This document shows, in pieces, positions 1 to 64,000 of a stretch of DNA of 64,000 nt. The notes beneath the pieces were generated by a model. That model saw only the letters and a program-made list of their open reading frames with translations, had not been told where the DNA came from and made no database searches. How positions within the stretch are numbered: the first letter of the stretch is position 1; each line of letters starts with the position of its first letter. This DNA comes from Straminergon stramineum (Eukaryota > Streptophyta > Bryopsida > Hypnales > Calliergonaceae): positions 22,672,906-22,736,905 of the forward strand of contig OY987264.1 of assembly GCA_963920665.1 (NCBI GenBank), in the 5' to 3' direction. The translations under genes and the position numbers were made by a program.

Positions 1-1005
1 TCAACATCTTTTGGAATCACCATGACACTATGAAAGTAGTTACCTTGTTAGATGACATTTTGAATTAATTTTTATTAATTTTTATTTTTATTCTAATTGA
101 CATTTTCCAAATGATATTAAAATCAATGAAGAATCATCATTTAACAAGCCAAGGTAGTTTTTTTTAGTGTGTATTGAGCTTTTGTTACATGGAATTGTTT
201 TATCTATTTCAAAAACCTTCTATAGATGTTCAATGTACTTTCAAACTAAAGTGAATCAAGCAAAATCAGACACTAATTGAACATTAACCCCTAAATCCCA
301 AGGTCTTTTATTCATTAAATTCCACTCAAAATTGCCATTTCTATCTCTAAGTGCAAAAAACCTTAGGAATTATTTTGGCATATCTAATTGTAGGATCTTG
401 TATTAGATTGGTATCAAAAATTTGTGAAAGAAATTTCAGAAACTTTGACTATGTGGATTGGAAGATATTTGCATTTGCAATGAAGAAAATAATTTTTTTG
501 CACCTTGCCTACCTAAATTTTAAGGCTTTGAATCTTCTTAGCTTAAAATTTTTGCACTACACATGTTGAATTTAAACTTTTTTTCTCTCTTGAGTTGAAT
601 GTCTATTCAATGTCTAACTTTCTCTTGAGTTGAATGGGCACAATCCTAGTATACGGCCCCCAGGATTCAAACCTGTGATCCTTAATTATACCTGGTATTC
701 TAGAAGGTAGGTAGACTTCTTGATGTTTTCAAAGTGCTCATCACTTGAGGCACCAGAACCAGATAAAGTACGTCCTTATATATTGAAAAAATAATTTTTG
801 TTTGTTCTTCAACAATGGGACTAGCATTGTCACTCAGTACTTCGTGAAAGGATGTGCAATGCTTTAAACGAGTTCATGCAGAGATGGGAAGAAAAAGAAA
901 ACTTGCAAAAATGAAAATCTGATGTCTAGATTCTTCTAAAAGGATTAATATTGTTCTCATCCATTTTGGCGACATTGCTGGACTGAGGAGTAAGGATGCT
1001 CTTAC
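1..1005 (-). other. Intron or downstream part of the SERRATE-like gene, no exon seen
   Basis: This AT-rich stretch lies downstream of the splice donor at 1005-1004 (minus strand). I find no exon resembling the conserved middle part of SERRATE here, so intron 1 either spans the whole stretch or the remaining exons lie beyond the left edge. Positions about 280-480 resemble sequence at about 43870-44050 (shared wording around 'cccaaggcctttt' and 'gaaatttcaaaaactt'), which marks a dispersed repeat. On the minus strand near 665-690 a stretch resembles a tRNA-type B box, which could be a SINE remnant; this is weak. Confidence 0.5.
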
Positions 1006-1382
1006 CTGTTGTCATTTGCAAATCCTCGCCCACCTTCATCTCCGAAGCTCAGTTTTCTGCGACTCCCTTCGAAGACGACATCTCTGCGGCGTTTATACGG
1101 AGGGGAGCGTCGGGAAGATGGGCTGTGACGCCGATCCTTGTCGACGGCAGGGGGCGAGGTGCTCTGCCGGCGCTTGTAATCTCGGTCTCTCTCTTTCCGA
1201 TCGCCAACTCCCAAACACTCCTGACTACTCCTGGTGTGAGTCCGCCTCGGCGCTCGCTCCTCTTTCTCAAATCGCCGCTCTGTCGCGTCCCGCTCTCGTC
1301 TCTTATCTTCTGCTCCTCGACGATCGCGTCGACTCTCTTCTTGTCTAACAGGTTTCGGAGGAACGTCCATCGCTTCATCCAT
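1006..1382 (-). CDS. SERRATE/ARS2-like protein, N-terminal exon only (partial)
   Basis: The exon starts at the ATG at 1382 and encodes about 125 residues very rich in Arg, Asp, Glu and Ser, ending at a good donor (AACAG|GTAAG, exon end 1006). The stretch RDYKRR..S.SPP...DRRHSP..RRSPP.KRRRD closely follows the low-complexity N-terminus of plant SERRATE, a zinc-finger protein that works with DCL1 and HYL1 in miRNA processing and with the cap-binding complex in splicing. The conserved ARS2 core and zinc finger are not visible, because the gene continues leftward out of the window. The call rests on a charged, disordered region, so another RD/RS-rich nuclear protein is possible. The exon is GC-richer than its surroundings, as expected for a real host exon. 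Confidence 0.6.
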
Positions 1383-2703
1383 AACTGATTAATTACAAAT
1401 GTCGCTTTGAGTTTGAGTTTGAGTTCTTCCTAGGCTTCACCTCGTGTTTAGCAGAATTGAGAGATTTTGTTCTCCCTATAGCACTTGCGCTGACATTCTT
1501 CTTTATCAAAACGTCAATGCTTCGTCATTGCACTTGCTAACACGTCGAGAACCGCACGCCAGGATGGATACAAGTTCTGTTTTCTCGCAGACCTAATAAA
1601 GACTAGAAAAGAAACCATCCTTGGCTTCAATAAATCAAAATTAACAGCAGGGCTCAAAAATCGTCGAAATTTCGGGCAGAGAAAGCACAGTAGAGAAGCT
1701 ATCATGTGATACTTCAGTTGCTTATCTTACAAAAAACTCCAGACTTGCACTCTCTTTACAGTAGTCAGTTGTCCGATGGAACAGTTATCGGAGGGGCGCG
1801 CATCCGTCGCATCATCTCTAACTACCTCCTCTCAATTTTTGAAATTCTTGCAGCCTCCACCCTGTGTTAAGCAAAAATGAGCGATTAAGTCAAATCTCCA
1901 TAAGTTATACGGAGTATCACCTGCACAACTACACTTCATCACCAAAAATCCAAAGCCTCGTCATCAATTTTCATTGCAGATCAAGAACCGAAAATCAACG
2001 AAATTTGTCGCCGTGGTGGACAGAAGTTCCGTTTCTTCCCAGACCTAAAAATCACGAGAAGAAAAATATAAATTCTCTCTGGTCTTGAATACATAAAAAG
2101 TAACAGCAGGAGTCACCGAGTCACAAAAATCGTCGAAGTTTTGTCCACAAGAAGCACATTACCTACACAAGCTATCTTGAGTACGCTCCTTCGGTTGCTT
2201 ATCTTCCGAGAACCTTCAAACTGCAACAATCTTCACAAAAATCAGTTGTGCGATGCAAAAAACGTGAGCAATAAGCCAGACGCAGACAATTTTACAACAC
2301 CAGCTTCCCGCATTGTCGCAACCAGAGGCGAATATCTTTCCCGCGAACCGAAACCGGGATACAGACAGAGAGCATGGGTGTGTTGGTTCAATTCTTTTGT
2401 TTTCTCTCAACACTGTCATTCGGCTTCTTGATGTTGTCACTAATGACTAATGAGCCTCTCATGCGCACTAACTTCTTTTTTGCCAATTTAAAATAAATAA
2501 ATTATATTTGGAATATGGATGAAGTTGTCAATTTCGGATGATAAAGTGAAGGGATATAATTGAGATGTGAATTTGGGTCCTAAGGAATGATGAATATATA
2601 AATACAATGCTCTGTGCTAAATTACAAAGCATAGATTACAAAATTACAAGTGATCACCATCTTGGCACTTCTCTCTACAGGAGTAAAAAAAGGTTGTTGT
2701 TTA
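1383..2703. promoter_or_regulatory. Upstream region of the SERRATE-like gene
   Basis: No convincing reading frame occurs here. It should hold the promoter and 5' UTR of the minus-strand SERRATE-like gene. Its main content is a diverged tandem duplication (about 1547-1780 and 1985-2256). It ends at the TTA target duplication (2701-2703) of the Harbinger element. Confidence 0.4.
1547..2256. repeat. Diverged tandem duplication, two ~240-270 bp copies
   Basis: Copy one lies at about 1547-1780 and copy two at about 1985-2256. Shared blocks occur in the same order: 'cagacctaa', 'taacagcag', 'aaaaatcgtcgaa', 'agaagctatc' or 'acaagctatc', 'gttgcttatctt', and 'agtcagttgt.cgatg'. The copies carry many substitutions and small gaps, so the duplication is old. 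It sits just upstream of the SERRATE-like start and could be duplicated promoter or leader sequence. Confidence 0.75.
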
Positions 2704-4187
2704 AGGTACGTTCCCACTTGGTGTTAGGGGGGGGGGTGTTGCAGTTGTAAACTGCAATTAAAGCAAGCGTCATTCCCACTAGAGGTTGTTGGTAAATGCC
2801 GAGCCTAGGTGGCTCCTGATGTGGCATGCAGCTAATATCAATTTTATGGCCATTTAGTGGGCAAGTTCTGTTGGCCCACCAACTGCAAAGAGCCGCCAAG
2901 TTTTGGTGACCAATCTTCCGGAAATGTGGATTTTAGAGATATCGGGGCACTCTTAATTACTTGGGGGGGGCATTAATGAAAGAGCGTTGTGAGGTGCTAG
3001 TGTGTTGGCAAACACGTGTCCATCACTGCAAGTGAAGGACGACGTCACCATGAACATAAGTATATAGAAGTGCCAAAGACTGAATATTTTAGTATTGAGC
3101 TATGGACGTGAGAATTTAGATCATGTTGAATGTGCATGGAAGACTTGGAATTCACCAATCCATTGTGACACTTGTGTCGGTCTGAAGCAGAAGTGTGCAG
3201 TGTTCTTTTGAGGAGGAGGAGTTGAGAGGAACGTGGAATCTGTCAAACAATGTTGTAGTACTTAAAGCTTAGTCAGAAATTTGACTCTAATTGAGGATGG
3301 ATCTATACTTGAGCTGTTCACTTGTTGTGTTGTAGTGCAATTTCAGGCCAAAAATATGGAGAATCATGTGCCAGGAGGACCGTTGCAACCCACTGCTATT
3401 CCAAGAGTCCCATTGCGGTCCACTACTATTTCAGCTCCTGGTAAGTACTAAAGTGCACTATGACATTTTCTTGCATCATTTTTTTCATTCTCCGATGGAA
3501 AATCTAAAGACAAGAGTACCTGCAAAGAAACCAACCCCCCTCCAATGCCCTAATAAGTTAGAGCTCAAAGAATAGACACTTTGATGTTAGTCTTGCTGTT
3601 TGTGTGAATGGAAAGCTAAAATTGACTATCCCAATCGAACTTATTATTTCTTATCCCACTACACACAATCCTTAGACTTGCATGGTAAGAAGTTCTTCCT
3701 TTCCATGTATTTTATGTCAAAACTACACAAACAAATTAGTCCAAATTATGACAAGGTGTGCTTAACATATGATGTTCTTTTAGTAGCATGACATGTGCTG
3801 ATCACATAAGAGCTCAGTGACACTAGGATGATGAAGGTATATTGGATTAGATTCAAAAAATTCAAAGCCCTATGTGAACTAGTGCATTGTTGTTTAATTG
3901 GCTAATTGTGCTTTGCAAGTCCTACTATGTCTCACTGTAGGTAGTCAACGATTAACATAATGTAACCTACTAACTATGTTATCTTACATGACCTTTGCAT
4001 TTTGACCATGAGACTTTTGATGCAATGTTCAGGGCTACTTGTTGGAATAGTTTGTCCTGCCGTCACTGTCTCCCGGAGGAACTTGCCATCTGCAAGGATA
4101 AACATGGAGACGGCACAAACATGACCATATGCGGGGGAGGGATCAATAGCGGCAAAAAAACGTCACAAGGACTGAGGACCAAATTGG

Positions 4188-5364
4188 TTGCCACAAGAGG
4201 TTCTCATTCTCATAAGAGCAAAGAGAAACTTGTATTTGGAGGAACTGGACATGGTTGATGAACGTGATCTCATGATACCTGACATTTCCAAATGGGTGAG
4301 CTACTCCAACCTATTGATGAGTGCAGGCATTTCACCATGTATGCGAGATGGTCCTACATGTAAGACCGAATGGAATTAGTTGGTGCCTGAATATAAACGC
4401 ATTGCTGACTACCTAGGACGCACCGGCCAAAACATACCTGACTACTGGGACCTCACCACATCGCAAAGGAAAGCTGAAGGACTACCTCGACAGTTTCCGC
4501 AAGAGTTTTTCCAAGCGATTCATTAGTGGTTCAAAACCAGACCTCAAATCCAACCTCCACATGTTTGGGACCTCCTCTCCCCAAGTGATTCAAATTTCAA
4601 ATGACCACAACAGTAGAGAGATCAAAATGTAGAGGAAGGGGATACTAACACTGAAACTGAGGATGCGGTTGACATAGTAGAGCATGCTGTGCCTATCTCC
4701 ACCGATGATAGCTCCATTCCACAGTCGCCACTTCAGAGCACTAGTGTTGCACGTCGACAGCCATCCCTGCATGGTGGAGTTGGCACCCCTCAAGCAACAG
4801 CATTCACTGTTGTCCCCTATGGAGTTATGCCTCAGGTCTTGAGCTCCTCGGAGAATACTAACTTGTCTATGCACAAGAGGCCTAGCAATACAACCGTCCG
4901 ATGTAAAAACATTTCAAGTCACATAGTGATAGCAAATGCAACAAAAGCCACAAGAGCAATTATGGCATCACAAATGAAGGAAATTGCCGATGCGTCATTG
5001 TCAGTGGAGCGCTCCAAGATTGAAATGCAATTCAAGCTTTTTTCGGAGGAGATGGCCCATCAAAAAGAGAGGGACAAAAAATTGCATGAAAGTGCTATGG
5101 TTGCACAAGACAATGCACGTTTTGCTATATTGAAGCAAAATGACATGGTCAACTGCTTGACACAGCTAACGATTGTACTTGGAAGAGGGCTCAGTTCAGG
5201 TAGCTCAAGTGTAGTATATAATACACTGTCAGATCACATGACCCATTCCCAATCTAGACCCAACACTACAGGGACAGTGGAAGGGCCTAGTCTTCCTATG
5301 CAAAATGCAGATATAGCTACCGCTTTCCAAGGCAACGGCATTGGCCCTGTAAAAGATGGCAATA
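4188..5364 (+). pseudogene. Harbinger partner protein (SANT/trihelix-like ORF), broken
   Basis: Two reading segments are visible. The first (about 4188-4600) contains tryptophans and charged helices of the SANT/trihelix type but is interrupted by stop codons near 4377 and 4525. The second, open from an ATG at 4689, encodes a Ser/Thr/Gln-rich tail with a helical, charged segment (about 4980-5110) suited to a coiled coil. PIF/Harbinger elements usually carry such a Myb/SANT-like protein, which brings the transposase to the nucleus and to the element ends. The reading frame runs straight into the solo LTR at 5365; in the empty site the original frame would have ended about 18 codons after the LTR insertion point. 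Exact exons of the ancestral gene are unclear. Confidence 0.6.
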
Positions 5365-6528
5365 TGTCACGACCCTCATCACAAGGCGTGCCCGTGCCAC
5401 CTTGGTGAGCAAGGGGGACATTGGGGGTGACTCCCCAAGCCTTGCAAGAGATGAGGTGAGGGGGACTAGGAGTCCCGAGCGATCAGAGCGATGTAGCGCT
5501 CTGATCCGGATGAATTTGAAGGCGTGTGATACATGCTTGGAAAGGTCTTGAGAAGACGCTTCTAGCCGTCCAAAGAACGCGTGATTTGGACTTGCGAGTC
5601 AAAAGTTATGGGCGTTCAAAGTTGGGGGTGTCCCGGTCGCGTCGGGAGCGCCCTGGTCGCGCCGGGAGTGCTCTGGCCGCGTCGGGAGTGTCCCGGCCGC
5701 GGCGGGAGTGTCCCGAATCTTTGGAGGGCGATATCTTTGCGAGTACTTGTCCGAATGGAGCAAGTGAGTAGTCCATCGGCATCTACGCGTTGCGTAGATG
5801 TCGAAAATGGGGTCGCATGTGCGATTTGGATCCCGGACCGCAAAGTTATGCCGGGTGGAAGTTCGGGAGTCCCAAAGTAGTGCGAATCAGGAGAAATGGG
5901 TGGTCTTCCAAGATGGGGTGCATCTTGGGGGTTCCCGGTGACCTCTAGTATGGGGGGGGGGCTGCCGAATCCCGCAGAGAGTACTATGAGGAGGGGTGGT
6001 CTCCCTCCTCACTCCCGGATGGTGCCATGGTGAGCCTAAGTGGCCCCGGGTGGTGAGGTTAGTGTTGGAGCCTCACCACCACTTGTGTGTTACCATGGAG
6101 TGCTTGTGCACTCCTTGATACCGGTTGGGTGGTGTCCCACTCTACACTAGGCCATGGTGTGAGTCCCGTTGGGTGAGTCCCGATTAGTGAGTCCCGAAAT
6201 GAGTTGGGTTGGGCCTAGTGGGGAGTTGGGTCCCATTCAAGGGCGGTTAGCACCGGTGGGAGTAGTGCCTCACCGATTGCTTGGACATCAATGGAAGTTC
6301 CGCGCCATGTCATCAAATGACATGCCCGGTGTCTTGTGGGAGTTAAGGATTAGAAGGAAAGGATTGGGAGTCACGGAGGAATGGGGAACCCCGTGACTTG
6401 GGTTGGAACCTAACATTGTGGGTGCGTGGCATGTGCAGTGTTAGGAGAGCGTGAACCTTAGTGGCACTAAGGTGCTAAGTGTTTGGAAAGTGAGCTTAAG
6501 GTGGTAAGTGTCACTAAGGGGCGCGACA
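5365..6528. mobile_element. Solo LTR of an LTR retrotransposon (1,164 bp)
   Basis: The segment starts TGTCACGACCC and ends GGGGCGCGACA, the TG...CA boundaries of an LTR with a TGTC/GACA terminal inverted repeat. It is flanked by a perfect 5-bp duplication, CAATA, at 5360-5364 and 6529-6533. No gag or pol reading frame and no primer-binding site or second LTR is present, so it is a solo LTR left by recombination. It is clearly GC-richer and more CpG-rich than the Harbinger element around it. A 20-bp minisatellite lies at 5631-5710. It disrupts the Harbinger partner gene and is therefore younger than that element. Confidence 0.88.
5631..5710 (+). repeat. GC-rich minisatellite, four exact 20-bp units, inside the LTR
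   Basis: Four consecutive units of exactly 20 bp have the pattern (T/C)CC(C/T)GG(T/C)CGCG.CGGGAG.G. They begin at 5631, 5651, 5671 and 5691, and a partial fifth copy starts at 5711. Nearly every unit contains several CpG sites. The array could be an LTR enhancer-like or methylation-sensitive segment, but that is inference. Confidence 0.9.
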
Positions 6529-7157
6529 CAATAACCCTGCAACAAACTCTACACCTCCTATTTACAGTAACGACAATGTTGAGTGATGCTCCTCACTTCC
6601 CTGCCGATAATCTATGTACAACAGCGATAGTGGTGAAGGCAGCTGCCCACTGTCCTATCAACTACAACAACTGGCGCTTGACTTGTACAGAGACGTCGAC
6701 TTCTACTACTTCGCCATTTTGGTGTTGTCGCTTACTGTCCCTGCAAAGCAAGTACATAGGCTCTTCAATTTTTTGCTCTTGAGGAAAATATATAGTAGCA
6801 TAGCTTAGCAAACTAGTCTTTCAAATGCTCAGTATAGTCAATATTGGACATAGGAAAGAGTTTTGGAACTAAAGGATGTGGTTTTCCTACATAAATAAAG
6901 AAGTGTTTTTCAATGTTGCATTTTCCTTGAAAGTACCTCCCTTACAATCCTCACATACAAGCAGGTGAGGGGAAAAAAATGAAGAGATGAACATACCTTA
7001 CCAACTACAGTGGCTGGTGCCTCATTGACAAATAAACTCTCAAGGTAGTCCGCTTCTCCAGAGCAACTTCATTGGTTGCATCGTCCGATAGAACTACACC
7101 AGGGTCCATAGTCTGCCCATCTTCATCCTTTGAATTAACTTCAACAGCGTCCATGGC

Positions 7158-8440
7158 CTACCCATCTTCATCAGTAACATCATCTCGTAAGCCTTCAATC
7201 TGCAGAACTCGGAGAAGGTCCTCTACTTCTTCATGAGACTGTTGAAGTAGAAGATTATGTAGAATAGCACAATAGACTATGACATCAGGAAGGAATGTCA
7301 AATGCAATTCACTTTTGTTCAAGAGCTCACAAAAGGATTGCTTCATAATTTCAAATGCATTTTCAACCACACAACTTCCTTTTCGCAATTTCTTGTTGAA
7401 CAAGATTTTAGAGACAGAAAGGTGTTGTCCTCCTCGATGTGGGACCATCAACCACAGTAGTAATGGATACCCCAAATCACCTATCAAGTAGGGCGCATGT
7501 CCTTCCACCATGTGAATCATTCCACAACATCTCGTGGGAAGCCAAGTAGTGAAGTGTAGAACGCCTGAGCATGCGGCTATCATTTGTAGAGCCAAGCATT
7601 CCAACATACAAGTCAAGAAAGCGCTTTTCACTGTCCACCACTACTTGGCAGTTTACAGAGTAGCCACCACTCTTGAAGTAATAATAGTCAACTGCTCCAA
7701 AATCACATTTCGAAATAGAAATGTGCATGCCATCAATCACTCCAACAATGGCAGGTAGAGAGCATAGGTTATAAAACTTCTCTTGAGTTTGCCGCATTTT
7801 GTCACCACTTGGCCATGAAATTTCGTGCTTTAGAGTTTCATTGATGGCAATGACAACTTCTCATAAAATTTTGCAGATTGTACTGGGTCCAATGGAAAAC
7901 ATCTCACTGCAAATTGTTAGATTCGCACCATGCATCAATTTGAACAACGTGCAAGCAACACGAACAAGAACACGGATGGCTAATCGATACTTCATATTTT
8001 TTTTCCACGTGTGGTTTGAGCAAATCCGTCAAAGTAAACACAGAAGCCTTCATCATGCGGAATATAAAAATCCAACATCTGTTATCATATTGCTCCAGCA
8101 GAAATCTGGAGAACCAAGTAATTGAGCGGGGTTTAACCCAAAAGGCAACATCCTTAGGAAAAGTGAATGGTGCAGAACAAAGTCTGAAGTTGTGCAACAT
8201 ACTTGCCATTAGGGAGAAGGTATCCAAAACAGGATCCTCTCCTGAATCAACCAGCAATGATAGAGGGTCACTAGCAATTTCTAACTTAGGGAAAGGTGGT
8301 GCGAGGAGCGCCTGGTTGGCATCCAATATCAAAGCCATCAACCACGAAGTGAATGTGACGACATTCCAAGGGTTGTTGAATTCGTCCATGGCAACGCAGC
8401 ATTTAACTCCAATGTCACTCTGCTTGAGAACTAACATCAA
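7158..8440 (-). pseudogene. PIF/Harbinger transposase (DDE_Tnp_4), frameshifted
   Basis: Three reading segments in three different frames (8440-7904, about 7860-7477 and 7631-7158) together follow a Harbinger/HARBI1-type transposase. The N-terminal part has the helical region before the catalytic core. The middle has VIDGMHI with the first catalytic Asp, YYYFKSGGYSVNCQVVVD, and GSTNDSR with the second Asp. The last has GDLGYPLLLWLM and VENAFEIMK with the catalytic Glu, then the LHNLLL helix. All three DDE residues are still present. An in-frame TGA precedes the EVVIAINETL segment near 7860, and at least two frameshifts (about 7900 and 7500) break the gene. Some breaks could be short introns, but the TGA and the frame changes inside conserved blocks favour a pseudogene. 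Confidence 0.85.
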
Positions 8441-9367
8441 CAGAGAAACCCTAATCAGTTTTCAGAGAAGCCAATACTAAAACGATGGTATTGATTCCCG
8501 TAGGAAGGCCTTTGTATGAAAGTGAAGTCACTTGCTCTAACAACAAATGCGGGATTTTCTTATTAATATCCAAATGCAATTGTAAATGACGTCTAGCATC
8601 AACTTCATCAAAAACTGCACTGTTGCTTACCGCCAAAGTGGACAATATCTACCTCACTCAGCGTGCACAAAAGACAACTTCACAATTTCAGCTACTCTGG
8701 CGCACCTATCAAGCACAGTCAGCATGACATTGAGAAATGTACCTGAAGATCTTTGGAGCGCACCCCAATTGAATTGCAAATGGCTCAAATAAACTCAATT
8801 AAAAATCTCGTGCCGACGAAGTTGTTTTCTGCAGCACCTCCATGAAGACAAACATGCACAGTCGCACTTACAAGCCCAACACAATCATCAATGCATCCAC
8901 CACAGCATGCAACGCCCAATCGAGAGAGCATTCAAAAATTTCAGAAATTGAAAGCGAGCATTCACAACAAGTTATAAAAATTGTTAACCTCTTACCATCG
9001 CAAAATATGTAACCAGTACTACTCCTACGACATCGTTGGAAGTGGAAAAACTGAAGGCCAGCTCCTAACTCGAAGGCCAGCTCGTAGCTTGTAGCTCGTT
9101 CGCAAGCTCGCAATTGGGCCCCAGCACTACTTCCCTACCAACTCACACTACAGGTGGAAACGAACAACTATGGAACTTCTAGCACATCATCTGACTTCCT
9201 CATAAGACCCCATAAATGGGAACATGCGCCGAATTAGAAAGTAACTAAGAACACAACAGTCAACTTCGTCACCTCCCTCCGTGTAAATGGACCTTCTGTA
9301 TATTTTCAGTGCGTTCTTAAATTCTACTTGGGGTTCTTTTGTAACGCCAGGTGGGAACAGCCCTTTA

Positions 9368-11545
9368 GTCATTCAATAGTCATTATGATCCTTGAGTTTT
9401 AGTATAATTTGAGTGTAGAATTTTATTTTTCAAGTTTCTATAAAAGTATCAACTTACAATTATATTTTACTCTTAGAATACAAAGCATGTACAATAGAAA
9501 TTTTGATAATTTGACACATTACATTAGAGAGGTTATTATAAGAAGGGAGGGTCATTTTTATTCATGACGTTTGTATGGGGTAGAGACCAGCAATCAATAT
9601 TACTTTAGAGAGTGCTACTTATTAGAAGTTCTTTTGTACTAAATTATAGCAACATACACCATTGGATTGAAAATTCAACAACAAATACCTTTCATTATGA
9701 GGTCAATTTTTGACACAATTTTTTGAAACTTTTTTTGAAGATAGTAAATCATATTAGCTTTGAGGGAATATAATTTTTATTTCATTAAAAAAATCAATTG
9801 CAAAAAATCACAAGAAATTTAATTTTTTGTCCTCAAAGATTCTATTTTTGTATGCATGTAACACCTTGATTCATTCCATTTAAATTAGTGATGTGAAAAT
9901 AATGGAACTTTTTGTTTTATAGGCAATCATTCCATCATCTTCAAAAGATAACCTCATTTCTTAACTCAATTTTCACAATTTAAAAAAAATTCCAAACAAT
10001 TAACTTTGCTTTCTAGAACACTATTAACAATTTAATTTTTTCTTCTATCTTGTACCTACTTCTACTTAATAATTTTCTTAGGAATAAAAATCAAATGTGT
10101 TTTATTAAAAAAAAATCCATGATTCTCAACTCAATTCTTCAATGTAAAAAATTAGAAAAATCAAAATTAGTAGTGCAAAAATTTGAAGTTAAAGAGCACA
10201 AAAATCTAATCAAGCAAGGTGCAAAAAAATTGTTTCCTTCACTTTAAGTGCAAAGTATCTTACAATCTAGGAGACCAAAGTTCCTGAAATTTCTTCCACA
10301 TTCTTGAAATAGTTCAATGTAAGGTCCTCCAGTTAGATATGACATAAAAACAATTTAAGGCTTTTTTGCTCATTGCAATAGAAATGGCAGTTTTGAGTGC
10401 TTTTTGATGAAAAAAAGGCCTTGCAACTTTAGGCGCTAACGTAACTATATTTGCTCCAAGTCCGACATAGGGAGCTGCCACAAGCTCCCTCTTCATTCAC
10501 ACCAGTACCCAGAAGCCGAAGTTCTTTCTTTCTTGCAGTTCAAGATGAACCATGTAAAATGTTGATCATTGACACATATTCCGGATTGCAAAATATTAAT
10601 TACATGCACTACTCAACGCACCAAATCCAAAATCTCCAACAATGGAACTAATACAATATTTATCTAATGTTTTTCAAAAATCTATTTTAGAGATGAAAAC
10701 CATGAGATTCATGATCGTGAGAAAAATCAGTTTGCAGTTTTCAACTTATTACAATATAACAACTCATCATCACGTCTTTGAGCTCCTTTCGGTGGAGAAT
10801 CTTCAATGGGAGGACGGTCTAGGAGCAGTCTCTAAAACCCCAAGCCAATCCAGTCGTCTAATGTTCCTAACTTATACTAAAAGGTTGCTGACTACTACGA
10901 CTGCACGAGAAACTCCTCTACCTAGAAAAGGATAAAAGGGAACAAAGCATGTCAAGAGAAGTACATAAAAGGCCACGTAAGTAGAAGGAAGTTCAAAATA
11001 ATCTGAAGGAGCACACCACCTTTACTTCATGTTCAAGCTTCCTAGTCCAACTTCAAGAATCGTAAACTTCAAAGTCGTCCTCAGAAAGATAATATCGGTT
11101 TACATTCAGACTGGCTCAGTTCACGCTAGAGCATTTTCCATCACCTTTCTATCTTGATTGACTGTCCGTTTCCCCATCACCATCACCATAGATGTTCCTC
11201 CTGTCTCCTCGTGACCACTTTTCGATCAAAAGCATAACTTTTCTCTGTAATCTAATTGAAATGACGTATTTAAATTAAACAGTTCCGCAATGGCTCTATA
11301 GGCTGCTGGTGGCTACACCTAAAAGAATCGATAGATCGCCAGGGTAGAAATTAAAGAAGAAAAAGAATCAATCTCTGGAATGAATCTGCACATGCAGATC
11401 CGCTGCCTGAGTGAAAAGATTTCTTTCGATAGATTCAGTACAGCATACTAGTATCCAGGTGAAGCACGTCAAAATGATCTAAGGCACAACGGCAAAATTG
11501 TAGCGAACCTCATGACCCAACATGTTTATAAATGAGCTGAAGAAC
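9368..11545. other. AT-rich intergenic region
   Basis: I see no gene in this stretch. The first 900 bases are very AT-rich with many A and T runs. From about 10,640 to 11,545 the composition becomes more mixed; this part lies downstream of TIM23 (minus strand) and probably includes its 3' UTR. The short open frames here lack recognisable motifs. Confidence 0.5.
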
Positions 11546-12139
11546 TCATATAGGCAAGTATCTTTTGGAAAGCTGCTTCCCAGCCACCAATCCCGCAGCA
11601 GCAATGCCCCCAAGCGCTCCCGCAATGGCTGCCGTTCGTGGACCCGCAGCCGCCTTGTACATAACTCCCGTGCCAAGTCCCGCAATAACAGTATTCAACA
11701 TATCATCGCTCCCTCGGTAATGAGAAGCCGTGCTTTCAAAGCCAGCATAAAGAAGCCCTAAGATCCCTACGGTGTTGCCAACAACCCGACCTCTATGCCC
11801 TGACGCATTCAGAAACCGATTGACACGAATCTTCATCGTATCACTCCCTTCCTGCGATCGCAGCCCCTCCACGGCACCCTTGGCACCACCCGCCACGGCT
11901 CCGGTCAAGTACCCACATCCCGTATAATAGGTCAGATTCTCGCTCCAGTTTCGTCTCTGCACCACCGCTTCATCGGGAAACAAATACTCCGGCGCAGAAG
12001 GCAAACGATACACGCTCTCCAACGATTTCAAGTCAGCCGCTCCATAAAGATCCTGGTAGGGATTATACAGTCGGCCCCCCGCACTAGTCTCTTCACCAAA
12101 AATGGTGCCGCTCTCGGGACTGTGCCGCTCGTTGTTCAT
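11546..12139 (-). CDS. TIM23: Mitochondrial import inner membrane translocase subunit TIM23
   Basis: This single-exon gene encodes 197 residues, the usual length of plant TIM23. TIM23 is the channel subunit of the presequence translocase in the mitochondrial inner membrane. The N-terminal intermembrane-space part has the plant signature LYNPYQD (residues 26-32) and YRLPSAPEYLF. The Tim17/22/23 domain follows, with RRNWSENLTYYTGCGYLTGAVAGGAKGAVEGL, then N..L..SG..GR..GN..GI.GL.YAG.ES and Gly-rich helices (AGLGTGVMYKAAAGPR, AGALGGIAAAG). The end KQLSKRYLPI matches the conserved plant C-terminus. The ATG at 12139 is the first Met in the frame and gives the expected N-terminus. An intronless structure is common for this gene in plants. 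It stands alone between repeat-rich regions. Confidence 0.96.
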   Translation of the reverse strand: MNNERHSPESGTIFGEETSAGGRLYNPYQDLYGAADLKSLESVYRLPSAPEYLFPDEAVVQRRNWSENLTYYTGCGYLTGAVAGGAKGAVEGLRSQEGSDTMKIRVNRFLNASGHRGRVVGNTVGILGLLYAGFESTASHYRGSDDMLNTVIAGLGTGVMYKAAAGPRTAAIAGALGGIAAAGLVAGKQLSKRYLPI

Positions 12140-12534
12140 TTTGACTCAAATCAGAACCAAACAAAAGTGCGGAAAAAATCGACAGTCGAAGTTGGAATAA
12201 AAACTAAGAACGTTCAAGGGTCCACGAATCCCCAATACTCAACCCTGGCGCGGCGCCAATCGAGCACTTCCCCTGCGAGACCATGCAAAACACCATCGAG
12301 AGAGCCCTGGGAAACCCTAATTCCATTGAAGAGGAGGAAACCAAAGAGCTGGCGGGCTGGCGGGTGGAATGCGCGTGGAAGCTCCCGGGGTTCTAGAATG
12401 CTCCATTCCTGGGTTCGAATCATGAGAACGTGCCTTTTCGAGGAGTTCCACGGTTTCATCATGCGCCACTTGGCCTTGAAAATTCCGCTCGCACGAGGGG
12501 AACAGTTCACAACCGGAAACCTTGCTTAACCCCT
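12140..12534 (-). promoter_or_regulatory. Upstream region of TIM23
   Basis: This GC-richer segment lies directly upstream of the TIM23 start and probably holds its 5' UTR and promoter. Open frames on both strands (about 98 and 135 codons) have no recognisable domain and are most likely chance frames in GC-rich DNA. A foldback element begins at 12535. Confidence 0.4.
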
Positions 12535-12774
12535 AAGCTACACTAAATAGTGAAATTAGGGTGCCCTATACTAAATAAATATTTACAATTTTTGTACAAG
12601 AATGCACTACTTTCAAATTAAGTATTGTTGTAATTGGGACTCATGAACTTTCAAGTGTACAAATGAAAATATTTGTAGAAGTATTTGTTGACTTTTATGA
12701 CTTGTAAAGTAACTTCCTTGTGGTAAGGCAACCCAATTATTAAGGCAAACTAATTTCACTATTTAGTGTAGCTT
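12535..12774. mobile_element. Foldback/MITE-like element near the TIM23 promoter
   Basis: A perfect 25-bp inverted repeat starts AAGCTACACTAAATAGTG at 12535-12559 and recurs reverse-complemented at 12750-12774. The 240-bp unit has an AT-rich interior without reading frames. I could not define a clear target duplication, so the superfamily is unknown. The size and perfect arms suggest a fairly recent MITE about 400 bp upstream of the TIM23 start codon. Confidence 0.72.
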
Positions 12775-15700
12775 TACCCAATACCAACCCTTGACCCAAT
12801 ACCACATAAATGTACAGTCCTCATTAATTCTAGAGTGAAAATGTAAAACTATAGTACATGTCTTATGTGAAGTTAAGGCATGTACTATTGTCATAAATTC
12901 TCGTCATAGAATCAATGAGGACCCTTCATTTGAGTGGCATTGGATCAAGGGGTGGTAATGGATTTGTCTACCTTAAATGCCCGAGGCACCAAATTCTAGT
13001 GTTAACAATGCTTTGAAGTTTAATTTGTTATATTAAATACAAATTATCACAATCCTTATCACAACCTGTTGACACAAAAATGGTCAAATTTTCATCCCAA
13101 ATATTTCATCTTCAAAGTTTTTAATCCAATCCATATTCTCCTAAGTTCAATTAATGTTCTAGTGCAACAAGTCTGTGCTAATAAAACCTAACTAAATTAC
13201 TATTTTTAGTAGATTATATTAAAAAAAATTGTAGCCAAGTTCTAGCATAAAAAAATCAAGACTCTTCAAAATGAGCCTCAAATATACTAAATCTTGGAGA
13301 AAAAATCACATTAGAAATTCAGTTAAAGAAAATTATAGAAGAGATTTCGAGAAGCTGTGAATTGATTGGAGTCATAAATGTTATGCTCTATAGCCTCATA
13401 TTTTTTGGTGACCCATTTTTTAGATTTGACATGTGAAAAGAAGATTGAAAGACTTCAAATCACTTTTATAGTTTTAACAAGCTCATGATCAAACATTATA
13501 CTTTCAATCCATAAGTGATATTGGGGTTTTTTTCCCATGTGATTTGTAACATGTCTAATTTGAATTTGTATGGTTACTATTTAGAAAAAAATTGATGAAA
13601 CTTTTCAAAATGTTAGCTTTTGGTTCAATTTAGAGCAAATTCAACAAGAAACTCTAAAAAAGCCTTAGGCATTAAGGGTTTAATGTTTTGTAATAAAAAA
13701 AATTTAAGAATAAATTTTTATGTGAAATCATGTTACCAAATCTTAAAATCATTTAGTGAGGTCATGTGAATTTTTTATTAATTAGCAAACTTGGGCAAAA
13801 AGATAGAAAAGATGAAATTTGAGGGGGATTTTCTTAACTCATTTTTTAGCACAAAATGACAAATGACAACCATTAAACAAAGATGAAATTACCAAAAATT
13901 GAATGAGTAAGTAACAATATGTAATTGAACAAGTGAAGTTTCTATAGTGAATAATGTAGTTGAGCTTTGTCTAGCTTATTGGTTTTTGTATACACAATCT
14001 CTTATGGTTCAAATGTAAAAGGAATTGAACAACAAATTAAGGCAAACATCTCCCAAACACACAAAGTATGTATTTTCATCCATCTAAATCGTTGTAGGTT
14101 CTTGTGCTAGTTCTCTATCATGTGGTAAAGATTTGAAGGACATTGCATTGCAAATACTCTAAAATACCAAGGACAAAAAAATGTTTCACCTCAAAAAGTA
14201 ACTTGAAAGGTTATTTCAAGTTCCAAAAATGACCCCTCAAAATCAACTTCCAATGAATAAGTAAAAAAATATAATATAATATACTTGAAATATCTCCACA
14301 TTTAGAACTTAATGTCTTGAACTTAGGGGAAAAATGGTCTTATAAAATAACAAAAATATTCAATCATTCTACAATTCATTTTCAAAGATTTTTTATTTTT
14401 TATTTTTAAAAATTAATGATAAACATTTTTCGAATGTAGTTGGAGATCCAATCCATAGGACTGGATCTATGAATCATATTTTACAACTTTTATTTACAAG
14501 TCACTATAAAATTATTCCTCAAAGTAAAATTTCATGATACATCTTCACATTTTTGGAAATTTAGACTACCTTCTAGTCCTCAATGACTTAAGATTCAATT
14601 AGAATATTATCTGAGAACCCATTTTACTTGTTTAATATTATTCATAACATTGTTTCAACAACAAAATCCTAGATGTCTTTGAGGCCATACAATTAACCCC
14701 TAAAAGCCAAGGCCTTTGGGGATCTGAAAATATCATTGCTTTTGAAGCGTTATTGATCTATATGCCACCAAGGAATAGAAATATCAATTGTACAATCTTG
14801 TAGTGCATGAGTTGTAGATGACGTGAATAAAATTTGAAGTCATTTGGCCACAAAGATTGCAAGATTATAATGTTTTCTTGTTGAAAAAGGATGCTGAAAT
14901 TTTTCCTAGAATCACATTTGGAGGTGAAATTCGATTTCTAAAACTTCTCAAATGAAAAATATGATCTCTGAAGTGATTCAAAATCATCATACAAAGACAT
15001 TGTTGAAAGAAAATATCATTCAATTGATTCATAAAGTGTGCTACATAGCTTCGAAATGTCAAAAAATAGCAAAAGAAGTTGCAAAAAGTACATCTAAAGG
15101 CAAAAATTTGTGTCTAGAAAACTGCTTCTCAATCACTCATTACCTCTCAGATTGATATGAAATTTTAGTCACACAAATAGATTGATATGGGCAAATTTTC
15201 TAAAAAATCTTGTTGAAAACAGACATTGTATGAAGAAGAAGAAAGTTGCCGAAGTTCACTATAATAAAAAATGTCCAGATTTTGAGCTTCAAATTGCTCC
15301 CAAACATTCAAAACAACTTCGATTTACATGAAAGAATTACTTCAATAATTAGACTTCAAGGTAATTGTAATTCAACAAATTTTTTCTTGAAAACTAACAC
15401 TAGATGAAGGAAATACAAGCCCCCAAAGTTACAACCATCAAATGCAGTTTAGTGAACTCAAATTGAACCTATGAACTTTGATTGGCTTCCAAAACGTCAA
15501 TACATCTTGGATTGATTAAAAAATTCTACCACACAAACTAGAAGAGAGAGTGCACATTTTCCAACAAGTTTTATTGAATTCGGACATTGGATGCAAAAGT
15601 TACATCACTTTGAATTGGCCTCAAACTTTATGAGGACACCTTTGGTCCCTTCAGGCGTTTCAGGGTTAAAGATTTAATGATTTAAACTCAAATGGCATAC

Positions 15701-16985
15701 AATTAGGCTATTATTGTTCATGCTTCCATGATCCAAAGCATATTGTTGATCTTTCTACATTATTAGTTTTTTTATAGTTGTATTAAAGCCTTGGGCATGC
15801 CCATTTCTCCTATATGTTTGACTTAGTGGTTGAATTTTCAATATCTAACAATGGAAAAAAAATCTTGGTATTTATTGTAGTAAAAATCCATGGGGGGTGA
15901 ATAATTCCATCTATGTTATTTATATTAGAGAGGGTTTATTTGGATCAAATTATGAAGAAAATTTTCTTGTCATCGTCAATGAGGGAATTTTTTTAATTTA
16001 AATGAAATTAAAATTTGGTGTATTTGTGTGTTTGCAATGTTTCTTCTTTTGTTGACAACCAACAACAAATTTTTAAAAATAAATATAAAAATTGATCTCT
16101 CTTCTTTACAACACAATCATTAATAGTCTTCTAGAACAACATAAATTCCTAAAGTTATATTATGTGAAGATGCTAAAATTTCTAGTCACAAGATACTATT
16201 TATTGCCTCTTGTTAATGGCTATTTATGGTCATAGGTTGTTATAGTGTCTACCTTTAAAGAGAAGTAATGAGGACCAAGGATCCTAGAACTACTTCAAGG
16301 AAATTAGCCAAATGTTCATTTTTGGAAGATTTTTTTGAATTTAACACTGAGGGCATGAAGAAATTATGTAGCAATTGAGCGAAATTTAGCCAATTTGGGG
16401 ATTGTTGATGAGGCAAAACCTTGTCTATCTTTGTTTGTGTTGAATAGGCAATATCCAATGAGACTTGATAGCAAGTGTAAGTGGAACTAACTTAGTTTCC
16501 CAAATTGCATGTTCAAAATTAAAACTCTAGGTAAACAAAAGGTTCAAATTTTAGGAAAAAAATTATATTTGAAGTAAAATTACAAGGAATAACCAAAGAA
16601 TATTAAAGAAAAATTCATTTATAAGAGAAAACTATAGATATTGGCTAGCTTGGTTTGATCTCTCTCTAAACACTAGACATAACAAGTCGAATTACTCCAA
16701 TGAAGGAACTCTTTATTATTAGAGTTAATTGTAAAGTTCTTTGTAGTTTATACAAGGTTGTTAGAGGAAGAGGCTCTATAGTTTGTAAAGGGTTATTAAC
16801 TAGAAATAATACAAACGTGACTTATTGAAACACAACACCAAACTCCATTTGACCCCAAGTTTTGAATGATGCTTCAAAGAGTTTCCGGGGTGTTTTTCCT
16901 CTAAAATCTTCAAACTCTGACTCTTGATCTCTCATTTCAAGTACTTTTAACTCTATTATGTTACAAAGATTGTCTTGTGGCCAAT

Positions 16986-17010
16986 TCTTCTTCTTCTTCT
17001 TCTTCTTCTT
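16986..17010 (+). repeat. TTC microsatellite
   Basis: About eight uninterrupted TTC units are visible. No coding context is apparent. Confidence 0.9.
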
Positions 17011-17089
17011 TAGTCAATTGCATTACCCATGTTTTTAATCATCGGGAAACTATCCTATTTACTTTTGCAAAAAAGATCAAACCATTTGA

Positions 17090-18060
17090 TTTTATAACCT
17101 TTGATGTGGCAACACCATACCCTTTCTTTTAGGAGGCTTTATGCATTTTAATGTAGTCCTTGCCGGATCTCCTACAATTTCAGCACATATATATTATTAT
17201 ATGCCCTTAGTGGCCTTTTTTGAGGACACATTTCTTTAATTTGGCTTCAATTCCATATCCACATGGAACATAAGGGACAAATTTTAAACATATAAACCTA
17301 AACATATTGGCTATCTTCACTAAGATATACTTGTACTTCCACCATATGATATGGCCAACCCTATAGTATTCTGGTTTATCAAATAGCCTTTCTAATGGAC
17401 AGTACTATCTCCCACCCACCCACTAAGAGTGAGTGTTTATATTGGCTAATACCTTCATTGCTTGACATAATGATTAGGTGTAACTACCCCATTATGGCCA
17501 TCCCTATGGGTTCTCCCTCCCAAATTCAAATTAGTGAGTTTATAGTGGTTTCTTTACCTAAGTGCTTCCCTATCTCACTGTGACGATTTGTTTTTGGAGG
17601 TTGTTGTGCTTTCATGTGGTATATCCTTGTGGGCGATTCTTGTACTTCAAGTATTAGCACTACATTGAAATGACAAAGGTCATTGGTTTACTTGGACTAT
17701 GTTGAGGATGTTACTTGCTTTACATATTTCTGTTGGCCGTTTTGTGATTTTTGTTCTCCTTTTTGGTTTTTGCAAGATCTATGACATAGATAGCAATTGG
17801 CTGCAGCTGAAGACACATGTTATATCCTCACTAACATTACATTGGATTGTTTTGTGTATTGGGACGGGTACAAGTGAGGCTCAGCCTTCAGGTCTTGGAC
17901 TCCCATTTTTGGATTTCAAGGAAGAAGACATTTTTTCAAGCACTGGACACTTAGTCATACTATTGTACTTTTTTATGAATATTTGTATTTGGCTAGTTTT
18001 GGGAGAACAAATTGGTCTATTTATTTGACCTCCAAAATAGTATTCTATCATTGATACTAT
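17090..18060 (+). repeat. Diverged ~1-kb direct repeat, left copy
   Basis: This segment matches 26220-27110 in the same orientation over nearly its whole length. Shared blocks include 'gatgtggcaacacca' or 'gatgtggaaatacca', 'taactacccc.attatggcca', 'ctccctccca', 'gacatagatagcaattgg', 'gctgaagacac' and 'attgggacgggta'. By eye the identity is about 70-75 %. No reading frame is conserved between the copies. They flank the large transposon but are far more diverged than its inverted repeats, so they predate it. Confidence 0.8.
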
Positions 18061-18183
18061 GTTATGGACAACTTGTGAATTACTAAACTCTAATTCTTAA
18101 GTACAACTTGTAACTTGACAAGATATATCTTAGCTTTTGAAAAGACATATCTGGATTCTTATTTTGGTAACAAGTTAGGTAGT

Positions 18184-18191
18184 GACAAGAT
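18184..18191 (+). repeat. Target site duplication of the large transposon (left)
   Basis: GACAAGAT at 18184-18191 is repeated exactly at 26104-26111, immediately outside the two inverted repeats. Confidence 0.92.
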
Positions 18192-18218
18192 CCCGGGTAC
18201 GCAACTCCCATATTATAT
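18192..18218 (+). repeat. Left terminal inverted repeat (27 bp)
   Basis: It starts CCCGGGTACGCAACTCCC and is identical over 27 bp to the reverse complement of 26077-26103. The two ends diverge immediately after this. Confidence 0.95.
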
Positions 18219-21200
18219 GGCCATGATTATAATCACTTATAATGCATTTTAGTACAATCTCAAGGGATATAATTTGTTTTAATGTAGAAAACTCTTGTAG
18301 CCCTTTCAACAAGGAATCCAAAAATGTAATTATATACATGAAATGGATATTTTTGAGGATAAAAATAGCATTAAAAACCTAATTATATGAGTATTTTTAA
18401 TACATGTATCATAGGCCGAGCTACCCAACTTTTAGGGCTTTCTCATAAAAATTTAAGATTTTTATATTATAAATAATACATTGAAAATGAATTTTAATTT
18501 TAATTGGAGGGAACTTTTTGAATGAATTTTTTAAAATTATACATAGGGAACTTTTGAGTGTGATGGTTGAACTAGAAGATTATTCATTTATGTTAGAATA
18601 TTGTTGAGGTAGGTGTTATTTATGACCAAATATTTCATATTGTATCCAATGTATTTCAAGAATATGATAGCTAGCAGTAATGGACCCTAGGTAGTTGAAG
18701 GTCATTCCAAGGGAGCAACAGGTGTACTCTAAACCATAGTGCCGTTGCTATTTAGGTCTTCTTCTCTCTCTTGTCCATTTTTCCGCCATGTTTTTCTGCT
18801 GAGTTTTACTACCGCATTGTCTCTCTCATTTCTCTGTCGTCATTCTCCCATTTTTTTGGTGGACCACTGTCTTTGATTTGGAAGGGTGTTGCCAACATTT
18901 TTTGAGGTTGCATTCCATTTGGCAATTGTTGTGGAGGATCACACTTGGAGCATTGCCATAGAGTGTTGCTGTGGAGGATCTTGTTTGGTGATCATACATT
19001 TACATTCTTGATCAAAACTCAAAGATCTGCATCTCATGCGTAAACTTCCATCTCTGTCCTCCCTTATGGGTTTAGGTTTGTGTTTTTGAACCAGCTTGTG
19101 CAGCTTTTACATTTGCCGATTGGATCACTGTTTCTAGGGCATGCCTATTTGGCTTTGATTTTTAGCTTTATGATGGCCAGGCTCAATCGAGCATTGCATG
19201 AGGGTATTGATTGACTTGGCCTTCTTGGGTTCCTGATTCTTATGCTCCTTTTCTCACTCCTTTTGAAGTTGCAACCTTGTACTTTTAGGTCCATTGAACA
19301 TTGGTTTGTTCCATATTTGGGTTTGTCTTGTTGTTGACTTGATGTTTAGAGATGGAGTTTAAAGCTTGTTGGGTCTGGTGTTGTTTCCCATTGGTACGAA
19401 CATGACCTTGATAAAACTCTCATTGGTATATACTTCCCAAGGAAGATTAGATCTACTTCAGATTAGATTTGAGGTTTATGAGTGCCATCAACATATTGCC
19501 CCCACATTGTTTGGAATTGGTTGTCATTGAAGCTGAGCATTTCAAAAGGAGTACACAGTTCAAATTTTTTTTGAGCCGAGCCTATTGCTTGATGCTCTTG
19601 ACATCTTCATGGAGTAGAGATTGCAAAGTTGGCATGGTTAATTTTTTTTTCTCAGGGTTAGTTAATCCTTGTTTACTGCACATTGAGTGCAGTATCACCT
19701 ATCAATCAATGTGCAATATTGCATTCCTTTTTTTCTCTGTTCCGCTTGCAATTTCATGATTCTTGATTTGTTTTAGAACATGATTAGGATGACTATGCAA
19801 CTTTGGTTTCTCTGTTCTACACTTCTACTTCCACTTTTATAATTATTGATTTGATTTAGAACGTGATCAGGAGAGTGATCAGGAACATGATTATGAGCTT
19901 GATCATGTTTGATTAAAATATTTGTCAACCATTTGTTGAACTAGTGAGTCTAGTCTGATTTGTGTTAGTTTGAGACCTTTGATCTGTAGTTTGAGATCTC
20001 TAATCCTAGCACTTGAATCTCATGCTTACTTTTGTGAATCTTAACAAATATGATCCTTAGTCGATGATGTGCAGTTTCAACTTAAACTAATTTCAGGCTT
20101 CCATTGTCATTTCATTCTTATAGGGGGCCCTGGCAGTTGGAAACGGAGCTTAGCTTGATTGGAGAATTTTAACTCTACTTGTCAAGGTGTCTGAGAGACT
20201 GAAATTCTATTGATTGCTACTGTCAACGACTTGTGGGACAAGAATCTTATTAGGTAAGCAAGCCCATGTGAAATTTCAGTACTAGCTAAGGTAGTTTGCT
20301 CATAAACTGTGCATTTAAGGGCTGGTCGGCCTTTTCGATGGTTCTTAGATGCACGAAATTATTTTTTTCTTATTTTTCACTTGAAGAAAAATTGACGCGG
20401 AATCTAACCCAAGTGGTTTCATATTTTTCGGAGCATTTTTGAATTACTTACGAATTTCTAAAGAATTCTGCCATAGGTATCTATTTCTTCATCGTAGGCC
20501 TTACAAAACCCACACATGCATAGTCTGAAAAAAGATATGGCTTCACCAAAAACAAGTACTGCAGCATGTAGAAAGTAATAGACATGACCATATATAAGTT
20601 GACAATGAAGGAACTTGAACAATTAGGAAATTGATCAGCTATGGACTTGAATCAATGAATCAGGTAGAAACTTGAACTTGAATCCTTACTCAATTATTGA
20701 TGTTCAGAGTATGACCAACTGATTGGTTAAGTATGACTAAGTAATTCAGTTTTTTATTTAGTGTTTTTATTGATGGAAGTGTTGATGGATGTGTTGATTT
20801 GGTAACTCATCATTGGCATTGTTTTTTGATTTTTCAGAACATTCTGCATTTTCATTACTGCATTGTTTGATCTACAAAAGACATTGATTTTAAAGTTACT
20901 ACATCATGATCAAGTTTCAACATCAAGTTTCAAGAGGTTGCTACATTCAGGTGCTGAAGCCCACCTTAAGAACTTTTTTGTCCCATTCTTGTCCCTTTTC
21001 AAGAACTTTTTCTGAAGTGGTTGTTTTCTTCTTTTTCTCTAGAGCCTCTTGGTTGCATGAAAAATCTCACTACAGGCCTTATGTTTTATAGTAGTTTTGA
21101 GTATGTCCTATGTAGACTTCTTGTTCAAATCTATTTGTTTTAGGATCACCACAAGTAAAATTTGATCCCATTTGAATTATTTCTTCTACAATATGATCCA

Positions 21201-21480
21201 TTCAATTTGCCATTTTGAAACCATTAATCCTTGGTCCTATAGGGATTGAAGTCCAGCCCATGGCTATAGAAATTGATATTGTTTAGGATACAAAAAAAGC
21301 ATATCTTATTATCAGGAGGTTTTAAAAGAAGTTTTATTAATTTCCTGTGTTTATTTTCATAATGCAGATGTGGTGATACTATTGGTGTGTTGCTCTTTGG
21401 TGATCCTCTTCAAATTGGGCTATATTGGAACATACCAAATCTCATTCTTGTTTGGAAATAAGGTTTCCAAAGAGTTGAAG
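18219..21480 (+). other. Leader region of the large transposon
   Basis: No substantial protein-coding frame is visible in this 3.2 kb. The part from about 18,750 is pyrimidine-rich like a plant 5' UTR, a donor-like GTAAGC occurs near 20,252, and a strong polypyrimidine tract ends in TGCAG at about 21,367. This suggests one or more non-coding 5' exons spliced to the exon that carries the start at 21481. Positions about 20,330-20,470 resemble 33,880-33,990 outside the element. Confidence 0.4.
20330..20470 (+). repeat. Dispersed repeat fragment shared with 33,880-33,990
   Basis: Both places contain 'gaagaaaaat..' or 'gaaagaaaaat..', followed by 'atctaacccaagt.gtttcatat.tttt.ggagc' and 'gaatta.tta.gaattt'. 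The match is in the same orientation. It could be an older insertion carried within the transposon. Confidence 0.65.
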
Positions 21481-24400
21481 ATGGATGGTGTTAAATTCCT
21501 AGAGTGCAAGCGTCTCACAGGTTGCAATGGAGATGGTTGTTTGTTGTTTGACCCTTCAGATGAAAACCCCTTGTTTTGTGATTGTTGCTCTTGTCATAGA
21601 AGCTTTCACCTTGCAATTTTTGATAGACCTCCAAGTAGTGGTGCTTGTGTAAAGAAACACAATGGTGGGGTTGATGGTTGCCAATTGTTTCATGCTAATG
21701 TGGCCAATGCCCGTAAATGTGGTGCATGTGGGTGCCACAGATCGTTACATCAGCCTCAACCATTAACCTCACCATCATGTTCACATCAAATTACACGGAA
21801 TTCTGTTGTAAGCACTGCTCTTTCATCACAGGGTGATATTTTATTGATGGATGATGATGATGAATGTTTGAAAGAACCTGTAACTAAGAAGCTGAGAGTA
21901 AATGATGGTTCATCTAATGTCAATGGTACTCCACTTCCTTTTGCCAAGGTTAAATTGGAGTTTCCTATGAGTGACACTAACTGTGAGGTCATAGAAATGG
22001 GTGTTAGTAATAGCTTGGAGGTTGATATGATTGGCATACCTAAAAAGCTGCAGAAGAATTGGGAATTATTAGTGAAGAAATATCCTGAATGTGACTTTGG
22101 TAGCTTTGTTCCTTGCCTTTCCAAGGATGTAAAGAAGGGTTTGTCAACTTGGATAATTTGGTGTGATCCATGTCAAAAGGAAATGTGCATTAATCCAGGG
22201 AAGTCTTTTAACTTGTCAAACTTTGAAATACATCTCCAACCCAAATTATCTCTCAAACATGGAGTCCCTAGTGATAAATCAAAGCATGAGATGGCTTTGT
22301 TGGAACAAAGGAGAGTGGCTAAGTCCAAGTTGAAAGCTACTACAACTATTGAACTCACTGAATTGAAGAGGAGATCTTGGATAGTGAAGCATGCTTCAGA
22401 AGGTAATTATATTATTCCCTTCAATTTTGGACAAAGTATTTTTCTTTTCTCATGTATAATTCTAATGACAGTTTCTGTGGTTATATCTCAGGGGCTGTAA
22501 TGATTGATGACAATAATTGGAGGTGCACAATATGTGATTACAAGGGAAGGTTTGGGCAAGGGGATACAATTAGTGTTCACATGAAAGGAGTAGTACACAT
22601 ACAATCAATGAAAAACAAGGATGTTGCTGGTGGAAGAGGTAACCAACTTACCATTGCTGCTTCTCTAGCAAAGGGGGTCAGATCAGGAGCAGTTGAGTAT
22701 CCTCCATCTTTTATCCCTAATCCTATTGATATTCCACATCATGTATTATTGAGTTACATTGAAAAAAACGTTTGCCATGGATTCTACAACAAGTCATTAG
22801 TCATAATGAATGAGGTGGTAGATTGTAGCTTATTACTAAATGATCTTCATATTGGATCATTGTGGTACCCTGATCCACACTATTCTCAATGTATTGAGAA
22901 AAATAATGAAACTCTCCACATTAAAGGGACATTTAGGCATGTTGATTGTTCTATCATGTTTTGTAAAATGTGTCCCTTGATCCCAAAAGTAGATGACTTC
23001 AGAAAAAGAGCTTGGCGTTCAAGTCATGCAGTAGTTCCTAGAGGAGAACGATGCATGCAAAGGGGTACACATTTTGATTATCTTCAATATGAAGAATTGA
23101 TCACCTCAGCTAGAGAGTGGGAGAAGAGAGCTGATGCATGTAGTGGCCAAGTTTTTATGCTGAATTTAGCTTTGACTAGAGCAAAAACAACTAATCAATA
23201 TCTTCAACATAAATTGAAGACTACTTTGATTGAAGGCTCACTCCCTGAAATAGCAGAGCTTTTTAGGAAGGCTGCAAATTCTGGGGCCTTCCAAAAAAGG
23301 TCCACTTTGTATAATCTTTTGTTTGATACAGCCTCTAATTTGCTATCTGTTCATAAATGTGGTGGAGATGGCCATGGAAAGAGGTACCATCCAAGCACTG
23401 TGAAATTATTTGAGGTAGTTCACAATTTTGGTGGGGCTTCCACACACAATTTTATTTCTTCCAATTTGTTAGGACCAGTTATAAACACTAGCCAAAAGAT
23501 ATATAAAAGTGAGGGATTTTTGTATTCAGTTGGTCTAAATGAAGAAACATTTATTCATTTGTCATCAATACTAACAAAGTGCAAAGCCAAACTTGGAATT
23601 TCAGGCCCTATTCCTTTTGAATGCTCTGAAGATGAAACCACTTGTGTTGCATTAGCAACTCTATATAGGCGCAATGACTTCATAGATGGTTTTTGTGGAA
23701 CCAAAGCTTCTTCTGAAACTCCTCATAAGTGTTCATTTGATCCTAAACCTTCAGCTGCTAGTTTTGAGTCAATTACAGATGCTTTTTCAAGCTTGGAGGT
23801 TGGCAACATGTGTCGTGTATTAGTGACAAACCCTTTGGTCAAAGGAATGCCTAGATTGATCTATGGAATATTAACCACATGCAATAAGTTTGATGCCACC
23901 CAGGTTCAGTTGCAATGGACACGTGTTGCAGCTTTGCACAAGAAGCATCTTGAAGAGGTTGTTGGTCCTCTTAGAGGGCATGCAAGTGATGGTGATACAA
24001 GGATGAGAAAACTAATGTTGGAGAGCATTTACAAGGGTACATTTGGACTGAATGAAGATGGCTTCTTGATGAAGTCAGAGGTTGTTGATGGACATCCATT
24101 AATCATGGTACAAGATCCAATACATGTAGGTAAGAAACTTCGAAATCCTTTGTTGAGTCCTCGAAGGACAATATTTTGGGGTCATTTTTTGGCTCACAAA
24201 AACCATTTGCAATTGGTCACGGAATTGTTTACTAGAGATGAGCATGGTTTGTTGGATGAAGATATAAATGTAAAGGACAAGCAAAATTATCCAGCTGTAC
24301 AACGTATTTCATTTCCTCAAGTTAGAGCATGTTTAGAAAAATTACATGCAGGAGTAGTTGTAAAAGGGGTCTTCAGGAAGGAATGTGTGTTGGGTACAAT

Positions 24401-25904
24401 CATTCATTTAGAAATATTGTGGGCATTCTTAGAGATTTTCTATGGACGTGGAACAATGTATGAGAGGGTAATGCTTGCTTCATTTGTCTCTCATATGCTT
24501 TATTATGGAACAGAGTACATCCTTCATCAAAAGCATGGTCATACCACTGGGGGCAATTGGATGAGTAGAGAGACTCGCACTGATTGCCTCATATCTTGTC
24601 ATGCTGCTGTTAACTATGTTAGAATGATGAGAAATAATTACCCTCATTTGCCATGCCCATTAAGTAACATTGGTTCAGATTGTTGTGAGGACTTTTTTTC
24701 CCTCCTTGGACAACAAGTGAAAAATAAACATACATTTTCTGTTGGAGAAGCTATTGAAAGATGTTCTCACATTGGTAGAACTGAGCAAGTTAAATATTCT
24801 GATGATGGAATATCATTTGCTCAATCCCGGCGGAGGAAGAATATATGGTGGTCATCAAATGCCCAAGTGGCAGGTTCTAACTTGTGTGATTATGCCTCAG
24901 TGACTGATGAGAATCTTAAGAAGGCTTGGTGTGAAGGCATTGTTATGGCACAGAATAGGGCTGAGAGGGTTGCCATGAAGGAGGTACTTCAAACATTAGG
25001 GAAGTGGACTGACCCTTTCCCCCATTCTTTTAGTCATGAATCATTAGCTCATGATACACATGAAAATTATACAAAAAGAACTAACAATCATGTTGTTGAT
25101 GATGGGCCTCTTAGAGAAGCTATAGTAGTTTTACAATCAACATTGTTACATACTGAGCAAAGTGATAATTTAGATAGTAGAATTTTGAGTGTAGGCTCAA
25201 AACACTCTTCTACAATTGAAGTACCAGGTAAAGGTCAAGTGTATAAGATGAGATTAATTTTTGAATTGAACATACACTCCCTTGAGAAGTTGCCTTTGGA
25301 TAGGTTGAGGCATGTAAGATATAAAAGTACAAATCTAGATGCTTATGTGTATGATGATGATCAAGTGCATATTGGATTATTTGATGATGTTGGGCTTTTG
25401 TTTGATGAGGGTAATGGGAAGTTGCTATGGCACATTGGAAGGGTGCAAAAAATAGTCAAGGCTGTTGGAGAAAAAGGAGCCCAAGTGGATTATGTTCAAA
25501 GTGTTTCACTTTTTGATGAGAAAATCAGTATATTGCCAAAGTTTTATAAGCACATTGCAGGATTGCAGTATACATATGGAGGTTATGAAGGAGCTGAATG
25601 TGACTTCATTGGTTTAGAGAGTATTGTATGCATTGTTACAATAGTCATTGATGTGGATAAAGACATTTATACATTGGCTGTAGAAGATCGTGATGCCTTG
25701 GATAAGTATGTGGATTGTGAGATGAAGCGTAGAGGCTCATGTAGTGGAGTTAGAAGTAGAGAGAAGGAGTGCACTACATGTGTAATTGCCACAGCTCCTT
25801 CCAAAAGAGGGAGACCTCAGAAGGCCCCTATAGTTTTAGCAAATACTAGTCTAATATCTTCTTCAAACACCCCCATAAGGCACTCTACAAGGTTAAAAAA
25901 ATAG
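21481..25904 (+). CDS. Putative transposase: paired ZF-HD-like fingers, C2H2 finger, P-like core, AT-hook
   Basis: Two exons (21481-22402 and 22492-25904) join in phase across an 89-bp GT-AG intron and give about 1,444 residues. I chose the ATG at 21481 because it precedes the first finger; the frame is open upstream to 21370. Residues about 9-43 and 59-90 are two ZF-HD-type dimerisation fingers ending CDCCSCHRSFH and CGACGCHRSLH, with the upstream (V)DGC. A further Cys cluster (WCDPCQKEMC) lies near 228-237. A C2H2/BED-like finger lies at C319-C322-H337-H343. DPIHVGKKLRNPL (Asp849) matches the D..H..K..RN motif of P-element/THAP9 transposases, and SDCCEDFFS (Asp1037, Glu1040) resembles their C-terminal D..E.FF catalytic block. 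RGRPQK near 1413 is an AT-hook in a basic tail. The first catalytic Asp is not identified. The gene fills an element with perfect ends, so transposase is the likely role. Confidence 0.82.
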
Positions 25905-26076
25905 GTGTTTCATTCTTCATATATCTTATGAAGTTTTTTTTAATAAATATGCAACCCAACATTTTCTACAAGTATTTTATTTAATTTGACCTTCACCCAA
26001 CTTTTTGGTTGTTTTAATTCCATATAATTTTTACAAAAGCAGTCCTCTAAGCCATTTTAATGCCGATGACCCCTGT

Positions 26077-26103
26077 ATATAATATGGGAGTTGCGTACCC
26101 GGG
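26077..26103 (-). repeat. Right terminal inverted repeat (27 bp)
   Basis: This is the exact reverse complement of 18192-18218, followed at 26104-26111 by the GACAAGAT target duplication. Confidence 0.95.
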
Positions 26104-26111
26104 GACAAGAT

Positions 26112-29100
26112 GTGGCCTTGTTTAGGGATGTTCAATCTTAGTCCCTAATTATTGAACTATTCATTTATGTTCATTCAAGAAAGAAATGTAATTTTTTATG
26201 TAAAGTAGGCCCTTTGACCCCAATAGCTTATGATGTGGAAATACCACACCTTAAAAGGCTCTATATAATTTAATTTGCCTTTGATGCATTGCTTGATTTA
26301 CTTCCTGTCTTTTCAATTTTCACATCTATTTATAATCATAAAAGGAGCTTTTTATGGATTTTTTTGTTAGCACTATGCTTTTATGATATGATTTTATATT
26401 CATATTCTTACTAAACATAAGAGTTAATTTTTAAACCTATACAAATCAGCTTTCTTTGCTAAGCAATACTATAGGTATTTTAGTCCCACTACATATACCA
26501 CATGATGTGGCTTCTTTCATAATACATGGGCTCTCAAATCTAAATTACCTCTAGGTGGATTGTACCACCCTCCCACCTACTAAGGGTGATGGTTTAAATG
26601 GCTATATGTCCACCACCTATTTGATGTAACTACCCCCATTATGGCCATCTCTATGTGCTTTCCCTCCCATTTTCAAATTAGTCAACATATAGTGGCTTCT
26701 CTGCCTCATTTCTTTTCTCTCTCACTGTGATAGTTGAATTTTGGGAGTGTGGTGTTTACTTACTTACTTTCTTGCAAGACTCTTGAAATTCAAGCAATTG
26801 CACATCACAAGAATGGCAAAAGGTCATTGGGATTCATGCACTTTGCTTAGGATTTTGGCTTTACCGTGATTACTTACCAATTTGTGATCTATTGTTTTCC
26901 TTTTTGGTTTTATGAATCTGTGACATAGATAGCAATTGGCCATTGCTGAAGACACTTGTTACATCTTCACTAACATGACATTGGATTGTTGTGTGATTGG
27001 GACGGGTATAGATGAGGCGTGGCCTTCAAGTTCTAAACTCCCATTTTTGAAGTACTTGGAGCAAGTTTTTTCTAGCACTTAGACATCTTGTCAACTTTTT
27101 GTCCTCACTTATATGGATATTTTCATTGGATCACACTTGGATTTAGAGGCTTATAAATTATTGTACCAACACCAAAGTGTCATATCTTGACACTTTTGGG
27201 ACTTGCCTAAGTTTGAGATGTTTTATTCTATTTTTACCAAGGTTATGCTTGGATTCACATTTGGCCACAAAGCTAGGTTTTGGAAAGTTGAAGCCCTGTT
27301 TCAGTCTTAGTCTCTTCTATGAATATGAAAATTCTAATTATATTAAATTTATAAAAAAAAATAGAATTGTACTATGTATTAATGTGTGTCCACCCCCAAG
27401 TCTGTATCATTTTTTCGGGCCTTTTGGGCGTCGTTTTGCACACCACCATTGAAATTCATTAGTGATGAACTATACTGACTAGTGTTTTTTCTCTGGCAAT
27501 TTGTTGTCAATTTGCACCAAAATAATAGGTCTTGCAATAGGCTTACAAAACATAAATAGTAAATTCTTGGATGAAATTGCCAAAAAACTTCAAATTATAA
27601 AAAGATCTTGGATGAAAATATAACTATGGATATATGGTATATGCTAATGTGATATTTTCTATCCAATATATGGATGAAATTTGGAGCACCACTATAATAT
27701 CGAATATTGTCACTTTGGCACTTCACCAAAAATGAAAAAACAAACAATCTGATACTGACTACCCAACAAATTCTTCATCAGTCACGTTGGTTCTATGGTA
27801 GATGGTGATAATTCTGTGCGTGTTCTAACAATTGCCCTATAGGTAGAACAAAAAGTGTTCTTCTGACATTGTTAAAACAGTGCCTTTGATGATGTCTTTG
27901 ATATATGGACGTGATTTGAAATGGTGTTGGACACTTTTGGAGTTGAGAATGGTGAACTTTTAAACCATACTTGGAGAATTTATAAATGCAATTGTAGAGT
28001 TAATGAGTCTCTTATAATATTTTCATTTTAAGTTCAGGAGTTGTCAGAGCCTGATCGACAAACCTTCAGATCTAATTTTATAATCTAATTTTTCAAAGTT
28101 GGCATGTGTGCCAAGTTTTGTATCCTCCCAGGACCATACATGAACCAAAGGGAGGCCACCTAAAATTAAGGCACTCACATTTGGTAGGTCTAACTGCACC
28201 ATTCAAGGATAGATGCTTCACTTTTATTGATGTCCTCTACGAACATAAATAGCACCCTATGGCAATTGTGTTTAAAAAATCATATTTAATTCAGCGTACC
28301 AGCAAAAATTATGAAAAAAATTGCTTCTCAATTCATTTTCTCTTTTCTTACTCTTTAAAATTCATCTAAATTGTTCAGATCACAATTTTGGACTGTGGAA
28401 GCAAAAACGCTCTTAAATGAGCAGTTTCTGCACCATCTACCTTATGACCAGAGTTCCTCTTCCTCTTCTTCTTCTTCATGAGTGAGTCTGACAAAGTCGA
28501 CGCCTGCTGTGAGTTGTCTGTCTGTCTGTCTGTCTCTCTCGCCCACTGGACTCTTCAGTTGCTCGAATCCCAAGTTCATCCATGTGCATTATTGCAGAGT
28601 GATTGCATCATCTCCTCCGTCCAGTGCATGCTCCAATGTCGATCGTCACAAATAAACCTCTACAGTTAAGCCCTTCAACGCGAGAATTCGATCCCCAGTT
28701 CCCCACCGGCCGGCTTCATGGAGCCCGAATCTCAGAATCACAACAGAGCATTCTTGGGAGCAAACGAAGTTCATTGATTTCGGGAATGGATGTGGATGGC
28801 TTCTCGATCTCAGAGTGCACGTGAAAACCCACCTGCAGTACTGCTCATGTGAAGCAGCCGCCGACCAAGATGTGTGCAGGATGTAGCTGGGGAATGTAGT
28901 TAGTACCGAGTCGTTGCAGTACTAGGCAGGCAGGGATTTGTGGGTTCAAAAGAAATTCCAGCTAAGTTTAACAGAAAGGATTCCCTGTTTTCAGGATGGC
29001 ACGCTCTGTCTAATCTCGCCTCTGAGGCAGCTTTCAAGTTCCAACTCCTAGTTTGCGAGTGATCAGCTCGATCTGGCGCGCGGGTCCGAGTAATCGCACG

Positions 29101-29745
29101 TCAATCGCAAGGACATCAGAGTACCGTTTTCCTGATAAAGTTTCAGATCCAGCTTCAATTCATCGGCATTGATTTCTCGCAACGGTCGTGAGCTCAACTT
29201 TGGTGACTTCTGGTGGGAAGCTCCTGGTGATCTCGCATCGTTGCTTTCGTAGGGCTCCGACGTTGGAGACGGAACTCGAGTCTTGTATTTGAGGAACTTT
29301 GAATTGCCCACAGCGAGCTTGGTTGCGAAGGACATTCGTTCTTGCTCTAAGACCTGCAGACGTACTGGATTGCTCTCCCTGCCTCTGTTTTCTTACTTGT
29401 ACCCCTGAACTTACTTCCGCGTGAGTTTCAAGTGCAGTTCTAGATGCATTCGCCGATTTCGTCTTCAGATCGTCTCTCTCTTGTAAATGCTCGTGATCAG
29501 GTATCCATTATGACCTTATCCATTTCTGACACGCAAATATTTTCAGATCTTGGTGCTATTTTGGTGTCTGAATGCTCACATCCCACATTTGCCAGTTTTC
29601 CTTCACGAATGGTGTTTAACAAGATTTGCTATCAATCTCATTGTGCTCAGTTGGCTGTATATGCAGATGTGCACATTCAAGAGTTGACTGGAGATTCTTC
29701 AACCCTAATCGCGGTAGCTCTTCTTCCGCAAGTCGATCTTTCTCC
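26112..29745. other. Intergenic region with right 1-kb repeat copy and glucanase promoter
   Basis: The left part holds the second copy of the 1-kb repeat. From 27,180 to about 28,400 the DNA is AT-rich and shows no gene. From about 28,450 to 29,745 it is GC-richer and holds the promoter and leader of the GH17 gene, including a CTGT microsatellite near 28,516. An open minus-strand frame of 90 codons at 29063-29335 has no recognisable domain and is probably chance. Confidence 0.45.
26220..27110 (+). repeat. Diverged ~1-kb direct repeat, right copy
   Basis: This is the partner of 17090-18060 in the same orientation. Before the transposon inserted, the two copies would have been separated by only about 250 bp, forming a near-tandem pair. 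Confidence 0.8.
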
Positions 29746-31734
29746 ATGGTTGCGCAGGACAGTGTAGGACATGGCTGTGCCTGGCAGCTTGTTATCAGCT
29801 TGGTCTTCTTTGTCTCCACTGCAGGTACTGGCCCCTGATCTTTGCAAATTGTTTGTAGGTTCAAACTCCCTACAATTATTGTACTCTCTCGCTCACTTCG
29901 TTTCTCCCTGCAGGAGCCTTTGTGGGATTCAACTACGGCAGAAATGGCGACAACCTCCCGACGCCGTCACAAACCGTGCAGCTCCTGGGAAATCTCGGCG
30001 TCACGCACGTTAGAATCTACGACACCGACCCTTCCGTTCTGAGTGCATTCCGAAACTCCAACCTCCAGCTCGTAGTCGGCGTACTCAACAGTGAGCTCAT
30101 TGACATTGGCAGCTCCAACACCTCCGCGTACACATGGCTAACTACACGAGTCGTCCCTTTTCTGAATTCGACGAATATCTACGCCATTGCGGTGGGGAAT
30201 GAGGTACTGACAGGCTTCGCTAACGCTTCGTCGTTTCTCGTGCCGGCGATGAATAACATCTACTCTGCACTCGTCGCAAACAATTTGCAGAGCAATATTA
30301 GGGTTTCGTCCCCCTGTTCCATGGAGCTTTTGGCCCAGTCGTACGTCCCTTCCTCTGGGCAATTCAACGGATCGTTTCCCGAGACCTCCCTGTTGCTTGA
30401 TTTTCTGTCCCAGACGTCGTCCCCGTTTATGCTGAATGTGTACCCCTGGAAAGCGTACACCTTGGAATCGACGGCCATTGTTTTGGACTACGCCCTGTTC
30501 ACTCCGAACGCCGGCGTTTTCGACTCGGGCACCAGTTTGACGTACTCCAGTCTGTTCGATGCGCAAGTTGACGCTGTGTACTCTGCTTTGGCAAAAGCCA
30601 ATCACTCCGACTTGGTTATTGTGGTGGGTGAAACGGGCTGGCCAACTGTAGGTGACACTGGAGAAGTCGGTGCGTCGATTGAGAACGCGCAGACTTACAA
30701 CGCCAATCTGGTGCAGCGTTTGGTGAACAGGACGGGGACGCCGGTGCGACCGGGCATCGAAATCGACACGTTCTTGTATGAGCTCTACAATGAGAATTTG
30801 AATGTTGGACCTGCGTCACAGAGAAATTTCGGTATGTTCAATGTTGATGGTACTCCATTGTATACGGTCAATCTGAACGGTAGCAGCATCAGCAGTTCCA
30901 ATGATACAGTCCCTGTTTCTGGCAACTCAATATTCCAGCGAAGCTGGTGTATTGCGAAACAGGTTAGGGATCTCTTCCACTCTCTACGCTGTTCCTATTT
31001 TAGATTTTCTTAGTTGGCTGCAGCTATGTTCTGAGGTTTGATCGCGGTGCTTGATGACACTACATTAGGGAGTACCGGAGGACGTGCTGCAAACTTCAAT
31101 CGACTTTGCTTGTGGAGTGGGGAATGTGAGTTGCACAGCCATTCAGGAGAATGGCACCTGCTTCCTTCCTAATACCAGATACTCTCATGCTTCGTGGGCA
31201 ATAAACATGTTCTACGTCAGTAGCACTGATGGAGCTTCTGTTTGCAATTTTCAAGGCGCTGCTAGACAGACTACCAGAGATCCAAGTAAGTGCAATTAGT
31301 GCTCTTCCCGAGGGATATCCGTCGCTGATTGTTTCTTCTGATGCGCTTGCAACGCCGCCCATGAAGACTAAGGGTGTTGCATTTGAATCCACGATCGGGC
31401 TCATTTATATTATTTTGCATTGATTTGCTCAATATCCTTCGTTCTACTTAATTTGCGTCGTTCTTTTGTGCAGGCTACAGTGCTTGTCTATATCCAGCCA
31501 GGTACATATCTTTGCCATCCGTCTACCTTTGTACACGAATGTATCTGAAAACATTAGCGACATTTAATTTCTCTCTTCTGATCTTGAACAAATTCTGCGT
31601 GACTCACACCGTGATTTGTCGTCTACAGCACATCAACACCCGTAAGTGGCGGCATCAAGTTGGAGCTGCCATTCACTTCAACGCAACTCCTGTATCAACT
31701 ATTTTTCATACTCCTGGCTATGAACCTGAGATAA
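29746..31734 (+). CDS. Glucan endo-1,3-beta-glucosidase, GH17 with X8 domain and GPI-type tail
   Basis: Five exons (29746-29824, 29914-30962, 31069-31285, 31474-31501, 31629-31734) have GT-AG introns and consistent phases, giving 492 residues. The N-terminus has a hydrophobic signal peptide ending near residue 26. The GH17 barrel begins AFVGFNYGRNGDNLP; the acid/base Glu is E123 in AVGNEV and the nucleophile is E266 in VVGETGWPT. After a Ser-rich linker comes an X8 (CBM43) domain from WCIAKQ (371) with VPEDVLQ, ACG, NGTCF, ASWAIN and DPSYSAC. The last exon encodes a hydrophobic tail typical of a GPI signal, so the enzyme should sit at the outer plasma membrane. Such enzymes cut callose and act at plasmodesmata, the cell plate or cell wall. 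Exon 4 has only 28 bp. I am confident of the family; the exact start could differ slightly. Confidence 0.94.
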
Positions 31735-34700
31735 CAGGGGTTGTACAGAGCTTCGCGAAGGTACTTAGCGTCCAAATAAGTATTGGACAAATTGTTTTCT
31801 TCAGGTTTTGGTGAAACTCTTCAGAAGTGCGATCGGATGGAAAGACATAGATCTAGCACATAGTTGAGTGTGTTGTAGGTACTACTTGAGGGTATTGTGA
31901 GGTATTGAGGCAGGTCTCCATGAATGGCAGACTTCCTGTCGTTTTTCATCCCTTATTAGGCGGTAGAGCAGAGTTTTTTTTGAGTGTCGAAGGGAGCATC
32001 ATTTCAGGAGGTATTGACAATTTTTGTTCTTTAGCCCTTTCGGTGGATATGACGATCAAATTTTGAAGCAACGACCTACTTTAAAGAACGATCCGACTTT
32101 TTATTCAGTGTAATTATAAATCGGGACGTGGTGACATGACCCAGCAATCGGCTCTTTCAACCTACATCATAAAAATCCAACCGACTTTTGGAAAAACAAT
32201 ATTGGATTCTTGCACCCTGCCCATTGCTAATTTTGAATCTTAACTCAGGTTGTAGTAAGGACCTATCTTGGATTCGAACTTGGTGGAATCCGTGAAGAAA
32301 TGTCGACCAATTTCCCCCACACCTGCGCGAGCTTGCGCTGGAAGACGAATGAAAACCAGAAGGTGCACTTGTGCATGTTTATCTTATTCATTTGCTTCTT
32401 GACTTATGGCGAGAACGATGTGCATCTTTGTATATGATTCGTCACTGTTTTAGGGTTAATAACAATCCATACATTATTTTCAGTGCAAAATATTTTAGGT
32501 TATTTGATCTCAATGACGCCTCACTGTTTCAATCTACAATGGCACCCATCTAGGAAGAGGATCTTGGTCACAAGTCATTACCACTCTGCCAAGGATTCAT
32601 CACACCCACCAAGCGCCATGGTGAAACCCTAGGAAGACATCAGGCAATCTATTGATATTAAGCATCTGTGATTCCAAATTTGCGTTCGTTGAACCCAAAT
32701 GGTCAATCAATCGGATCTCACTAAAATAGTTCAACGAGTTTGGGTTTTGTTTTTGACACAAATGGAAGAATATCCATTGCAAACAAAAATACAAGCAAAC
32801 CTCATCAGTCTGACACTTCCAGACTGGGAATGGAAACGGACGAGAGACATGGAATCACAAATCCGCACAAGGAGGTTTTCTTCCATCATACTTTCCTTTC
32901 AAACCTCTTGCCAAATAACTTCTTTCTACACCACTACGCATTTATGAGCGTTGTTTCAAAACCTCTGGAACTTCTACTTACCACTGATGATCAAAATTGG
33001 AAAAATAGGTAGGAGACGAAAATACAAAATTAACCACTACAAAAGAGTCGTTAAAATTTTACATTTATTCCCTAGCGAGTGGGGAAAAAAAACACAAAAC
33101 GAAATTCTCACAATTCACAAAAGGATAGGTGCACTAGTTTAGAGTACTACATGCACAATTGCTGAAATTGTACTCCATAATAACAATTTGAAAGCCTGGA
33201 GAATGTCCCTCCCTCCAATAATGGCATTGCTTCCAGTGATACTACAGTACATGAGAGGATTGGTTCAATTTAAGGTCTTGTGGCTTCATGTCACCAGTAA
33301 GAAAAGGCTTAAATTGCAACAGTTTTTCTCCAACGGTTATGCAATGACGGACCGCGAGGAATCCATGAAATTTTTCGCAGTGGTTGAAATATTGTGCAGG
33401 ATTTGCAACTACTTGAGTTTGTGCAACAATTGCAAATTTAGGCATAGACGTGCACTGGTTTCGTGTCCAAGACTTTTGCAACAAGTTTGCAGCACTTTTG
33501 CAATGATTTGTTATAGAAAATGACTAAAAGAAACCACTACAAACTCATAATTAATGACGTGTTACTGTTGTAGATGCCATACCACAGTGATTACTCAATC
33601 GTGGAAAGCATATTCCTGAAATAGCAAGTGACCGTGCACAATTATTCGGTATTTTCCACAAACAGGCTCCTTATATTCTTCAACGTTGGTGCGAGTGACA
33701 GTTTGCTTGATTCTTGCTGATCCCGTGCTGGTAGCTACGTTTGTCTGGCAGAGAGAAGAATCTGTTGAAGGGACAGCCTGAAGGCTTGACTGGGCCACCA
33801 CACTGGCACAAATAAGATACGAGGTTCAGAAAGAGCTCATTTAAGAGCTGGGAATTAATTTGGGGAGGTTAGATTTCTTGAAATATTTTTCAGAAAATTT
33901 TCTTTGAAAGAAAAATAGAATTGGCATCTAACCCAAGTCGTTTCATATGTTTTGGAGCTTCGAGGAATTAGTTATGAATTTTTGAAGTTGGAATACAATT
34001 GTCATTAAATGCGTCCACCACTACACCTCCTCAAAATGCACACAATTTGAACATGGACAGGATGAAGCAATGAGAAAGTTTACAAGTAGTGTACATTTCA
34101 AGAGGTGGATGCTTTTAGAGCCCAAGCCCTTTATAGACCTCCTACCTCATAGTTCTTAAACAAAGAGTTTCTTGTATCTAGATGGAAAAACTTGGCCTGT
34201 GACCATGCCTGGATATGACCACATCTAAATTTTTTGTTCCATTAGTTTAGGGTTAATCTTTAACCCTAAAAAGACATTGAGGACGATTCATATTTGTTGA
34301 ATGATTTATAGGAAGGTTTGCAAGATGGAAAAAATAATTTATTAGTCAATTTGGGGGTGGGGGGTAGTTTGTTTCATGAGTGTATTTTAAATAAATAGTA
34401 TTTGATCTCCCTCACTATCATATTCTTGATTTTTCAAAAGAAGAAGATGCTTAATCCATAGATCACCCTTGTAGTGTATTTTTGTCACTTCTTGCTCTAT
34501 TCTCTTGATGTGAATTTTAGCCATAAAAATGATATTTTATGAATTTGAGCCCACCCAATGACATGATGTTTATCTAGTGTAATTTCAACTCCAACTAGAA
34601 AATTCTAAAACTTCTAAAACTTCAATCTTTTATTGCAATTTGAACTTTGGGCATATGACCATGGTTTGTTGATTTTCTGATTTTAGAATGGCATGGTAAC

Positions 34701-37464
34701 TTGGATTTATACCATGATGTTATACACAATAATGTAGACCTATGGTGAAAATTTCATGTTTTTTGATCATATTTAGTATTTTATATGAATTTTCTTCATT
34801 TTATCCTTAAGAATTAATAATAATTTCATATTTTCACGAAATTTTTATGACTTACAGAAGACATGAGATTTCATCTCTGAAAAATAAGTATAATTTTTTT
34901 TATCTATATATAATTTCAAAACAATAGGAAATAGAGTGAAGGGTTGTGAGCTTGAATCTGTGGTCATAGGCTTGTCCTTTCATGGATAATTTCACACAAA
35001 ACTTTTTGGGCTAAGTTTTCAATATATTTTGAAAACTTCTAACATTCAAGGGTTAAAAATTCTTGTATTTTTTTTACAATCAAACTATTTTCCAATTTGC
35101 TTCAAATATGTAGTTTCTAATCTTTACCAAATGATGCCTTTATACCTATAGTTGATCAATCAAAGTGTAAATTATAGAGTGACCAAACCAATAAGCAAAA
35201 ATAAAAAACCAACCTAAATTCACTATTTAGGAAGATCTAGATAGGTAGTTAGGTTGCAATTATCTTCATGGGCTACAAACACTTAAAAATATTTTAAGTA
35301 TTTCTACGATGAAAATCGTTTCAACCAAGGGTTATCTAAAGAAAGTATATGTTTGAAAAAGAATCTCACATGTTTTGAAACTATTTTGGGTACTAAACTA
35401 TTGTTTGAATGAACACGTGTTTGAGTATATTGTAAGATTCATTTTAATCGTGAAGAAAAAACTTGCTTAACTTCAACCCCGCCCTTGAAAAATTACATTA
35501 CTTCTTTCAATGATGTATCCCTCTGACTACCATTCATCAAACATTTCAAACAATGCTCCTATGCAACTTGTGGTTGAAAACCACTTCTCACTAGTCATAG
35601 TAACATGATCTATGTAAACTAAGCTTTTAAGATCCACCTTTCATGGTGAGTTTGCCAAGATGTGAACCTTAAAGCTTAAAGCTTAAACCTCAAAGGACAA
35701 GACCTAACACCAACTAAGGTACTTTACCAAAAGCCCAAAAATGATTTGATTTTTGAACCAATAGGTGCATTCTTCATTTCTACAATGATCTAAAAAGCCA
35801 TCCATCAACCATTTTGGGGGTTGGTGCAATGTTACAAGAATAATCAGCATAGACTATGATTCTACTAGTGTTTACAATCTACAACTTACTCAAAACCCCT
35901 AAAACCCTATCAAAAAACCTCAACTCGACCCATTCAACTCTGCACAACCCACTATGATCCCCTTGGTGTGTTTCAACCAAAGAGATCCATTGATAAAAAA
36001 AAGGGGCACTTTAGAACTATGATCAAGAGTTGAGAGGCTGTCGATTTCCACCAATCAGGTTGCAAGAAACTAAAAATTTGGCAATCTTATCAGTGGGAAT
36101 TGACGCCCTAAAGTGCCCCTGAATGTGGGCTCAAAAATTTCAGAGAGAAAAAGTGCAGTTCATCAATCAATTAATCAATCATGCCACTAGCCCTAGATAC
36201 CTTCCTATCCAAACAATGCAATACAGAACGACAGGTTTGGGAACGTTGAATTCCGTGCCAAACAGTGTGAAAATTTGTAACAGAGATCCATTCGCCCCCA
36301 AAAGCTCATCCGTCAAAAATTCATCCAAAATCTCCCAAAGCCCAGACAGAGTTCATCTGAAAGCTCCTGGTTCAGTTGAAAAGTTCCAACAGAGTTACCC
36401 CCAAAGCACTCGCCGGCCATTATGGACTGATGGACAGAGTACGGTACTACAACTGAAGCCGTAAGTAGAAGTCCAACGGAGTTCATCCACCAAAGTAATA
36501 CCGGCACCAGTAAAGACCGACCCGCTCACAGAGTTCATCCAAAAGCCTCTACAGTAGCTGAAGTCGTTCAAAAGCCAAAGCACCCCGTCTGCCAAAAGCG
36601 CCGAACTCCCAAAGCGCACGAGCCCCACCACCTCTCTGCGGATGGATCAGCCCGCCCCCACCCTCACCCCCATCGCTGACTCAACTTTATCGACTCCCCA
36701 TTCCAAATCCACAACGCCCGCCATCGTCACATCCACACCCTCCACATTTCGCCAAAATTTCGTAAAATTCGCAAAATTCCTTTTACAGCCAGAACTTCAG
36801 GAGAGATGCTCACTCCAACCCCAACTCCCCTTTGCGCGCTTTTCCAGCCCATTGGGGAAGGCGACAGAAATTCTCTTCGCCGGATTGGGGCCTTACTGTA
36901 CCTTACACGAAACGTCTCGGTGGTCCCGCTTTCATTTGCCCCACCCCCCCACAGAAGTGGATAAGATCACCATTCCAGCACACACACGTTGACACTCCAC
37001 GAGCAAAAACTAACTTGGCCCAAAAAAATTGGCTTAAATCGATTTCACAACTGTCTGCCTCGTGTTGCCGTCTCGAGAGCGCCATCATCTGTCTTGGGGG
37101 GGACGTCAGGATTACAGGAATTTTTCGTTCGGGGAGTAGTCGACGCATGGCGACGTGAGAAAGGTGCTGCATTTTTGTGGGTCCGAGTGGACTGCATGAA
37201 TTTGTTGTCAATCGAGGTCGGTCAGATTCAGAGGAATAATTAGGAAATTTGGGGTTTAAATGTGCGAGGGGAGCTTGTTTAGTTTCAATTGCTATGGGGA
37301 TTTTTTTTTCCCATTGTGAATGCGTTCATGGTGTGTCTGAGATCGTGAATGGTGGACTTGAGGAGAGAGAACGAGAAGTGTGAGTCAGTTAACGAGCGAA
37401 ATGTGGAGGTGACGATCCTTTGCGTTGCGTGTTTTGAGATTGAACCGTGTTTTGTAAGCACACA
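31735..37464. other. Intergenic region, AT-rich, no gene seen
   Basis: The first few hundred bases probably include the 3' UTR of the glucanase. The middle (about 32,400-36,100) is AT-rich with scattered repeat fragments: 33,880-33,990 matches 20,330-20,470, and 33,280-33,520 has many TTGCAA-type words. From about 36,100 the DNA becomes CA-rich and then GC-richer (36,600-37,460) and probably contains the promoter and leader of the GNAT gene. I find no open frame with a recognisable domain. Confidence 0.45.
33880..33990 (+). repeat. Dispersed repeat fragment shared with 20,330-20,470
   Basis: It contains the same phrase 'atctaacccaagtcgtttca' as the copy inside the transposon, with matching flanks over roughly 100 bp. 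Confidence 0.65.
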
Positions 37465-40143
37465 ATGTCGATCCTCAGCTTCGTATCGAATCGTGGAGGT
37501 TTAGCTGGTGAACGCGCTGCTGTGCTTGTGTCTGTTCCTTGGGGAGGATGGTCGAAGTTGGAGAGAGTTTCCTGTAGTCGGAATAGAAGAACAGTGCGAG
37601 GGATCAGTGCGTGTGCGGCGCCGGCGGCACCTTGCCAGAGTTTCGAAGCTGCGAGTTCTCCTGTTCTTGAGAGAGTTGGGTTTGGAGGCGTGGCGTTTGG
37701 GTCACGGGCTTTTCAAACGGTGATGGTGGATGGGCTGGTGTTCCAGCAAGCGCGGTCACCGGAGCTTATTAGAGCAGCGGCGTATTTGCGCGCTGTCTCG
37801 TTCTACTCGTTTCCTGAAGGTCGCAGTGAAGAAGCTGTCCAGGTACTGACTTCCTTCCCTTCTCACGCCTGGGCTGATCACTCTTCTGGCAACGTCCATT
37901 TCCTTTTGACTTGATTTTTCAGTTCGGAATTTTTTGTTGACACGCATTTCGAAGATTCGCGTGATAAATGTTTGAGAGGTTGCTTGCCAGTTTGAAGAGC
38001 TGAAACAAAAATCTCAGAATTCACGCTATTTCCAGCTTGTGAGCAGATCAGATTTAGACTATTACAGAAATGTTCTGCCTTGCCTTGAGCCGTTTGCAGC
38101 GAACTTGCTCTGCAATGTTTCCAGTAGAGGACATTGTCTCTAAATTTGTGACACTGCGAATGTGAATCTCAAATCTCCGTCGGTGTCTGGATTGCAGTTG
38201 CATCGCAAGATGAAGGTAGCGGACGAGTTCAGTGCTCTTAAGTCCAAAGTGGCAGGGCTCCAGCAAGGCTACAAGCGCATTGTATGTATTCTAGCGCTCT
38301 ACCCGCTCTCCAGACTAGCAGATTCGTCAGTGGTCAAACTCCACCCCTCCTTGAAGGTATGCGATCAAGCCCATTACATCCTGCTCTGATTCCTACGCCT
38401 CGTTTTTGGGTATATTTGAGATGTGATTCACCAGTCAATGATTGAGAGCCTTGGGACGCTTGAGAGCATGTCTTGGACGTATTGCCAAGTCGATCTGAAC
38501 TTTTTGGTTGATTCAAGGGGCTTAGAATAAGGAGAAGAACTATGGAAACCGTACAATCCTTGAACGTCGATCTCTTTGAGTTGTCGGAATTGCACGACTT
38601 TGTCTTTTCAAATGAAATCCATACCTATCGTAGTTTTTTTGGATCTCTGTGCAGATGAGTGTCACTATTTTTTGACGCGCAATTTCATGAAATTTGATGA
38701 TCTAGTCTTCTAAGTGAGCTTATGAGATAGTCTTGGTTGCCTTGAACACTGGACATGGCATTGTGAGCGAAGGAAATTCATGAGCGATGTGGTAATTGTG
38801 TCTGAGCAGGTTACATTAGACAATGGCGAGGAGCATGTGCTGGTGGGATCTCTGGATTTGAATCAAGGCATTGCGCTGCCGGGAGAAAGCGCGGTGAAGA
38901 AGGTTCCCGAGATGAGCGCTTCATTCAGCCTTGCTAGAATGACGTCTTCTGTTAACATATCAACCCCTTCAAGAAGAACACAGGTAACCACTCGTGCTCC
39001 ACTTCAGCCCCTGTTTGTATCGGCAAGTTCGTGAAATTGGCGAGTTCCAGGCTGTCAAAAATTGTGACATTCGTCTGAAAACTAGGACTGGTATAGATTT
39101 AAAATTTCAAAGGGTCAAAGACGTGGAATTCCGCCAGTTTGATTAACGAGATTGACGTTTTGTTCCTGCCAACTTGGCTCGAACCGGTCATTAGTCCGCA
39201 TTGGTGATCAATTCTAGCCAAGTTTTGGTGGTCCGTGGGTAGAGTATCTAACTAATTTTCGTTATTATTTGGTGAACTACTTCGTTGATGATTTCCACTA
39301 ATAAATGCTTTGTCAATTATCATCAACATGTGGGCTTGCTATCAGTGTGGTGCTTTTGCAGTTACAATTAATTCATATTTCGTTAAAGCCTTCTGTTGCA
39401 ATTTGTAAAGTAGGCGTTCCGCATATACTCTAGTCTTTATGGAATATTGTATAAAAAGCTTTGGTACTCATCGTACAGGGCCTTGCAGATTTTGATTCCT
39501 TTGAGGAACGGTTAATTGAACGTTGGAACTGAATGCAGGCCATTGGTGGAAATCTTCGTGAACGAGGATACCTTTCAAATGTATGTGTGGCCCCTTTGAT
39601 GCGCCAGAGGGGTATCGGAACGGCTCTCCTCCAGCAAGCTCAAACTGTTGCTCAGCTTTGGGGTATGCTCTTCTGAACACAGAGCCAGTGTCTGTGTCAC
39701 ACTCTCTTGATGGCTGGTTAGTGGAAGGCTATACTGAATTCATAAACCCCTTCAACCAATAACTTACAGACATGGACGTTCTGGATTGATAAAATGACTT
39801 GGCATTGACTGAAGTTTATGTCTAATAACCTTCTTGAGCCTCCACTCTCTCGAAGGTTATCGAATCCTTTTTGAACCCTTCTTATATGTAAAGCATGATG
39901 TGTCTCCGGCGAGTGGTTGGTCTAACCAGATCGCTTCGGCTTTACACCCCCGCAGGAATCAAGAATTTGTATGTCCACGCGGTATCCACAAACGAGGCTG
40001 CAGTCAAGCTGTACAACAAGGTCGATTTCAGTGTGGAGAAGGAGGAGGTTGCACCCATTGCACGACGAGAGATCCCGGAGCTTACTTCATTTGGAAGAAG
40101 ACAAGTCCAGCCACGCCGTCTCTTATTACACAAGTTCATCTAA
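37465..40143 (+). CDS. GNAT-family N-acetyltransferase, probably plastid-targeted
   Basis: Five exons (37465-37842, 38198-38356, 38810-38983, 39539-39662, 39956-40143) join in phase to 340 residues. The first about 75 residues are rich in Ser, Arg and Ala with few acids, like a plastid transit peptide. The middle part (RKMKVADEFSALKSKVAGLQQGYKR, then VLVGSLDLNQGIALP) follows a known plant GNAT subfamily. The acetyl-CoA binding loop is visible in LSNVCVAPLMRQRGIGTALL (R..G.G). The last strand, NLYVHAVSTNEAAVKLYNKVDF, is the usual GNAT motif for the second half of the fold, with the Tyr of the LY.K.GF-type element. Family members in plant plastids acetylate protein N-termini and lysines, and some act on metabolites, so the substrate is not certain. 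The ATG at 37465 is the first in the frame. Confidence 0.9.
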
Positions 40144-41046
40144 CAACTGTCACTCAGTGAGACATCCATTGAACTCACAGACAATTTTCAGTTCAGAGTC
40201 GAAGCGGCGAACACGCTTCTTTCAGTGTACCATTACAGGTTCATTCAATGATCACACATTGTGATATTGCAGGAATCCCATTTCCATTTTAGAATTGTAC
40301 CAATCACAGCCGATCGGTTTTGTATATGAAAAACCTTGAATGTAAGCTTAGTTTGAATCTCCAGGGTCTCTAGTTTTAATCGAGAACTCCCGTGCAGATT
40401 AGAAGTGATCTTTAGGATTAAGTAGGTGATAGTGTTTTAGTGCTGCCTGCGAGTGGCAAGCTTAGATTGAGAATTATACTCAGCCACCGGCGAGCTTCCT
40501 GAAAAGTTAACCCAGCTCATACTCAAAACGAGTGAGCTTGTGGTCTGGAACTGCTTTACCTATCTTGTATTTTTAAATACAATTCGTGGATACTGACTGC
40601 AGTAATATGCAAACTTTTAGCAAAGCAAAATTATATTTTTTATGGTACCAATTGATTGACCAAACGTTTCCTGTTCTAATGGTTTTGGTGGGGTCTTTCA
40701 GCATCTGTGATCTATTGTACCATGGAGCCTTTATTTGTCCACATGGAGAAGGTGTCCGCAGAGAGCCGCGTTTGTTGAAAAAGCTGGTCAAGACGGTGCT
40801 ATATTTGGTGTTTTGTAAAGTATTTTCTGTTTCAAAAATTAAAATAACAGAAATCGCTTAGGACCCAGTTGGTAAAGAAGAAGAAAGAACTCCTGTGATT
40901 CTATGATTCCTGTGGTTTTAACTGCTAAAAGCATCCAAGAGGCAAGTGGATTCTGACATGTGCGGCAAAAGTTAATCACCTGAAAACATTGAGTCAATAC
41001 ATTGGGTGATTGTTTTCAAGGGTGGATCGTTTCTTTACGCCACCAT

Positions 41047-41718
41047 TTTAACCCTAAAAGGATGGATTGGTGAAATCCACCCTTTTGTAACTGTGTGACA
41101 TCATCTACATTAAAAAAATAAAAAATACACATTGGAGGTCAAAGTACTATAGAAGATATCCCCTTTTCGCACAAAAATCAATGGATGAATAGTTGTAGTC
41201 CTGTCCTACATAGAGAGATTCTTTGTCATTCATCAAACTCAAAACATTTGCTTTGATGTTTAAGAGTTAACCCTTGAAGGACAGATTGGAGATCGTGGAA
41301 ATCATTGCTTTTGGAACTATGTGACATCATCTACTTTAAACAAAACAAAAATATTCATTGGAGGTCAAATCATTGTAGAAGACCTCCCCTTTTCACAACA
41401 AAATTATGAGGATGAATAGTTGCACTTCTATCCTAATAGAAGGATTCTTTGTCATTCATCAGACACAAAACGTCTGTGTCAATGTTTAAGGGTTAACCTT
41501 TAAAGGTGACTATGAAAATCATCCTTTTTGGAACTATGTGACATCATCTACTTTAAAAAAAAACCTCATTGGAGGTCAAACTAATATGCAAGATCTCTCC
41601 TTTTTGTACAAAATTCCAAGGATGAACAATTGCACTTTTGTTCTACATAGGAAGTTAGATTCTTTGTCATTTTTCGGACATAAAACATCTTCAATGTTGT
41701 TTAAGGGTTAAGTTGGTA
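41047..41718 (+). repeat. Tandem repeat, three ~220-bp units
   Basis: The anchor 'gtgacatcatctac' begins at 41095, 41321 and 41538, giving spacings of 226 and 217 bp. Each unit also shows 'cattggaggtcaaa', 'cctt.tcg/ca.aa', 'gattctttgtcatt' and a closing 'tttaagggttaa'-like word. The units differ by substitutions and small indels. No reading frame is conserved. Confidence 0.85.
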
Positions 41719-43314
41719 TGGTAACTTCCAACAACTGCAAGTCATCACAACATTATTTACCAATGAGGCAAGGGTACCTTTTGCATCCTTGAAAAAGAGA
41801 CTTGTACATTGAATAAAATTGTCTTATATAAATCTTTAGCCAACTCCAATCCTGGAATTAATTGAGAAATCCCTCTCAAGTATGGGGAAGACCATTGTCT
41901 GGTTATACAATGTTATGAGGTAGGAAGAACCAACCTTTATATAAAAATAGCTTAGTAAAATCTCTAGCTCTAGTAAAAATTGCCTATAATTTCTTATTCA
42001 ACATCAATAGAAATTTTGAGTTCCTACTTGGAATTGGAAAGAGTCTTATCTACCTAGATGAGTTTTTAAAGTACAAAATCAACCACCTATTGTAAGAGAA
42101 AAGTTTTTGCATTGTACAAGTTGGGTAGGTCTCCAAGGTCAAGTGCATATATAGGTTGGTTAATCCAAAATTTGTAAGTCTCCTAATTTTTACAAGAGTG
42201 TGTAAAAGCAATAGAATCAATAACACTTATTATGCCAAAATATTATTTGTAGAAGAAAAAATGAGTGTTTAAAGGAGTTCCAACTTCAATAAGTATGCAC
42301 TTTTTGCAATGATATTTTCAAGAGTTGTAAAGTCAAAAAAAAACCCATTGCAACTAATAAAATAGTTTTGCGTTTTTGCATGAATTTTTGTTGAATTTCT
42401 AGAGTACAAGACTTAAACTTCTAATTACAATTCGTACTTTTGTAGATGACCACCAAAGTCACTAATTGATATATTCCCAAATACTACCTACCCAAGGGTA
42501 AAAGCATTGATGGGAATAGTTGGTGTAAGAAGGGGAAGACATACTTTACCTTTAGTCCACAAAATTGTCCATAGATAGTTAAAGATGACATCCTAAGAGG
42601 TCCTTTAGGAGGTTAATGGAATTTTTACCATTTTTAGGAGAAAATGAGTTCAAAAGTGGCCACTAATAGTGGTAAACAACTTACTAAATTCCTTGGTTCT
42701 CATCCTCATAAGTTCTTGATTCTTCATCTCACTTGTCACTTTCAAAATATTCAATTGGATCTTTGTGCTTCTTTTTTATTGTGTTCAATGCATCTCTTTA
42801 CCTATATTTGTAAAATAATAAGCAAATTTACTCTAAGATCATGGATGGAAGAAACTCTACAAGTGAAGAAGCATTTGGAAGATCCTAGTATTCCTATTAG
42901 CTAGAGGAGTTCTGTGCTTCTTTCAAAGTGGTTCATTGTTTATTTTATCACAAGAAAGTTGACTTTCTAGTTGAACTAACTTGAAAGGGCTTGTTTGGTG
43001 CCCTATTAATTTACTAAATTGTTGCAAAACCCATAATGATTCAAACACTTCTATTATCATTGCAATTTAAGACAACAATGGATTTAATGAATTTCATGAT
43101 GGCACTCACAACCATTTTAGTCTGAATCAAAGCAATGGTGAATAGATTCTTTGTTGTGTTTGTACTTCAAAGAACTACACCTTCTTTTGATAGACTAGAT
43201 CTAAAATTGTCTTTCGTAAGAGAATATCCCAAGTTCTTTAAATAAAATTTTTATTACATGTGTTTGAAGAATATATCAAAGTCAATCAATCAAATTCAAA
43301 ACCATGGTTGCTAG

Positions 43315-43694
43315 CATGTGAGCCAAGGTTCTTGAGCCTATGAGCTTAGGAGCCTAGGCTCCTATGTTATTAGTACCTATATTATAGGTACCTTCCATAG
43401 TTATAAGATATTTATAATTGTAGGTGTTTATGTTGTAGGTACCTATGTTATAAGCACCTTCCATAGTTATAGGATGTTTATATAATAAGTGCCTAATTAT
43501 ATTATGAGTATCTATGTTTTAGGTACCCATGTTATAGTATATTTATATTATAGGTACCTATGTTACAATCACCTTACATGGTTATAGGGTACTCATATTA
43601 AGAGTATGTATGTTATAAACACTTTCAATAGTTGTAGAATATCTACTTACACCTAGGCTCAAGGCTCATAGGCTCTCATTTCTAGGCTCACATG
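43315..43694. mobile_element. Foldback element (380 bp) with internal sub-repeats
   Basis: The left end CATGTGAGCC is repeated exactly, reverse-complemented, at the right end (GGCTCACATG). The arms stay similar for about 43 bp through GAGCCTATGAGC and GAGCCTAGG. The interior contains four or so degenerate units with 'taggtacctatgttata' and 'ccatagttatagg'. No clear target duplication is visible. Confidence 0.65.
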
Positions 43695-44286
43695 TTAGTG
43701 TCGTTGAATTCAAGACAAGATCCAATATCTTGAACAAAGTCATAGAAAAGCATTGGATTTTCAATGCAACACAAGAGAAGGGTTGACTTCCATTGAGGCA
43801 AAGTTTGGCATCAATGCTACAAGGGACAAAGTTATACTCTAGTGTCTATTGTTTGAGCAATTAAATGTGTTAATGTTTAACTTCTAAAGTCCCAAGGCCT
43901 TTTTTCCATCAAAACTATTGAAAATTTCCATTTCTATTGCAAAGAGAATTTTTTTGCATATCTAACAATAGGATTTTTGTAGTGCACTAGTGTAAAAATG
44001 TGAGGAAGAAATTTCAAAAACTTTAATCCAAAAGATTGCTAGATATTTAGCTTAAATTTTTTTCAGCAATCATTTTGAATTTCTAATTTTTTATGTTGAA
44101 GAATTGAGTTGAGGGTCTAGGAAATTTTTACAAGGAACACACACTTAATTTTCACTCGTTAAAAATTGTTGAATAGAAGTAGGTTCAAGATTGAATTAAA
44201 AACTAAACTGTTAAGCTCTAAGATGGAGTTGAAACATACTTATCTCAATAGTAGAATTGTTCTAGCAAGAGATTTTTACCTTGAAA

Positions 44287-44322
<36 letters not shown>

Positions 44323-44828
44323 GAATTTAGAAATGAATCTTGGCTATTAGTTATTTTTTCAAGAAGATGCTCTAATTGTCTGAATAACAAGATTGTTAAT
44401 AAATTTCACCTCCCTAGTCCAAGTGGAATGAATTGAAGCTTCCCATGTAGATCAAAACAAAATATATGAGAGAAAAATTGAAAAATTTGTAATTCTAATT
44501 TTTTTGGAGAAATTTTTATTTATTTCAATTGGTGCCCAAATTTTATTTTCAAAAAATTACAACAAATATTGAGACCATATGAGCCTGTCCAAATTCACTT
44601 TGTTCACTAGGGGGACAAAAAGACTTTAGGGGTTAATAGAAAACATTAGAGGATTTTAGTACTATTTAGTATTAAAAAAAATTAAAATTGAAGCTGAAAT
44701 TTGAAGGGGATGATTTTCTAGTAGACTTGTAGTTGCAACTAAAAGAAATTCTAAAAATAAATAATTGTATGTTTTATAGAAGTCCTCAAAATTTACTTTT
44801 TTCTTCTTGAAATTTGAAACATATAAAA

Positions 44829-44830
<2 letters not shown>

Positions 44831-44916
<86 letters not shown>
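44831..44916 (+). repeat. ATT microsatellite (~29 units)
   Basis: An uninterrupted TTA/ATT run of about 86 bases. A minus-strand frame across it reads poly-Asn and is an artefact of the repeat. Confidence 0.95.
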
Positions 44917-46213
44917 TTGGTGAATGACCATCTTCATAGAGTTTTGACAAATGGCCAATTTTTTTAATCTTTAAATATTTTTTCCTATTTTTACAAATGA
45001 AAAATCGAAGTAAGTATGTTCTTAAGATTTTTCACTTTTTCAATTCTCCTATTTAGAATTTTTTTATGCTTTATCATCCTAGGATACAATCTTCTTACTC
45101 ATGTATAGATTGACCATATTTTTAAAATAAATAAAAATCATTTTTCTAGTTTTAAAGAGCTCTACAAAACTAAGGATGAGCATACTAAAAACACAACTAT
45201 ATTAGAAGATGTTTCTTACAATCACCATCAATCATCCTTAGAGTTCTACTAAGATTTTAATATATTGTAGTTGCGGTTTCGAAAGCATCCCAACCACTCA
45301 AATCTTGCGAGGGTTGCAAATTAAATGCAAACTCTAGTAAGCAAAGGTATGTTAAGATAAAAGACTTACAATTCTTTATTTTGTTTAGTATACTAGCCCC
45401 ATGCTCCCTAAACAAACATGTACACTTAAAAAATTTATTGGACATTGGTCAAATGAACCTAGCCTATATCCACCTTCCGAGAATTTCAAGGTTACATTTC
45501 ATAATATCCCTTGAAGTCACCTAGAGGAGGGGGGGGGGGGGGAGGGGAATACATATCTAGGCTCCCCACGGGACTAGGGATGAAGGCTACTCAATTGGTT
45601 TCCCTCTGTCGCTCCTATGTTGCTCTTCTATTTCAAGATTGACATTAGTCCCTCTTTTATCCCAGGGTGAAATGGACAGGAGCTCCTAGCTAGTGACTAT
45701 TGGTTGCGAAGGGAGACACTTAGACATCCGCTTTTTAGCATCCAATGTGAATTTTTATTTACCAAGTCCTTTTATGATTAACTTTCTTGGATGGTCTCAG
45801 ACATTCATTCGTCAAACATGATTTGGCCCTAGACAATATAGTTTATACTTCCTAGACTCTTCCAAGGTCTAGTATCAACAACTACTTGATAGGTGGTAGG
45901 ACACAACATTGACTTGCAATGAAATGCAATAGAGATGCAAATTAGAAGTGTCAATATCCATGTAACCAATCTTATCAAAACTAAACTAGAAACAAATTGG
46001 AAGAACCTTGGAGGTGGAAACAATGGAACAATGTTCCATGGAGCTCAATTGTCAATCGGCAGTTCTAATGCATTGATGGAGTTGCAAAGTGGGAAGAAGA
46101 GTATAAATAGTAGAATGATCGAAAACAATGCCAACACCCAACTATAACTATTGAAGTTTGTTGCTCCATCTTTTTAGAGTAGGGTACAAGAAGAAACATT
46201 GAGATGACTCCAT

Positions 46214-46599
46214 CACTACTATAAAATGGCCATTTGCAATATATTGTTGCCAAACAACTGAAACAATATTCTTAAGAATATCTAAAAAACCTCAGAATAA
46301 TTCAAGAAATCATTAAAAGCTGATTTCAAATTCTTATTGCAATAGCATTGCCAAGAGCATGGCAATTTATAGTTGGGAACTGTTGCAAAAGATGCTGCAA
46401 AAATCATTGCAAAAAGATTGCAAATCAACATCAATAAGCATTGCAAATCATTATGACTAAACCATTGCAAAACTAGTGCAAATACATGGAAAAAAAGAAA
46501 CATTGCAAAACTATTGCAAAACAAAAGCAATTTATCGTTGAAATTGCAATGCAACTTACTGCCAAGAAAAGCATTGCATATAGGTACTCTCAAGTAGTG
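46214..46599. mobile_element. CACTA-like MITE rich in TTGCAA words
   Basis: The left end begins CACTACTATAAAATGGCC and the right end, reverse-complemented, begins CACTACTTGAGAGTACC; both continue to a TGCAAT word. CACTAC ends are typical of the CACTA (CMC/EnSpm) superfamily. The flanking triplets are CAT and AAT, so a 3-bp duplication is imperfect at best. The interior of about 330 bp carries more than ten copies of 'attgcaa'. Confidence 0.6.
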
Positions 46600-46780
46600 A
46601 ATTCAGCACTCACACATCGCTACCGTAGCAAGCGTTGTGAGCAACGCCCCATAGAAGACACAATATTGACGGGGGTTAATCACCCTGCCTGGTTTTCAAA
46701 CTATGAAGTCCTTTTCGTAACTGGAAAGTCTCAGATCAAGTATGCACAGGAATTCTATACCGGTACTAACTGCAGTTAAC

Positions 46781-49700
46781 TTAGTTCATGAGCTGGTGAG
46801 CCACAGGTTGGGTGTCAGAGCTAGCAGGGTTCCCTTCCGCGCCAACCTTTTCATGAGCTGCATTAGCAGCTGCATGAAATGAGGGCGTTTCTGTGGAGCT
46901 TAGATGGGAGCTTCCAAAATGGTGTTGAGGATCTTGTGGGACACACTGTTGTTCCGACTGTGATGAATTCACAAGCTGACATGGATCCAGAATAAACTGA
47001 CGTGGAATAACTGGCACTGAGGCTGCTGTGGGGTTGGACTTCACTTGGTGATCCCTGTCCCCAGCATTTGCAGCTTCTGGACGTGCAAATTCTTGAAGGG
47101 TGGTATTCGTGTTGCTCTTCAACTGACGGTAAGCACGCATTTCTTTCTCGTACCTCTCCCTGTCCTTGGCTCCTCTCTCTTGATATGGCTGCATCAATAG
47201 CAACACAGGTCAACAGCGTACACTTCCAAAAGCAGCAAGCAGAGGACTTGGTTGAAATGTAACACAAAAATTTGCGATTGATGGAGAGGATGCAAAGACT
47301 ACTATGTACTAAATAGCTGTAGGTCGGTTATCATACGATCCCGTCTCCTATTGACTGACCCCTGTTACCAATAGCAATTCATCTCTTCCAATTTTAATAC
47401 ACTCGGCTGGCTTCCAATTAGCAAGGTGAGTCCAAGCATGCATACGCAAAAAATTTCGGGCCACTGATTTTAATATGGAAATGGGATAATCTACTGCCAT
47501 TTCGGGGGGTCTCCAACCTTCCACTTGAATGATTGCATAAGAAACTAATGTGTAGTGATAAAGATTTGATCTGAAGAGAGCTAGTTCTTGCACCCATGGT
47601 CATCCCTCCAGTGAGAGAGCAACTGAGCGATGTCCCAATGAAAGCATAATCCTACATATTGGTTTCAAACGCAGCAAATAGAATCCTCTACATTAACGAT
47701 GACACTCGAATGAATGTTAAATCTGGTGAATCCAAAGTTTGGTGAATGCAAAAGGCAAATGTCAGCATTTCATGAATTCTGCGACATGAACTGAGAATTT
47801 AGAGAAAAGGGACTTATGTGGTGTACCAGTTTCTGTTCCTCGGTGAGGCCGTTCCAGGCGTCGCCAATCATGCGGCTCAATTCTCGTTCCTTCTCTGGAT
47901 ACTTGAGTTTCAGCTTGGCTCGTTCTTCAGCGAAGAAGAAGTTGTAGCCTGTCCTGCTTGAGCGAGGAGCATTGGGATCTTTCTTCATCTCCTCCCTCTG
48001 TTTGCGTTTTCTTCCTTTCGTAGGCTCAGGAAGTTTTACATCTCCAACAACACGAGGTGACAGCATGAAACTGGGAATGTCTGCATGCTGAGGACCAGGA
48101 ACATGCCCCGGTGGGATGTGGTAAATCACACCTCTCAGCTTCTCAGAACCCACCACTACAGTCACCAAGTATCCATGCTCAAACTTGCCTTCAATGGATC
48201 CAGTTACTACGTTGCCCACGGAAGCGATCGGCTCCCCTGCGAAACATGTACATTGGCTATTTATCCAACAATTTCTTAAATGACCCAAAATGGCTGCTTC
48301 CCATATCTTAAAATGTCCATATCTAAGGAGGCTTTAAGGAAGGTTGAAAATTGTAATAAGAAAAAAGAGAAGCCACGGCCTACATTTTCAAACAATAATT
48401 GTATGTTCTGAAAGTGAACTATGAGTTAGCGAACTAGAATTTCTATTGTTAGTTCAGACACTAAGTTTAAATCATGCAGAGCGCCAAGTAAGACGAGATC
48501 CACTACTATGCAATCACTTAAAGCTCATGTACACAGTCTCTCTTCTGCAACGATCAGGGTACCAATTGCTTGTGACCACCCTCAAAGAAGGTCTGGATAC
48601 CTTAAGGAACTTACTAAGAGAAAACCATGATTAGAGCGTCTTCTTCACAGGGTTTATATTCTAAAGAGGGATAGCCACAAAAGACTGACAGATGCGTCAG
48701 CCCTAGGCCATACTTGCACCATAGATCCAAGTGAAATTCAATTGGAGTGTCGCTACACAATTTTTTAATAATCCAATGTTGAAAGGAGCAGCACACGAAC
48801 GAACCTGGTGCCATAAGTGGCAGTGGGGCAAGTCTCCTCTTCCGAACTTTCTTCCCTTCCGTATTAATTACTTCTGGCTCCTCTGCTTGTGCCTCCGGAG
48901 CAGGAGCAGGAGCAGGAGCAGATTCAATTTGCTTAACAGGAACAGGACTAGGTGCCGCTAGTGGTGCTGCACATACAGACTGATAATAAGTATTGGCTAA
49001 ATTTACAGTTCGTGTTTTATTCTATAGAAACAGGGATAGAACAACTGTATTGAATTAACCTAGCGTCCTCAGACATTAAGGAGAAAATGAGTAGCAACTT
49101 TGGATTGTCACCAGCCATTACAGAAGGAAGATAATGAAATTTGTAGGCAAGAAAGAACGCTTACTTGGAGGAGAGACGAGGAGACCACTGGAACGAAAAA
49201 AATATAATTGCTCGTAATGATGAAGTAGTGTGATGTAGTATTTGCGCAGGACGAATGAAGCACTTGTGGTAGTGCGGGGGAAGTCGAAAGCGCCGGTAAT
49301 CTCCTTCCACTTTCGGTCCTTGATAACCTGGAAGACATATTGCTCAGCCATATTGAAAAGGAAATAGTAGTATAGGAATTAAAAACACTCCCCTGCAATT
49401 TTTTGAAACAGTATGACATAATATTGATCTCTGGAGGGCACCTCAATTGAAAGGATCAGAAGAGATGTACAACATGAATAGAGAATTGTCAGTAATGATA
49501 TTGTTGACAGAGATGTGATAGTGATGGCTGATGAATACAGAGAGATCATAGTGATGTAGAAATATTGAATTTCCACTTTATAAACATTGTGATTTGTGGA
49601 CCATTACAAGATTATTACAGAGGTACAAGCTATTATTGAGAAATGATGGGATGTGGTAACTAAAGAAGGAATACAATAATTTTCTTAGTTTAATTTGTCT

Positions 49701-52188
49701 TATAAGAAGAAAAGTACTTATATGGAAGTGGATATTGGTTAGGGATTCTTTCTCCTAAATTGACCCCTATTACTGATAGTAACTCATCTATTCATTAGCT
49801 TTGTTGAATTGAATAGTAAGTGGTGTAAGCATGATTTGGCTCAATGATCTACAATGGAAATGGAATTGTTTAGTGTCATTTATAGAGGTTTCCAACCTCC
49901 CACTTTAAAAATTACATAAACAATTTGATCTAAAACATGTTTGGCTCTTGTATCCAATGCGACACTCTATATCAATCTCCCCCAAATTACAATCTTATAA
50001 CATATTGGTTAATATGCTTAAAATAGTATCATTAAGTTTAGACCTACTAACTATCTAAACGAACTTAGAGCAAAAAACACATAAGGGGATGGAATGATGG
50101 CTCTAAAAGGAGCACCTGCTGCAGCCCACCTCGTTGTGTTACTTCCACATAGAGGACATGTAAGTCAAGGTCCTTGCCCCCCATCTTAGGAATCCTGCAT
50201 AAGACAAGGTCAATATGTGAGATTTGATAGGCATATCAATAATTTTGAAATTACTATTAAGTTTATTGTGGAGGATACCTTTTAGACTAGTAAGAAGGTA
50301 ATGTGTGCAAAAAACAATAGGACTCTAAATGCATCATTCCTCTATGTAGGAATGGGTCTCATCTTGATTGTAAAATTTTTTTAGTCATTGATCAAGCAAG
50401 TATGTTTAATGGGGTGGTTTATACACCCTCTTATCATAAATCAAATCATAACCAACTACAAAGATTTCACAAGAAAAGAGCTTCCAAGACAATCCCATGA
50501 CTTTTCTATGCCATATATAAAATTTTCCATTCTTGAAAAAGATAATGACTAGGTTTTTTTCCACAAAATATAATTTCAAAGGAAAATAAGATGCCCCATT
50601 TGCTTGATTGTTAGAAGTCTACATATTGCTTCTAGAATCCAAGAGGTCAAGAATATAAGAACCTACACTCCAATCCCTAAAATGCTCATAGTGCAATGCC
50701 TCCAATGCATTGGATTAACACAAAGACTTTGTGTAATTTAAGTGCTTACTTTTCAATTGTAAACCAAGCAATCAACCACTTGTAATTCACTAGCCACAAT
50801 TGCACCAATTATTACTAGTATCAATATCTTGCCAATCCTCATGATATATTCCTAGGAAGAGTGAAACACCTAATGATCATGATATTGGGTTCACTTACCC
50901 TCACATCAAGTCCTTGCTTAACATCTCAAAAAAGCAATGATCTTTAAAACATATCATTAAAATTGAAATGATCAAAATGTCATCATTTGTCTTAATAAGA
51001 CAAATTTCTATTTTCCATTGACATTGCATAGATGAATAGCCAATGCTACCAAGGTCCCCTAGCTTCCCACAATGTCTCTATGTGAGGAGTTATGGCAAAG
51101 GTCACTATAATCAAACTTCCTCCTAAATAATGTACCTATTGAGGACATTCCATCTTCTATTGAGGGGTTAGAATAGGCCTGAAGAAATCTCTTAATAATA
51201 GGGCATTCTATGAACACATAAAACCCTCATGAACCCCAAGGATTTGAAGATCACAAAAATCTAAAAACTATCATGCACTCATTAAAGGCCCTAAAATGCA
51301 GCCAAGAATCCAAATCCATCATCCTAATACTACTAAATGTTTAGTGAAATTTTGTACCTCGATTTGTGCCTTGTCCTTAATAACATTTTTAAAGAGCCCA
51401 AGAAAAGCTTAATGGGAGTAGAAACGTGCTTACTGTTTAAAAAGCCAATCTTAGGTCAATCATGTCAAAATTCCAAGTCTCAAAGTCAAGCGTGCATGCT
51501 CACAAGGGCTAAGGAATGATATGTCAAATTTCAATATTGATTCCAATTCACAAAGTAAAGGTTTACAAATTTGGTGCAGGTTCACAAAGGCTGAAGACCG
51601 TTACTGTCAAATTGCAATATTACGCCGATTCTCAGAATCAAGATGCAAGATCAAAAGGCCTAAAGAATGATAAGTTAAAGTGTAATACTAATTCCGAGTC
51701 TCAAAGTGAAACGAGCAGTCTCACAAGGGCTACAGAACGCCATTGTCAAATTGCAATACTGATACAGATTCACAAAGTGAAGCTGCAAGAGTACACGACA
51801 ATTGACAAGGGCAAAAGAATACGATGAGTACTGAAAAAAGATGTGACGAAGAGAAGTAGAAGAACATGGGGAAGGAGGTGAAACTCTGTGCAGGGAAAGC
51901 TTACACGATGCGAGTGCCGAGCGCAAGGTGGAACTTGGTGAGAGTGTCGAGAAAGAGCTCCTTGCTAGCCACAACTGCCACATGCTCCGCAAGCGCAGCC
52001 GGGTACGACTGATTTAACGCAATGCAGGGCGACTGCAACACACCTGCTGGGGGGGTCGGCACCAGCATTGCTCCTGAGCAGGGTGTCACTGCTTGTTGCT
52101 CTTCTAGTGGCGCTGATGGCGCTGGCGTTCCTCCATTTTGGTGCACAGCACTTGGCGGCGTTTGAGCTTTCAACGGCAACACCTCCAT
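46781..52188 (-). CDS. ARID-HMG box DNA-binding protein (HMGB9/10/11/15 type)
   Basis: Six exons on the minus strand (52188-51905, 50194-50116, 49327-49165, 48966-48805, 48236-47827, 47188-46781) join in phase to 501 residues. The ARID domain is split over exons 1-3: YPAALAEHVAVVASKELFLDTLTKFH, then IPKMGGKDLDLHVLYVEVTQRGG, then VIKDRKWKEITGAFDFP..TTSASFVLRKYY. A Pro/Ala linker (APAPAPAPEA, encoded by GGAGCA-type repeats) and a basic KKVRKRR stretch follow. The region EGKFEHGYLVTVVVGSEKLRGVIYHIP is typical of the plant ARID-HMG family. The HMG box lies near residues 318-388 (DPNAPR...GYNFFFAEERAKLK...ER...KEMRAY). The Gln/Asn-rich tail has no known domain. Family proteins are nuclear, bind AT-rich DNA and bend it; some act in pollen or stress gene control. 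Intron 1 is 1.7 kb and intron 2 about 0.8 kb. The ATG at 52188 is the first in the frame. Confidence 0.95.
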
Positions 52189-53870
52189 CCTCTTCACAGT
52201 CCACACTCTCCTTCGCTTTTTCCCTTCACTCCATGCTAAACCCTTGCTAAACCCTTCCTCCCACTCACGACCTAGAACTGGCGTCCCTTACACCCAAAAC
52301 TCTTTCATCTTACCGCCTGACGTCTCCACTTCTCACCAGATATAATGTGATAAATGAACAAGATATGACCGTGAAGTAGCTATTCCTGCACTACTATAGA
52401 CACTTGTGACTCTCATTAAAACATCAACGACACAACCAACTTTTCACAACAAAACACTCGACGACAGCTCAACGTGTAGCTCCAGAGAGTAGAGCACCGT
52501 CTGGTAGTTTCAAACAACGTAAAAAATGGTACCGAAATCAGTAGCAAATAAATATATGTGCAAATTTTTTCAAATACCTGCCGCACTTAGTGCACACTCA
52601 AATGTGAAAGGTTAAATGCGAGAACTCTCAGAAGAAGGCCTTCGAGTTGACTACTGAATCTCCTATTGCAGCAGTTCTAAGTTCTAACGAAGCATTTGAT
52701 CTCTGAAACTGAAGCTGGCAGGGACAATTTGAAAGCTTCGACAGACACTCTTCGGAGCTGCTCGAAAACCGAAGCTCCTGACAGAACCCGATGGCGCCCA
52801 AAATACTCTTCATGGTGACGGAGGAGCCTCCAAATGAAGGGAGGCTTGACCACGTGGCGTAGCTTCATTCCTTGGAGAGGTCGATAAATCCTATCTGGCG
52901 TCCGAGTCAATGTGTTTTACATCTAGGTGGCGTTCGAGCTACCGTTATGTTGTTGGGTTCAATTTCGGAACTGACCATTCGTTTCTGCGACCAATTCTGA
53001 TCCTTCTCAATTGGTTTTGCAGCGGAATTTGCTAAGAAAGAGGAGCTCTGCAATGAAGCGCCTGGTTGTTGAGATTGATCAACTGTCTTCGCTTCATGGA
53101 CCCAGAAATCGACAAAGTGCGAATGGGCAACCTGATGGGATCCTATAACAAGCTGTGGAGCTCCATCAGAAAAATTGGGCCAGATTATTTTGGTGCCATT
53201 TTGACATCAAAGGCCACATACAGGTCATTTTAGTGTCATTTTATCCATACTAGGTTGGTATGGAGGTTGGCACCAAATTAACTTAATTGCATTTCAATGC
53301 ACCATCGTAGCACCATGTTCACATGTCTTGAAGTTCCTGACGTCAGTGATGATTTTTTTTTTCAATTTGGAGAAGTAGCCATCAATACTCATGTGATCAC
53401 TGGGTGATACTTGGTGGTATCTATATGAAACCTAGGTGATACCCACCAATAATTACTGGTGGAGCTGTTGCATCACGACATGACTACATGAGTGATGCGC
53501 CGAGCCTTCCGTAATTTTTAATTCTTACATCGCCATTTTCAGGTGAGTGTCATCCATGTCTATTTTTGTTACGGTTGACTGGTTGGTGGCCCACTTGAAC
53601 AACAGTGCTCGTGCGGAACAGCAAACTGCACGAGCTGATCGAATCCGTCCTGATTGACAACCCCCCATCCCACCCCCGCCCCCGGCTCCCCTTTTCTCCT
53701 CCAACTTCGTCATCTTGCATCTTTCGAGGGTGACTAGAAGTTCAAGTTCTAGAGACTGTATGTGATAAGCTTAATCCTATCTTTGATACAACCAAACCCG
53801 ATCTGTTTCGAAGGATCGGAGAGCTCGTTGAGTCGCCAACCTTACACTAAGCTCCCGAATTCCGGTGGCG
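52189..53870. promoter_or_regulatory. Shared divergent promoter region (ARID-HMG / phosphoglycerate mutase)
   Basis: This 1.7-kb stretch separates two genes transcribed away from each other. It is of mixed composition and holds no convincing reading frame. Positions about 52,620-52,910 show open frames on the minus strand without recognisable domains. The stretch must include both leaders and promoters, but I cannot point to specific elements. Confidence 0.45.
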
Positions 53871-56800
53871 ATGGGGGATACGGGCATCCCGAAGGCGCGA
53901 GTGGCGTTCATTCTGGTGGACGGGTTGGGCGATGTGGCCATTCCTTCTTTGGGGTTCCAGTCCCCTGTGGAGGTCGCCAAGACTCCGAATCTGGATGCGC
54001 TCGCGAGTGGGGGCGTCAGTGGGTTGATGGACCCCGTGGAGCCCGGGCTCGGGTGTGGGAGCGACACGGCGCATTTGTCGTTGCTGGGGTACAACCCGCG
54101 TGTCTATTACCGAGGGCGAGGAGCGTTTGAGTCGCTCGGCGCGGGATTGGCGATGGTCCCGGGCGACATCGCCTTCAAGGTGATCGCATATTTCCAATGG
54201 GATAAAAGTGAGGGTTTGTCGAAGCATTTGTCGAAAGTTCGAATCGGTGTCGAAGTTAGGGTTTCAAATTTGTCAAAGCATCTGTGGAACTTTCGAATGG
54301 TATCGAATTCAGGGTTTCGAATCTGTCGAAGCATTTCTCGAACGTTCGAGTTTCGGCTTTGTCAAAGCGAATTTAGGGCTGCGAATTTGTCGAAGTATTT
54401 GAACTTTCGAGCTCATGTTGTTGGGGGCGGCTTGATTTTGGCAGAGTAACTTTGCAACCATCGACGAGGAATCAGGAGTGGTGACCAGTCGTCGAGCCGA
54501 TCGTCATTTCGAGGGGCCTGGGCCGATTCTCTGTGCTGCTCTCAACGGTCTCAAGTTGCCGTCGTTTCCACAGTACAAAGTGTCTGTGCGGTACGCAATA
54601 TAGTTTTTTTTCCTTTCTTTTCGTTTCGGGACACTTGTCTCCATTGTCTCTTGTTCTTTTAGGATTTCAAACCTCTTCTAGAATTTCTTAACCTCGGAGT
54701 ATCTTGAACACAACATGCTTCGCACTAGTCTGTACATACCTGCCGAATGGGGCGTTCCGTTGAGTTGCAGTTGTGTAACCTATCTTACGAATTTACAATC
54801 GTGTAAGGCATGTGAAGATTTTGTTTACCTAGGGATTACTGAACGTATAGAATCGTTTTTTTCCTTTGCTTTTTGGAATGTTGCTACAAGGTAGCATTTT
54901 AGAAAACTCTTGTTCGGTCCTTCTCAACTGGCATGAAAAGAATCCCTAGGCTCACACCTTGTTTTGCAAATTTCAGCTGAATCGGAACATGTTTCAGCCC
55001 GTCATTGTGAGAGATTTGGGTATAGGGTGATTTTCTATGATAGGGCGCGTCTTTGCACTTCAGAGTCCTTCGGTGGCATTGTTCTCAAAAGGTCCCGTAC
55101 CACTACGACTTAAGAACGAGGGTATGATGTGTCCCCAGGTATGCAACGGAGCACCGGTGTGGGGTGGTTGTGAGTGGGCCTGGCCTGAGTGGCAACATCT
55201 CAGGATCCGACCCGTTGAAGGACCATCGTTTGTTGCTCAAAGTGAAGCCACTGGACGATACCGAGGAGGCCGCGCACACGGCGAACGTTGTGAACGAGCT
55301 TTCGGATGTGATTCGCGGGATCCTGCGGTCGCACCCTCTCAATGCGGAGCGCAAGAAAGAGGGCAAGGCCATCGCCAATGTTGTACTGCTGCGAGGCTGC
55401 GGTATCCGCATTGATGTATGTTATCAACCCTACACCCTACACCCTAAACCCCAACCTCCCTAATCCCCTGGTTTGGTGCTTCCTCATCATTTGTGATTGA
55501 TGTGTGTTATCAAACCCTAACTTCTCCAATCCCCCAATTTGGCCCTTTCATAACATTTGTGAAAACTTACCTTCTCCACTATAGATGGCTACCCAAAGTA
55601 AGACTCAAGAGTCTAACATATTTACTGTAGAGAGCATCATGATGTTCAGTGAGAACTTAACTTCTCTACTATAGATGGCAACGCCCCCCAAAAGACTCAA
55701 ATTTAGCATTCACTGTAGACCGCATGCATGGTGTTTAGTGAGTGGCCAGACCAAGGTTATGCGCAAAAAGAATCTGTTCCCTTTTCTCAACGGTGTTGAG
55801 GGAGTTCCTCAAGAATATTGTGTCCGCCACAGTAGTTGATGTCGGGACTTAGAATTTGCTGTTGGTTTTTGGGTTAGGTGCCAACGTTTATGGAGGTGCA
55901 AGGTTTGCGACCATGCATGGTGGCTCCGACGAAGATCATTGCAGGACTAGGGCTATCCCTGGGCATCGACATCCTGGACGCACCAGGGACTACTGGCGAC
56001 TATCGGACCCTTCTCACCAACAAGGCAGTTGCAATTGCCAAAGCTTTGGCGGCTCCCTTGACTCCTCCGCCCAACGTCTTTGTTCCTGGGCAGGAAGAAG
56101 GGAAACCGGGATATGCCGAAGGTTATGACTTTGGATTTCTCCATGTCAAGGTACAACTCAACTCAGGTTCTGATTATTGACTGCTCTGCAATCCTTGCAG
56201 TGACTTGCATTCTCATGTGCAAGTCCAAGTCTTCAGCTCAATGTCTATTTTGGTGTGATTCTTGCGGCCTCCAAACTCTCAATTGCTGGAATTTATCTCT
56301 TTCGCTCCGTTATAGGTGTTCAAGTGTCGAAATAGGAGAGATAATGGGATTGATTGTTTCATCAATCTGGCTGGTCATTTCATAACATTCTTGTGTATCC
56401 AGGATGCCCATTCTCCCTTTCGTACATAAAGATACAATGAGGGAAAGCTTGAGATTCAACGAGAGGAAGCTTGAGGGATGTAAGAAAAGAATTGATGGAA
56501 TATGTTGTAAGCACAGCTGCAAATGGTTGCAACTGAGTGGTTGTAGGACCAAGCAGGAACAACACTTCGTTAGTGCAATATGTACCGCATTACAAAAAGA
56601 AAGAATGCTTGAGTGGCTAAAGAGTAGGCTGTGTCAAATTGAGTGCAATGCAACTCTTCTTTCCTCAAAGTACTAGCCTCTCTTTTGGAATGCATTTTTG
56701 AAATCTCCTTCTTCAGAGGCGGCTGACATACCCCCTACTGTTATGTTCATGTAGTATCTTAGCATCTGTACAAAGAAAGGGTGCAGTAGTGCTTCAATGG

Positions 56801-57394
56801 ATAAAGAATGCTGTGTTAGTGTCTGGTTTGTCTTCTGAAGTTTGTACGGTTCTGCTAAATTAGTATGGGTTACGAGTATTACATTCCTGAAGATATGTAA
56901 TCTGGTGAGTGCAGGCGATTGACGACTGTGGACATGACAAGGCAATGAAGCTGAAAGTGAAGGCATTTGAGTCGGTGGACACCATGGTAGCCCAATTGGC
57001 ACGCCTGCTATGGGAGGCGGAGAAACAAACCGGAACGCCCTACAGCATTTGCATAACTGGAGACCATTCCACGCCTGTCGAATACGGAGACCACAGCTAT
57101 GAGCCTGTCCCCTTCACCATTTGCCATGTGCGAGACTTTGTGAAAGCCAAAGGGGGAGAGAAGGTTGTACTTGCAACAGACCTCGCCCCTTTTCCTCTCC
57201 CTGTCCATGACGCCGCGAACCTCCCCATTGATATTGACGCGAGCCCGGAGCCTTCGAAAGCTGTTGCAGGTGACTCAGTGTCCAGGTTTGGAGAGATTGC
57301 TGCTGCACGCGGTTGCCTTGGCCGGTTTACAGGGAGTGAGATGATGGGGGTCATCAAGCACTACATAGCTATGAACGCCGCAGTTTCTGTTTGA
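53871..57394 (+). CDS. Cofactor-independent phosphoglycerate mutase, ApgM (archaeal) type
   Basis: Five exons (53871-54179, 54445-54590, 55139-55415, 55878-56150, 56915-57394) join in phase to 494 residues. The enzyme interconverts 3- and 2-phosphoglycerate without 2,3-bisphosphoglycerate, or acts in a related phosphatase or mutase reaction. The alkaline-phosphatase-fold motifs are visible: metal-binding FILVDGLGD near the start, the nucleophile Ser in GCGSDTAHLSLLGYNP, DIAFKSNFATID, then late metal-binding residues in DDCGHDKAMKLKVKAFESVD and ITGDHSTPVEYGDH. The C-terminal GCLGRFTGSEMMGVIKHY also matches the family. There is no obvious targeting peptide, which suggests the cytosol. The ATG at 53871 sits six bases after an in-frame GTG. 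Intron 1 has tandem repeats and no in-frame stop. The gene is convergent with the thiolase. Confidence 0.94.
54211..54411 (+). repeat. Intronic tandem repeat (~54-bp unit, four copies)
   Basis: Within intron 1 of the phosphoglycerate mutase gene, the word 'tgtc(g/a)aagcat' starts at 54217, 54271, 54324 and, as 'tgtcgaagtat', at 54388. Spacings are 54, 53 and 64 bp. Each unit also has 'ttcgaa' and 'agggtttc(a/g)aat' words. It takes up most of the 265-bp intron. Confidence 0.8.
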
Positions 57395-58789
57395 GGGGCT
57401 CTTTCCATGTAGTGGAAACCAGCCAGTCTGATATATCAATCTGATATTAGTCAAGTGATCTGGTGTGCCACCATGGAAACTCCCCCCTGATTTGTTTGAC
57501 TCTTGCGTCATCCATTGTCTTCGCCACTGGGTTGAAGGAAAGCATGAAGTCTGCGGTGACACTATCCTCTCAGGGCAACCAATTCTCAAGTGGCTGTACA
57601 GTACATGGCCAGTCTATCCAAGAAACTAAGGCCCAACAATTGGGCGCCACATTCAGATGGAATGTGATGGTTGGCATTTTATTTTGGGGAGTGTAGCTGA
57701 TTCCACTCTGACTGGTGTCCCTTGGAGGAGCAACTTTGACATCTTCTACTCTCCTATAGTACTCCAAATAGATTTGATTTGTGTAAGAAAATCTTGATGT
57801 TGAAACAGGTTGTGAGACATTGCGAAAGTTGTGTTTCCTCCTTTGTGATCACGTGTGCTAGTAGCTGAAGTTTTACCAACAGGGGAAAACGGAGCCCACA
57901 CGAGGGCTGCTGTGTTTCATCATAAAGGTTCCTGTTCCTTTCACTAGATCAAACCTAAACTCCTCAATTATGGTCATGGCTGTGACCTTCAATCGCTTGT
58001 AATGCTCGTAATTTTTCAAATTTTAAGCAGCGAATAGCTGCTTAGAAGGTTATTTGCAAGAGCTTTTTGAAAACCCATCCTTCGTGAGAATTGACCCTAA
58101 ATGAGCAAGAAATTGTGAAATTGTGAAAATGATGTAACTGCCATGATTGTAACTTAATCTTCAGTTGTTTGATATAACCTCATTTTTTGAATTAGGAGGC
58201 ATGTGATAACTGCTTGGAAGCGCACTACATTACCTTTCTAACAAGCTATCACTCACCAAATTTTGGGTGCCAAGGAGTAGCATACATGGTGCTACAACTG
58301 TAAAAGTGGTCGGAACGTGGGATTCACATGGAGGGGTATTTGCATTCCTCAAATTGGCTCGTCCTCTTGAGGATAAGGTTTTTTAGTACAGAACATGCTT
58401 TACTGATGGGAGTATGGGACTTTCTAAGCATCACTTACGACAAAAGAAAACAAGGATATTAAAGCAGGAATGTTTGCAGGACGTATCATTTTGCACTAAC
58501 ACAGTCTAATGTAAAGGTTAGCCCAGTAACATGAAGTTCTCAATCCAACCCAACGATGAATTTCATATTTAGGAAAAAAATATTTTCATACGCTACTGAT
58601 ATTGGATTATTCGTGGGCCTTAGATATTACTTAGTATTATCTAAATTTGCAGGCTAAAATTTATGCGATTTCGATCCAGTGCTGTTGCCAGTGTACTGCC
58701 GACACAGTTTGTGACGCACCACAATAATATTACAAGCACTAACAGATTTTTACACTTCTCTAGAAATAGAGTTGCATTTTTCAAGTGAT
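57395..58789. other. Convergent intergenic region (3' ends)
   Basis: This lies between the stop of the phosphoglycerate mutase gene (+) and the stop of the thiolase gene (-), so it contains both 3' UTRs. The open frames here are short and lack domains. I see no RNA gene or mobile element. Confidence 0.5.
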
Positions 58790-62170
<3,381 letters not shown>

Positions 62171-64000
62171 CGCCACACCAGTTGGCGCCCTCCTAGCTAG
62201 CTGAACTAATTTCTTCAATCATACGCAACAGAGCGTCGAATTGAACAGAGTTTTTGTCTGATTCTTCAAACCGATTCAATCAAGGTTTGGAAAACTGAAT
62301 AGCGAAGCGAAGGGAGAAAAGAATTCTGTGATGAGAATATGAAATCTAATTTGATTATGGAGTAATCAGGGGAAGCATTTCTGTACAAGGGCCGATCGCG
62401 ATGGCGATGGCGATGGCGATGGCGAGGAGCGCATGAAGAAATTCGGTATTGCGCAAGGGAGGTTGGCCATGGCACCACGGGGGTGACGACGGTGACGTGG
62501 AAGTGTAGGGTGCTTAGGTGGCAAGTGGTGTACTGACGAGTAGGATTGCGAGTAACTTATTTTACACTTCAATTAAGCCTAGAACTTTTTTTTTCAACTA
62601 GAACCTTCAGTTGTCAGTCTGGCATATAAAAACTCCGCCGTTCAATAGGTGTTCACAATGTGACATTGTCCAATCATATGTGTACAACTCATGACATATT
62701 TAAAATTATATTAGAATGTGATTTGGATGTTAGTCCACCTCATTGACGGTTTGTGACTTGGATGGAAGCACCCATAACCATCAATATAAGCAATTCAACA
62801 TAGTTGGAGGCACCTTTTGTTAGAAAAAATATTTTTATAGTATTAGCAATTGAAAATCATGAGTTTTCAAAAAAAATATTAAAATTTTCAAATATGACCA
62901 CTACAAGAGAAAGGGGTGTTTTAAGTGAGTTTTAAAGTATAATCCTAGACATAAGATTTTAAGTAATGACTTTTAAGGAGATTTTCAGTAAAAGAATTAC
63001 TAAAAATACATATATTTTTAATAAATTTTTAATAAAAATCTCCTTGTAGGTCATTACTTAAAATCCTATATCTAGGACTATACTTTAAAACTCACTTAAA
63101 ACACCCCTTTTTCTTGTAGTGGATATGTATTTTTTATGAATCTTCAAAGTGACAATTCCCTAGACTACCTAAACCATCACGTAGGTGGACCTGAAATCAA
63201 AATTTGATATAATGAAAAGTCACAAATCAACAATAAGTAAAGGGACAATTTAATGTAACTGTAGATGGACACTTTAATGGAAGCTTAGAGACATTTCAAG
63301 GGAACTCTAGTATGCATGAATGCAAACATGGATGCTTTTGGATGTTTCTACCTTTTGTTTCACCAAAACTAAGAAAATACAATTATTGGAGTGTCTACAT
63401 CCAATAGGTGGACAATGGACATAAAATAACCACACCTACAATCAACCGATTAAGCAATTAAACATGGTTCCCACTAGTATAGTGAAAAAATTATTGTGGA
63501 CTCTTATTGGTAGTTAAAAGGGGATTTTAGTTTCTCTAAGAATGCATTTTTTAGACATTGTATGAATGAACTATGAATTTTCAAAGTGTTGAAAATAAGT
63601 GTTTCTAAAACCACCCCTAAACTCTCATGAATAGTCAATCTACATTTAGGCAAGAATTTGTAAAGATTGTCTCTAGAAATGTTTTTTGATTTTAGGCACA
63701 ATTATCTTATTTCTTCAAAAATTTATTGTAAATAAGTAGAAAAATGGCTATCAATGACTACATTTACGAGTGAGCTTTTCATCAGTTAGAACACAAATGA
63801 TTGGTGTTCTAAATGCTTTTTCCAGAATAACTGCATTGGGAAGGTTTAAGTCATTGTAGAAATAGTCATATGATTTGGACATTTCAATCATTTAGGACAA
63901 TTGATTTCCCTAAGTTGTTTTTTTAACCCCAAGCTAACATGGAACATTATCAATGGACTTTGTTTAGGTGGATGTTGATGTGTCACCTTCTATTGACTAG
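62171..64000. other. Thiolase promoter and AT-rich intergenic DNA
   Basis: The first about 350 bases are the 5' UTR and promoter of the minus-strand thiolase gene and include a GGCGAT microsatellite near 62,401-62,426. From about 62,570 the DNA is AT-rich with no gene. A hairpin-like CACTA MITE lies at 62899-63121. Nothing else is recognisable up to the window end. Confidence 0.5.
62899..63121. mobile_element. CACTA-type MITE, near-perfect hairpin (223 bp)
   Basis: The left end starts CACTACAAGAGAAAGGGGTG and the right end ends with the reverse complement of CACTACAAGAAAAAGGGGTG. The arms remain complementary for about 90 bp each with a few mismatches, and only a short AT-rich loop remains. 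CACTACAAGAAA is the classic terminus of plant CACTA/EnSpm elements. The flanking triplets are GAC and GAT, nearly a 3-bp duplication. There is no coding capacity. Its long hairpin transcript could be a small-RNA source; this is inference. Confidence 0.85.

Follow-up and report, generated by a model that had tools for sequence, protein, structure and literature searches.

A 7,912-bp stretch on the + strand of the window (18192..26103), the window being the whole 64,000 nucleotides of Straminergon stramineum DNA that were analyzed, is very probably (probability about 0.88) an autonomous-looking cut-and-paste transposon whose transposase is homologous to that of the P element, belongs to a green-lineage branch, and carries ZF-HD-like and BED-like fingers in place of the THAP domain. 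At the level of sequence, terminal inverted repeats (TIRs), 8-bp target site duplications (TSDs), empty sites, dispersed copies, and deletion derivatives that reuse the element's ends are all seen, and a predicted model and an alignment give the encoded protein a P-like core that includes a DDE triad and a D(2)H motif.

RESULTS AND DISCUSSION

Element structure and copies in the genome

The two 27-bp TIRs (18192..18218 on the + strand and 26077..26103 on the − strand) are identical 27-mers in inverted orientation, for which 0 matches were expected from 100 shuffles, and a search for inverted repeats within the element again returned this pair as the longest. Both flanks carry the TSD GACAAGAT (18184..18191 and 26104..26111). 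The sequence-only reading of this DNA had described perfect 27-bp inverted repeats, an exact 8-bp target duplication, and an unbroken 1,444-codon gene; the repeats and the duplication were confirmed as given here, and the gene was confirmed for the predicted two-exon join described below. The gene is preceded by a 3.3-kb 5′ leader (18219..21480, + strand), which presumably holds the promoter and 5′ untranslated region and contains no open reading frame of ≥100 amino acids that would point to a separate second gene; the one frame of this length there extends exon 1 in frame, starting from a GTG at 21370. Rfam at gathering thresholds gave no match within the window. A GH17 gene lies near the element; together with the ZF-HD genes of the genome and the Klebsormidium relative, it lends indirect support to the land-plant setting of the sequence-only reading.

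When the genome (326,016,511 bases in 59 contigs) was searched with the 27-mer at ≤3 mismatches, 151 forward and 153 reverse places were found, 304 altogether, while a reversed-pattern control in the same genome gave 0 and 0. Among nine large candidate end pairs, drawn from 100 of the 304 matches, six had TSDs identical at 8 of 8 positions, every one of a different sequence, and the other three agreed at 2, 3, and 2 of 8 positions. One of these three (C5) begins with a 517-bp miniature copy and is therefore a wrong pairing; it is the sole mismatched pair accounted for in this way, the other two being without explanation. Two more TIR ends were seen at C2:28690577 and C7:18374339. Nine further single ends yielded eight short pairs with element lengths of 516 to 1,446 bp, seven with an exact TSD and one matching at 7 of 8 positions, and the ninth (L006) had no partner within its 3-kb locus. 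Overall, the 18 end pairs, including that of the window, comprise 14 with exact TSDs, one at 7/8, and three at 2 to 3 of 8, and no strong target consensus was found among the 14 exact TSDs. Kolobok elements differ, with a 4-bp TTAA duplication, given in the available part of PMC9587614, as against the varied 8-bp duplications found here.

Empty sites were sought for two insertions, that of the window and a second at C1:39730997-39738902. For the window insertion, the joined flanks gave 63 candidates, of which 40 were scored; by a count from the table, the junction is crossed by 36 of these, and among the remaining four are the element's own two flanks. Six of the 36 spanning places were aligned, and all six hold the 8 bp only once (five as GACAAGAT, one as AACAAGAT) between continuous flanks. 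The second insertion gave 58 candidates; of the 40 that were scored, 38 run across the junction as read from the table, and the remaining two are its own flanks. Since both insertions sit in repeats, these empty sites are paralogous. The sequence-only reading had proposed a genome search with the 27-bp ends together with an alignment of empty sites, and had named ends occurring once, with no empty-site allele, as grounds for giving it up; the 304 TIR places and the empty sites now rule out that outcome. A 517-bp derivative made from both element ends gave 661 first-look candidates, and the 40 miniature copies scored are 96 to 100% identical to the query copy, so that there are at least 40 such copies and there may be hundreds.

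Gene model and parts of the protein

The predicted gene, all on the + strand, consists of exon 1 (21481..22402; codons 1 to 307 and the first base of codon 308), an 89-bp intron (22403..22491) proposed from GT..AG borders and the reading frame, and exon 2 (22492..25904), which holds the catalytic part and the stop. Joined by script at the predicted splice, the exons encode 1,444 amino acids plus a stop without interruption. Exon 1 matched Pfam ZF-HD_dimer (PF04770) at an E value of 4.7e-8 in two stretches, which correspond to a tandem pair of ZF-HD-like zinc fingers (protein residues 9 to 43 and 56 to 90; 21505..21750). Two finger-like motifs without a Pfam match were read by eye: a BED-like CxxC...HxxxxxxxxH (residues 228 to 260; 22162..22260) and, at the start of exon 2, an aligned CxxC...HxxxxxH (22524..22598). 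No Pfam family matched exon 2 at E values up to 10, in a scan where the HMMER filters discard most matches above about 0.1.

The predicted model places an RNase H-fold transposase core with a helical insertion at exon-2 residues 335 to 767 (23496..24794). Its putative catalytic residues are D380 (protein D688; 23631..23633), D499 (protein D807; 23988..23990), and E732 (protein E1040; 24687..24689), and a D(2)H motif (D541..H544; 24114..24125) precedes an insertion with approximate boundaries (24171..24653), the candidate counterpart of the GTP-binding domain of P.

Probable homology with the P transposase

The Pfam models TNP-like_RNaseH_N, GBD, and RNaseH_C gave no match to the window protein at E values up to 10, in a scan where P itself does match its own models, and the P models gave no match to nine family members at E values up to 1. 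A single P sequence (residues 1-569 and 617-751 confirmed against the PDB) compared with the family alignment was not significant. In a local profile-profile comparison (hhalign), the family profile (20 rows, 19 used) matched a profile of 96 P proteins with a probability of 96.8% and a P value of 3e-10. The 96 proteins are the subset of 120 listed that are 500 to 950 amino acids long, minus one vector construct. When either P or the family was reversed, and in five block shuffles, the probability did not rise above 0.1%, and the P value stayed between 5e-7 and 2e-11 in four row-dropping variants. An hmmsearch with the P profile had its best family row, L067, at an E value of 3.3e-7, with the window protein at 1.1.

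The catalytic residues aligned unprompted: D230, D303, D339, H342, and E531 of P fall on D380, D499, D541, H544, and E732 of exon 2, an alignment also obtained by a separate profile merge, and the DDE triad and D(2)H thus stand in P-like order. At these positions the 96 P rows hold D in 92, D in 94, D in 96, H in 93, and E in 91, and the 20 family rows hold D in 20, D in 20, D in 19, H in 20, and E in 18, with two gaps. The predicted model likewise has the P-type arrangement of an RNase H fold split by a helical insertion. With a first, weaker model, Foldseek placed RAG1 at the top (E, 2.7e-3) with nothing at ≤1e-3, and a BFVD fold search also returned nothing at ≤1e-3. A PDB sequence search with the window protein found no match, and one with the family alignment found two weak, unrelated matches (E, 0.031 and 4.3).

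A hAT element, known in plants and with TSDs of the same 8-bp length, is a very remote prospect; hAT elements also carry a C/DxxH motif (according to the available part of PMC9587614), but the predicted fold was not closest to Hermes. The hAT dimerization and transposase models of Pfam gave no match at E values up to 10, in the same scan that missed the relation to P. The Kyakuja-Dileera-Zisupton (KDZ) model likewise gave no match at E values up to 10 in this low-sensitivity scan. A more general alternative, which we consider quite improbable, is that the family forms a separate superfamily sharing with P, hAT, RAG, and Transib only the general layout of an RNase H fold with a helical insertion, P being merely the nearest solved structure. 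For it speak the lack of any match to a Pfam P model or to a single P sequence, the missing THAP domain and the replacement of several GTP-contact residues, and the fact that the fold lists were restricted to solved structures, of which Zisupton, Kolobok, and Novosib have none, so that their absence from these lists carries no weight. The P-like assignment that the sequence-only reading had based on motifs and TSD length is nevertheless upheld by the fold, the profile-profile homology, and the co-aligned catalytic residues; of its two proposals, a new P-like clade fits better than a separate superfamily.

Putative DNA-binding fingers and GTP-contact positions

According to the available part of PMC7776569, THAP domains are confined to animals and absent from plants, and the residues of P that contact GTP are K385, K400, V401, S409, F443, D444, N447, and D528. 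The Pfam scan of the window protein detected no THAP and found ZF-HD_dimer instead. At the GTP-contact positions, all in a weakly aligned region, the asparagine of N447 is present in 95/96 P rows but in 0/20 family rows, the serine of S409 in 95/96 and 3/20, the lysine of K385 in 85/96 and 0/20 (19 family rows have G there), and the valine of V401 in 87/96 and 4/20 (mostly other hydrophobics in the family), while F443, F in 89/96 P rows, is L or I in 18/20 family rows. In this same weakly aligned region, D528 is kept in all 18 family rows with a letter there, the D444 position holds E or D in 16/20, and the K400 position holds N in 18/20, a residue also present in 22/96 P rows; this pattern counts against a lost GTP site. 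Since the alignment is poor there, the replacements only weakly suggest that the GTP cofactor has been changed or is absent in this family. With no THAP domain found and several GTP-contact residues replaced, the label P/THAP9 of the earlier assignment does not fit in its narrow sense.

Age and activity

A protein search of the genome listed 51 matches, with 41 of 196 candidates scored. Among the matches listed, eight reach nearly the full length, and of these the window copy alone has a stop-free exon 2. Seven other large copies are approximately 96 to 98% identical in DNA to the window copy (3 to 5 kb per locus), and an older relative (L019) is 85 to 91% identical. Two copies, L010 and L011, lie approximately 6.4 kb apart in inverted orientation, with one common internal stop and different TSDs; a comparison of 5,110 bp showed them to be 99.98% identical. 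Such near-identity at different targets indicates that one of them arose recently, presumably moved by enzyme made elsewhere. We doubt that the element is a dead fossil with a frame left intact by luck, as the stops in seven of the eight near-full-length matches and the window copy's identity of approximately 96 to 98%, not 100%, might suggest, because this is at odds with the L010/L011 pair, with the 96 to 100% identity of the 40 scored miniature copies, and with pairwise dN/dS values of 0.50 to 0.83. The dN/dS values, from the window and four copies and undefined for the identical pair, include neutral change in dead copies. The earlier description as young and possibly active would thus stand for the family, to judge from this nearly identical pair, inserted at separate targets.

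Relatives and described families

Eight homologues were found with a single sequence and seven with an alignment, 12 of them distinct, including one in Klebsormidium nitens. A second lineage in the same genome is 28 to 35% identical. One relative on GTDB contigs (L039, 24% identical) lies on a contig labeled as a Planctomycetota MAG and is probably eukaryotic contamination, and IMG/VR yielded no confirmed relative, none of its 18 pattern matches passing tblastn. The tandem ZF-HD-like fingers are present in other copies, and a relative approximately 51% identical in exon 2 has a degenerate pair; in the distant lineage from the same genome, the fetched parts did not show the motif. Stretches resembling the BED-like finger occur in that lineage and in the Klebsormidium protein P0005. 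A ZF-HD search of the moss's own genome gave three strong and four partial matches; the window's own fingers are missing from this list, which means that the search misses weak ones. PF21787 had 0 matches in the genome, in a search whose control also gave 0/14.

The element could also belong to a superfamily or family of green algae already described in Repbase, such as Novosib or a listed P family, which we consider unlikely. Green algae are the described source of Novosib, whose duplications are 8 bp long, and P may reportedly be entered for plants in the Wicker classification. Both Novosib and P are DNA-transposon superfamilies recognized in Repbase. Against this, no Pfam transposase model matched, and the seven TIR superfamilies named in the available part of a plant transposon review do not include P (PMC10741241). 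Another review, in its available part, counts six plant superfamilies and mentions P elements for Drosophila only (PMC9033089); the distant non-animal P homologues given in the available part of PMC3985635 are one amoebozoan and one chromalveolate. No plant P family was found in the literature at the level of titles and abstract openings. The sequence-only reading would have yielded to a better alignment with a described plant family, and none appeared in the databases compared, Repbase lying outside them. In its mechanism, its fold, and the homology of its catalytic residues, the element is of the P kind, though not a canonical P/THAP9 element.

Proposed mechanism and implications

As a P-homologous transposase, the protein would bind subterminal DNA through its N-terminal fingers, and its copies would bring the two element ends together. 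D380, D499, and E732 would hold the metal ions with which DNA is cut and joined, insertion would follow with an 8-bp stagger, and the same enzyme would mobilize broken and miniature copies in trans. A fuller scenario, possible but held tentatively, is an ancient green-lineage P branch that exchanged THAP for ZF-HD-like fingers, lost or changed its GTP cofactor, and is still moving.

If the main reading is true, P-type transposases, studied in animals, reach into the green lineage, where the P fold would work with another kind of DNA-binding front end and a changed GTP site. It would then become testable whether this transposase fold needs GTP or whether GTP is an animal-side addition. ZF-HD fingers are known from plant transcription factors and may have been exchanged between transposases and host regulators. 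The family, recently mobile in a plant and rich in miniature copies, is also a lead on the origin of these fingers. Furthermore, the Pfam P models miss the family, and annotation pipelines relying on them may do so too.

Comparison with known systems

Drosophila P (PDB 6p5a and 6pe2) has in common with the window protein the RNase H fold with a helical insertion, the DDE triad, and D(2)H, and its 8-bp TSD, TIRs of ~30 bp (31 bp precisely), and internally deleted non-autonomous copies, all given in the available part of PMC7776569, have their likes here. In contrast, the window protein is approximately twice as long and roughly 10 to 13% identical, its first two catalytic aspartates are 119 residues apart rather than 73, and it has ZF-HD-like fingers, with no THAP found, where Drosophila P has THAP. 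THAP9, Galileo, and other animal P-superfamily elements share the P-type catalytic core but, unlike the window element, carry THAP domains; the 8-bp TSD of the zebrafish and Drosophila members matches the window's (available part of PMC7776569). HzTransib and RAG1, the next-best fold matches, have the RNase H fold with an insertion in common. The Klebsormidium nitens protein KFL_000070500 (P0005) shows 45% identity across 76% of exon 2 and has the same motifs, although, unlike the window protein, it is predicted without the ZF-HD-like fingers.

Results and discussion

The site into which the window element inserted (flanks 18092-18191 and 26104-26203) belongs to a dispersed repeat present in dozens of copies, and an ORF of 363 aa at window 29922-31013 matches glycoside hydrolase family 17 (E 3.8e-78). 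On contig C1 of the same genome (G000), two near-identical copies of the element (G000:C1:39716666-39724571 and G000:C1:39730997-39738902) are inverted relative to each other, lie ~6.4 kb apart and have differing target duplications, which together suggest a local hop. Paired element ends whose target duplications do not match were found at G000:C2:24485181-24492092 and G000:C7:14071903-14083112; these elements may be chimaeric, nested or wrongly paired.

A miniature element of 517 bp, derived from the full-length one, also occurs in the genome (example copy L073:201-717). A first look returned 661 candidates, the 40 scored having identities of 96-100%, and the derivative is likely an abundant MITE family.

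A 1,104-aa relative (identity 24%) is present at L039:2753-6067, on a contig labelled as a Planctomycetota MAG, and a Pfam scan of this relative at E up to 1 gave no match. It is probably a contaminant from a eukaryote.

A distant second P-like lineage, with 28-35% identity to the window protein, co-occurs with the window element in G000, at loci L067 (G000:C10:7604700-7608200), L068 (G000:C5:4210300-4214200), L037 and L069-L071. When the animal P profile was run against 20 sequences with hmmsearch, one member of this lineage, L067, outscored the window protein (E 3.3e-7 versus 1.1).
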